From Owenia fusiformis (lineage: Eukaryota; Annelida; Polychaeta; Sabellida; Oweniidae), in assembly GCA_903813345.2 (NCBI GenBank), contig CAIIXF020000003.1, positions 2,260,109-2,324,108 on the forward strand: a stretch of 64,000 nucleotides of DNA. Direction: 5' to 3'. The position numbers and the translations under genes are program-made. Positions within the stretch are counted from its first letter, which is position 1, and every line of letters begins with the position of its first letter. Under the pieces are notes generated by a model. That model saw nothing but the letters and a program-made list of their open reading frames with translations, made no database searches and was not told where the DNA came from. Shown here in pieces: positions 1 through 64,000 of this stretch.

Positions 1-1009
1 TGTCGTATACCAAAATTATCTTGTGTTGCTATCCCCATATATATTTAGTATCCATGGGATAAAATGATTTACTTGATTTTCTTCAAATGTAAAAGCCTAA
101 AAATGTTGATTAAGCCATGCAATATTATGAATAATGCTCAAAACATATGATCCAGGCCACAGGAAAAAGGGTCTTATCACAGATTTTTTCAATATTCTTA
201 TTTTTTGTTTATCTTAAAAAGCACTCATGGCTTTTGTTTTAACAATTTTTTCTTGCAGATGGAGACAAAAATGTCCGATTTGAATTTAGCACATTTCCCC
301 CTTAATCTTGGGCACAATTTTGGCTCTGTAGAACAATTTCAATTTTTGTGATAAGACCGGTTTTCCTATGGCCAGGCTCATATAGTGATATTGAAAATGA
401 CAATGGAGTAACGTCACCAATAGCCATTTATATTCTATGAATCAAACATCACTTTGTTAGAAATTAAATTATCTTTTAAATGATACATAATTTATTGATA
501 TTTCCAATATACCAGCAAATATATGGACGTTTTTATTGGCTGGCCCTGCTTTTTAATATTTAACTAATCATAAATATTACTTTTAAAATGGATTCAGCCC
601 AATTTATGGAGTGTCTTAAAAGTCAAGTGAACCGATCTTTGACATGCACTTACGTGTGTTACGTCGACACTTAATGTTAAGCTCTTGAAATCGTTAGTCG
701 GAACTGTACTTGGGTGAAGCTCAACCGATTAGGAGTGAGAGGGGGAATATTATGATTAGAGCCAACAAAAAAGTTCTAAAAAGCAAGCCCAATGTTCTGT
801 TTAAGAACCCGTATTCTCACCATTGAAAATGGATTTTAGCAATAGTATCCAACATGAATCTACTTGTTGAATCTCCACCAACATGAGGATTTCAACAAGG
901 TCGTATTGATTTAACATGGGGATACAATAGATTATAACAGGTGCATACCATCATTCAAATGGGGCCTTTGTGAAAAGGTTGGTTGTCTCTAAAATACTAC
1001 CCAGACATC
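1..1009. other. No recognisable gene or repeat
   Basis: AT-rich sequence without an open frame that resembles a protein and without obvious internal repetition. I see nothing to annotate on either strand. Confidence 0.5.
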
Positions 1010-1480
1010 AGTTAATTACAATTTAACAAAAGAACAATTATCTATTGTATCAATTGAACGAACGGGTAAAAGTTTATAAAGTATTATAATTATAACTGAA
1101 TCAAAAGTACAATGTATCGAATATGTCAACTAATGCAGAAGTATAACTCAGCCTTCTAAAGAAATAAACTTACTAATTCATTCCAGGATTCATATATACT
1201 CGAAGCACTAACTATATTGGAAACCAGCGTTGTTTTGCATTTAGATTCGATTCTCGCAACCTATCAAATCAAGGTTTTCTGTATCACGGTTTCACCTGCG
1301 GCATATGTCATACACACTTATAGTATATGGCCTATTCCGCAGGTGAGTATCGGATATTCACTGAAATCAATGCAATGTATTGCATATTCACTGCGGAATA
1401 TTCCAATCTCACCTGTGGAGTAAGCAATATACCGCAGGTGAATATGGCATATTCACCCGCATCACAAAAAGTGTGATTAC
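1010..1480 (+). repeat. Interspersed repeat R1, copy 1, with palindromic core
   Basis: This stretch matches about 31.68-32.28 kb in the same orientation. Shared blocks include a TCGATTGAACGAAC-like segment, an AATAAACTTACT segment, a CCAGGATTCATATAT segment and an ACTAACTATATTGG segment, in the same order. The last 230 bases are built from short direct and inverted variants of CATATTCACCTGCGG and its complement, so the core could fold into several alternative hairpins. No protein frame is supported. The family is unknown to me; a non-autonomous mobile element is the simplest reading. Edges are approximate. Confidence 0.6.
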
Positions 1481-2306
1481 AAACCTCAAGCGAAAGAAAA
1501 TGCGAATCACTCGCGCACACGTCATCCATGAAGTCACGTGACAGACTATACCCAGGGTGGTAGAGTGTGACGGGAATAATTATTCATACTAGTTATTTCT
1601 TGTAATTAGTAATTAATGCAATGTTAGAGAGATGGCATGAGAATAAAAGCAAATTAATCGACTAGCAAAATAACTTTAAGAATGGTAGAAGCTTTCAAGA
1701 TCATTACTGCTTGCATGCAGTATTAAATGTAACGTATGGAACTTCTAAACTATGTATATGTTCTAACGTGTGTTTACTTAACAAGCGTATTACATTGATA
1801 ATCGGAATTGTATTTGGGAGAAGCGAGACCAATTCTTCGAAGTTGAAGGGCGATTATTGTTAGGTTACTCATTCACCCTGTACAGTCGCACGAGAAGAAC
1901 AGCATTTTTTATGAGTTTCTAATGCATTCTTGGAACTGCACATAAATTGAAATCTTAACTATGTGCAAATTTATGAAGAAACTCGAGATAAGCTGACGTC
2001 AGCCATGGAAGAATAGGGCAAGTAGTTCTTATTCTCACTGGTCCCCACCTGGTTATAAAGATGTTACGTCTTTATAACAAAATGGATGAACTTGAAGTTC
2101 ATTGATTTATACCAGGGTAGCAGAAAAATAGCAGTTTTCGCTTGACAACCAAAGACCCGATAGACCCGATGATGACAGTGTATTGGAACGTGTTTACTGA
2201 AAATGACCTTAAACAAAAAAGAAAATACACGACGTTAAAAAGTGCAATTTGAATTTTTACTACATTACATATTTTCAATACAATCGACTGAGTTTCACAA
2301 AGCCTC
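1481..2306. other. No recognisable feature
   Basis: AT-rich spacer between repeat R1 and the first foldback-like element. No supported open frame or repeat. Confidence 0.5.
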
Positions 2307-2629
2307 TATATCACAGGTTGGTATCGAAAAATTTGTCCGCTGTGACGGAGCGTGCTATTTTGCATAGAATCACTAGGAAATCCACACAATTTATTTTTTT
2401 ACTCATATGTTTTGCTATATCAAAGAAAATTACTGACTCCATGCAATGGATATATCATTTGCGGGTAACTTTAAATTCTGTTTGAAGTCCAACAACGTTA
2501 TGAGTAAAAGCTATTGAAAACGGCGTCGGAGTATCATACTCCAAAATGTACCATTTCTTTTATTTCTTTTTAATGGTACAATATAGCGACACGATAATAT
2601 TTACATATGTTTTCAGCATAACTCTGAAT

Positions 2630-3600
2630 AGTAGATGGGTTAACTACATTTGGACTTCATTGTATGATGCAAATGTCCCCTTTGGCATGGAAGTACCCTA
2701 GGGCAATATAAATAAATTTATCCAAAGACACAAGCTAGATGGCGCTTTATATTGGAAATATACACATTTTTCAAAATGGCCGCCAAAAATTCACCAGAGA
2801 CAATATCTTTAATTCTGTGCATGCTACAATTATAAGATTGGTGTCAAAAATACAGCAATGTGGTCGTAGAATCTATTTTATTAGATCTTGAGTCTTGAAA
2901 ATTAGGAACTTCCACTTTATATTCAATATATACGCGCTTTTCAAAATGACTGCCAGAAATATAACAAAGAAGATATCTTGCCTTACGAATACTTACAAAT
3001 TAAGATATCTTACCTTACAAAATGTCCCATTTGGTATGGATATGCCTTGGGGCAATAGAAACAAATTTATCCAAAGACACAAACTAGATGGCGCTTTATA
3101 TTGGAAACATACACATTTTTCAAAATGGCCGCCAAAAATACATCAGAGACAATAGTTTTGCTTCTGTGCATGCTACAATTATAGGAGTGGTGTCAAAAAA
3201 TACATTAATGTAGTTGTAGAATCTATTTAATTAGGTTTCGAGTCTTGTAAATTCAGCACTTGCACTTTATATTCAAAATATATGCATTTTTCAAAATGGC
3301 TGCCAGAAATATAAGAAAGAAGGTATCTTGGTTTCTCAGCATGCTACAATGATAAGAGTGGTGTCAAAGTATACATTAATATCGGTTTGTAGAATCCATT
3401 TAAATAGGTCTTCCATAATAAGAATTTTGCGTTTTTAAAAATGGCCACCAGAAATATAACAATGATGATATCTTCACATCAGTGCATGATACACTGATAC
3501 GATTGGGTGTCAAAATTTTATATTCATGGGGTAGGAGAATCAATTTTATTAAGCCTTGTGAGGTTATAGTTTTCACTTTATATTGGAAATATATGCAGCT
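2630..3600. repeat. Tandem units in left arm of foldback element 1
   Basis: About five diverged units, spaced roughly 147-179 bp. They can be followed by the recurring block CAAAATGGCCGCCA and variants near 2776, 2942, 3121, 3293 and 3440, each followed by a block like GTGCATGCTACAATTATAAG. The same units recur inverted near 4614, 5571 and 5740. Confidence 0.65.
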
Positions 3601-3604
3601 GAAA

Positions 3605-3695
3605 ATATAACAAAAATTGTATCTTTGCTAACAAAGATTGTACCTTTGCTAACAAAGATTGTATCTTTGCTAACAAAAATTGTATCTTTGCTAAA
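3605..3695 (+). repeat. Short 21-bp tandem repeat
   Basis: Four copies of a 21-bp unit of the form ATTGTATCTTTGCTAACAAAG. Because 21 is a multiple of three the array stays open and reads as a repeated 7-residue peptide; there is no other sign of coding. Confidence 0.75.
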
Positions 3696-3785
3696 AGTTT
3701 CTTTATTTCTGGGCATAATATTTCATAAAATTGGCTTCAAAATCTACAATTTTGGGAATGTAAAATCTATATAATTACTCAGATG

Positions 3786-3985
3786 CAAGGGTAGTTACCA
3801 TTTTCCCCACCAGGTGGTTAATTCGGAAATAACATTGCAGGGTATTACAAAGTTCCCTTAAACTTGAATATTCTTAATTTCTAGTGGTTCACATTTCATA
3901 TTACTCGTTTGTATCTGATAGTTGTACAAATTAAAATATCTCCAGTTAAAGAAAATATCTGCACAACACAAGAAAATATATTTCA
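3786..3985 (+). repeat. Interspersed repeat R2, copy 1
   Basis: Matches about 19155-19375 in the same orientation. Shared blocks are CCACCAGGTGG, a GTCCCTTAAACTTGAATATT-like block, GTACAAATTAAAATAT-like and AACACAAGAAAA. It lies in the unpaired centre of foldback element 1. Identity unknown, no coding frame. Confidence 0.6.
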
Positions 3986-5903
3986 CTTTTTGTGTTTTAC
4001 AACATGGCGACTATGGGGAATCTCCCTGACCTAAACGTCACATTTTCGAAAAAAATCAATTTTAAAGTTGATGGACTCATTTCAAAACCACATTTCTTGA
4101 AGTATTTTTTCATTAAGATTCAAAATTTAACATCAGTTAGACTGAATTTTGAATTTTTAATGACAAAAATAAAGATTGTTACTACTCCCATCTAGCAAAT
4201 TGGATTATGAGCCTTAAAAATAATCGTTTTCGCCTTAACACAGCAACTGTGTATTTATCTTTCAATGTTCTTTTTACTCAAATTCACCAGAAACACCAGT
4301 GTCTCCTTAATAACTTGAAATAAACATGCATCTGCAATGGTAGTGCAATTTTAGTTGTTGCAATGCAACATACATAAGAGAGAAATGTGATAGATAGAGA
4401 CCACGCAGAACAGACATACAGTTAGAAAGGGCCAGAAACCTTCTGGCGAGAGAAAATTTTGAAGTTCGGAATAGATTTCAAGGGCTGCATATTATGACAG
4501 TATTTCAGAACCCTCTTCCTCTCCTCTGACCAAATCATGGATGATGTCTCTGTTTACCAAGACTTCCACTAATCCAACCAACAAACTATTAAGCTTGTTG
4601 TTGATTGGCAACCATTTTGAAAAAGACATGTATGTACACACATACAGCACTGAATATTGTCATATTGAGAAAAATATTCTTATTTTCTCATTTGAACATT
4701 TAAGAGATTAAGATTTTAAGATTTTAAACGGCAATATGTCTTTCACCATAAGTACTTCCTGGCCATAAAAACAATGTGTTTTATTCCAAGTGAAGTTCCC
4801 ATGATTGTTAAATATGAATCCAACTTTCTGGAAAATTATGGATAAGGATCCCACATTGGCACTTTTTTAAAATGTTAAGCTTATTTTGTAAAAAGATGAT
4901 CTTCTTTCTCAATTAAAACATATCAAAAGTTGCATCACTTTATACCAACAATTACTTAAAACACTTTCAAACTATTCTACTTTTGAAGAAGTTTAAGAGC
5001 CCTTGTTAGATATAATTCTTTGTAATATTTTCCACAGCCATTGAAAAAAGGCATACATTTTCAATAAAAGGTGAAAATGTTTGTTAACTAATAGACATAC
5101 AGTACAATTTCCACTGATTTCAACATTTTGGTGACATTTAGTCAATGGTAAAAATTATATTTAGACAATAAAAGAATTGAGATCTAACTTAATATAATGT
5201 AAGTTACCATACCTTGACGACATATCTTGTAAGTAATAGCTAACCAACTCCTTCTCTGCGACATTTTGAATTTTCTGAGCCATTAATCATAAAATTAACG
5301 CCATCTTCAATTTAATTGAGTACATATGGCCATATGACTTTGAAGGAATCTGACAATAATTGCAAAATCATACATAAGACAGACGATGAACTGACAGACT
5401 GACGGACGGAGGACTTCATTATATCCCCACTGAACTTTCTTCGTTGGGAAAATAAAGACTATAAACCTTATCAAATGAATTCTACCACCCATTAATGTAT
5501 ACTTGGACATCAATCTTACTGTTGTAGCATGCATACAAGTGAAGATATCATCTTTGTTACATCTCTGGCAGCCATTTTGAAAAAGGCATAATTTTTTGAT
5601 ATGAAGAGGAAGTTCTTAACTTTCAAGACTCACACCATACTAAATTGATTCTTCACCCACAAAATGTATATTTAGGCACCAATCGTATCATTATAGTATG
5701 CATAGAAGAAAATATATTGTCTCCGTTGTATTTTTGGCGGCCATTTTGAAAAATTTGAATATTTCCAATATAAAGCGCCATCTGGCGTGTGTCTTTGGAT
5801 AAATTTGATTCTATGGTCCTAAGGTACTGTCATGTCAAAGGAAACGTTTGCATCATAGATTGAAGTCCAGACCCCCTTAAATGCAGTTAACCCATCTACT
5901 AGA

Positions 5904-7690
5904 AGGTATTAATGAGATCTTTATGTATTGGGTATTTTTAATTTTTTTGATAAAAAATAATAATTAATTTTTTTGTCTGCTGTGACGGAGCAGTTTCAAA
6001 TCTGAAATGCGTTAAGAATTTAGATTCATAATATATTTCTTTACAACTAAACTTTAGAGGAGCGAGCGTGTCAAATCTCTTTCGTAAAGTATTCTGAAAA
6101 ATGAAACGTAATAAAAGTACACAATTCAAATTCTGAGATGTATATACGACCATTCTTTAAGCTTCTTTTCTCAGTTTGTACTGCAATCCAACTTATGCAT
6201 GGTAACTCATGAAAATGATAGTCAACTTCCATTTCAGTAATGGGTATTTGCTTTTCGTAGTGCCCTCTGTGGATCCATCGGCCTGACATGGTCATTTTTT
6301 ACGGTAACTTAATTATTTGAAGTAAAATGATTTGCTGAAGATGAAGCTAAATATTAATCTAATTGAAGATTAGATTCTTTATGTTTACATCTAAGCAAGT
6401 ACACATCCCTGTCAATCATTTTTAGGGGAGGAGTTTGGAAGAGGGTTGGTTAGTCCCAAGATATGTACCATGCTCAACACTTGCAAGCTATCATTTAATG
6501 AGTAGACATCTATTGAATAAATTCTGCAGTCAGCTGGTTTTAGATGTATTATATTTCATATTTTCATATTTGAAGTACGTGCATACAGTAACTAAATAAA
6601 TATGTATTTATAAAAAATCCCACCCATTCCCCGACCTCCCCCCCTCGAAAAATATTCCCAAACTTGCACACATTGTTATGTAATATTATATAATGTTACG
6701 TAATATTATTAATATATTTGAATAAATTTAATAACAGGCAAAACAGTTGTTTTTGTTTGTTTTGTGCAACAAAGCTTTGGTAAACACATGCGTGTGATAA
6801 ACATAAATACATATAATGGTATGGACTGTGGATTGTTTTACCCTCTTTAGTCGTTCCAAAAGGTAGGTTGAATGTATCTTGAAATACGAAAATGCAAAAT
6901 TTGATTTTAAGATCGTTCTTTATTTGACTAAGAGTTATGGCTATCTGGTGCAACTACAGTAAAATATGTGTACAGTGAACACATATGGAGCCCAAAAATG
7001 TGTTCCCAGTTGGTATAGATGTTCACTCCATAGAGGCAATTCCATACAGAAGGCAGAGGAATATTTGATAAGAAGAGGTGTTCACTAGAGAAAGATATTC
7101 ATTGATACAGGTTTTACAGTGCAGCACGTTTACAAAGACTTTTTTTTATAATTTTAGTCTATGCAAACCGATGAATTTCATGAATTTCAAATAATTGCTA
7201 ATTAAATCTGTATTGGGATCATCTTATATACAGTAATATAATATTATGTGGTAAAAGGTTATACATCTGTCGGCATGCATGATGTCTGTGCGCTATTTCC
7301 AATAAGTAAATTCATATTAGCCCTATTTACACTACACGTGACATTTCAAGACGTCTAGGCGAAAACGTATTAGAAATATTATGTTGAGTTTACATCATGT
7401 TGATTCATGTTGATTTCAGTACAAACCTCCGAAAAATACTAAGAGTGGTCGTTTTTATATCTCAGATTTACATTACCCCATATCTCCAAAAGGCTGCTTG
7501 TCATTATTTAGGAAAGTGATTTGTGACGTTCTCTCTTCTAAGGGTACTTTTAAAAGATATAATTTGAATCTTAAATTCTTAACGTAGTTTACAGTTAAAA
7601 CTGCTCCGTCACAGCTGACAAAAAAATGTAAACATTATTTTTTATAAAAAATATTAAAAATACCCAATACATCAAGATATCATTAATACC
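5904..7690. mobile_element. Inverted-repeat element nested in foldback element 1
   Basis: The first 125 bases or so (from AAGGTATTAATGAGATCTT) match the complement of about 7565-7690 (ending in ATCATTAATACCTT). This piece breaks the otherwise continuous pairing of the outer foldback arms: the sequence just left of it and just right of it are contiguous in the opposite arm near 2627-2630. Each TIR also carries GCTGTGACGGAGC, a motif shared with the outer ends of the host element at 2339 and 7965, so the two may be relatives. Open frames within (for example a minus-strand frame near 6071-6295) resemble nothing I know. Probably non-autonomous. Confidence 0.6.
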
Positions 7691-8012
7691 TTCAGAGTTA
7701 TGCTGAAAACATATGTAAATATTATCGTGTCACTATATTGTACCATTAAAAAGAAATAAAACAAATGGTACATTTTGGAGTATGATACCCTGGCGCCGTT
7801 TTCAATAGCTTTTACTCTTAGCGTTGTTGGACTTCAAACAAAAGTTAAAATTACCCGCAAATGATATACCCATTGCATGGAGTAAGAAATTTTCTTTGGT
7901 ATAGCGAAACATATGAGTAAAAAAATAAATTGTGTGGGTTTCTTAGTGTTTCTATGCAAAATAGCACGCTCCGTCACAGCGGACAAATTTTTCGATACCA
8001 GCCTGTGTATAT

Positions 8013-9400
8013 ACTGCATTCTGTATACAGAGAGAAGAGTGGGGTTCAATTTTTCAAAATAAATATTGCTGTCAAGATAAGCTTAAAAGTACAATTACAT
8101 TATAAAATATTGAGAGCACTTCTAATATTCAGATTCTTTTATGAACTTTTTTTTATTATTGTTTCTATAATAATCGATTTGATGTTGCGTCTCGCTGAAA
8201 AAACAAAGGAGGCGTTTACCTTTTGACAAATTAATCCCCGAATAGCCACATTGTTGTCATCTTTCATCCCAGTTCAGTTCAGTTTTGAACGTAAATCACA
8301 GAATTAATTTGTAAAGGCTATAACTTAAAAGAATTGATCATGATCAGCTAAGACAGAACTGTAGAAAATTAGATTTTTATCATACATGTATTTGTAAATA
8401 CCTGTGAGTAACAGCGTTCTTCGTAACTCCAGCAAAAACTAATGCAAGCAACGTATGTTTTGAAAGTTATATATAATCACGTGATGATAAGACTTTGAGA
8501 CTTCCTACTCATTTCCTTATAAGGTATGGTAGCAAAAGCACTTTGAGTATACGACCTTCGATTTCTGAGAAGCAGGGTGAATAAATAACTCAGGATCGGT
8601 TTCAATTCATCAGCAGCTGTGAAAGAAAAAATTAAATTCATTGGAATAACACGTCTTTCTTGATTGCAGTGTATTTCTTATGACTCCCTATTGATAAGTT
8701 GTCAATGTAAAACATGCATTAAGAAACCGCCCCTTACACGCCGCAAGTCGTCCTCGAAGTAAGTAAACATAGAATTGTAATGTAGCAGTGTACTTTTTTG
8801 ATATTACTATTTATTCAATTTGTGTTCAATACTAATTGTAAAGGTACTGACAGTGAAATAAAAAATGTACTTTCCTTTTAAAGCCCCCGATAAATCGGGA
8901 TACGTATACCGCCGTGTTTACATTAGGGGATTAGAAGAGTTTATTTTTTATTTAGGTATGCAAGCTACGTATATCAATATAAGGCCTTCATTCATGTACT
9001 CGTGCATGTAATCAGCATGCCCTTCAATATTATGTAAACCAGGCTATTCAAGTACTGTATAATGTACACTATTTATGTGTGTACTACATACAATACAATT
9101 CCCTGGGAAACAAAACACAAATACTTTTTATATGTTCAAAATGAGCCATTTGATTGATGCAAACACTAAATAGCTTCATAAATAACATCTACAAAGTATA
9201 TCTAATAGCAATTTTCAATTTCAATGGTGAAACTTCCCTGGTTACGATTATATGGGAAATCATCACGAGACGAAGATCGTTTGCCTTCCTGGCTTACCTC
9301 TGAATCGTGTACCTGGTAATCTCTTTATATAGTTTAGCGAGAGCGGTGCGCCTGCGCAGTTTTAAACTTTGGCGCACACTTTAATGTATTTATGAATCTA
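8013..9400. other. No recognisable feature
   Basis: No supported gene, array or inverted repeat. Small open frames in this stretch do not resemble known proteins. Confidence 0.5.
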
Positions 9401-9411
9401 TGATAAAATGG

Positions 9412-9459
9412 CGATGGGTGGGGTGGGTGGGTGTGGGTGTGGGTGTGTGTGTGTGTCAG
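9412..9459 (+). repeat. GT/GGGT-rich microsatellite
   Basis: A simple G/T tract that passes from GGGTGGGT units into a pure GT run. Confidence 0.85.
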
Positions 9460-10241
9460 TTGTTAAGAAATTCTAAATACTCTCTTTATGATAATTTCTA
9501 TGATGTCCTTATTATAGCATTTACTTTGAACAGGTTTTCTGTATCTTGTTTATCAGTAATGATTCACGAGGTATTCAGTGCTATTACAATCATAAATACA
9601 GTACAAGTATTTAGTACATCATACCTTTGCCAATATTTTTAATAAGACAAATATTTTGATCCAGCTTCTGAAAAAACATTGGACATGTTTCTATATGATG
9701 TGTTATAACCCACTTCCTTATTTGAGTATATCTCCAGATTGATTATTCAAATAATAAAATGAAGGATGATATGCTAAGAATAATTTTTGAGTATTCATCA
9801 ATTCAAGAAATGTTATCCTAAGAAAATGTTATGAGTAACATACACTCTTACCTTAATGTTAGCATTAGGGAGATTAAGCTTGCATATAAAATCGAAACAC
9901 CAACCTATGACCAATCGCCCACACAAATGCATCGCTAAACATTTTCCATTCATATTTAGGTTGTGAACATTGCAAGCTTAAGGTCCCTATTGAGAGTCTC
10001 TGAAAACCACAATCAATACCATTGAGTGTGTGGTGTAAACTACCTTTATCATTATTTCTAAATTTACAATAACATCTTTTTAGCAAAATGTCAGATTTTC
10101 TTCCATATTAATGTGAACAAATATAAACAAACATAGAATGATTCTATTGGTTGAGCCAACAATTTCAGTTTTAAGGGAGGTTAAGATCGCACTCTTTTGA
10201 TGAACGTACACATGGAATGTGTAAACTTATGGTCCCCTATT
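9460..10241. other. No recognisable feature
   Basis: AT-rich; nothing supportable on either strand. Confidence 0.5.
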
Positions 10242-10275
10242 CACGGTGTTATAGCATGACGGTTACGTCAAGGCG
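10242..10275 (+). mobile_element. Single transposon end of the CACAGTG family
   Basis: The first 26 bases, from CACGGTGTTATAGCATGACG, match the left TIR of the 623-bp element at 12654 with one mismatch. After these bases a LINE begins, so this looks like the left end of a DNA element into which the LINE inserted. The sequence just after the LINE tail (from 12257) shares a TTTGCGGTAATG block with the interior of the 12654 element (near 13097), which weakly supports that the rest lies there. No right-hand TIR was found. Confidence 0.55.
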
Positions 10276-10277
10276 AT

Positions 10278-11111
10278 TTGCACCTGGGTTTCATCTTAGA
10301 TGAGAATTTGACTTTTAATGACCATATAAACTATCTGTCTAATAAAGTTCAAAAACTGTTAAATCCTTTGAAGCTCATATCAAACAAAATACAGTCGCAC
10401 CATCTTGAAATAATGTATAATTCATATTTGGCGTCTCATTTTGACTATTGTAGCTCCATTTACGGATCGTCATCCTTGGCGGCCTTGTCAAAGCTTGATA
10501 AAATCCACTACCAAGCTGCTGTTATATGTGCTGGGGTACTGCATGGCTCTAACACCTCAAAAACTTTAAAATGTTTACAGTGGAAATCGCTTACTGACAA
10601 AAGACACGAAAAAATCTAAGACTGATGTTCAAAATTGTAAGAAAGGAAGTGCCTTATTATGTCCATAGTCTTTTTGACCAACATCGCAACCAAGCAACTA
10701 GAATTTTAAGACACTCTTTACCCTTTTCCTGCCCAAGAAATATTTCAATGAGACTCTCCAAAGCACCAGTTTTAAAACTTATAAATGATTGGAACCAGCT
10801 AAGCCAGACTTTTCGTGAAATTCAAACCATTTCTAGATTCAAAAGCTCTATTAAACAGATATTTATCCCTATTTCAAACTTTATACCAACTACAAAACTA
10901 AATTTAAGTAGAACCAACGAAAAACTGCTAAATAGGCTTCGAGTTGATTTTGCCCTTAAAGACCATTTCTTTACTCATAATTTAACTGGAATAATTGACA
11001 ACAAATGCCTCTGCGGCTCTACTGAAGACACAAAGCATTTCATTCTAACCTGCCCTCGCCATACCCATGAACGTAATAAAATGATGACTGCACTTCGTGA
11101 ACAAAAGGATC
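10278..11111 (+). pseudogene. LINE reverse transcriptase C-terminal part, broken
   Basis: Remnant of a LINE ORF2-type protein. The first part (to about 10619) holds the HLGFILDENLTF block and a YNSYLASHFDYCSSIYG block; the second (10625 onward) holds the FKIVRKEVPYYVHSLFD block and the zinc knuckle CLCGSTEDTKHFILTC. The two parts lie in different frames because of a single indel in an A-run just before 10619. Reading then runs into the inserted TIR element. The upstream endonuclease and catalytic YADD region are absent, as expected of a 5'-truncated copy. Not functional. Confidence 0.8.
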
Positions 11112-11893
11112 TTGTACACCTGCCATTATGATCTCCCCATGAACAAAAATAAATTCATCCGATTTTTCAAAATAAATATACTGCTTTTATTATTACATTT
11201 ATATGTACACTGGTATCTTGTTGACCTATATTCAGCACTGTATTGATGAATGGGCCACTTTTTAGGGCAATATTCAATCATAAAGTGTACAGGGGTAGAG
11301 ATGCCAAACCAGGAAGTCTTTTTGTGTCTGTCAAAATCCATTTGCGTCCTACACATCCCTACATCTTATCAAAATATGTTATTAATTAATGAATCATAAC
11401 AGTATAATCTTTGGATTTACAAAGTTGTATGGGATTTCATAAGTGTAAAAGTTGCTTTTGAAGCATGTTTCTATAGCCATTTTGTAGGAAAAAAATGATG
11501 AAAAAAATGAATAATATTTTAATTTGAAGTATGACCTGAATCGATTGCAAACTTTATATTTGCACATCTGATCTGAAATACCATTTGTGTCATATTGTGA
11601 AATTATTTAATTTGCAATCGATTCAGGTCATAGTGTATTTTAGGTATTTTTGTGAAAATCAATAGAAACCAATGGCCTCCATTGGAATCTGATGGTATCC
11701 ACATGTTAAGTCAATAGAACACATCCAATGTCAAGTCAATACACCCTTGCTGAACTTAATGACCCTAACCTCAGCCCATGTGGGGCCAAACGCTTAAATA
11801 TTTTCCAAAGTATTATGTAACATTGTATTCTTTATATTACACCTAAAAATGATTCATTTTGTTCATGGGGAGATCATAATGGCAGGTGTACAA
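11112..11893. mobile_element. 782-bp TIR element inserted in the LINE, GATC target duplication
   Basis: The ends are perfect 37-bp inverted repeats beginning TTGTACACCTGCCATTATGA, with weaker matching further in. GATC flanks both sides (11108-11111 and 11894-11897), and removing the element with one GATC restores an uninterrupted LINE frame (EQK-DPLLFD), so the insertion is well supported. Near the middle there is a second inverted repeat, ATGACCTGAATCGATTGCAA at about 11530 and its complement at about 11609-11630, which could form an internal hairpin. No transposase frame was recognised. A 4-bp duplication is known for groups such as Sola and Chapaev; I cannot assign it. Confidence 0.8.
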
Positions 11894-11897
11894 GATC

Positions 11898-12049
11898 CTT
11901 TATTGTTTGATACTCAACTTATTTCTAGTAAGACAGAACAGGTCAAATACTTAATTTATGAAAATGAACTCACTATTGATTCTCAGAAAATCCTGATAGA
12001 TATAGTGATGCAATTTGTACAGGCCTGTTATAAGTTTCCATCAAATTAA
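11898..12049 (+). pseudogene. LINE ORF, C-terminal end after the insertion
   Basis: Continues the LINE frame in phase after the GATC repeat, from DPLLFDTQLISS to the final QACYKFPSN. The pattern of a short hydrophobic helix ending in an aromatic pair before the stop is usual for this LINE type. Confidence 0.7.
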
Positions 12050-12249
12050 TGTTTTTCTCATTTGTATCTTGTGACAACCCCCCCCCCCTCCCTCCCAACC
12101 TCCCACACTACCAATAAACCATCTATGATTACTGTAATTAATCCTCTTTTGTAATTTAAACTACCTAGAATGCCTATGGCGATTGGTAGTAGATATTTTG
12201 TGTATTTTTTGATTATGAAGGAAATAAATAATATGTTTAAAAAAAAAAA
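12050..12249 (+). other. LINE 3' untranslated region and A-tail
   Basis: Follows the stop at 12049, includes a C-rich tract near 12077-12110, and ends in an A-run just before the ATTTGCA duplication. Confidence 0.6.
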
Positions 12250-12256
12250 ATTTGCA

Positions 12257-12653
12257 AAATTTTGCGGTAATGATAACAAAAAATGGCGGGTGGGAAAGGC
12301 AGCATGTCCTCTTTCTCGCCTGTAGGTAAGATCTCCTTTTAAACTACTTCCATTCGGTGACGTATATATGGATGGTTATAAAGACTGGGTCAAATCTGCC
12401 AGGTGGTCTACAAGAAACCGAATATAAGCTGTAAACCTTCCAACTGAGATATCAAAGTTTATAATTTTTGGTCCATTCTCGTGTTTTCTCACTCAAAATA
12501 TTAAGTGTAAGTAAACTGTGTATAAACAAGGCATAAAATGACAAATCCAGAACAGGAATGTGGTGTATATCGTAAATAATGAGGCTTCAAACGCAATGTC
12601 GTTAGACGACTACGTATGACTTCTATCGAAGTGTGAATTCTATGGACGGTAAC
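12257..12653. other. Possible remainder of a CACAGTG-type element
   Basis: No gene. It follows directly on the LINE insertion site and may be the interior of the transposon whose left end lies at 10242. No matching right end seen. Confidence 0.35.
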
Positions 12654-13276
12654 CACAGTGTTATAGCATGACGGTTACGCCACCTCTGAAAACGAGGTTG
12701 CACGGCTACGTTCACTGATTTATCCAATAAAATGGCCGCGATTAAGAGAAAACTTAGGTTGGTGCATTGTTTTCTACTACTGTGTATCAATGAAAGGATG
12801 AACGATTTATGTAAGAATCACATTTGGTGATACATTCAGTAATGTATATTTTGAACGTAGTCTTTGCAAATTGATGCCCGGGGATAACGTGAAATAAGAG
12901 AAAAACTGTCGAGTTTGAAATCCAAAACTACACAAAAATTTAGTAAATTGTTTATTTTTGTTGTTAGGGCATGGTCTACATTGCCTAAAAACCTTGTGGT
13001 ATATAGATGTATTCTACATACGATCATACAAAGCCAATTGAGCATTGGAAACTACCTAATATGTTCTACTCAAGCCATAATGATGTATTTTGAATTTGCG
13101 GTAATGTAAACAATTGATGGACGGTTACGCGAAATTGATTGATACACAGTAGTAGAAAATAATGCGCCAAGCTTAGTTTTCTCTTCCATCGCGGCCATTT
13201 TATTGGATAAATCAGTGAACGTAGCTGTCCAACCTCGTTTTCAGAAGTGGCGTGACCGTCATGTTATAACACTGTG
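12654..13276. mobile_element. 623-bp TIR element with about 138-bp inverted ends
   Basis: The left 138 bases (CACAGTGTTATAGCATGACG onward) match the complement of about 13137-13276 with roughly 90% agreement by eye. Both arms include the block ATCCAATAAAATGGCCGCGA. The interior of about 300 bp has no coding signal. No target duplication was found, so the superfamily stays open. The single end at 10242 belongs to the same family. Confidence 0.8.
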
Positions 13277-14221
13277 CTATTGGCTATTTTCACATCACTG
13301 GCCTCTTTTTGCCTGATTGATATAATGCCAATTGATGTAATCACAGTCAGCACTGTCAATGGTATATTCTAAAAATATAGGGAATAGTATATAGAGACTA
13401 AAAGTCCAAAAGGCTTTTGTGACAATATTTCCCGGAAGTGTTATATTTCCATTTATCCTTCAAACTGTGACATTTATGCTAATAACTCGACATGTATATG
13501 ATTCTTATATACCCAATACGATCAAAAACGTTACTAACATACCAAATGAAAGGTGATTTCCTGGTCAAACTTGCAAAAGTTTATCCAAATTCGCACTTGA
13601 ACCGAATATTTACCGGAAGTGTTTATATTTCCATTTAGGTGTCACTACGGTAAATCATTGAAAAATATTGGAAAAATCACAAAATTCAAGTTTGGGATAC
13701 ATATCGCCATTTTCGAACGAATTAGCCCATACAATAACTATATTTCTGCGTTCCCCTATACATAACCTTCATCTTGACCATACATTTCATTTAACATAGG
13801 GTTTGCGTCTCGATTTTTAAATATCACTACGCCAACATAGGGACTCATTTTTAGGTAAAATCCCTGCTTCACCGATGAAAATTAACGAATAAAGTAGTTC
13901 CAGTTTACGGCACTATATTTTTGCGATTTCTTTCTAAAATGGCACATTTAGAAAGTAATTGGCCTCAGCTTTACATACATACCTCAAATGGCCATAATGC
14001 ATATACTTAGGGTGCTATGGATGTTAACAGGAAATGACAAAACAGGAATTGACAATTTTTTTGTATTTTTAGACATTTTTTGAACAAAGATAACAGAGTT
14101 CTGTTTTGACCTCCAGTCAATTCAACTAGTTCCAAATACCATTTACAGGTCCAGGATCACAATGTTCATGGTCAGAATGACTCTAAACATGATGAACAGA
14201 ATCTTGTGATTTTTTCAGTAA
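13277..14221. other. No recognisable feature
   Basis: No supported open frame or repeat. An in-frame stop closes this stretch immediately before the LINE remnant. Confidence 0.5.
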
Positions 14222-14889
14222 ATGTGTCCAATGTATTGCTCTAAATTGGCATTAAAAGCATGTGTTAAACAAGAGTTAATTACAAAGTATGGAGATGAAG
14301 AGAATAATAACAACTTGAGATTTGTAAATAGAGAATTATGTAAATCAGATTCAAAGTATATACGATCAGAGTTAGTCTTGGCAAGAAAATGTGATATTAA
14401 ATATGATAATACATTGATAAGTAAGGATGTGTGGAACACACTTTTTAATTGTACAAAAGATAATAAACTCAAAATTATCCAATGGAAGATTATCCATAAA
14501 ATTTATCCAAGTGTCAAATATCTAAAACAGTGTAAAATACAAGATTCAGATAAATGTAAATATTGTGATAATGAAATTGATGATGATATGCTATGCACTA
14601 TTTTGTGAAGTGTAAAGAAGTTTTAAATATTTGGAACACCTGTGATTGTAATTGTCTCAGTGATAAACAAAAACTTGGTATTGAAAATTCTGCACAAGAA
14701 AAATATTTTAAAAGTGTGATTATAAAAAAAGCTATTCATATGTTTAAATGTGCTGAATGAGCAGGAAACTTTGAAAATGATATGTAATAGGGAAAAATCA
14801 TTTTACAACATGTAACCTTTATATGTAAATGTATTAATTGTACTGAATATATGTTTTTGATTTGAAATATAGTTTTTTAATAAAAAAAA
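14222..14889 (+). mobile_element. 3' end of an L1/Tx1-type LINE
   Basis: The frame at 14222-14608 shows the C-terminal signature of L1-clade ORF2: WNTLFNCTKDNKLKIIQWK, then IHKIYPS, then a C-x2-C pair (CKYC). A frameshift near 14595-14600 moves the continuation (HYFVKCKEV, then NIWNTCDCN and SAQEKYFKSVIIKKAIHMF) into another frame, ending at a stop at 14758-14760. After it come an AATAAA at 14879-14884 and a short A-run, a likely 3' end. The upstream catalytic domains are absent. No clear target duplication was found. Confidence 0.7.
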
Positions 14890-16205
14890 TGGTGGGTTTG
14901 GGTGCTTTTTTGCTCCCATTTTTTACCCCATTTCTACGGTTGCCATGGCAACTATTAGGCTTTAGTAACCATGCCAACTTGATTTTTGAAGGACATCCAC
15001 CTGATAGTAGTTGGGCCAGGTTTGATGGAAAATGGGCCTGGTTTGATATGCTGGCAGTGAGGCTGATTGTGGCAAGTAGTGAAACGGCAAAACAATGGTG
15101 GAGTCTTGTACTATAATTTTAAAATAGAGCTCTCCAAGAGAAATATTATCATGTAATGCAACAGGTAACTTATGTAAAAAAAATTTAAATTGATGTCATC
15201 TTTTTTGAATTATCTGAAATAAAAAAAGAATTTTAAATATAAAAAAGGAATGCAATACAAAGAGAGAATTGAATAATAATCACAAACTTTTAATATTACA
15301 TGCTGGTATAAAGTAAAAAAAAAAAAAAGGTGGAGTCATACCATACGATTTTACACAGGACGCAGTTGTGAAACAAAATGGCAAAAAGCTTTTGAACTTT
15401 TAGGATTATATCTAAAGGTAGAGTATACCATTGATAGTGCTGACTTTGGATGTAATGGTCCCCAGTTAAACCAGTTGAGAGATGGACATCATTACTGGGG
15501 GTCATAACAGTACTCGTTCACGTTCAAGTTCTCACACAAGTGTTTTACACAGGCTGTAGCCAGCTTTTACCAAGGGATAGGAGCAGTTTTACCAAGGGCA
15601 AAGCTTTTGCCTAGGGAGGAACTTTTTGACAGTTTTGGCTAAAAAAACATGCGAAAAGTGCTCAGATTGGTGAGAAACTGCATCATTTTGAAAGAATCTC
15701 TTGGGGGAGCAGCAGCTCCCTTTAACCTCTCTAATGTTCATGAACAATACTAATTGTAAAATTTTCACATTTTTTATATTTCTACTATTCATATTGACCA
15801 ATCCCCATTCATGTCATTTTAACAGGTCCCTTCATTACTTTACACCAGTGTTTATTAATCCCTTGTTTTCAAGTCGTATGTGCTTTTATTATTCAGTTTC
15901 ACAATCTATTGTTTTGCCATGCCAGTTTTACATGTTTGCATGCTGAGTTTGTTTTGTGTAATTTTTTTGTTCCATATATGGTTTACACATTCACTCAATT
16001 GAGTTGGGGTGTTGCCCCATTACTGGTTAATGTTGCCTAGAGTTTGTGACTGTACATACACAAAGTATTTCAAATATATATTTTAGAAAACATTTTATAG
16101 TTGATTGCCACCCAAGGGTCTTCCACTCACCCATTACATAAACAAAACATGAACTCTAATAAAAATGCCAACAAGACTGCCAGGGAAACTTAACCTATGA
16201 ATTGG
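14890..16205. other. No gene; A-run and a GTAGCCAG block
   Basis: Contains a run of about 14 A near 15313 and, at about 15556, a GTAGCCAGCTTTTACC block that resembles the right end of the repeat at 25928-26154 in inverse orientation. Otherwise nothing supportable. Confidence 0.4.
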
Positions 16206-16372
16206 ACTTCGCCATATCACATGTATTAGTCCCGTGGCCAGGGAGGGGGAGGAGGGGGGGGGGGTTGAGAGACGACCCTCTCCCCTAGCCACATTTTCTG
16301 TCAACGTCCTGCAAATTTTCACCACTTTAGTACTTTTCAAGTGATGTTCGGATGATGCTTTCATTTAATTGC
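16206..16372. repeat. G-rich interspersed repeat fragment
   Basis: A CCCGTGGCCAGGGAGGGGG block followed by a G-run and a CCCTCTCCCCTAGCC block. The same layout occurs at about 25991-26060, so this is probably a second, partial copy of that family. Confidence 0.45.
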
Positions 16373-17059
16373 TTGCACTAGTGCTTTTTCTTGATTCCTT
16401 GCAAATCAAAAATTCATGCACATAAGGTGATCTAGTATTTCTTCACAGGACCCTGAAAGCTCTATTTGAGCTTGAAGTAGAAGTATTCATGGTATTACTG
16501 TTTGTATTATTAATCTCTATGGTTTTTCAATAGGCTAACTCAGTCAGTGAATGCAGGATTAAAACACAACACACATGAGTAATTCACGCACCTATGCATG
16601 TCATTATTGAAAAACATTGCCATCTTTTACATCGCTTCTAAATTATTTTTTTAAACATTAAGAGGTTCATTTTTTCAAAAAAAACTCAAAAACAAACTTC
16701 ATGGAGTTCCTTATATATTTTACGTGATGAAACATGTGTTCAAGTACAATGTAACTTTGCATGAAAAATTGTAAAAAATGAGGGACGATGGTGAAAATGA
16801 CGAATGTATTTTGAATAAGCTTGTTGATGGGTGGATTAAACATGGATTATAAGATAATCCAATTGATCTGGAAACTGTTCTTTGAACTTTTCTTGAAGAT
16901 TATAGATTCGCCTTTCACAAGCATTTACTTTTTACAGCCAGAAACTACTCACAAAAAATTATCAACTGTCAAAAGTCTGTTGCGATACTTTCCCTGCTCC
17001 TTTAATTGCTGTTTTTACTTTCTGTTATATTCGAACATGACAGCATCTCATAAAGAAAA
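16373..17059. other. No recognisable feature
   Basis: AT-rich; an open frame at 16821-17141 has no resemblance to known proteins. Confidence 0.5.
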
Positions 17060-17275
17060 CTGGAGTTTTGAACAAAAATCAGGGGTGAATCATTTAAAAA
17101 TCGGGAGTTTTACTGGAAAATCAAGATGTTTCGTTGACTAATCGGGAGTTTTTAACGCAAAATCGGGATATATTATGAAAAATCTGGATATTTGACGAAA
17201 AAATCGAGATATTTTCATAAAATTGGGATAAAAATCGTAGTTTTTGAAAATCAGGATTTAAAAAAAAAATCGGTA
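17060..17275 (+). repeat. Degenerate short tandem repeat
   Basis: About eight loosely related units of roughly 22-28 bp around an AAAATCGGGAKWTTTT core. Strongly diverged, so copy number is approximate. Confidence 0.5.
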
Positions 17276-19150
17276 TGAGCAATGGGATATGACAGGTGAG
17301 TTATTTCGATAACTAAAAATGTTAAATCAACTTCGATCAAAAATAGAGGTCTGCGTCAAGTATTTCCGGTTGTACCGGACGAAAATACTGGACACGTTTC
17401 TGTACCCTGCATACGGTAGCTTGAATATAAGCAAAGTTGAGTAAAACGGGTTAAGTATATGTCCATCTTAAATAGATGAGAAATGGTTGGTCCGGGGCAA
17501 ACGAGATTCAATTTTAAAAAATTGTCACAACTTTCATTTCTAGTACAACATGTACAGATTAGTTCATAATTTTATAATTTCTAAAATGGAAGTCAAGTAG
17601 CCTGAAATGTTCACAATTAGAAATAGGAAACAACAAAAATCACGTTTTAGTCCTAAGTGGTGTAATAAGTATACGGGAAGTGAAATAAATCAAATGTCAA
17701 AATTTCACCACCAACTATGAGCATCTATTGTAAAGTATTACAAACTTGCAAAAAATCATTGGCATTGAATGCAATGATCAATAATCAATCTGACTATTAA
17801 TTTTTATAATCATATAGCAAGTGTGAGAATTGTTTATGCAACAAATAAAATAAGTGTTTTAAGTCACATAAATCATTCTGGTAACCAATATTGCCTAAAC
17901 TCGAATGTTTTTTATTACTTGCTTATAGAGAATCTCTTTATGAATGTCAAGCCAATGTGGCTATGCATTCCTAAAATACAACAATATGTAGGAAATGTGA
18001 GTAATGGATTTGTTTCCATGGTAACATATATTCATTGCCATGATAACTGAAACAGTCAAAAATTTAAAGTCGTAACATGTCTATAGTAGTGTTGACAATA
18101 AAAATGTCAAGTCTATATGAACACTACTTCTTAAATTATTGTAAATGGTCACAAAATGTTAGAAGTCCACAGTAAAAATGTATAGTCAGTCTAAATGGTA
18201 CTTTGTTAAAGAACGCCTAACGCCGACCGCCGATAACTGTCCACAAAAACTTGGAGTCTATAAAAATATGTTACCACTTCTAGTTGTGACATAAAAAGTT
18301 ATACACGTTGAATAGATGGCACTAGAGTAAAAAATAACCGATGGACAAAGTAGCTTTAGAAATAGTATAACCCGCAAAGATCAACTATCCGCCTTGTTTT
18401 CGGTCATAAATATTATAACCGTATAAAATGACACGAAACAAACGTTTGATATTTATAATTTGAACGGTGTTGGGGTGAAAGTCAACCTATTTGCAGTGAA
18501 AGGGCAATGTTGATCAATTTAGACAGGGGTTTAATCGTTTAAAGTTACTGATTTATGAAGTTCTGATTAATGTAGTTATATGGAAAAACATCAGGATAAT
18601 GGGAATCACCGACAATTCTATTACGTCTAGCCCATTTTTGTAGACATTAAACAATAAAGAAAAGTAATAAGGGTTGACATTAGCTGTTCACAGTAACGAT
18701 TTATTGAAATCAAATTATCACAGGTGTAGATATTTACAAATAGTATGCTCTATTCTAAGATTCATTACGTATGTAAAAAATTAATTGTGATCGCCTTTAT
18801 AGAGATAAAAATATGAAAACATGAACTGAACAATATTTTGGGCAATATTTACATTTTTGAACATATAACTAATATACAGAGAACATCATGTTTGATCATC
18901 CGATAGTGACTCATCTCATCAAAATTACAAGTAATAGAATAGAAAAAACAGTTACTTTCACATTCGATGGACTTTTGTGGTGAGTCTTGCATTTTAAAAT
19001 ATGCTATAGATGGTACAAGTAAAATGCAAAATTGGTAAAATGATATTATTGTACTAAAAATAATGAACATGGGATCCTAAAATATATTTTATAAAAGTCT
19101 ACCAATGGTGGTGGATATTAAGGTTGTTATGATTTGACATGAAGGTGAAT
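17276..19150. other. No recognisable feature
   Basis: AT-rich intergenic sequence downstream (in gene orientation) of the claudin-like gene. No supported frames or repeats. Confidence 0.5.
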
Positions 19151-19154
19151 AACC

Positions 19155-19375
19155 CAGGTGCGAGTAGGTAGTTACAAGTTTCACCACCAGGTGGCTGATT
19201 CGGGTTAATTAACAAGGCAGGTACGTATATAAGAAAGGTCCCTTAAACTTGAATATTATCAGTTTAAGTGGATCAATTTTCAAATAATCCTCATGTATCT
19301 TATAATTATACAAACGAAAATATGTCCAGTAAAAGAAAATATTATCTGCCTAACACAAGAAAAGATAATTCAACA
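19155..19375 (+). repeat. Interspersed repeat R2, copy 2
   Basis: Direct-orientation match to 3786-3985, with the blocks CACCACCAGGTGG, GGTCCCTTAAACTTGAATAT and AACACAAGAAAA in the same order. Edges approximate. Confidence 0.6.
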
Positions 19376-19402
19376 TTGCTAGATGTAAATTTACATGTAG
19401 AC

Positions 19403-19408
19403 TTTTAA
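19403..19408 (-). promoter_or_regulatory. Possible polyadenylation signal ATTAAA
   Basis: On the minus strand this reads ATTAAA, about 140 bases past the stop codon of the claudin-like gene. No canonical AATAAA was seen nearer. Confidence 0.35.
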
Positions 19409-19547
19409 TATGATATCCCTTTAACTGAATTTTGAATATTTAATGAAGTAAATCAAGATGATTTCTACTCGCATTTAGTATATTGATTTAGCATCTTTTA
19501 CAAAAGGTTTGTATAAATGGCAACTCGAATATTCCTCCGGTTGTAGT

Positions 19548-19834
19548 CTATTGTTCGAATTCTTGATTGTATCGAATGCCCGGTCTTGCAACAGATGGCG
19601 CTGTATATACAGATTCATTTCCGGTTCCGGCGTAATTGTACAAACTTCCCTCGTGTTCGTATATTTTCCACGTGATATAGGCGTCCCTGGCGGCAAACGA
19701 TCCTGCAAGTCCCGAGGACATCCAACATACAACAGACATTCCCCACGAATAGCTGAGTCTCAGTCCGAAAAGACCCCTAGACTCCTCGTTGTACTTGAAT
19801 GCGAAAATAACACTGGCAAAAAAGATCAGCACAC
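19548..19834 (-). CDS. Claudin-like gene, exon 3
   Basis: Encodes residue 130 (split Cys codon) to 224 and the stop: the end of the third membrane segment, a short second loop (KYNEESRGLFG), the fourth segment and the cytoplasmic tail ending RYNQEFEQ. Confidence 0.85.
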
Positions 19835-21582
19835 CTTGAAAAAAGAGAGAAACATACAGAAAGTATATCAATGACATTATATCGCAAAAACAGGGGATTA
19901 AATTTGGTGCTTTCGAAAATCATTATATTTGTCATTTTCCGAAGCATTGGAATTAGAAAAAGGAAGATAGTTAAGAAACAAACAATGACAGAATATGTAT
20001 TTCTTGTGCTATTCATTGAAAACTTCTTGTTCCCAAACTTATTTGGAGGTTTGTGATTACAGGGGTCAGTTAATACAGTATAGTAGAACCCAGATTTACT
20101 TTGAAATAGGTAAACAAATGTACACAATTCCTTGAAAATATATAATGGTGCCCATCCACTCCCCAAAATTCAATTATCGTATTCATCAATTTTTGCCAAT
20201 ATAAAGATGGCATTAGAAAAATCAAATTACTCTTTTTTCTAGATACAGAAATCGATTACCATGCCATCTTTATTTAATACTGATTTAGAGCCACACAAAA
20301 ATGGGACAAAAATCCCTATAACACCATAATACAATTTTAGTTGTACTTACACGACACCCAGGAGAGGAATGAAACGAGCATGGCCAACCATTTGCTATCA
20401 TCCAGCTTTCTGTAACAATATCCCACATAGATATAGAGTAAGTTGGCGATCAAGGCAAGGATGAGCGTAGAGAAGCCAAAGTTGGCAAACACTTGTGTCG
20501 CGACGAACCATGGGTGCATTCCAGGTGCTCCTGAAAAGCAAAGGTGAAGATTTTTTAATTAACCTTATTGTATATCTTACCAATACCGATTTTCAAATCA
20601 TTCGAACACTGGCCTCCAGAACTCTGAACTCGTACTATGTACCACGTTCTTGTACGTAGTGGACAATGTCTGGAGCCCTGCGTTCAGAGGATGAATTTCA
20701 AGTTTTTAGTAATTATTTTCAATAAACTGTTCCTTTTTTGCCCAAGGGTGCGTCCCAAGTGCCCTTGAAAATCAAAATATGAAGATCAATCTGTGCTGAT
20801 CCTTATTGTATATCTTTCTTTTATCATTCTAATAAGCGATGCTATTAATACAGAACAGATTAATGATCATTTAAGTTGGCATTAAACAGTTTAAAGTTTC
20901 CCTCTTTGAAAGAAACGACTTTTTTCCTTTTTGCTTATTATATCTTTAATACTAAGATAATAGATCTATAGGATTAGAATTTGTCAAAGATTGCCTTATA
21001 CATTTTCGAGTCATTTTATCCATTGATTTCTAAAATATGGGGTGAATCAAACTATGCAATAAGATACATATTCAAACAATAGTATGATATCGATTTAAAA
21101 ATCTCCATTTCCTGTTTTAAATTTTCAAAACTAATTGAAAGTCAAAATAAAGGAATTTTTAACGTTAGTTGATCCAACAACAGGAACAGGAAGTGACTGA
21201 ATTGTTGCCCATGGATTATAAAAATAGCATAATATCTTAATCATACGTTTGCCCCAATATTATGATTAATGACACCTTATATCGTTGTTCATAGATGTCG
21301 CTGTCCGTTCCCGGTGTATACATAGTCGTACCCATACCCTCTTACCCATTTTCAACTCATACCCATTTACTCACTGTTTGTCGGTATGCCATCACAGACG
21401 GTGTAAGCTGTTTGAGTTCGACATCTGAACCACATTCCGTAAAACCACCAGGCCCCTTCATCCCATACCATATAGCTCATCCACTCTGGAGTCGCCATCA
21501 TAACAATGTTAGCAATATTAGCGAGAATCAACAGAGCTAGCGTCAACTTTATGTGCATCGTACTTTCGTCCATCCCCGCCAT
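19548..21582 (-). CDS. Claudin-like four-pass membrane protein, 3 exons
   Basis: Spliced CDS: exon 1 21582-21375, exon 2 20530-20351, exon 3 19834-19548. Donors are GTGAGT and GTAAGT; acceptors end TTTTCAG and TTTTCAAG after pyrimidine tracts. Both introns are phase 1 and the total, 675 bases, gives exactly 224 residues plus stop. The protein has four hydrophobic segments near residues 12-31, 79-104, 118-141 and 157-178, and a 45-residue tail. The first loop has G49-M50-W51-x2-C54 and C63, close to the claudin W-GLW-C-C signature in sequence and position. Claudins and their PMP22/EMP relatives act in cell junctions and membranes. The start MAGMDES has a good context (AAAATGG) and sits just before the first membrane segment; an in-frame upstream ATG exists at 21690. 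The tail ends in EFEQ, not a claudin-type PDZ ligand. A PMP22/MP20-like assignment is the main alternative. Confidence 0.85.
20351..20530 (-). CDS. Claudin-like gene, exon 2
   Basis: Encodes residues 70-129: APGMHPWFVATQVFANFGF, the second membrane segment and the beginning of the third (LAMLVSFLSWVS). Acceptor TTTTCAG precedes 20530; donor GTAAGT begins at 20350. Confidence 0.85.
20744..20815 (-). repeat. Partial copy of the exon 2 acceptor region within intron 1
   Basis: About 70 bases closely resemble 20511-20582, which holds the exon 2 start, its acceptor and upstream intron. Both read GGGTGCRTYCCARGTGC then TGAAAA, and both share CTTATTGTATATCTT. The resemblance stops shortly into the exon, so only the first few codons are duplicated. 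Confidence 0.65.
21375..21582 (-). CDS. Claudin-like gene, exon 1
   Basis: Encodes residues 1-69 and one base of codon 70: the start, first membrane segment and most of the first loop with both signature cysteines. Donor GTGAGT begins at 21374. Confidence 0.85.
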
Positions 21583-23115
21583 TTTGGATTTTTTGTTTGT
21601 GAACCTCGGACGAATGAATTGTGAATGCGTCAAATCTGGTTTGTTTCCTTTCGATTTAACACTATGAGAGCAGTGTCGGTTACATTTCAATCATGTCGTG
21701 TTCTTTTCTTAAATCCTGATTGTCGTCAATTATGTAGTTATTTCAATTCCAGATTTCCTATTTTCGAAAATGGATGCCGTTGTATGGTTTAATGAGGTCA
21801 TGTAATGGGATGGATTCAAAGTCAATCATTGATTATATTTCCTTATTTTGCCTTATTCTCACATCATTATAATTTTATTCAAATAAATAGAAATTTATTT
21901 ACAGGGAATAATACCATTTTATAAACAGTCTCGAATTTGTCATATTAGAATAATACCCTTTTGTATCAATGCTTTTAAACACAGATGTGCTCTAAATCCG
22001 CCAATAATTGTCCTAAACATCACTTCAATAAAACGCAAGTTAATATTTAATCACTTTATGAAGATAATGCGTTGAGTCAGTTGTGGACTTTGATTACGAT
22101 GATATACAAATAAACTATACTAGTTAATAAATAAACCAATCTCTTCACACATCGAGTCGGTGTTGTAACGGAGATAAGCGGATCTTGTGTAAATAGATGG
22201 CGCGTTTAATTGTTGGCGTTCAACATTACCGAGTTTGTATTTCTTCTTCATAGTTATATTAGATACACTAATGACGTTTATAGAAAAGAACTATTTTCAA
22301 ATTATAATTATGGAGATTTTTTAAATATATATATATTACAGTATGGCCAGGGAAGATGAGCTTTTGCGGAAGCATGCGCAAAGTTACGCTTCGGTCAGCA
22401 TATTTACGTTCCAAATCGCCAGAATTGACACTTTACCAAATTCGCAAGACTGTGTCTAGTGGATTAGTACATATTTGAGGATGCCTTTAGAGAATATTTT
22501 AAAATTAAAAAGCTCATCGTTGAGGCAAACCTGAGTTTCTTGGAATATCTTTTTAACTGGATTTCTAGCAAAAGAATTTTTGCATTTGTTGATGTAATTT
22601 CAACTCTTGTAATTTTTACAATAGTGTTTTTAAAATTCCATCTGAATAATGGACATTTTATAATACTGTGTATTTGAACACATCTAGCTGGCTCTTTTTG
22701 AAATTGTCAATAACGATTGATTGAGGAAAATTCACATGCATTAAATATGGTCAAATCCATTTCTTCTGTGGCTTTGTGCAAGATAGTCGACAACTAATAC
22801 ACGTAGCAATGTACATATCAAGCAAACTCAGTCTGTATACCTTATTTTTATGTCAACGCCAGAAATGGTGACATATTGTTATTGTTTCAACGTTTTTGTG
22901 GACAAGTTCGGGGGGTCGGCGATCAGCGTCTGCATGTTAATGCCTTGTTTTTATGTGTTATTACATCCTTTAATGTTCGTACAATGACCCTTTATCCCAA
23001 GACAAAAGTACACACTAGAAAACTGGTGAAAACATGTAAGCTTCGTGTTATTGATTACATTTGCTCCAAACATATGAACACATGAAATAATAGTCCTAAG
23101 ATCATAAGCATCTTA
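21583..23115. other. Upstream of the claudin-like gene; nothing further recognised
   Basis: Must contain the gene's promoter and 5' untranslated region on the minus strand, but no TATA box or initiator stands out. No other feature supported. Confidence 0.45.
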
Positions 23116-23316
23116 ATGAGTTTTGTTGAAAACTTGATATTAAAAAGTACGTCTATACTGGGCAAATTCAAAATAGGTGTCATGGTCACTATTTTTAAGG
23201 GTGGCGATAAGGATATTTTGAATAAAAATCACTTCCGATCCATGGCATTAATGACAACTTTTGCGAAGATACTTGTCGGATTAATGATCTCAAGAAGAGT
23301 GGCCGTTTTAATATGA
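23116..23316 (+). pseudogene. LINE reverse-transcriptase scrap
   Basis: The frame includes VMVTIFKGGDKDILNKNHFRS followed by MALMTTFAKILVGLMISRRV. This fits the start of non-LTR reverse transcriptases (the pattern F-K-x-G-D-K, N-x-x-R-x-[IM]-x-L, K-I-L, R). Only this domain remains; nothing recognisable as the catalytic core follows up to 23.9 kb. An isolated fossil fragment. Confidence 0.6.
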
Positions 23317-24053
23317 CATCATTTTAATTCATAGATGTCAAAGATCGTGCATCTCTCAATATTTCTATGCTATGAGAGCGACAATAGCTATCCAATTAAG
23401 AAAATGGTAATGGTGGGTTTTCGATAGCGTGTATATTTGATGGTCTACTTTGCATTATTTTCTTCATGAGTAGTATAAGAGCGTGTCGTTAAGGATAACT
23501 TGAACTGGATTTTTAGTAAAATGATTTTTTGCATATGTTAACATCCATAATAATTGTGTTGCGCTTTTCATGTTAACACTTTAAGTTCTAGTACATTTTA
23601 CAAAATATCATTTTCCCGTTGATGCTGTTGAGTAGACATTCAGTGCGACTACAACATTTTGTTGTATATGGGTATCTAGAACGAGGACCATGTTGTTTAA
23701 TAAGAGTTACTAGAAACTTGTGTAAAACCCTAAGAAATCTTGAACCAAGTTCTGTAATAAAAATACAGTCTCTAAAAAGTATAGATCATAATGCGCTCTA
23801 TAATTATCAATTTAAATGCAGCTCTTTCACACTAGCTAATAACCAATTAAGGAAAACTATGTTATATGTCAGGCGTTTCATTTGTCGATTATAAATACAC
23901 TATTTTATTTGAGATTGAGAACCCTTAGGTAGGATATCCTTGAATAGTCGCAGATATATCAATCATGAATATTTTTAATTCTAAATTTAGTTAATATAAA
24001 GCATGATTACAATATTGTATTTATATCCAACATACAGGGTGGGCCAAAAGACT
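23317..24053. other. No recognisable feature
   Basis: An open frame at 23619-23894 does not resemble the expected continuation of the LINE or any protein I know. Confidence 0.45.
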
Positions 24054-24383
24054 ATAATCAGAACACCTCTCAATGTGAACACATCTATAATCAGAACACC
24101 TCTCAATGTGAACACCTCCATAATCAGAGCACCTATCAATGTGAACACCTCTATAATCAGAATACCTCTCAATGTGAACAGCTCTATAATCAGAATACCT
24201 CTCAATGTGAACACCTCTATAATCAAAACACATCTCAATGTGAACACCTCTATAATCAGAACACCTCTCAATGTGAACACCTCTTTAATCAGAATACCTC
24301 TCAATGTGAACACCTCTATAATCAAAGCACATCTCAATGTAAACACCTCTATAATCAGAACACCTCTCAATGTGAATGTGAAC
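24054..24383 (+). repeat. 33-bp minisatellite, about 10 copies
   Basis: Unit of the form ATAATCAGAACACCTCTCAATGTGAACACCTCT (two 16-17 bp halves). Copies differ by a few substitutions. Since 33 is divisible by three, frames stay open on both strands and give an 11-residue periodic peptide (NTSIIRTPLNV on plus); this is a by-product of unit length. Confidence 0.9.
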
Positions 24384-24725
24384 AATCTTCGTTTTCAACC
24401 TTCCTCATGTCAAAAACATGAAATGTGAACACCTATGACACCTGTCAATTTCAATACTACTTTTGTCTGGTCCAAGTAGCGTTCGCATTAGAAAGATGTT
24501 ACTGTGCATAACGTTTTCCATATTACAATGGTCTGTTTGAAAAAACACAATACTGAATAATATTTGAAATACTTTACACATTACTTGTTAGTTTGAAGCA
24601 CATGTGATCCTTAAGCAATTTATATATTGAAGCTGAAAAAATATAACCTGATCATAATCGATGTTTTTTGGACTGATCAATGACTCCACCTAGTAAATAA
24701 TATACTTCTGGGACAACCCTCGTTC
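24384..24725. other. No recognisable feature
   Basis: One more degenerate piece of the minisatellite near 24420-24450, otherwise nothing. Confidence 0.45.
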
Positions 24726-24734
24726 ATCTTCTTT

Positions 24735-25032
24735 GCCAAGGAGGATTGGCTCCCAGGGTTCCAACTCGATATTCTGCCATATATGGAGATGTCGTAATTA
24801 CAAAATCAAACAGTCGCCATTTTGTCCACTTCAGAAGTTGAATCGCGCATTTTGGTCTTATTTCCAATTAAAAAATTTAAAAACACTCAAGAAGTGATCG
24901 TGATATTGGTTCGAATCTTTTGAACTGTTGATTATGAATTTATTTTCAGTTATAGTTTCAGAAAACAACGACATTCTAACATTTTCATTGGTGGAAAATA
25001 TCGAGTTGTGTCCCTGGGAGCCAATCCTCCTT
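24735..25032. mobile_element. hAT-like MITE, copy 1
   Basis: Ends are inverted repeats of AAGGAGGATTGGCTCCCAGG followed by a shared ACTCGATATT block. ATCTTCTTT flanks both sides (24726-24734 and 25033-25041), consistent with an 8-bp target duplication. The interior has no transposase and matches the copy at 61783-62087 in inverse orientation. Eight-base duplications and C-A-rich TIR starts point to hAT, but without a transposase this is an inference. Confidence 0.75.
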
Positions 25033-25041
25033 ATCTTCTTT

Positions 25042-25927
25042 TCAATACTTAAGACCAATCGATGTGGCACTCTATCAGTTAAATTATCACTCTTTAGGCT
25101 ACTGGGGTCTCTGACCTTTCCGCATCAAATATTTCTTAAAACTGTATAAGATGTTCAAGAGTTTCGATATTTGTAAAATGATTTGTTTAAGTTCTACCCA
25201 ATTAGATATGTTTAAGAAAAAATTAAAATTTGTTACAACACTAATAAGATACACCTACGCTTAGCCACAGAGTCTAGATAACTCTACAGAAGAAGCATTT
25301 CTTGAAATCAAATTATCGATCAGGGCATGCGCAGAGAGAGGTTGTCTTCTTCACCCCCCCCCCATTCCAGCAACACACGTCATGTGAAGAATTATAAAAA
25401 GAGGCACAAATTGTTTCCACCCCTTCCACAAGGCACATAGCCATAGTTAAGTTATGACACTATATTTAAAGAAGGGACATTAAAGAATTAGAAGCGTTAC
25501 AATTTGTACTTAAAAATTGGATTCATTGATGAATGCTGACTGTGATTATTGATAGCATCAAAACAAAAACAATTCCTTTCTACTGTCTCTTCTCTGTAAC
25601 ATATCTAGAAATGTCGTTGTTCTTATAACAGGCACGTATTTTAGAATATGCCATTACGACCCCGTGCGGTAAATCAGAACAGATGTCAAAAGTCGTTATA
25701 ATCTCTAGTGATTATTACATTTCTCCGTAAAAACGTGAAAGTGGAAAATTGATGTCTCCACATATGTTCGTATTACCTCTTTACTACCTTCATTGAGAGT
25801 AACGAAGAGGTGTTAAGCCAGCTCAATTACAAAAGTTGTCATTTATTTTTCTTAAGACAAGCAATTACTGGGCCTACTAGCCTAGGTAAATTAATTAAGA
25901 ATCATATGTAAATCTATATCATCTATG
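25042..25927. other. No recognisable feature
   Basis: Includes a short C-run near 25360; no gene or repeat supported. Confidence 0.45.
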
Positions 25928-26154
25928 GATGTAGCCAGGTATAAGACGAGGTGGTTACTCGTCTTTGGTCTAGGGGTGTTTTACTTTCAGGCCCGTGGTC
26001 ATTAAGGGAGGGGAGGGGGTCATGGGGTGCGAACGAACCCTCCCCCTGGCCCAAAATTATTTCAAAATCATGCAGTTTTTTACCATTTTGAGGACTTTCA
26101 AGCTAGAGGTTTTGAGCAAAAGGGTCGAACGTGGCAAAAGCTGGCTACGTGCCT
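25928..26154. mobile_element. Short element with GTAGCCAG inverted ends
   Basis: Starts with GTAGCCAGG at 25931 and ends with GCTGGCTAC at 26150, and contains the G-rich block AAGGGAGGGGAGGGGG and CCCTCCCCCTGGCCC. Similar ends occur at 34989-35262 and a similar G-rich interior at 16206-16372. Probably a MITE-like family; no coding. Confidence 0.45.
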
Positions 26155-28180
26155 CGCTTCTGTTCAGTGAATTGAAAGAAGCATTTTGAGGCGGGACGGT
26201 TCGGCGATTTGTCTGTTTTGTTTCAGAAAACGAGAATGTTTGGCATTCATATTTGTATAATTAGTTACTTCATCAATTTCTAAAATTCACAGAAAGAAAA
26301 CCCTTCAATAAAATGTCAAATATATTTTTTCCATTTCTTGAAATCAATTTAGACTACGTGAACATGTTTATTTTATTATTGTGGGCAAAAATATTTCTTA
26401 TCGAGAGACAAGTAATAAAATGATAATTACTTGTCAATTAGAATCTCACTATTGTTATGGGAAATCTATCCATTCAAAAGATTAGACGAAAATGGTTCTT
26501 GAAGCGTTGAAGTTTTTCTTTAATGTTTTGTGTGAATCTGCTGTATCTGTGGCAACCTACCCGCATTTTGTCAACCCGCGTTTTATTTCATCTATGCCTT
26601 TGTAGTCAATTGCATATGATTAGTGCCGCAATTTGTTATGATTCAAAATATCTTCAAAATCGCCTCCACTTTAGAACAACTCCTCCTTAATCCCATTAAA
26701 TAGTATCATGCAGATTAAGTAATATCAAATATTAATCAAATTAATATTATTAATATCAGGTCAAGATAGATTCTTCATCCTCTTGGGGGATTCACAAAAT
26801 TGCACCCTGAAATAATATTACCTGCCCGTCATGTTGATTTCTCCGTTTTTCCGAGAAAATAAGAGAAAGGGCTTCACGTTTTTCATTTATACCTCATAAT
26901 CTAAATCACTGAAATGTATAACTATCAATTTTTGTTGTTGGTTTTTGCATTTTAAGCATTTAAAGTAAAATCGACTTGTAGTTTTACGCGCGGGTATTCT
27001 TTCCGTCGGAAATATTGTTAAGTTAATTATTAAATTCATATCACGTATGGTCCTCTGTTATTAAAGATGACACGAAATAATTTCATTGTTTTATTATTGT
27101 TCTATTCCAATAAAATTATCACAATTTGTGTCGAACATAAGAAAGTGTTTATGGAAAGTCTTTTAATTCTAGCAAATCTGTCCGTCTGTCCGAGAAATAA
27201 CTTAAATACTAGTGTGTCGATTTGTTTAGTATTTGGGGAAAACGTGAACAAAATACATCGTTATAAATCTATAAAATCCAAACTTATTTCTTGAATCTTA
27301 ATATTCATGAAATATCCAAAATGTACGAGAACACAGTTCATTTGTTGCTACTCAATCAGCTTGACCCAATACTCCGTTGAGTTTTCTAATGATGTTTTTA
27401 GATGTGAAACTCATGATTTGAAGTTTGACATTGATACCTTGGCAATTGCAACCTATGTTTGTGCGTTGGTGGTCAACGGCAAAGATATGCGTTGGTGGTA
27501 GCTGAATGGGTAAACTGTTCATCGGTGGATCTCGCTCACTGAGACTAAAAACAATCATCATGTCTGATATGTAAACCTTATTCTTTTTGACATGAGTCGA
27601 CACAAAATAGCTTCAGAAATGCAGTTATGAATATAATTTTCCACTCTTCGGCTACGCGGCTACTGATTGTCGCGATGGCAAAACGTCTGCTCTCCTAGAT
27701 TAGATAATGAAAATACGATAATTCTTCTTCGGCAAACAATAATTGTAAATACAAAAATATGGATCGTAGTCTCAAAAATGTAAAATTGAAGTAATGTACT
27801 TTCAGTATCTTATGCGAGGAACTTAATGATAACAACGGCATTAAATAGAAACAATGTCATGGGAGTTATCAACAGAAACTTTGTAAAGTGCTGAATTCCC
27901 AGATCAATTGCTGTAGCAACTCATGACATTGACACATGGACGGTTATGCTGCATAAGAAAAGGACAATAGACTTGGGAATACTTAACTTTCATCAAGTGT
28001 TTTTAATGACTCCAAAATTATTGTATTTATTCATGTAGGCTTCTATGGGATGCTTCACTCAACAGTTTGGCGAACGCAATAAACCCACATAATGTTACAA
28101 GATATTCCTAGAGTTTATAGTCCTATAAAGACTTAACCATTGTCCCGCTTGACTTATACCTCCAAAGGACCACGATTTCT
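26155..28180. other. No recognisable feature
   Basis: AT-rich. Short open frames such as 27067-27294 have no resemblance to known proteins. Confidence 0.5.
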
Positions 28181-30156
28181 GTTCAGCACAAATTTACAAC
28201 ACGCATATTTGGTATTCGAACATGACTATATTCACAAACTGTGAACAAAGTCAACATTTCACCCGGGGTATATTTGCGAACAATACCCCTGGTTATTCGA
28301 GTAATGTGTGACATCATAACGGCGGGTCGTAGTAATGGCGGACCATTCATGAATGTTCGAAACATTTTGGTGAGTTTTCATGTTCGAATCGCGGGGTGTA
28401 TTCTACGATATTACCCCTGCTCTTCAGTCTATATTCCTTAAGTAACCCTATACAAGCGTATTAAACCCAGTCGCTCTGTTTAGTGTAATACCAGTGTTTA
28501 TAGTCCAATCACTCTCAAGTAGAGATTGTCCCGCTGGTCCCTGGTGGACAAAATTACAGCTGGGCACGGTTGTACATAGAATCAACATGCAGGAGTTGCT
28601 CATTAATCTCACAAAGTAGCTCCTGTAAAACTGTGCTGTAAAAGGAAACAATATCAAACGTGTGTTTCCTTAGGTATATTACTGTGTTTACACAGGCTCA
28701 ACACAATTTATTCAGCTCGCGTATTGTAAATACATGGCTTAATATAGTGGAGGGATTTCCCGGAACTATACTCTTTAGCTTTGCTTTTTACAAGTTAAGC
28801 CAAATATACGCATGCATGCGTAAATCAATTAGAATATTTTTGATGTGTCATTCAGCATATTTACGTCGATACTGAATCACGTATAGGGTTTTCCACAAGC
28901 TAGAGATTGGGAGAGAGTTCGCCCCATTTTAGCATACAGTATCGTTCTATATGCATTACCCTAAAAAATATAATCGAAATATTCTTTATGACAAAGCCTG
29001 CGTTAGTTTGTTGAAAAATACCATCATTTTGATCATAAATCCGACCTATTGAATGACAAAATATCATATTTAAGCATGAACAGGATCCGGATTTAAAACA
29101 CTAGCAATATCGAATTGGACGCCGTTGTTGCCAAACTTTTGAAGGGGGTGTATAGTTATGTTTACACAGTATTAACATGGCTGTTGAAACCTATCAGGAG
29201 GAGAAATCTTTGATTAACTTACAGCACAGTGCAAATTACTGTTCAATGACATTACGAATTATGATCAATGGCTTCAAATGATTCGACAAGAAAATGTAAC
29301 ACCGGCTCTTGAATCAGAGGTATGGATATACCATTGTGGAAGTTCTTCTACACTGATCATTAATTTTTTAGACACCGTTTAGACTTCTGCCCACCCTTCA
29401 TCCGCGTTCGCTATCTTTTATCTAAAATATATATTTTATTTATTTATTTATTACAGTGTCACCCGTTATTATACGGCCAGCCTCCAAAGGCTTATGAGAC
29501 ACAATTACAATCATATTATAAGCAGATAAGTCAGAACACTTACTTTAATCTATATATACTTCATCTCAATACGATGTTTTAATCGACATAATAAGTCAGT
29601 TTTTGTTTGTTTTAATTAGATATAAAAACCCGTTTATTTTCTTTATCTTTATGTAAAATAACAATTTATATTTTTGTTTAAAATCGCCAGAAATTAACAT
29701 TTGTCGTTGAAGTGTTTACAAAATTCTGAATCGCTATTTTGTTTCTCATGTCAATAAACGTTTTCTGACCAATTAGCGATGACGTACCAACGTGACTGAC
29801 CTTAGCCATTGACCAATCAAAAAGAGGTTTGTACATTTATATGGAGAAAGAACAATTTCCTTTGCTGCTTCTTTCCAAGAGTCGCTTTAGCTAGCGATAT
29901 ATATTTGAAGAGTTTCGATAAAAAAGTCACAAAATTAAGCCGTGTTCTCAAATACTTAGCCTACTCTTTTCGAGTTTATCCCATTGTAATGTCACACTTA
30001 ATGAGTTACAGTGTCGAGATGTCTTTAACCGTTTATGTCGTTTTTATTTGTCATACAGTCGTTGTCATGCTATATACGAGTACAAATGCGTGTTAATAAT
30101 GTAGAAATTCCGCAAAATAGTTCCTATGATTATTTTTGAAAATCACAAAAACTAAA
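28181..30156. other. No gene; small inverted repeat and a single MITE end
   Basis: ATTCGAACATG near 28215 has its complement near 28378, with several further TTCGAA sites between. At about 29130-29152 the sequence GCCAAACTTTTGAAGGGGGTGTA matches the right end of the CACTCCCC MITE family; no left partner was found. Nothing else supported. Confidence 0.45.
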
Positions 30157-30869
30157 TACTGGATGAGCGTGGTGTAAAAGTGGTTTTGAAAAGTAGCAAA
30201 TTTCTCTTCATATAGGTTATTTGACGTGGTTTATTATTATACATTGATACTGAAATCATTGGTGTCTAGTTTTTCAGCGTTTTGGAAATATTCAGATTTA
30301 TACCCCCCTGGTGTAATTTTAAGGGGGGTACTTGGAAAGCCATATATCATTCCTAGAATATAGAGCCAATCATCTTGATTTTTCCAGGTAATCATGTACT
30401 TAACATGTCCTACCATTATGACAAGTTTCAATAATTTGATCAACTGGTTGCTATGGAAATGGAGATCATATGTTAAAAAGTACACATTTTCGTCAAAATG
30501 TAAGATACCCCATGAGACAAAACACATATTATTTTCATGAAATTGGAAGGAATCACCATGAAACCATTTTAGAAAACTTATTCAAAGTATATTTGATAAT
30601 ATTAAATCAACTGCTGTTTTATCTTATCCACACAGTGGAATCTATTGCTGATGATTATATGGCAATGCAAGTAAATTTAGAAAGGGGATGTGGCACTTTT
30701 CCAAAGAATTCTTTATTTGTGTTCAACTTTTTGAAGAAAATAAGGAACCATTGTCCTGAAATTAACAGATATTATTCACATCATTATGTTTGACTATCAT
30801 GGAAAATTTCATCAGTGTTGGATAACTGGTTACTATGGTAAACAGATTTATACCCCATTGGTATGATTT

Positions 30870-31540
30870 CAAGGGGGGTACAATGAAAGCCATCTATAAT
30901 TCCTAGAATATACAGCCATTCATCTTGATATTTACAGGTAATCATCTACTTATAATGCACTACCACTATGACAAGTTTAATTAATGTTTAACACTTGGTA
31001 GCTATGGTAACAGAAATAATTTATTAAAAAATACACATAAGGAGATACTATGTATAATTCCTGGAATATTCAATTAATCATCTTTATATTTATGGGTAAT
31101 CATCTGCTTATCATGTCTTACCAGTATGACAAGTGCCATCAATGTTGGTCAATTGGTTGCTATGGTAACAGAAATCATTTCTTAAAAATTGCACATCAAG
31201 AGGGTACTATGTATAATTCCCAGAATATTTAATCAATCATCTTGATATTTACAAGTAATCATCTGCTTATCATGTCCTACCAGTATGACAAGTGCCATCA
31301 ATGTTGGTCAATTGGTTGCTCTGGTAACAGAAATAATTTGTTAAAAAGTGCACATTGAGGGGGTACTATGAAAGCCATGTATAATTCCTAGAATATTCAA
31401 TCAATCACCTTGATATTTACGGGTTATCATCCGTTTACATGTCCTACCAGTATAACAAGTGCCTCAATGTTGGTAATTTGGTTGCTATGGTAACAGAAAT
31501 CATTTGTTAAAAGAGTACATATTTTCGTAAAAATCTAAGA
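30870..31540 (+). repeat. Tandem units in left arm of foldback element 2
   Basis: Four units of about 155-170 bp, each with TATAATTCCTAGAATAT (near 30895, 31049, 31208, 31379), then a CATCTTGATATTTAC block, then TTGGTTGCTATGGTAACAGA. The complementary arm at 32870-33400 has about three units. Confidence 0.75.
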
Positions 31541-31669
31541 CTCATGTAACCTTTGACATTAACCACATAATATGTTCATCATTTTGGGAGAAATAAGCAT
31601 GGAAACATTTCATAAAACTTATCACATCTCAGCAATCACAACAGTGGACGCTTTATTGCCATCACTGGT

Positions 31670-32285
31670 CATCAACGTGTTACGCGTTAAACACGATACA
31701 AAAATATGTCATATTCCGCAACGAATATGGCATATTCACTTGCGGTGTATGACAGATTCACCTGCAGTATATGGCATACACACTAACCAATGAGAACGTG
31801 ATACGGAAGTGCGCAATTGTCAATTGCATCGATTGAACGAACAAGTAAAACGTTATAAATTATTATAGTGATTACTGAATCAACAGTACTGTGTATCGAA
31901 TATATTAACTTAGCAGAAGTATCAGTCACCAATCTCGCGTAATAAACTTACTCAATCAATCCAGGATTCATATATTATTACTCGACGCACTAACTATATT
32001 GGTAATCCAGCATAGTTTTACATTTTGAGTCGATTCTCGCAACCAATCAAATCAAGGCTTTCTGTATCACATTTTCACCTGCAGTATATGACATATTCAC
32101 CTGTGGTGTATGTCATATTCCGCAAGTGAGTATGACATATTCCGCAAGTGAGTATCGGGTATTCACTGAAATCAATGTATCGCATATTCACTGCGGAATA
32201 TCGCATACTCACCTGCGGAATATGCCATATACCGCAGGTGAGTATGGCATATTCACCTGTATCACAAATACCGCGCAACCATGAA
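31670..32285 (+). repeat. Interspersed repeat R1, copy 2, with palindromic core
   Basis: Same family and orientation as 1010-1480, but with palindromic CATATTCACCTGCGG-type units on both sides of the unique segment. It occupies the unpaired centre of foldback element 2, so it was either inserted there or is part of that element. Confidence 0.65.
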
Positions 32286-32764
32286 TGTATGCCATATACT
32301 GCGTAACACAACGGACATGTTTTACACTCAGAGAAATACATGCTGTTGTTCTCAACTTTTTTTTTATGTCTGATGGTTTTTTTCAACTGTTCATTGTTTT
32401 TAGAATTCATTAAGAAGCATTTCCAGTATTTTTAATTGGGTGTAATAGTTGTATATATCTCTTAGTTTGTTTATTACAAGTGACGTGGTAACTTGTTGAT
32501 GGCAAAATAGAGCCAAATTGGCCAGACCAACCCATTCCACCTGATGATCTCATAGACATATAGTCACATAAAGATTGCAACGGATGCTTTGACAGAAGTA
32601 GACGTTGAAAGATCTATGAATGAGGATTTTGATGCAAATGATATAAAAGATGACTAAGTGAGATCAGCTCATAATTTACTATGTCCCTACGCATAATGTG
32701 ACAGCCGCATTCTGCATAGTTTTATTATCATAAGCAAATACAATATATCAAATGGCCCAGATGA
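32286..32764. other. Unpaired centre of foldback element 2
   Basis: No complete gene. A short plus-strand frame at about 32568-32658 ends in DALTEVDVERSMNEDFDAN and a stop, an acidic tail that looks more protein-like than its surroundings, but it is too short to identify. Confidence 0.3.
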
Positions 32765-34684
32765 AATATCCATTGATTAAATATTATCAGACATACTCAA
32801 AATAGGTTTTTAAAAATGTTTTCATGCTAATTCCTCCCTTTTTGATGAAGATTTTCAATGTCTTAGGGTGTGTCTTAAAATTTTACGAAATGTGTACTTT
32901 TTTAACAAATTGATTTCTACCCACATTTGACCCACATTGATGAAACATGATAAGTAGTAGATTGTCTGTAAATATCATAATGATTGTTTTGATATTTAAG
33001 GAATTATAAATGGCTTTCATAGTACGCCCTAATGTGTACTTTTTAACAAATGATTTCTGTTACCATAGCAACCATTTGCCCCGCATTTATGAACTTTGTC
33101 ATAGTGGAAGAACATGGTGAGTAGATAACTACCTGCCAATAACAAGATGATTGGTTAGATATTCTAAGAATTATATATGGCTTTCATAGTACCTCCCTTA
33201 ATGTGTACTTTTGAAAAAATGATTTATGTTTCCATAGCAACCAATTGATACACATTGATGAAAATTGTCATGGTTGTAAGACATGATATGTAGACGATTA
33301 CCTGTAAATATCAAGATGATTGGCTGTATATTCTAGGAATTATAGATGGCTTTCATTGTACCCCCATTAAAAATCATACCAAGGGGTATAAATCTGCATA
33401 GTATAGTAACCAGTAAACCAACACTGATGAAACTTTCCATGATAGTCAAACATAATGATGTGAATAATATCTGTACATAACAGGACAATTGGTTATTTAT
33501 TTTCTTCAACAATTTGGACACAAGTTAAGAATTCTTTGGAAAAGTGCCACGTCCCCTTTCTAAATTAATTTGCATTGCCATATAATCATGAGCAATAGAT
33601 TTCACTGTGCACTGGGCGAAGTGACCAAATATAAACAATTTTAATCACAAATAATCAGTGAATAAATGATTATTATCTGGTTAAAACCTATTATCGAGAC
33701 TATTATTGCTGGTTATCGCTGATTATCGAGACTTATTAATCAAAAATAACCAGTGTTTTCACTGGTTATTACGATAATCAATTCTTATTAATGTGTAGCC
33801 AATGGCAAAAATTCCAACTGATTATTATGTCAAGTGATTATTCCCCCAACTGATTATCGCTTTGTTTTCATTAGCAATTAAGAACCGTCTGCATTTATGC
33901 GTCTAGCGCTTCCAATTATTATCCGTTGAATAAACAAACTATAGATTTTGTCCAGCTAAAGAATATGAGTTTTTGCGAAATTGAATTTTTCATTCAAATA
34001 TCTTTTTTTTAATTCATTATCAACCAAACAAAAAATAAAAGAAACACATTTTTAGAATTTAATGTTAGATTTTATTCAGCTGTCCAACTTCAATTACCAG
34101 GATTCGAGATTTTTCATTAGCAATTATAATGCAGCAGATTTCTGCAATTCAATCAATAGTTTATACTAATTAGTAGTAATTAAAGAATATCACCAAGAAA
34201 ATATTTTATCATCGTGTAGAAAGTCCAATCCAAAATCTGGTAAATGTGTTGCATTTATAGAAGCAATAACGTTGTGATACCACTGTAAAACTATAATAAT
34301 TAAAATGTTTGATAATATGAAATTCGATTGTCGGGAATAAGAAATACACATCAATACTTTTACATAATATCCAGTGTATTGAAATAAGATGTTATAACAA
34401 AGACAATTGAAAAACTTCAATCTCAGTGAAACTCCCTAAATCTGTTAAAGGGAAGCCTTCATTCAAGCACTGAAAATTAAGTTTAAGAGGAAGAATTCAG
34501 TATCCCGTGTGTTCACTACCCCCTCCCATCCCCAATCATTTAACTACATGTATGCTCCAATGTGTTTCATTTCTGTGTTTAATAAATGCAATCAATATGA
34601 TAGTTCTATATTACTCATTATTACCGTAGAGCAAATGTGCGCAAGGTTAAATTTTAATCTTATTGAATTATGTTAATTAGTTGC

Positions 34685-34960
34685 TTGGGTGGTAGATTGT
34701 TTGTTTGCTTGTTTATTAGCACGATTGATTGCTTGATTGGCCGTTTACTTGCTAACATTCTTTCTTTGTTGCTTTGCTGCTTCCTTGGTTTCTTGCATTA
34801 GAGTTTAATTAGCTACTTGCTTGGTTCGTTTGTCTGTTGTTTGCTTGCTTTATTTGTAAGTTGCATGGTTTGCTTTTTTACTTGCTTAGTTTCCTGCTTT
34901 CTTGGATGGTCGTTTGCTTGGTTGCTTGGTTGGTTACTTGCGTGGTTGGTTGCCGAGTTA
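34685..34960 (+). repeat. TTGCTTGGT-rich low-complexity tract
   Basis: Irregular repetition of TTGCTTGGTT-like words inside the CACTA-like element. Confidence 0.7.
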
Positions 34961-34986
34961 TTGATTTGAAACTTTCTAAATATCCA

Positions 34987-35264
34987 TAGGCGTAGCCAAG
35001 GAGGAGGGGGGGGGGGTTGCGAAAACCAATAAAGATTAAAAACCCTGAGAAAGAGGACTCAAAGAGCTTTTAAATGCTTTTTATTTGAAGCTTCTAGCTC
35101 ACTTTGGAAGGAACTTGGATCCAGTTTTTGTAAAATTCAATATAAAAATCATTTTTGGCTTGTTTATGTCATAATCGCACCCCCTTGTTTATGTCACAAT
35201 CACCCCCCCTGACTGAAAACCGAAATATTTTTGGCAATCACACTCCCCCCTGACTACGCCCCTG
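34987..35264. mobile_element. Short CGTAGCC-ended element inside the CACTA-like element
   Basis: Starts GGCGTAGCCAAGGAGG followed by a G-run, and ends with CCCCCCTGACTACGCC, its near complement. The interior has repeated C-rich blocks (CGCACCCCCTTG, TCACCCCCCCTG). No coding. Likely a small MITE-like insertion. Confidence 0.5.
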
Positions 35265-37097
35265 ATATATGTTATTGTGTTATAACAATAAACTATATTT
35301 ATATTGTGAGCATTTATGGGTTTTGATAACACTAGGCTTTATACGTGTATAATTAATCAAATTTAATATTGTATCATGTTGGCTAAATCGTTTCAAGTGA
35401 AGAATTAAGAACTGTAATCGGGGTTTGCTTAGTTTGAGCCAGGGAACAAAATGTAATCAGACGGACGGATTAATTAATATTTGTTTTGATAAATGAGTAT
35501 TATAGCTTATAGGCAGTATCATGGGAACCAAGTAATCGTGTATAGGATTATTTTTTGTTTACTTCAGAATTGAGTGAACCATCTGTAGTTTTAAAAACAA
35601 GGATCAATAAATACATCTGATCAAGATCAAATATTAGAAATCTATTTTTGACTGGACAAATTCTTGTTCTCGAATGTCAAACAGAACCTTTATTACATTA
35701 CTTTTGTACATTATTACATACACAGTAAACGCGACCCGATCGGGGAGGGGATTCGGGTTGTGCACAGTGCACAATTTGTTATCTCTTTATGCATGTTTTA
35801 TTGCCAAATTAATATAAAAACAAGCTGGAGAAACATAAGTATTTATTTTGTATTTTGTTACCACACGTCAAAAGGTGCATTTGAAGTTCAGAAAATGTAA
35901 GAAGACTTGGCTAGACATTATGTACTTATATATTTATATGTTACGTATTTATTTTGTATTCAATTCGAATTCTGTTCACTCGCACTCCTTGAACCACCCC
36001 CACCCCTTGGCTACGGGTATAAGTACTTTCGGCACACGGAGAGAATAACATTAGACTTCTGCAATGCAACTACATGTAATAAGAGAGACCTAAAATGAAA
36101 ATAATGTAATGTAAGAATATACAATTGTAGCCCATCACAAAGTTCATTTATTTCATAAAAGCGTCAAGGGACAATGCCTCTAAACACTAAGATAAACAAA
36201 TTAACTTCTGTAGAAACATCCTGTTGTGGAAAAGACAAATGGCTTTTCATAACGGATTAAAATAGCCAGTCTGTCTAATTGTATAATATATTAGATACAT
36301 TTTAAATTCCTTTATACTTCTTATCACAGACAGGTTGATCATTTTATTTAGACAAGAGATTGTATTCCAGCAGTGTCATTTGTAATTAGCCCTTTGAAGT
36401 TTAATCAATCACGATAATCAGTTGGTCGGTTATTCAGTAAAGAAAAAAGTGATTATCGCCAGGACATGCCTGTTGCCATTGTATCTAGCCTTTAAAAGTT
36501 ATAATTAGGTCAGGATCAGACTGTGTCTGGTTATTAATGATTATTCCAAAAAATTAATCGCTGATTATTATGTGTTAATTCCAACCTCTTTGTCTAGTGG
36601 TGTGGATAGGATAAAACAGCACTTGATTTAATATTATCAAACATACTCTGAATAAGTTTTCTAAAATGTTTTTGTGGTGTTTCTTTCCAATTTCATTAAA
36701 ATAATATGTGTTTTGTCTCATGGGGTGTCTTACATTTTGACGAAATTGTGTACTTTTTGACATATGATCTCCGTTTCCATAGCAACCAGTTGACTAACTT
36801 TGATGAAACTTATTACTTTTGTAGGACATGATAAGTACATGATTACCTGTAAATATCAAAATGATTGGTTGTAAATTCTAGGAATTTTACATGGCCTTCC
36901 TAGTACCCCCCTCAAAATCAAACAAGGGGGGTATAAATCTGAATATTTCCAAAACGCTGAAAAACTAGACACCAGTATTTTCAGAATCAATGTAGAATCA
37001 TAAACCACAAATTACCTACATAAAGAGAAATTTGCTATTTTTCAAAACCACTTTTACACCACGCTCATCCAGTAAAAAGAAACCTTTTTACACTTCG

Positions 37098-37400
37098 GCA
37101 AACCGCTCTTCGAATTTTCTCCAAATTCGCACATTTGACAGAGGATATCAAGTTCTAGAAATGATATTTGGGCGGCCATCTTGTTTTCTGGTGGCCATTT
37201 TGAAGTTTTTTCTTGTGATCGCCAAATCAGGAAAACCGTTCTTCAAATTTTCTCCAAATTCGCACATATGATAGAGGATATCAAGTTCTAGAACCGATTA
37301 CCTTTTGGGCGGCCATCTTGTTTTCTGGTGGCCATTTTGAAGGTTTTTCGAAAAAAATTGTCATCGCCATTTCAGAAAACTGCTCATCGGGCTTTCTCCA
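37098..37400 (+). repeat. Two and a half tandem units of about 132-144 bp
   Basis: The blocks TTTTCTCCAAATTCGCACAT, GAGGATATCAAGTTCTAGAA and GGGCGGCCATCTTGTTTTCT each occur twice, about 132-140 bp apart; a third partial copy starts near 37375. No coding. Confidence 0.8.
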
Positions 37401-39866
37401 TACATTGTCTCGTTATTTGATGACGTGATCTCGTTCACGTCGTGTGCCTTGTTTGTGTATTCAAATCTATATAATCTAATCTACCATTCGTTCACCATAA
37501 ATGAAATGGAAAAAGAGAAAACAGAATATGAAGTAACGTTTTTCCAGACAATATAAACTTTAAGCTTTGGAGTTTTATTTCAAATCACCTTCAGAACTCT
37601 AACGTTTGGAAATCTAACGTACGCGGTGTACTATAATAGTCGTCAGTGAAAATTTGATTCATAATACTACTCAAAGAAGTAGATCAGAACTGAGTCATTA
37701 TATTCTCTCGAAATTTTGAACTGGGTCTAGGAGATCGGGATCGGGTAGTGAATGTCTACCAGGTAAATCAGTGGGCGATTGGAGTAGGCCTAATTCTCCA
37801 AAGTAAGCGGCTTGATGTGCTCGATAAACGAAACAAAGCAAAGTAAACGCTTTTCAGTTTTTTGAATGAACGCTCTTTGTTTTACATTATTAAATTCAAT
37901 ACATGTGGCAGTTCGAAATATATATAATATTATGATTTTCAAGTATACGAGCGGAAGTGAGTTGTAGTGGTCGGAGGTTAAAAGTTATTATTGTTAAATC
38001 TCGTGAGTGGTTAGCTAAACTCAATTTCATTCGGGTTAGGCCGAGTAGGTTAATGTTACGTCGACGCAACTACGTCAAAACCTTAGGCATGACAACAAGC
38101 GTTCAAATACGCTAACGATACACTCGAAACGACTAATCAGAACTGAATACGACACTTAACAAATTAATTGTATTGGAAATCACTGTTACCGTCTATTATG
38201 GGCATTTAAAATTAGCGAAGGTTGGGAACTAGTGCGCAACATGCTCCACTAATAAGCAAGACAAAGTTTGAGACGAACGGGGCGGGACGAGAGACAGAGA
38301 GAGAGAACGCGATAAACTTCACTATAAGACGGGGGCTTCGACAGACAGCAGGCAGCACTAATATAACAGAAAGAGATACTATTGTTGAAACATATAACAT
38401 CAAACTTGAGACTAATATTACTGGAGTTGAAGGATAAAATATCAACATCAGTAAAACTTAAGCTGCGTCGGTAGAAACTTAAAAAACCCAGGTAAGTTTG
38501 TGTCTTGTGTAGGATAATTTTCTTACTTTGTAAGAACGGAGTCCAAACGTCTTAATTTATTAAATCAGCTCTGTAAAAGATATTCCATGATACCTTTAAA
38601 GAATTCTAAGCATAATATACTAAATGCATTTTAAGTGTTTACGAATGCATCCTTGAGACCCTTAATTGGGCATAACTAATGCATGAAAATTGTTTCTCGT
38701 TTATGCTACTTATACTCAAAATCAAAATAGAATATATGTTTCCTAATCAAGTCAAATCAGCGTTTCCGATGCCATCCAAACGAATTCGTGCGGGACAACA
38801 TCCGAAGGAGAAAGAAAAAACGTTCGGTGGGGATACTCAATTGCGTCTTGAAAAACACGATTACGAATACGAATGCACCCTATGAATCCACAGTACATTT
38901 CCTAGCTTTGTACCCGTTATTTCAAATGGAGCATGCTAAAAAGACAGCTTGGGGTGATGAATTAGTTGTATTTCCATGCGCTTTGTTCGTTTAGTTATTT
39001 GTTTATTGGACAAGTCCGTACGGTACGTTTTATTTCATGTATTTGAAGGGTGTGTTAAAAGTTTCAGGAAAATCTCATTTGGCAACAACGGTGATATGTT
39101 CGTAAAATTAATATAACGTCGCTTCTGGTCTTGTAAAACTGATTTTAAAAATAGCTTTCGTAAATTCTCATGGATTCTTACGATATAACATGTACAAACG
39201 AGCGATAATCTACTCCCAAGTGTGTTTAACTTGTTTTTGATACCAGTAACGAAAGCGGTCAAAGTTCCCGAAAATGACCCAGATTGGCAAAGTATTTAAC
39301 AGGGCATTGTTCTAATGACACGCGCTTGAAATAGATAGATATGCCAAAAACCTTGAAATATTAAAATCAGAGGAAAATCCATTAATAAATTTAGGCGGTG
39401 ACGCAGATCGGTTAATGTACAGTAAGAAATGTGGCAGATCTCGCAAAATTATTTTGAGTTTTACGTCAACTTTAACATAACATGCAATGGAGTGTATAGC
39501 TGCCTTTATCAACCATTAGTTTCCTAACAATAGTCGAATCTAATAGAGGATATTGGGAGACAGAAAAATCGTAAATATTGCATTGATTATAACTTCTAAA
39601 TCCTCTCGTAAACTAATGGATTTAAAAACTACTACAATAGTAGGTGCGAACTAACCTTTTATAAAGATACAGTACTAGTGCTTTCACATTTGACACGCAA
39701 ATATTCAATGAGAAGCTGTAGGCCTTTTAATAAATATTTAGATGTCTACGACGAACATATCCATATACATAGCTCTTAAAGTTATTTTTGAAGGATGATA
39801 ATAATGTGTCTTTCAGACACAGGAAGGTGTATCTACGAATAGTAATTACTTAAACATGCGTGACAT
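37401..39866. other. No supported gene; possible noncoding 5' exon
   Basis: The stretch 38220-38490 is less AT-rich and purine-rich and ends in CCCAGGTAAGT, a good donor. It could be an untranslated first exon on the plus strand, but no downstream exon was found in this window. Otherwise nothing. Confidence 0.25.
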
Positions 39867-39867
39867 G

Positions 39868-40478
39868 CACTCGTAGAGTCCTATACAGGCTGCACTCGTA
39901 CATAAAGTCCTTTACAGGCTTCACTCGTACATGTAGTCCTACACAGGCTATACTCGTACATGTAGTCATATAACGGCTACACTCGTACGTGTAGTCCTAC
40001 ACAGGCTACACTCGTATATGTAGTCCTACACAGGCTATACTCGTACGTGTAGTCCTACACAGGCTACACTCGTATATGTAGTCCTACACAGGCTATACTC
40101 GTACATGTAGTCCTACACAGGCTACACTCGTACGTGTAGTCCTACACAGGCTACACTTGTATGTGTAGTCCTACACAGGCTATACTCGTACATGTAGTCC
40201 TACACAGGCTACATTCGTACGTGTAGGCATACACAGGCTATACCCGTACATGTAGACCTACACAGACTTCACTCGGCTGTGTAGTCCTACATAGGCTATA
40301 CTCGTACATGTAGTCCTACACAGGCTATACTCGGTCGTGCAGTCCTACACAGGCTACACTCGTACGTGTAGTCATACACAGGCTATACTCGTACATGTAG
40401 TCCTACACAGGCTACACTCGTACGTGTAGTCATACACAGGCTACACTCGTACATGTAGTCCACTACAGGCTACACTAC
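39868..40478 (+). repeat. 29-bp minisatellite, about 21 copies
   Basis: Unit close to CACTCGTACATGTAGTCCTACACAGGCTA. In the middle of the array two variants (CGTACATGTAG and CGTACGTGTAG, with CACTCG or TACTCG starts) tend to alternate, suggesting a 58-bp dimer stage. No spacers of unique sequence lie between copies. Confidence 0.9.
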
Positions 40479-40878
40479 CCTCAATAGATACACGATGTAA
40501 CATAGATCGAGTTTACACGAATATTTACCATCTGTCCCCTTGTCACACATTGTTTTAATTGTTAAACCAGAGAATATTGGACTTTATAAGAGGAAGGTCT
40601 CTTTTAGAACCTGATATCAAATTATTCCAAAGGGTAATATTTTTCTAGAATTCCGAGGTATATGAATTAAAACTGACAGTTGAGAATAAAATTATATAAG
40701 CGCTGGCAATCTTTTCGGAAAATGTCCAAATGTCTTTCTGATATCCCTAATTTTACTTTTATTTCTTATGAATTATAATTTGCTAAATTGTGTTAATCTC
40801 AGTTTTTAAAAGTAGTCTTTGTTGACACTTTAATCAAAATATCAAAATATCGATTAACTTAGATAATTGACTAACTTT
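40479..40878. other. No recognisable feature
   Basis: AT-rich spacer. Confidence 0.5.
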
Positions 40879-40880
40879 AC

Positions 40881-41118
40881 AAACTCCCCTCAATACATAC
40901 GCCTTCCATTGATTTGGAAAACCGGAAGTACCCATCTTGATCGCGTGTTGATCTGAAGCCGGTTAACGTTTATATTTGTCGATTTATAAGAAATCAAATT
41001 TGTCACAAATGTCCCAACTATTGTAATAAATAAAAAATAATAATGATTCAAACATTACCAGACTGTTACACGCTTTTAAAGGAAACATGCGGTTATCAAC
41101 TTATAGATGGGAATGTAA
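40881..41118. mobile_element. Diverged MITE of the CACTCCCC family
   Basis: Begins AAACTCCCCTCAATACATA and ends TTATAGATGGGAATGTAAA, an imperfect inverted pair. The interior aligns with the better preserved copy at 41294-41504 (for example CCGGAAGTACCC against ATCGGAAGTTCCC and a shared CGATTT region). Confidence 0.5.
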
Positions 41119-41293
41119 ATTGATTCACGTCGGGAAGTTATTGTTATATTTAATTTTGATTAATTATCATAACAAAACGCCAAACTGATGTCTGATATCC
41201 TGTCATTTCAAGGTAGAATATAACGTGATACAGTGGCAAATGATAATTATTATATTTTATATTGCATTTTCTTTTATATTACATGTTATTGTA

Positions 41294-41504
41294 CACTCCC
41301 CTCCATAAATTTCGCAATCGGAAGTTCCCTCTTTGGTCGCCTATCAAAACCTGTTAAGATTTGGCGATTTGAAAAATTCATCACATTTTTTATAAAATTT
41401 CGAACTCGTGAAATTGAGACACAAAATTAAGATTAAAACATCCACAGGCTCATGATATGCTATCAAATTGATATTCCCGATTGCCAAACTTATGGAGGGG
41501 AGTG
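41294..41504. mobile_element. MITE of the CACTCCCC family with TA flanks
   Basis: Ends: CACTCCCCTCCATAAATTTC at the left and the complement of CACTCCCCTCCATAAGTTTG at the right; inverted matching extends about 30 bp (to the CGGAA/TTCCCG step). TA is present on both sides (41292-41293 and 41505-41506), as expected of Tc1/mariner-type insertion. No transposase. This is the clearest full copy of the family in the window. Confidence 0.8.
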
Positions 41505-41506
41505 TA

Positions 41507-44500
41507 AGTCTCTGCGTGATATAACAGTGAAAGGAAGAGACAATTAAAAACTGTGGATTTCTCCTCCTCTACTTCAACCTTTATTTAGGTATTCTGTTAA
41601 AAATCAATAAATTGATACGCTCTCTATCGAACGCCGCTAAAAATAAATATGTGATTATCGCAAACCAAATAAGCTATTGTATCAGAACGGGGGTGGGTGA
41701 CACTAATGGTTACGCTAGACAGGGAGTCAGACATGGTGGCCCCAGGGAATAATCCTACTATCCCGATTCTTTCATCCTGGGGTCAGATCGAGCCCTACAT
41801 TATAAATAAATTGAGTTGAAAAAATAATCAAGATATATCTGATAAGATACGGACTGAAGTTCGAAGATATGGAGATTGGAATGCAGAAATTAATTTTTTT
41901 TTTAAATTCGACTTGGAATGGGACGTCGACCTTTCAGAATTGTTGCCCAATACGCTTAAAAACCAAAGCATCAACATGAAAGTAAAAACAGAACACATAC
42001 ATTTTACGAAATAGGTTGATATTTTTAGAATTACTCTCCTTGCTTTTCGTTTTCTCCTTTAATTTAAACAAATGATGACATTTTTGATAAAGTATAATTC
42101 AATAAGCTTGTAGTATTTTATAAACATCAATTCGTAATGGTAATAAGGAGGTTAAGCTACGCGTTTAAAAAAAACGTACACGTGAACGTGTTATATTATG
42201 ACCCCAGGGATTACTGTCTCAATTACATCGTCTTTTTCAGGGATCTTATTACAACAATTTCTTATACCTCTTAGTCATTTGGGCAAGTCAATACGACGGA
42301 GATGAGGACGTATCCTCTGAGGATCAAAACTGTACACGTTCACGTACAATAACGCGAACGTTTAATATTATGGTCCTATATGAGTAAGTTCTTCTCTTCA
42401 ATTCCAACCTTTCATTTGCCCAACTGAGTCTAAAAGTAGAAGAGAAATAGTTGCAATTAGTCCTTGGAAAACGAATTGAGAGGGGGACAGCAGTCTATAT
42501 GGGTCATAATTATTACACGAATTCATGCACGAGTTCTTTAACGCTAAGTTTACCCTTCTTTCAAAAACGTGACGCTTAACCTACCTAATATCGGGCCATC
42601 AATACTCATTTGGCTTGTAGTGCCGTATGGTGCTTGACACAACTGTACCGACAAGCAAGTTTCAAACATGTTCTTTGATTACGAAGACACGTCATTTGGG
42701 GATTGATGGAAAATCGTTGATTGACAAAAATTGCAGAGAACATACGTATACATATTACATGCTTGATATTTACAAGAAATACTCGAGATTTGTTTCACCG
42801 TGCCTGAAATGTAGATTAAGACAGCAAATTTCGTGCTGCTAGCATCACGATGTAAAAGGTAATTGTCCCTCGGGGAGAATTGTCCTACTTTGTATGGATA
42901 CAATATCTGTCCTCAATTGTGTTATGGCTAAATAGTTCAATAAGGCCACAACGTAAATGTATGTAAACTCGAACAATTAATAAATTAATTAGAAAATCAC
43001 GGCACGATCGTTGAAACCTTAACCCGTCATTCTTTTGCTCTTTTACTATTTTTTTTACTATTTTTCTAAAACGATGAAAATATTTTAACCCCACTTCTCA
43101 TCATAAGCATTGTATTGGGAACCCCACGCATTAAACCTGTTTTAAATTATTTTGCGATTTTCAAAATTCATATTTTTTTATGAATCTGACATATCTCGGC
43201 ACTTGTGCATACGCGCATGCGCAATTTTGTTGAATTTGGGGATTTTTCTACCTAACATAATCAAACAAGGACAGGTTACCTAATGTAGAGTAAGGCTTGT
43301 TAATTTTTTGAGGGGGGTGTATGTCATGATCGTGCATCGTGTATCTTTATATGGAACTATGATGCCACCTGAGTTATAGACTAGGGATCAATAAAGTTGT
43401 TATGAAATCTGGAAGGTCTGGAAGATCAACAAAAATAGAACCCTTTTTAAGATCCACTGTTCCTGGGGCCATTCTCCTTATCACTTAACAGTTGACTTCT
43501 TTTTACTCACTTTACATGACCTCTCTTTCCACAACACCTTCTCCAAGATCCCTTTCCAGATCCTCTCTTTCCTGGGCTTATCTCCGCAGTATAGCCAGAC
43601 CCCGTGCGCGTCTTTTGAAAAGTCGAGACAAAATGGGCGTGGGTATCGTTATAGTTCTTTTCAGCTTCTTGAACACCTGTAACGTGATCGTTAATTCTAA
43701 TTAATCAGTCGCCAGTAGGTGTGGGAAAAGATACAGCTTACGTGCCTGGCCCCTCTATAACAAAACTAAAATGGTGATTGTTCTAGTTTTATTGCCCGAT
43801 TTCCCCGCTTTGTGGTGATTAGAACAGTTCTACTACCTAGACAATACTAACTTATTGTTTCATTTCGTTTGTATTGCTCTAACATTTTACGTTAAGTACC
43901 GGCACGATAGTTTATAGGATTATAATAGGACAGTAGTTTGTGTGGAGCTTTTGCATAGTGTTGAGATATTTCCGGTAATACAAAATTGATACATTTTGAA
44001 ATGATATAATATGTGATATGAAAAACGATATTATGGTACAAGAAATGATATGATGTAATTTGCAATGATATGAAAATAAACTATCTTAAATGTAAAGTGT
44101 AAGGAAAATACTGCTTTCAAATCAAAGAGGTTGGGTATATGTTGCCTCACATTATTTTTTCGCGATGCTCTTTTGACTGGCGTGGACCAATTTGGTAATA
44201 CTGTACTATTACCAAAATGGTTATCCTCCGAATAAGCGATTTTTAAGAAGACCATGGCATAATCCTGGCACCCCATCCTCTTAATACCTATAGATAATCA
44301 CGAATGCGCAGAAAAGTTCTACAATTCTACAATCTTGAAAAAAAGAATTGTTCACGTCGACGCGAAAGTATATCCTTCACCAGCTTGCGCCTCACGTTTC
44401 CAGTTATTGAGCTTACCAAATGTTTAGATAATTGTTCTCCTAAAAGCTTTGATTTTTCAACGAAATGTTTTAAGCACTGATTTAACTCCTACAGTTGACT

Positions 44501-45110
44501 ACTTTTATTTCTGAGAAAATAGATGCATTACTATTTATAATGTTTATTTAGCAATTAATACGCGCAATTCACGTTGGAAATGGAGTGCCGTGTCCTACCA
44601 CACTATGTTGACAAGGCATCACGTTACATCCGGTATGAAGTACACTTTTTTCTTTTAATAATGTTACAGTCGCTTTTAGGAAAAGTATGTTCCCTTTTTC
44701 AGAGTATCACATGACTACGTTTGTTTTGTGACATTAAGTTTACATTTGTGAATGGGGTTTTCATATTTATCTTTTAACGCATACAATTTGGAGTTGACCT
44801 TAAGCTTCTCATTGTATTCCTCGCTAATTCCATGGACGAATGTTTTTTTGCGTTAAGGAAAATTGACAATCGTGAAACTTTAGTTTTGGGCAGTACATTA
44901 TTAAGGTAATTTCGAAACGGCATAAAACGATAGTATAATCTATTATTGTACTAGCGACAAGAACATTCCCAATATGTGGTCAAAAAGAGCATCGATAATT
45001 CCAATAACACTGTGTAGTGCTTGAAATAAAAAAGCACAAATAAAGCGGAGTGATTTATTTTGTCTGGTCGGTAGGTAGGTTGGTTGGGTAATGACCCCAT
45101 CTTAACAGAA
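41507..45110. other. No gene recognised; one likely MITE end
   Basis: A TTTTGAGGGGGGTGTATG block near 43306-43323 resembles the right end of the CACTCCCC family; a possible left partner near 43086 is too weak to call. GTACACGTGAACGTG near 42176 and GTACACGTTCACGTAC near 42330 are short related words of unknown meaning. Small open frames look random. Confidence 0.4.
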
Positions 45111-45681
45111 AAATTTCTCAATTTTTTTCTCAATTACAATAGGTCGAAAATTGATGATAAATTTGATGATTTTTTAAAAATCGTCATTCCCATGTAAACC
45201 AATGGGAAATGGTGGGTTCGGTGCAAATCAGAAATCAGGATATCTTTTCGGTAAAAAAATCAACAAAAAATGTTTTTTTATCTAGAAAATTGAATTGTCT
45301 TACTTTTTTATACACTAAGAGTTTAGTTTAATTGATGAATATTGGAGTTACAGCGCTTCAAAGTCGTTTTTGAAAACCATTTTCGCCTTCTGTGTTATTT
45401 CAATGGGAGAGGTTTTTTGAAAACAATTTTGACTTCAAACCCCTATAATTTTGTGGAACCTGAAGAAACGTATCATTTTTTGTTGAATAAAGTTAGCAAA
45501 TTCAATTGCCTACCCAACTTGTATTCTTGCAAGGACTCGGATGGATGGATATTCTGTCATATGACTTGCGGCAAACCTACCATTTCTCATTGGTTAACAT
45601 GGGAATGTCGATTTTTAAAAATTCATCAAATTTTGCATCTATTTTCGACCTATTGTAATTGAGGAAAAAATGAGAAAATTT
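45111..45681. mobile_element. 571-bp element with about 100-bp inverted ends
   Basis: The left end, AAATTTCTCAATTTTTTTCT followed by CAATTACAATAGGTCGAAAA, matches the complement of the right end at about 45580-45681 with few mismatches for 100 bases. Blocks such as AAAAATCGWCATTCCCATGT occur in both arms. An open frame at 45342-45662 runs partly through the right arm and is not convincing. Target duplication not identified. Confidence 0.75.
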
Positions 45682-45790
45682 GGACGTATTGGAAATAAAG
45701 TCAAATTACGTTTCTATCAATATTATAGTATTTTCATCACAGGTAAAGTAAATAAAATTTCAAAGGTAAAGAGGCTTTAACACGTAGTTC

Positions 45791-45828
45791 AATTAGGGGG
45801 GTTGCCAAATTTATGGAGGGGAGTGTAG
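45791..45828. mobile_element. Single right-hand MITE end next to the 45-bp satellite
   Basis: GTTGCCAAATTTATGGAGGGGAGTGTA matches the right TIR of the CACTCCCC family. The 40 bases before it (GAGGCTTTAACACGTAG) also match the copy at 51697-51845. No left end was found. Confidence 0.6.
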
Positions 45829-46019
45829 GCTGTTTATTTATATGAATTTGAAATACCATGCAAGGTTTTATCGAATGAGAGAATATAGTGCAAACAAACC
45901 AATAAAATCTTGTAGTGATCACATGTTTAGACACACAATTTATAATATGATCATGATCAATTGTCATAAACTTTTGTTTCCATTTTTTGTTTTTATTGGT
46001 ATATGCCACTTAATTTTAC

Positions 46020-47665
46020 TGTATTTTCAAGAAGTCTGTATTGCTGAGTTGTGAGTGGCCATGTACATAACGAAGTTGGTCGTATATCGACTATACTACT
46101 GACCTTACTGGTATTGAAGGTGGTCGTATACCCGACTATACTACTGACCTTATTGGTATTGAAGGTGGTCGTATACCCGACTATACTACTGACCTTATTG
46201 GTATTGAATTGTAATTTCAGGGAGTCTGAATTGTTGAGTTGTGAGTTGCCTTGTACATAACAAAGGTGGTCGTATATCCGACTATACTACTGACCTTATT
46301 GGTATTGAAGGTGGTCGTATATCCGACTATACTACTGACCTTTATTGGTATTGAAGGTGGTCGTATATCCGACTATACTACTGAACTTATTGGTATTGAA
46401 GGTGGTCGTATATCCGACTATACTACTGACCTTATTGGTATTGAAGGGGGTCGTATATCCGACTATACTATTGACCTTATTGATATTGAAGGTGGTCGTA
46501 TATCCGACTATAATACTGACCTTATTGGTATTGAATTGTATTTTCAGGGAGTCTGAATTATTGAGTTGTGAGTTGCCTTGTACATAACAAAGGTGGTCGT
46601 ATATCCGACTATACTACTGACCTTATTGGTATTGAAGGTGGTCGTATATCCGACTATACTACTGACCTTATTGATATTGAAGGTGGTCGTATATCCGACT
46701 ATAATACTGACCTTATTGGTATTGAATTGTATTTTCAGGGAGTCTGAATTATTGAGTTGTGAGTTGCCTTGTACATCACAAAGGTGGTCGTATATCCGAC
46801 TATACTACTGACCTTATTGGTATTGAAGGTGGTCGTATATCCGACTATACTACTGACCTTTATTGGTATTGAAGGTGGTCGTATATCCGACTATACTTCT
46901 GAACTTATTTGTATTGAAGGTGGTCGTATATCCGACTATACTACTGACCTTATTGGTATTGAAGGGGGTCGTATATCCGACTATACTATTGACCTTATTG
47001 ATATTGAAGGTGGTCGTATATCCGACTATAATACTGACCTTATTGGTATTGAATTGTATTTTCAGGGAGTCTGAATTATTGAGTTGTGAGTTGCCTTGTA
47101 CATAACAAAGGTGGTCGTATATCCGACTATACTACTGACCTTATTGGTATTGAAGGTGGTCGTATATCCGACTATACTACTGACCTTATTGATATTGAAG
47201 GTGGTCGTATATCCGACTATAATACTGACCTTATTGGTATTGAATTGTATTTTCAGGGAGTCTGAATTATTGAGTTGTGAGTTGCCTTGTACATCACAAA
47301 GGTGGTCGTATATCCGACTATACTACTGACCTTATTGGTATTGAAGGTGGTCGTATATCCGACTATACTACTGACCTTATTGGTATTGAAGGTGGTCGTA
47401 TACCCGACTATACTACTGACCTTATTGGTATTGAATTGTAATTTCAGGGAGTCTGAATTGTTGAGTTGTGAGTTGCCTTGTACATAACAAAGGTGGTCGT
47501 ATATCCGACTATACTACTGACCTTATTGGTATTGAAGGTAGTCGTATATCCGACTATACTACTGACCTTATTGGTATTGAAGGTGGTCGTATATCCGACT
47601 ATACTACTGACCTTTATTGGTATTGAAGGTGGTCGTATATCCGACTATACTACTGACCTTATTAT
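46020..47665 (+). repeat. 45-bp satellite, left block, about 28 units
   Basis: Unit GGTGGTCGTATATCCGACTA plus TACTACTGACCTTATTGGTATTGAA (45 bp). Groups of three to six units are separated by a linker of about 55 bp that contains CAGGGAGTCTGAATTATTGA and GTGAGTTGCCTTGTACATAA. A 518-bp block is duplicated almost perfectly (46251-46768 and 46769-47286). Because 45 is a multiple of three, open frames run through the array with a 15-residue period (GGRISDYTTDLIGIE); they are not taken as genes. Confidence 0.9.
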
Positions 47666-48146
47666 TTATCCCTAATAAGGAACATAGTTCTTTAAACATT
47701 TTGGAACGGAACTGTGATCCCATATCTGTATGGAGAGAAAGTGGCACACCAAATTTTGATATAAATCCATCTATAAAAGCTCTTGCTACAGTTACAGCTT
47801 CTATGTTTGGTAAGGGAATTGCTTCTGCATATTTGCTGAAGTAATCCTGTATCACTAATATGTATTTATTTTTAAAATGACGACTCCTTCTAATGGGACC
47901 AAGAATATCCATTCCTACCCTTTCCAAGGGATATCCTACATTATATGATTTCATTTTAGCTTTGGGATGCTTAGCTGGATGTTTTCTACATTGACAACGC
48001 ATACAACTTTTGACCCATCTTTCTACATCCACAATATAATTATGCCAATATACTCGTCCTTGTACTCTATCCTGAGTGCGTTTTACTCCTAGGTGACCTC
48101 CACCACAAGAGGACTCGTGTAGTTGTTCCAGGACTTTTGTTTGCAT
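47604..48146 (-). pseudogene. Ty3/Gypsy integrase remnant
   Basis: Carries the integrase zinc-binding pattern (HLGVKRTQDRV through CMRCQCRK) and the beginning of the catalytic core (VGMDILGPI, then LHTDMGSQF). The low-coordinate end of this open frame runs into satellite sequence, so it is a chance extension. Part of the same broken element. Confidence 0.85.
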
Positions 48147-50690
48147 TCATTTTGGTAATATTAACTGCCAAACAGCTTTCTTTCCCTTTTTAGGAATCCA
48201 TTTACGATATAATACTCCATTTATAAAATGAATCCTATTCCATTGTGACCAATATGATTTATGCACTGGAGATAATGATGATATATCCTCCCATTTTGGA
48301 CGTACTCCAAGGGTTTTCCATTGAATAATTTTACTCAGGGAGGGATCATTTTGTTGTGCACTTTGAAGTTCCTCAGGACTTTTTGAAGTTGGCCAAGAAT
48401 ATATTAGATCATCTGGAATATCCTGTGAGGACTTAGCTGTGGGTGGTTTATCCAAATGCTTTTGTTGAGCTCTTGTTAACACTCTAACTGCGACTGCTTC
48501 TCCATCTTGGGATTTTACATCAGTTTCAGGAGGTTCCATAACAGGATCATCAAATATATCCGAATCAATGTTTTCGCCAACACAGCCTTGGGATGTATCG
48601 GGGTCAGTATTTTGTAATTCCTTTCTGCTACAATAAGAACAATCTCCACATCGTCTCCTTGACAAGGAATCAGCGTTTCCATGTAGATGTCCTGCTCTAT
48701 GCTGAATTTCCATATCATAAATTCCCAATGTCTCAAGCCATCTAGCCATTTGTCCAGTCGGATTTTTAAACTGAAGTAGCCAGGTGAGAGATCCATGATC
48801 CGTTCTAAGAAGAAATTTACGTCCATAAACATAGTGATGGAAATGGGTTACTGAAGATATTACAGCTAAAAGTTCTCTCCTTGTTACACAGTACTTCCTT
48901 TGGGGGGCTGATAGAGTTTTTGAAAAATAAGCAATCACTTTCAATTGTCCATCTTGTTGTTCTTGCGAAAGTACAGCTCCCATTGCGAATGCTGAGCAAT
49001 CTGTGTCCAATATAAATTTTCCATGAGGATTTGGATACGCTAGAATATCAGATGCAACTAGACGTTCTTTGATCTTTTCAAATGCAATTCGACATTCCTC
49101 AGTCCATTTGAATACAGCATTCTTTTCAGAGAGTCTGTATAGTGGTTTGGCTATCTCAGCAAATCCACGTATAAAGCGTCTGTAGTAGCTACCAAGTCCT
49201 AGGAAAGCTCGTGTTTCCTTTAGATTCACAGGTGTTGGCCAGGTAATTATTGCTTTGATCTTTTCCGGGTCTGTACTAATACCTTCATGAGATACAATAT
49301 GTCCTAGGAATTTTACAGAACGTTTCATGAGCTGACACTTTGAGGGAGATAATTTTAGTCCTGCTGTTTTTAGTTTGTTGATCACTGTGTTGACATTATT
49401 AACATGTTCATCAAAGGTTTTAGAGTAAATTATCACATCATCGATGTACAATAGAGAGAATTTATATAGGTCTTCTGCTAGTACTTTTTCCATTAATCTT
49501 TCAAAAGTAGCAGGAGCGTTACATAATCCAAAAGGCATCACATTGAATTCATATAATCCTTTCCCTGGAACAGCAAAGGCTGTTTTAGGAATATCACTAG
49601 GATCCATGGCAACTTGCCAGTATCCACTACTCAAGTCAATACTAGAAAACCATTTTGCTCCCTCCAGAGCATTTAAACTCTCCTCTATGAGAGGTAAAGG
49701 ATAAGAGTCTTTGCGGGTGACATTGTTGACCTTTCTATAATCAATCGTAAATCGGATAGAATTGTCCTTTTTCTTAACTAAACAAATGGGTGATGACCAA
49801 GGACTCTCTGAGGGACGTATTATATCCTGTTTAAGCATTTTATCTACTTCCTCTTGGGCTTTTTGATGATTCGCAAGTGGTAATCTCCTTAATGGTTGTT
49901 TAATAGGTTGTGTATCTCCAGTGTCAATTCTATGTTGTACCAGTGTAGTCCTTCCAATATCTCCTTTGTATAAAGAGAATGCGCCTTGTTGCTCCAATAA
50001 AAGTTGTTTAAATGCTAATTTCTCATCATTATTCAATTCGGGACTAGTTTCATCCCACATCTTTTGTAAATGACTTGGAATACCCATTTCTGAGATGGTG
50101 TGGTTTGTTTGTATATCCTTATTTTGAGATTCTGTCGAAGTATTCAAATTCACATCAGGCATCATAATATTTTCATCCAACACTGGCTCACCTTCAGCCA
50201 ATATAGTATCCTTTTTTATAATAAAGGGAGTGTCATTCACATTAATAACCCGCACGGGTATAACTGTCCCATGGGGATTTACTAGAGACCTCGCTACACT
50301 AACACCATACATATCCATATCCATTTCTAAATTTTTAAATGGTTCTAGTAGTACTTGTTGAACTTTCGCAGTCCATTTATTATTCTGTATCCTCCCCGGT
50401 ACAATCATTTCACTATTGGCAGGGATTTCTATGTCATCCTGCACTAGAATAATGTCATTGTTTATATCAGTTATATTTTTGTTTACTTCAAGCTGTTCTT
50501 CAGCTATACACTGGATGCACTGATTGTTTACATATAACAAACCACTTTCCATGTCAATGTCACAATTTCTGGTACGAAGGAAATCACAACCTAGTATTCC
50601 ATTTTCTTTAATTTTGGCTACTACTAACGAATGAGATACAGATAATTGTTCTTGAAATTCCATTAAAAAGGATCCCCTGCCAACGGGCAA
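48147..50690 (-). pseudogene. Ty3/Gypsy pol remnant (protease part, RT, RNase H)
   Basis: Fossil pol region. Near its start GILGCDFLR is typical of the protease end. Further on come the RT boxes KKKDNSIRFTIDYRKVN, MPFGLCNAPATFERLM and LLYIDDVIIYSK, then the RNase H core around DTDCSAFAMGAVLSQ and the LRTDHGSLTWL block, followed by a linker toward integrase. The order PR-RT-RNase H-integrase marks it as Ty3/Gypsy rather than Ty1/Copia. Part of a broken element. Confidence 0.9.
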
Positions 50691-50694
50691 CCAA

Positions 50695-51384
50695 TGTAAC
50701 AGTTTTTTATCCCAGGTTCTAATTGACTAACTAACTTTAAAAATATCCAACAGAAAAGACAAGTTTTTAGATCCCAAAAAGTTTATTCCTTAAATATAAA
50801 AATCCAAATGTTTACATGTTGTTCCGTAGTAGTTGTGTCGTATTTGATATTTTAAACTGTACTGAAGATGATTTCCTGAGATGATAATAAAGAAAAGTCC
50901 GAAAGTATGGAAAGTTCCACAGGGAAGATTCCAAAAAGGAGGCAAATAATAATTTCCCATAATTCCCAAATATATAAACTAATGAAGAACAAGTTAAAGA
51001 TGATATCAAATTAAATCTACTGGGCTTCCTAAAACTCCTTTAAATGGAGGTAAATGTTGGTTCCCATAAGGAACCAACATTTGAACCAATAGAAAGCCAA
51101 GTAGATTATGTAATACACTAGAATATCCTGAACTAAGAAATCCTCCTTAATGGGAATTGGAACTTTCCTGATAGAAAAGACATAATAATATGAAAAGAGC
51201 CAAGATTTTAATGCTATTTATGAATGATATCACGTATTGAGTGCAAATGAACTAAAGAGGAATAAAGAATAGAAATGATGTAAACCAAATGTAACCAAAT
51301 GTATAGAACAATGAAATATATTTTAAAACCTAAAAATCAAGTTGTTCTAAAATTAAATGTATATAAAACCTAAAACTTGTTACA
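50695..51384 (-). repeat. Long terminal repeat of the Ty3/Gypsy copy
   Basis: About 690 bases bounded by TGTAACA and TGTTACA on the minus strand, with the usual TG...CA ends, AATAAA-like words and no coding. It borders the 45-bp satellite on one side and the pol remnant on the other. It also holds an inverted repeat centred near 51063 (AATGTTGGTTCC and complement). Confidence 0.7.
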
Positions 51385-51625
51385 ATTGAAGGTGGTCGTA
51401 TATCCGACTATACTACTGACCTTTATTGGTATTGAAGGTGGTCGTATATCCGACTATACTACTGACCTTATTGGTATTGAAGGTGGTCGTATACCCGACT
51501 ATACTACTGACCTTATTGGTATTGAATTGTATTTTCAGAGAGTCTGAATTATTGAGTTGTGAGTTGCCATGTACATAACGAAAGTGGTCGTATACCCGAC
51601 TATACTACTGACCTTACTGGTATTC
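51385..51625 (+). repeat. 45-bp satellite, right block, 4 units
   Basis: Three units, one linker and one final unit of the same satellite as 46020-47665. The outermost linker here reads GTGAGTTGCCATGTACATAACG, the same variant as at the far left edge of the array (46050), so the two blocks are the two sides of one original array. Confidence 0.9.
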
Positions 51626-51696
51626 GCTGCTGCATTTAACTTAGAAAGAGACAACGTCGATGTAAACAAAGGTGAGGAAATCTTTCATATGACGTA

Positions 51697-51845
51697 CACT
51701 TCCCTCAGAAGATGTGGAAACTCTATTTTCACCATAATTTCCAAAATTGAGCTTATGAAAATAAAAATACAAGCATCAAGACTCGGAGAGGCTTTAACAT
51801 GTAAGACTATGGGGGGGGAGGTTGCCAAACTTATTGAGGGGAGTG
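51697..51845. mobile_element. Short MITE of the CACTCCCC family
   Basis: Left end CACTTCCCTCAGAAGATGTGG; right end complement of CACTCCCCTCAATAAGTTTG. TA lies on both sides (51695-51696 and 51846-51847). 149 bp, no coding. Confidence 0.65.
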
Positions 51846-51847
51846 TA

Positions 51848-53679
51848 GGAGTCTTTGATTTAACTGAGATTATCTTTGAAGTTCCGTTTTCTTTTAATTG
51901 GTTAAACATGTTTCGAATGAAAATCACGACTGTAAAAACATATAAATCTATTTGACTATCGAAATCAGGGAACCAGTTTTTCGAAGGTATTACTAAATAA
52001 ACGTAAAGTTATGATTCAATTCATCAAAACAGTCATGGAATGATTGGTGTCGATATGGCAAACTGAATTCAACATGGTTTTTCTGTTATAACTGTTTTTG
52101 TTAACATTTTTCGATTTTTAATGCAATTGTTTTTTGTTCCTTTCTACCAATTCTTGAGAATGAAATAAATTATTTTTCCGAACCTTGTTGGGACAAAATA
52201 GCATATACAACATTTTCTTAAATCTCTCAACATTATATTTATACAAAGGAAAATTTGGTTGATTTACTAAAAAGTGTTCAAAAAGTCAAATAAAAAACCC
52301 CCAGAAAATAGATAACAATTAAAGTAAAACTTTTATTTCACTAACAAGATACTTTTTAAAATCAACCAAACCTTCCTTTGTACAATTACAATATTGAGAG
52401 AACTAAACACGCTGTGTTTATGTCGCTTTGTTCTAATGAGGTTCGGATAGATGTTTAATTTCAATCCGAACATATGATACCAAGAGCAAAATAAGTGTCT
52501 GAAGTGTATTCTAAAAAAATTACAAAGAAAAATTGCCATTCAAAAGATGATCATTAGATTGACGATGTGTGAAATTTTCAGAATATTTTGATGACTGGTT
52601 TAAGAGAAACATGTGTTCAATTCAGTTCTCCATATTGATACCAATCCCTGAGAGAAATATTCATGGAAAAGAATGCCATGAGCAAATCAATGACACTGCC
52701 TCAAAAAAACGTCAGTACGTCTCCACCCTATTCTACCCTAAGTCGCTCCTTTAAGCGCCTTCCTTCGTGCGGTAACAATTTAAAGACCACGTTATCTTAA
52801 CGAGCTCATTTCACCCAATTAATTCATAAGCCGTAATTAATAGTAACTCCCATCAAATTCTATCGGCTATCTGACAAAATGCTATTATTATATGATCAAA
52901 TAACGATCGTAGATAATACTTTATGATATCACAATCATTTAATAATGGTACTATGTCGTGACCACGGTGCTCTTTAGTTCCAAATATACGGTCAATATGG
53001 ACAATTTAATGATCGTCTTTTATATATTTGAAAGCATTTATTATAGCGTTGGATATGGTAACATCAGTTCAAGTTCGAACAGAGTAACGATCGTATGAAA
53101 TTATATTAAAACGGAATTAATGATGATTAACAGAATTAAAAAGGAAAGTGGGTGAACAATGTTTGAAGCAATATTTTCAAAAATAATGCCCATGTTTCCT
53201 AAAAGTACTAATTTTATTTTCTGACAATAGTGAATTGAGATATCTGATCCAATACAAAAAGAATTGATGCTTTAAAATACAGCAATGTCCAAATTGAAAG
53301 AGGGGCGTATCCTTTATCAATCTTTGTCAGACAGAATTATCCTGAAGTACGGTCAGAACTATTTATCTTCCCTGAAAAAATGATGAGAGAAAAATATATA
53401 TCGTAAAATTAACAATTTTGGAAACTTGGAAAATTTTGGAAACTATTTTCCATCAATTCTAGTGAACAGTCACATTTTTTAATCGCTCATATACATGTAA
53501 TTTTCGTTATGCACAATAACATTTGATTTATGTACTACATTTTCCATCTGTGTACGAGGCCTTTAACCAAGACGTAATGAATGAATGTGTGGCTGCTTCA
53601 AACACCCTATGGATCTAATGATATTGACAAATATGTATGATAGGCCATTTGCCATAAATCTCCCTGTGCAAATATGTTC
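51848..53679. other. No recognisable feature
   Basis: AT-rich; an ACTTTTTAAAATC...TTGTACAATTACAATATTG segment near 52350 partly mirrors one near 52230, a weak inverted repeat. Nothing coding. Confidence 0.4.
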
Positions 53680-53894
53680 TACACTCCCTTTAATAAGCTT
53701 AGCAACCGCTAACTTTCTTTAAAGAACATATCAAGGCTGACAATGTCTGAATCTCAATTTTGTTTCATTAAATATAATATTTCGGATATTTATGACAAAT
53801 TTGATAACATTGTTTAAATCGCGAAACACTACCCAGCTTCGATAAGTGACCCAAAAGGGGACTTCAAATTTCCAAACTTATGAAGGGGGTGTTT
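53680..53894. mobile_element. MITE of the CACTCCCC family, diverged
   Basis: Left end TACACTCCCTTTAATAAGC; right end TCCAAACTTATGAAGGGGGTG. Its last 40 bases (AAAGGGGACTTCAAATTTCC) resemble those at 57056-57092, just after the 122-bp satellite. Confidence 0.65.
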
Positions 53895-55082
53895 GAAAGT
53901 GTAACCCTCCTCTAAAGCTGCAATCATTGTCCATAAAACACTATCATTCAACGATAGCCATCCGTATTTAGTACTCACTTTCATCTATACTTCTCGGCCA
54001 TGAATGTCTTAATATTGATACAACGTTATTCCTAGTCATTAAAAGTAAAATATGGAGAGATATGAAAGGAAAATGACTTCTTTATTTAAACTTCTTATTA
54101 CGTTACGTTGCTGTACGTTTTATGAGCAAATTAGATAAAGTACTGTAGATAAAGATGCTCTCATCTTCATTTGCTGAATTTGTTGAACTAATTACCTTGA
54201 GTATCGGAGCTTAGTACTTTAGGTGCAGTTGAAGCCCTCTTTTAAGAAAGTAAATCAATTGAAAGGGTACTCAGATTTGGAAACCGTGGCGACTTTGATA
54301 CTTCATGTTTTTACTCTGGATGACAAGGCCCAGAGCAATGTAGATGAAGGTCTCTTTTAAGAAAGCAAAATCTAGAGTGATTAAAATGTCTTGATTCTTA
54401 TGTCACTGCCAGAAATGGTAAACTATAAATTGTCTCCCACTTTTTTAAGAACGATGTTGGGCGTTCGGCGGTTGGCGTCCGAATTTTCTAATTCACCCGG
54501 TTGCACGAATTGGTAACATTTGTTTCTCCATTTGTTCCTCTCTTATTTAAAGCCCTGAAATCAAATATACTTTTACATTTCATTTAGCGTTGCCGCAGTT
54601 CAAATTATTAAGGGATTTTAGAATGAATCACGAGTATTCGGTTTTTACGTGCGCGATTAATTTAAATGTTCACTGTTTATTACTGCATTACTCGTCAAAA
54701 GCAAAAAATATATGATAGCTCGCAAATTTTTACAATATATCTACATTGTTACAATATATCTTCTCACATCAGATCAAAAACCCTTAAAATATGAGACCAT
54801 AATGCATTTGGAAAACAAAAAATATTTTATGAGTAGCTGAACGAAATTTTTTCATTGATTGTAAGGGTAGTCAGTGATCATGATCTATTTCCAAAAAACA
54901 ATTTTTACGATATGAGGTACCGATGTATAAACGTATATAAACGTCCATAAACGTATACTGTAAAATGACATTTTTATTTTAGTATTTGTTTTCGTGGGTA
55001 TAATTTATGGAATCCATCTAAACACACATTATCACAAATGTTATATGTTCAATCGCTGATCACTTACCAAATCACGGTTCCT
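53895..55082. other. No recognisable feature
   Basis: AT-rich spacer before the 122-bp satellite. Confidence 0.5.
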
Positions 55083-57035
55083 ATGCTATAGCATGGAACT
55101 ATCTTCTTTCTGCCTGTGTATAATAACCTTGATGTATATTTTCATATTTGCTCTCCCCTTCATAAGTTGTGCAACCGGTTAAGTGTGCCTTTATCAAAAT
55201 TCCCATGCTATAGCATGGAACTATCTTCTTTCTGCCTGTGTATAATAACCTTGATGTATATTTTCATATTTGCTCTCCCCTTCATAAGTTTTGCAACCGG
55301 TTTAGTGTGCCTTTATCAAAATTCCCATGCTATAGCATGGAACTATCTTCTTTCTGCCTGTGTATAATAACCTTGATGTATATTTTCATATTTGCTCTCC
55401 CCTTCATAAGTTGTGCAACCGGTTTAGTGTGCCTTTATCAAAATTCCCATGCTATAGCATGGAACTATCTTCTTTCTGCCTGTGTATAATAACCTTGATG
55501 TATATTTTCATATTCGCTCTCCCCTTCATAAGTTTTGCAACCGGTTTAGTGTGCCTTTATCAAAATTCCCATGCTATAGCATGGAACTATCTTCTTTCTG
55601 CCTGTGTATAATAACCTTGATGTATATTTTCATATTTGCTCTCCCCTTCATAAGTTTTGCAACCGGTTTAGTGTGCCTTTATCAAAATTCCCATGCTATA
55701 GCATGGAACTATCTTCTTTCTGCCTGTGTATAATAACCTTGATGTATATTTTCATATTTGCTCTCCACTTCATAAGTTTTGCAACCGGTTTAGTGTGCCT
55801 TTATCAAAATTCCCATGCTATAGCATGGAACTATCTTCTTTCTGCCTGTGTATAATAACCTTGATGTATATTTTCATATTTGCTCTCCCCTTCATAAGTT
55901 GTGCAACCGGTTAAGTGTGCCTTTATCAAAATTCCCATGCTATAGCATGGAACTATCTTCTTTCTGCCTGTGTATAATAACCTTGATGTATATTTTCATA
56001 TTTGCTCTCCCCTTCATAAGTTTTGCAACCGGTTTAGTGTGCCTTTATCAAAATTCCCATGCTATAGCATGGAACTATCTTCTTTCTGCCTGTGTATAAT
56101 AACCTTGATGTATATTTTCATATTTGCTCTCCCCTTCATAAGTTGTGCAACCGGTTTAGTGTGCCTTTATCAAAATTCCCATGCTATAGCATGGAACTAT
56201 CTTCTTTCTGCCTGTGTATAATAACCTTGATGTATATTTTCATATTCGCTCTCCCCTTCATAAGTTTTGCAACCGGTTTAGTGTGCCTTTATCAAAATTC
56301 CCATGCTATAGCATGGAACTATCTTCTTTCTGCCTGTGTATAATAACCTTGATGTATATTTTCATATTTGCTCTCCCCTTCATAAGTTTTGCAACCGGTT
56401 TAGTGTGCCTTTATCAAAATTCCCATGCTATAGCATGGAACTATCTTCTTTCTGCCTGTGTATAATAACCTTGATGTATATTTTCATATTTGCTCTCCAC
56501 TTCATAAGTTTTGCAACCGGTTTAGTGTGCCTTTATCAAAATTCCCATGCTATAGCATGGAACTATCTTCTTTCTGCCTGTGTATAATAACCTTGATGTA
56601 TATTTTCATATTTGCTCTCCCCTTCATAAGTTGTGCAACCGGTTTAGTGTGCCTTTATTAAAATTCCCATGCTATAGCATGGAACTATCTTCTTTCTGCC
56701 TGTGTATAATAACCTTGATGTATATTTTCATATTTGCTCTCCCCTTCATAAGTTTTGCAACCGGTTTAGTGTGCCTTTATCAAAATTCCCATGCTATAGC
56801 ATGGAACTATCTTCTTTCTGCCTGTGTATAATAACCTTGAAGTATATTTTCATATTTGCTCTCCCCTTCATAAGTTGTGCAACCGGTTTAGTGTGCCTTT
56901 ATCAAAATTCCCATGCTATAGCATGGAACTATCTTCTTTCTGCCTGTGTATAATAACCTTGAAGTATATTTTCATATTTGCTCTCCCCTTCATAAGTTGT
57001 GCAACCCGTACCGGTTTAGTGTGCCTTTATCAAAA
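55083..57035 (+). repeat. 122-bp satellite, 16 monomers, with transposon-end motif
   Basis: Sixteen near-identical 122-bp monomers. Each has the perfect 16-bp palindrome CCATGCTATAGCATGG and, about 80 bp on, CTCTCCCCTTCATAAGTTTT followed by GCAACCGG, which is the left-end motif of the CACTCCCC MITE family. Monomers 1-6 and 7-12 carry matching variant sites exactly 732 bp apart (for example the TATTCGCTC variant at 55512 and 56244, and CTCCACTTC at 55764 and 56496), so six monomers form a higher-order unit present twice. The last monomer has a 6-bp insert. Frames starting every 122 bp are by-products. Confidence 0.95.
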
Positions 57036-57094
57036 TAGTGGGGAAATTTGATAATCTTAAAGGGGCTTTCAGGTTGACAAACTTATGGGGAGGG
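57036..57094. mobile_element. Right-hand MITE end closing the 122-bp satellite
   Basis: After the last monomer the sequence leaves the satellite and ends with TTGACAAACTTATGGGGAGGGCTGTA, the right TIR of the same family whose left TIR is in every monomer. The last monomer plus this piece therefore look like a complete short MITE. Confidence 0.6.
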
Positions 57095-57199
57095 CTGTAG
57101 TTTATCATACAGGTGCTTATTGATATTATGTAATTGAAAAAGAAAGAGCATTTCAAGTATGTTTAAATACGTGCACCCTATACGAAGTGATCAGCGGAA

Positions 57200-57740
57200 A
57201 CATATATATTTGACTTGTGGGGGGAGGTGGAGGGGAGTGTATTTCTGTACAACTTGCCAACGCGTGGGAAAATGTAGGTTAAAGCGGATACCTACTAATA
57301 TATATTTGACTTATGGAGGGGAGTGTATTTCTGTACAACTTGCCAACGCGTGGGAAAATGTACGTTAAAGCGGAAACCTGCTAGTTTATATTTGACTTAT
57401 GGAGGGGAGTGTATTTCTGTACAACTTGCCAACGCGTGGAAAATGTACGTTAAAGCGGAAACCTGCTAGTATATATTTGACTTATGGAGGGGAGTGTATT
57501 TCTGTACAACTTGCCAATGCGTGGGAAAATGTAGGTTAAAGCGGAAACCTGCTAGTATATATTTGACTTATGGAGGGGAGTGTATTTCTGTACAACTTGC
57601 CAACGCGTGGGAAAGTGTAGGTTGAAGCGGATACCTACTCATATATATTTTTGACTTATGGAGGGGAGTGTATTTCTGTACAACTTGCCAACGCGTGGGA
57701 AAATGTAGGTTAAAGCGGATACCTGCTAGTATATTTGACT
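57200..57740 (+). repeat. 86-bp satellite, about 6 units, with inverted transposon-end motif
   Basis: Units of 84-88 bp (first one longer by about 11) of the form TTGACTTATGGAGGGGAGTG, TATTTCTGTACAACTTGCCA, ACGCGTGGGAAAATGTAGG, then TTAAAGCGGAWACCTRCTA. Each unit holds CTTATGGAGGGGAGTGTA, the right-end motif of the CACTCCCC family. It lies about 120 bp from the 122-bp satellite, with the motif in the opposite orientation. Confidence 0.9.
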
Positions 57741-57794
57741 CTCATCTGTCATTTTCATAAGTACGAACGGGTTTACATGTCGACGAGTACTGAT

Positions 57795-58300
57795 ATATAC
57801 AACACGACATTTAGAACAGAATCTGGAAATTCTTTGGATGGGGCAAGGGGAATGCCTTGGAATCTTTTTTAGAAGGGAATCTGGTAATCCTTTTGGTTGG
57901 GGCACGGACGTGTCTTGGAATCTCTGTGAGCGGTGGGGAAGCTTGTTATCCTTTGGGTTGAGGGAAGGAGGCGTCTTAGAATCTTTGTTGACGGGTCTGG
58001 AACAGCTGGTAATCCTTTGGCATGGGGCAAGGAAGAGGACGGGGGGAGAAAAACTGGTAATATTTTGGGTTTGGGCAAGGAAGAGTCCTTTAATATTTGT
58101 GGATGGGGCTGGGAAAGCTGATAATATTTTGGGTCGGGGCAATAAATAGTCTTGGAATCTTTGTAGGCGAGGTGGGGAATCTTGTAATCTTTTAGGTTGG
58201 GACAAGGAAGAGTCTTGGAATCTTTGTAGGTGGGGGTGGGGAAACCCGGTAATCTTTTGGGTTCGGGCAAGGTAGAGTCTTGAAATCTTTTGAAAGTGGC
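57795..58300. repeat. Diverged G-rich minisatellite of about 60-70 bp units
   Basis: About seven to eight diverged units with TCTTGGAATCTTTGTAGG, GTGGGGAA, GGTAATCTTTTGGGTT and GGGCAAGGAAGAG blocks. It is visibly richer in G than its surroundings. Minus-strand frames through it (57726-58349 and 57869-58387) give proline-rich repetitive peptides in two overlapping frames, which argues for repeat rather than gene. Confidence 0.75.
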
Positions 58301-60540
58301 AATGAAAATCTGGGGTTCCTTCGGGGTGCCGATAAGTGATTTGTGGCAACTTACGGAGCCTGGATCCTTGAGGAAGTTACAGAACAAAATCCTTGGAACC
58401 TATTTTGGAAGGCGGGATGAGAAGATATTTTAAGAACCCATTGAGAGGAAACCTACATTTTAAATGTCAACTAAGTTCCGCCAGTGAAACCAGACATGCG
58501 GTATTTATGAGCCATAATGTTAGACATATATAACATACATGTCACTCAGCGTTGTCGTCAGAAACAATATTTCCATGGCTGTTGCAAATGTCAACCGATT
58601 TGTTGTCGGGGACAGGATTTGAAACCCACATCTGCCTGATCGCAATGACAACCGCTTGGGAAAGAGGGTCGAAACATAACGAAGTTAAATTCGAGAACAT
58701 TTAGATACTGTCCCTAAATAAAGGGAACGTTCGCTATTCTCCAACGCACTCGGAGATTAACACGATTATATATTCCAATAATTGAAGTCTACTATCTCCA
58801 AACATAATTTCGTTTCAGTCAATGACGAATAATCGCTTCAAATAAACGTTCTTTCATTGCTAAATGAACTGATTTAAGGGTATACCATCATCAATGTTGA
58901 CAATTAATTTACTTCTTCAAACTCAATTATTGCAATTTGGATATGTTCGGCGATCTACTGCATACATCCCCAAAAACGGAATAATAATATATATACATGG
59001 TTCTGAGATCCGGAATGCAATAGAAAAGTTTTGCAACCGCATCTTGGTTTATTTGAACTGCTATGCAGTGAATACATTACGGATTTCACGTTGAACTTCA
59101 AACGTTGTGCGAACGCTTTCTATTATGAACAAAAAATCACGTTTCTTGCTTTATATCAGTCATTCGTCATTTCTTTTCAGCTTTAGTTGTTCGAAACTGT
59201 TAATGTTCATGAAGTTAGAAAATTGACTACTTATAAACAACGTGGTGCATTTCTAGCCGACATTTTAAACATTTAACGCATATCGCATTCCCGGGTCTCA
59301 TATTTAGTTATTGAGAAGTTAACTCCTAAATTGAATACTACCTCCGTAACTTGATGGCTGCCATTTTCACATCAGGGACGGATCTGGAAAACCAAAAAAG
59401 GGGGCCATATTTCAAGTCTGATAGAAAATCCCGAAAAAATCTGAAGATTTAAGGCCCATTTTCTTGACAGTTTGGCCTAAAATTAAAAAAGGCCTTAAAT
59501 AGCCCAGTAATTAATGCCGAAAGAGCACCACTAATTGGGGCCGTCAAGTGCATAATATGTACTAGAAATATAGTAAGATGGTCGATTTGGCTACGCTATT
59601 TGGGCCAGATTTGAAGCCACGATATGAGCTCGTCTCCCAGTGTGAGTGAGGGTGGGGTGTGGGGCTTGAAGGCAGAGAACCGAATGCAGATGTAAAATGA
59701 AGATTAAACAAAATTCACAGCATATTCCGGTACATACACCGACCTTGTAGTACTGCACTATATCGTGTAATATTTGCACATTTTCTCTTTTGTCAATAAG
59801 TCCTCTCGAAGTCAAAAATCCCTTGATAAGCATAATTGATAGGTTCATTAACCAACTAACGTATTATATTTTGACACTTTTCATACTGTAGATCCTAAAC
59901 ATTATAAGAAAAATTACAATTTTATATCCGATTTTTCATCCTGAGCGTTAGAGTATATTAAACCATACACGTTCCATATTTGTAAATCGGATGATATTAC
60001 GTGAGTATGTTTGTTAATGAGTGAGTTCTGAAATGATGATTACTTCTTACGTGATATTTTGAGCCGTGACATTTTTCTGCCAGTGATATAAAACTGTCAA
60101 TTACGGAAGTCTGTTGGCTTAGACACACCTTGCAAGTATGAGGTTAGGTTAGAATATCCTCGAGGCCATGATGGATTGCACAGCAAAAAAATGTGTACGA
60201 ATACAACGAATCCTGACGTCAGGATACATACAGGATATGCACCCAGTGTGCCAAACCTGTATGAATCCTGAATTGTAATTTTAGCATGAATTGCAGGCAA
60301 GTCAGATCCGTAAAAGCAATTCTTGAAATCTAAAATTATGGTTCCCACAAAAATCACAGTGTATCATTGTAAAACGCGTTTTCTTCTTAGCAAATCGCTT
60401 GCAAGTATTGAATACGATAATAAAAATCACGTGCCCGTCAAAGTGTAGAATTACAGTCCCTTTTATTTTAATAAGGTGTAATTTAAACTCACTTTTTAGC
60501 ATTGATGAACACCAAGAAAGTATCCTGTTACGAGGCTAGG
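58301..60540. other. No gene; one weak transposon-like segment
   Basis: Near 59364-59560 CAGGGACGGATCTGG is followed by a GGGGGCC block and several AAGGCC words; it has the feel of a short interspersed element but I found no second copy. Nothing else supported. Confidence 0.35.
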
Positions 60541-61376
60541 ATGTTACAACCACTGTTATATATTGTAACAACCATTTTGTATATTGTAACAACCAGTGTT
60601 ATTGTAACAACAACTGTTATATATTGTAACAACTATTTTGTATATTGTAACAACCATTGTTATACATTGTAACAACCATTTTGTATATTGTAACAACCAG
60701 TGTAATTGTAACAACCATTGTTCTATATTGCAGCAACCATTTTGTATATTGTAACAACCATTGTTCTACATTGTAACAACCATTTGTATATTGTAACAAC
60801 CACTGTTATATATTGAAACAACCATTTTGTATATTGTTACAACCATTGTTGTATACTGTAACAACCATTTTGTATATTGTAACAACCATTTTGTATTATT
60901 GTAACAACCACTGTTATATATTGAAACAACCATTTTGTATATTGTAACAACCATTGTTGTATACTGTAACAACCCTTTTGTATATTGTAACAACCATTGT
61001 TGTATATTGTCACAACCATTGTTCTATATCGTAACTCTCATTATCTATATTGTAACAGCCCTTGTTCTATACTTTAACAACCATTGTTGTATATTGTAAC
61101 AACCATTGTTATATATTGTAACAACCATTTTGTATATTGTAACAACCACTGTAATATATTGTAACAACCATTTTGTATATTGTAACAACCATTATTGTTT
61201 ATTGTACAACAATTGTTATTGTAACAACTATTGTTCTATATTGTAACAGCCATTGTTGTATATTGTAACAACCATTGTTCTATACTTTAACAACCATTGT
61301 TATATATTGTAATAACCATTGTTGTATATTGTAACAACCATAATTGTATATTGTAACAACCAGTGTTGTATGTCAT
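60541..61376 (+). repeat. 21/22-bp minisatellite, about 38 copies
   Basis: Units of the form ATTGTAACAACCATTTTGTAT or with TGTTATAT/TGTTGTAT in the last part, often alternating. Copies vary by one or two bases in length. Minus-strand frames give periodic peptides (YTKWLLQ, NGCYNIQ), a by-product of unit length. Confidence 0.9.
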
Positions 61377-61774
61377 TGCATCCATTGCTTAACGTCAACA
61401 CAATCGTTGCTCTATAATGAAGACAATTTATGAAACAGATTGTGCATTTCTTACGTTCGGTAAATCATTGTAGTGACAAAACAATTTCTGATATGAAATT
61501 GGATAATCAGAGAACACGTGTACAGACTATCATATTGACAGCCAATGTAACAGGAATTAATGACAACTTTCCTATAAAGCGAGAGAAAATAGCGGCTAGT
61601 GACGTCTTTTTCTCGAAATAATATTTCTACTCAATGGGGACTTATTCTCTTGGGACAATAATGACTTCCACGATGGAAACATTGTCCTCAATAGGATGAA
61701 AAGGGGTTGCTTGTTTCACATCACATTGTAAATTTCTTAATTGGTTTTCAGTTGCAGAAATAAAAATACGTTAA
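61377..61774. other. No recognisable feature
   Basis: Spacer between minisatellite and MITE. Confidence 0.5.
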
Positions 61775-61782
61775 GTCATCAC

Positions 61783-62087
61783 TCAGGGAGGATTGGCTCC
61801 CAGGATCGAAACTCGATATTTTCCAACAATGAAAACGTTGAAATGTCATTTTTTCTGAAATTATAACCGACTATAAATTCAAATGAACAGTCCAAATGAT
61901 TCCAACCAATATTTCGATCATTTCTTGCGAGTTTTGGAATTTTTCGTTAAGAAATAAGACCAAAATTCACGATTCAAATGTTGAAGTGAACAAAATGGCG
62001 GCTGTTTGAGTTCAAATTTTGTATCACGACATGCCCATATATCGGGACTGAATATTGATGTTGCACTATGGTAGCCAATCCGCCTTG
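61783..62087. mobile_element. hAT-like MITE, copy 2
   Basis: Starts CAGGGAGGATTGGCTCCCAG and ends with GTAGCCAATCCGCCTTG, its imperfect complement. GTCATCAC flanks both sides (61775-61782 and 62088-62095), an exact 8-bp duplication. The interior aligns inverted with the copy at 24735-25032, for example AAATAAGACCAAAATTCACG against the complement of the segment near 24845. Confidence 0.8.
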
Positions 62088-62114
62088 GTCATCACCCTTG
62101 AAATTTCGACATTT

Positions 62115-62312
62115 TATAATAGCGCATGCGCATTTGGTAACTTTATAATCCTTTAATTCTTATATTTGATTTAGTGTCTTTATACTGGATTACTAGAATC
62201 TATAGGTCTTTGGGTACAACAATTACGTCCACATTGTAAATTATTTTCAGAAACCGAAATACTAAAACCCATCATACCATAGCGCATGCGCAATCGGAAA
62301 CTTTATAACCCT
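62115..62312 (+). repeat. Pair of GCGCATGCGC-bearing repeats, about 160 bp apart
   Basis: TAGCGCATGCGCATTTGGTAA and TAGCGCATGCGCAATCGGAA both continue into ACTTTATAAYCCTT. The 10-base core is self-complementary and matches the NRF-1 binding consensus, but no promoter or gene lies next to it here. Confidence 0.6.
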
Positions 62313-63505
62313 TACCAATAGGTTATTTCGCCTGTTCAAACGCATTTATCAGGCTCTGCAGGTCGCCTTGTGTAATTTTGTTTTCAATTTGTATTTATTA
62401 ATCCATAGTCTAGAGTCTTGAATAACATTTCAATTTAATTAGACAAACGATACGCTGAAAACTAAAAATGCAATGCGATCGCGGAATAGGAATACACTAA
62501 TATGATTGTTGACCGCATTTCGTTCCAGGTGTTACGTTAATCCCCGGTTGTCTCATGTTATCAAACTTGCTCTCTTGTCATTGCAACATTTGCAATGGAA
62601 TCTAACAAGAGAGTGCAAACTCTAAGTGTATACCCGTCATAAGAAAAACAACCCCATATATCCCAAAACTATGGTCTAACCTTAAAAGAAACAACTTCTA
62701 ATACCTAAATAATAATGATTATATGATTTTTATAGCTCCTAATACAACAATAATTAAGCAGTTCTCTATCCGATTTGATAATTTAACGTCTTCACGCTGG
62801 CTATAGTCGATGCAAAAATGTTAACTGATTTGGGCAGGCCTGAGTGCAAAAATGCTAAAGGATGATTACTTCAAGGATCATACTAAGTGAAATAATTTGT
62901 ACAATTACTTTAACCATGAGTTTACATACAAACAGTACGTAATGTAAAATAATTCGGAATAAAACTAGATAAAGTATTCAGTTGATATGTAGACATAACC
63001 GGAACGAGGATATATACGAAAATATGTCATATTCGAAAAGCGGGCTGAATCCGAGGAATGAGCAGATCAAGATACGATCAAAATCCGGGAATTCCAGTCG
63101 GCTCGTGGATTGTGTAAGGTTTACATGGCGTGCTTTTTGATTAGACAAATTGCAAACAGACGTTATTTTATTGTCTCCGATCTGTTCTCAATTTTATTTT
63201 AATCATATGTCATAGAGATCATTCTTTATTAACGAAATAGAGATCAAATAAAAAATACGAGGCGGGTTTAAATAAGATGTGATCTAGTGAATCGCGGTCC
63301 ATTCTTCAGTGAGTTAGATAATGAAGTGTTACTATGATTACTCTTCTTCACTTTCAGTTACTTCGACCGGGTCAACGCGGACCATAGGATTATCTTAAAG
63401 GACTTCAATCTCGGTTACACCACGAGAAATTACATTCTTCAACTTTATGATATTGCTCTCCATTCACATATCGGAAAACAGTGAATTCTAATGCTTGTTA
63501 GAAAC
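62313..63505. other. No recognisable feature
   Basis: AT-rich; nothing supportable. Confidence 0.5.
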
Positions 63506-63507
63506 TA

Positions 63508-63722
63508 CACCCTCGTCCAAAAGTTTGGCACTTTGAGTTTGGGCGACGCTTTTAAGTCTGTTTATTGTTTGAAGAATTTATAAAAACAATATTTTATATA
63601 ATAAGTTTTTTCTTAAATTTCCAATCTAATGTAACTCAGAATAAAAATAAAATCGAAATATAAACGGCCTCTTTGCGCTATCAATGTAGACCCAGAGTTG
63701 CTATACTTTTGTAGGGGGGTTG
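63508..63722. mobile_element. MITE of the CACTCCCC family, variant ends, TA flanks
   Basis: Left end CACCCTCGTCCAAAAGTTTG; right end complement of CAACCCCCCTACAAAAGTAT. TA on both sides (63506-63507 and 63723-63724). Length 215 bp, nearly that of the 41294 copy. Interior AT-rich, no coding. Confidence 0.65.
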
Positions 63723-63724
63723 TA

Positions 63725-64000
63725 TTTGCATGTATCTCATAAGAACTAAGATTGATAACAAACCCGTTCATTAGTAACGTTTATGGTCGACAATGATGCT
63801 TCATCAGTAAGTACAATGTTTCTGATGTTGCCATAAAATTCCCAACGTTTTTATTTTCTCAACTTCTTGATTTTCTGACCTCGATACTCAAGTCTTTATA
63901 TAGTGTATTGCAACGTAAGATGCTTTGATATGGTGCTAGCATTTGATTTATGGATAAATGGATATCATTTGCTATTGACCTAATAGGCTCACTACAAAAA
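63725..64000. other. No recognisable feature
   Basis: End of window; nothing supportable. Confidence 0.5.

Follow-up and report, generated by a model that had tools for sequence, protein, structure and literature searches.

Two adjacent tandem arrays in the Owenia genome are composed of units that join the terminus of a MITE to flanking DNA, in opposite orientations, and the same architecture recurs at other copies of the MITE family, with units that close on the local flank and MITE body at several loci. The arrays lie in a 64-kb stretch of contig C3 (G000:C3:2260109-2324108; "the window"), and the genome searched comprised 498 Mb in 525 contigs. We consider it highly probable that each array originated by local tandem amplification straddling the boundary between MITE terminus and flank, through a duplication at microhomology and then unequal exchange. 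Since what appear to be array births are found at other copies of the MITE, the birth of satellites can be traced at the places where it began.

The MITE family was defined from a single-copy reference element of 211 bp at 41292-41506 (+ strand), with TA on each side, in line with the TA-flanked MITEs of an earlier note on this DNA, and with terminal arms of 30 bp at 93% identity. A second full-length copy lies at 53680-53892 (- strand; 69% identity to the reference), and the right TIRs of other copies lie at 45802-45827 (- strand; the body at its left resembles an 880-bp element by eye) and at 51822-51847 (- strand). The motif CACTCCCC was seen 12 times in the window, compared to 0.45 expected, and 0 of 100 shuffles reached 12. 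In a genome search with the 211-bp element, 40 of 166 candidates scored, namely the element itself and 39 others, full or partial, with 69–83% identity and spread over many contigs; 22 fetched single copies and the reference were aligned end to end. The TIR query TACACTCCCCTYCATAARTTTNGCAA gave 2,634 + 2,881 = 5,515 genome matches with at most 2 mismatches, and its reversed control gave 0. Among the 100 TIR places listed, many were inverted pairs spanning about 830–880 bp, and the TIR also bounds elements of ~880 bp and one element of 2,278 bp (C1:983382-985659). The latter has identical 33-bp arms, TA, and transposase pieces (DDE_3, 4.6e-11; HTH_38, 2.5e-8), which are two pieces in different frames. 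The MITEs have their TIR and TA target in common with a transposon holding Tc1/IS630-type transposase pieces, and based on domains, TIR and TA we take the family to be of the IS630/Tc1/mariner type. The features of a MITE were all found: short elements with TIRs and TA at both ends, high and dispersed copy number, and a TIR common to an element with DDE transposase pieces of this type. Helentron- or pearl-type elements with internal tandem repeats are defined by having no TIR pair with a TA target; both TIR pair and TA were present here. Given the 5,515 TIR matches and the ~880-bp and 2,278-bp elements, the MITE copies are not broken edges of satellites, an explanation the earlier note had wanted checked.

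The 122-bp array (55078-57036, + strand) contains 16 monomers (TRF: 16.0 copies, 98% matches), each made of ~70 bp of flank and ~52 bp of MITE left end. The sequence CTCCCCTTCATAAG was found once per monomer on the + strand (16/16), with a CTCCAC reading in two copies. A left-end motif had been claimed for every monomer, and it is indeed present in all 16, with a different exact sequence: the monomers carry GCTCTCCCCTTCATAAG instead of CACTCCCC, TG replacing the family TA. Against fetched copies of the family, the 51 bp of MITE in the unit scored 42 (60 shuffles, maximum 29) and the other 71 bp, the flank, scored 25 (shuffle maximum 32) and do not match. The monomers are almost identical, the single long change being an insertion in the last one. 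Their differences averaged 0.44 at a lag of 6 versus 1.3–3.0 at other lags (15 monomers); they recur every sixth monomer and hence reveal a 6-monomer higher-order repeat. The outer edge is marked by a near-perfect 23-bp palindrome, GTTCC-ATGCTATAGCAT-GGAAC (55077-55099, by eye), inside which the duplicated segment begins, and a 16-bp palindrome recurs in the monomers. At the inner edge lies a MITE of ~121 bp (56979-57099, + strand), whose left end is common with the last monomer and which continues through a body to a single right TIR. It scored 47 against the family (60 shuffles, maximum 32), and its arms compared together gave a marginal 22 (500 shuffles, maximum 20). The last copy of the array thus reads into a right end, about 57073-57099 (score 41 alone, maximum 29), as previously proposed. 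A genome-wide search with the full unit gave 16 matches, all at this locus, a count that is not in itself proof of rarity.

The 86-bp array (57204-57740, - strand) has 6 copies of 85–88 bp and an irregular left edge, where the leftmost copy is irregular from 57204; TRF reported 57228-57734, with 5.9 copies and 94% matches. Its unit consists of 19 bp of MITE TIR and ~67 bp of flank, and the likeness to the TIR is limited to these bases (19/19 bp). On the - strand, CTCCCCTCCATAAG was present in 5 units and CACTCCCC in all 6, which agrees with the opposite orientation already reported for this motif. The TIR part scored 38 against fetched family copies (shuffle maximum 23), and the remaining 67 bp scored 30 (maximum 29) and do not stand out. 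No recognisable MITE body belonging to this array was seen. At its outer edge, ACT is common to flank and TIR (by eye). The full unit matched the genome 6 times, all at this locus, which again does not by itself prove rarity. A reading of the two arrays as the two ends of one MITE was not supported by eye, because the DNA to the right of 57099 is unlike the flank contained in the 86-bp unit, and because the spacing is not a whole number of units.

Hence, the proposal in the earlier note that both arrays were amplified from MITE termini is supported with one correction, in that the units are chimeras of flank and terminus (~70 + 52 bp and ~67 + 19 bp). Single-copy MITEs had been suggested as possible carriers of one full monomer and did not contain one, because over half of each unit is flank. 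Satellites of either type lacking the MITE-end motif were not seen, the full-unit searches having matched this locus only.

Other tandem repeats are present in the window. Adjoining the 86-bp array, G-rich tandem units of ~58–64 bp (57810-58291; 75–78% matches) show no evident MITE motif, and a 22-bp array of TGTAACAACCATTGTTGTATAT occupies 60542-61371 (39 copies, 82% matches). A 45-bp tandem repeat at 46072-47663 (33.9 copies) and 51385-51526 (3.1 copies) flanks two retrotransposon pol-like ORFs (47604-50690), as if it formed the ends of that element.

Across the genome, TIR cores in the same orientation and 59–89 bp apart gave 284 matches (control 0), a count in which short-unit arrays score several times. 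Among the matches listed (the first 100 of 284), 15 loci were found within the initial ~158 Mb; at that density the whole genome would hold roughly 47. Two patterns anchored at the inner edge gave 15 and 16 matches and eight further loci, and a search with one unit added five more array loci, for a total of 28 loci with tandem TIR arrays. The inner edge of the 31-bp unit was found at three loci (4 matches, at most 1 mismatch); L084, which has this unit, was missed by the inner-edge search because its inner TIR is changed. We examined 29 arrays (27 fetched loci and the two window arrays), all selected for tandem TIR cores, with unit lengths of 26, 27, 31, 32, 37, 40–42, 44, 46–48, 50, 86, 93 and 122 bp and 2 to 71 TIR cores per array. 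The usual order, read inward, is flank, TA, (TIR + X)n, a last TIR continuing into the MITE body, and an inverted TIR, and array edges elsewhere do lie at MITE ends, at other loci with tandem TIRs. In 16 of the 29 arrays, against 0.06 expected from shuffles, a strict partner TIR in inverted orientation (4 substitutions or fewer in 17) lay no more than 900 bp from the inner edge. Two of these partners are weak: for the 86-bp array it is a TIR of the adjacent MITE, and in L101 the TIR may itself belong to a second array, of degenerate 48-bp units, on the same side. No strict partner was present in the other 13 arrays within the stretches read (920 bp for L089; no inner sequence fetched for L078). 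Outer flanks (>60 bp) were mutually unrelated, except those of L082 and L083+95, a duplicated locus. Pairs of arrays ~57–61 kb apart with inner sides 94–96% identical represent duplicated array-bearing loci, namely L085+L096 and L086+L097 (C4, 25.60 and 25.66 Mb), with differing outer flanks, and L082 and L083+L095 (C4, 1.516 and 1.577 Mb).

Foldback elements have long TIRs built of tandem repeats at both ends. The arrays did not show this organization, extra end copies on both sides being found in 2 of 29 (L090 and L092), perhaps in a third (L101). In L090 (426-715; C11:1262125-1262414) a flank-derived 42-bp unit has been added, inverted, at both MITE ends; its two copies differ by one mismatch by eye and match the left outer flank at 18 of 22 positions. 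L092 (312-1474) is an 880-bp-type MITE with both ends duplicated, 47 bp on the left and 242 bp on the right, the right-end copies being 92% alike over 231 bp. In L101 a MITE bears the 40-bp unit on its left side; on its right (1-353) are a degenerate 48-bp array (6 copies, 84%), with a unit that approaches the TIR to within 5 substitutions in 17, and a 30–31-bp array. As a control, we took a subterminal motif that lies ~50 bp from the terminus of the 880-bp MITE; it gave 2,398 genome matches and 0 tandem pairs at the spacing that gave 284 for the TIR core. For this single spacing and a single subfamily, which may be younger, the control favours duplication of the end rather than of the body. 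Counter to an end-only pattern, the 242-bp right-end duplication of L092 includes subterminal sequence, and the preference for ends is only partly testable because all patterns used to find arrays require the TIR core. Of the features of TE-derived satellites, tandem near-identical units and recognisable TE sequence in the unit were found, and abundance at many loci or in heterochromatin was not. The 122-bp, 86-bp and 48-bp units each occur at one locus and are therefore local arrays of minisatellite size; the 40-bp unit was the only dispersed one among those searched.

The junctions at which arrays begin and end were analysed in 24 arrays with a gapped measure of how far the unit matches inward into the MITE body and outward from TA into the outer flank, closure being the overlap at the junction. 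Flank was found inside the unit in 6 of the 24 arrays: L079 (50 bp), L090 (42 bp), L091 (48 bp), L093 (93 bp) and the 122-bp and 86-bp arrays of the window. Their outer-flank scores, with the maxima for swapped flanks and for shuffles in brackets, were 34 (1 and 3) for L079, 12 (3 and 5) for L090, 20 (2 and 5) for L091, 65 (4 and 7) for L093, 68 (3 and 5) for the 122-bp array, and 59 (3 and 6) for the 86-bp array. Closure was +7 bp (ATAAGTT) in L079, +1 in L091, +2 in L093, -2 in L090 and +1 in the 122-bp array; for the 86-bp array it was -10 by script, because of an indel and a lost body, and +3 by eye (ACT). Junction microhomology was thus 7 bp in one case and 0–3 bp elsewhere, the latter near chance level. 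Three of the six flank-chimeric units were searched genome-wide and matched at home only, with counts of 16/16 (122 bp), 6/6 (86 bp) and 31/31 (48 bp, L091). A flank match alone indicates just that array and flank are in phase where the array begins; near-zero closure and a private unit together argue for birth in place. Nine arrays (L073, L075, L076, L077, L082, L083+95, L089, L092 and L094) repeat the terminus of the MITE, accompanied by no more than a few bases of flank. The units of L085+96 and L086+97 were ambiguous and L078 was not assignable. The remaining six (L074, L080, L081, L084, L087 and L088) did not close, their units holding sequence absent from both the local flank and the MITE body, and these arrays were therefore not born in place or have changed since.

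These observations would fit a process that starts with a break or stalled fork near a MITE end. Repair or restart at 0–7 bp of microhomology between the flank and the TIR or body, as we infer from the junctions, would yield a duplicated segment of flank plus the terminal 19–52 bp. In a second step the copies would be expanded by unequal exchange or slippage, which for the 122-bp array is supported by its 6-monomer higher-order repeat. A third step is suggested, in which a unit is moved or copied to other MITE ends through TIR homology or by transposition of a lengthened MITE; as every unit contains the TIR, it could move in this way.

The reverse order, in which the satellites predate the MITE insertion and one monomer, made chimeric by that insertion, later swept the array, appears improbable to us. 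Satellite DNA is open to insertion of a MITE that targets TA, and homogenisation may conceal older monomers; however, the MITE end is present in 16/16 and 6/6 monomers with no TIR-free monomer at any edge, the last 122-bp copy continues directly into the MITE body, and the layout recurs at other loci with unrelated flanks. It is less likely still that the TIR core was kept because a protein binds it, in a role like that of the CENP-B box. A 19-bp core, TACACTCCCCTCCATAAGT, is common to otherwise different units, but a shared core follows from the search design and common descent. In none of the 16 arrays with at least 5 usable units was the core significantly more conserved than the rest, and in L078, L084, L085+96 and L091 it was more variable (p 1e-6 to 0.03, uncorrected). 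On account of this variation within arrays we reject CENP-B-box-like conservation of the core, and no pointer to a function for the arrays was seen. Local amplification at the MITE boundary would account for individual arrays; the spread of units between loci was approached through the 40-bp unit, which consists of the TIR and GATATATGTATCTAGTATATA and gave 24 matches at seven loci (C1, C2, C3 twice, C4, C10 and C11), with a 37-bp variant on C5. At each locus the unit abuts a MITE body or at least its first part, and these bodies are strongly diverged. Some units therefore appear to have been moved or copied between MITE ends.

Whole MITEs lengthened by tandem TIRs may have transposed, as has been described for tandem-TIR MULEs of plants, the arrays at many loci then being insertions; we regard this as possible and hold it with little confidence. 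It would explain why unit X (the 40-bp unit) lies at the outer MITE end at seven loci and its variant at the eighth, why these eight loci carry from 1 to at least 19 extra units, why outer flanks (>60 bp) are unrelated with the one pair excepted (L082 and L083+95), and why TA precedes the outermost TIR in 8/8 loci. The ages of the TIRs point the other way. Over the eight loci the outermost TIR carried 3 edits in 136 positions and the inner TIR 9 in 136, whereas the right partner carried 15 in 102 at six loci (Fisher, p 0.0004 for outermost versus partner and p 0.14 for outermost versus inner; the cells are not independent, the loci were selected in part by the unit itself, and two partnerless loci were left out). 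With fewer edits in the outer than in the partner TIR, the added unit seems to postdate the element, which suggests with moderate strength that the 40-bp unit was added to old MITEs by TIR transfer and does not descend from one old lengthened MITE. Also at odds with transposition of whole elements are six arrays elsewhere whose units contain flank and show full or near closure at their own locus. Transfer between MITE ends by TIR homology, through small circles or template-switching gap repair, is about equally tentative as a general account. L080 and L087 carry nearly the same unit (20/21 by eye) next to bodies of 67% identity, the outer TIR is younger than its partner, and L090 has one chimeric unit, inverted, at both MITE ends, as expected if one TIR was copied from the other. 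On the other hand, three chimeric units searched genome-wide matched at home only, among them the 48-bp unit of L091, for which no spread was seen; no circle or intermediate was observed; and the search for X allowed just 3 mismatches, which favours similar units. A tree of the MITE bodies, considered for a common lineage among the loci with the 40-bp unit, was star-like with low support, and three of its rows had been flipped by the aligner. In L099 (467-1640; C1:1533.9-1535.0 kb), an insert of ~1.1 kb with inverted ends CGAGGGTTGATCATAAAGTTCTCATAATATC lies inside the 40-bp unit and resembles a separate inverted-repeat element inserted within the array.

Microhomology-mediated duplication first and unequal exchange second is the order that we favour. 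A wider claim, to which we give rather little credence, is that satellites repeatedly nucleate and land at MITE ends: transposase-linked breaks at the TIR/flank boundary would give rise to chimeric units in place, and each unit, through its TIR, could recombine with any of thousands of further MITE ends; if so, one transposon family would both found and disperse the minisatellites of a genome. The origin of a satellite is usually inferred long afterwards, and here the founding junctions are readable in several cases. Within one family, arrays of varied age and size leave flank, TIR, breakpoint and microhomology legible, so that the nature of the first step (slippage, end joining or transposase-linked repair) becomes a statistical test within one genome. 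The dispersed 40-bp unit likewise offers a test of how satellites spread.

Many satellites born from TEs and MITEs have been described, and TIRs are named as sources in the accessible text of three reviews (PMC12628747, PMC9659126, PMC6947457). The miDNA4 MITE and satellite of Xenopus (Scalvenzi and Pollet 2014, as described in the available part of PMC12628747) likewise tie a Tc1/mariner-type MITE to a satellite, with microhomology proposed in copy-number change; the miDNA4 satellite is internal to the MITE, whereas the Owenia unit spans the MITE end and includes flank in six arrays. Xstir in Xenopus and the HindIII and BIV160 satellites of bivalves are also MITE-derived, but are single cases for which the portions consulted describe no founding junctions at many loci (PMC9659126, PMC6947457). 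In the model of minisatellite origin outlined in PMC6947457, short flanking repeats, often inside TEs, undergo slippage or unequal exchange and then expand, which corresponds to the first step proposed here; as far as that partial text goes, the model is not tied to the junction of TE and host DNA at many loci of a single family. Closest in structure, judging from the parts available, are the tandem-TIR MULEs of plants and the Tetris TIR-220 satellite (PMC3310237, PMC4079207). The MULEs also have extra tandem TIRs, slippage was considered, and some copies were amplified; they differ in TIRs of 100–500 bp, target duplications of 9–11 bp, and an extra TIR on both ends in 48 of 61 elements, and the text seen leaves the mechanism open and describes no flank-chimeric units or long arrays (PMC3310237). 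In the Tetris foldback element of Drosophila virilis, TIR tandem repeats similarly gave rise to arrays of up to 66 copies, but these are ~220-bp repeats inside long TIRs, and host flank in the unit is not described in the section available (PMC4079207). Units of flank plus TIR at many loci were not found in the literature examined, which was seen in part and mostly without subscription papers. TE-born satellites as such are known; what is new is that repeated births are read at the ends of one family, and the distinctive feature of the Owenia arrays is a unit running from flank to MITE end, with the founding flank still present, at several loci of the same family.
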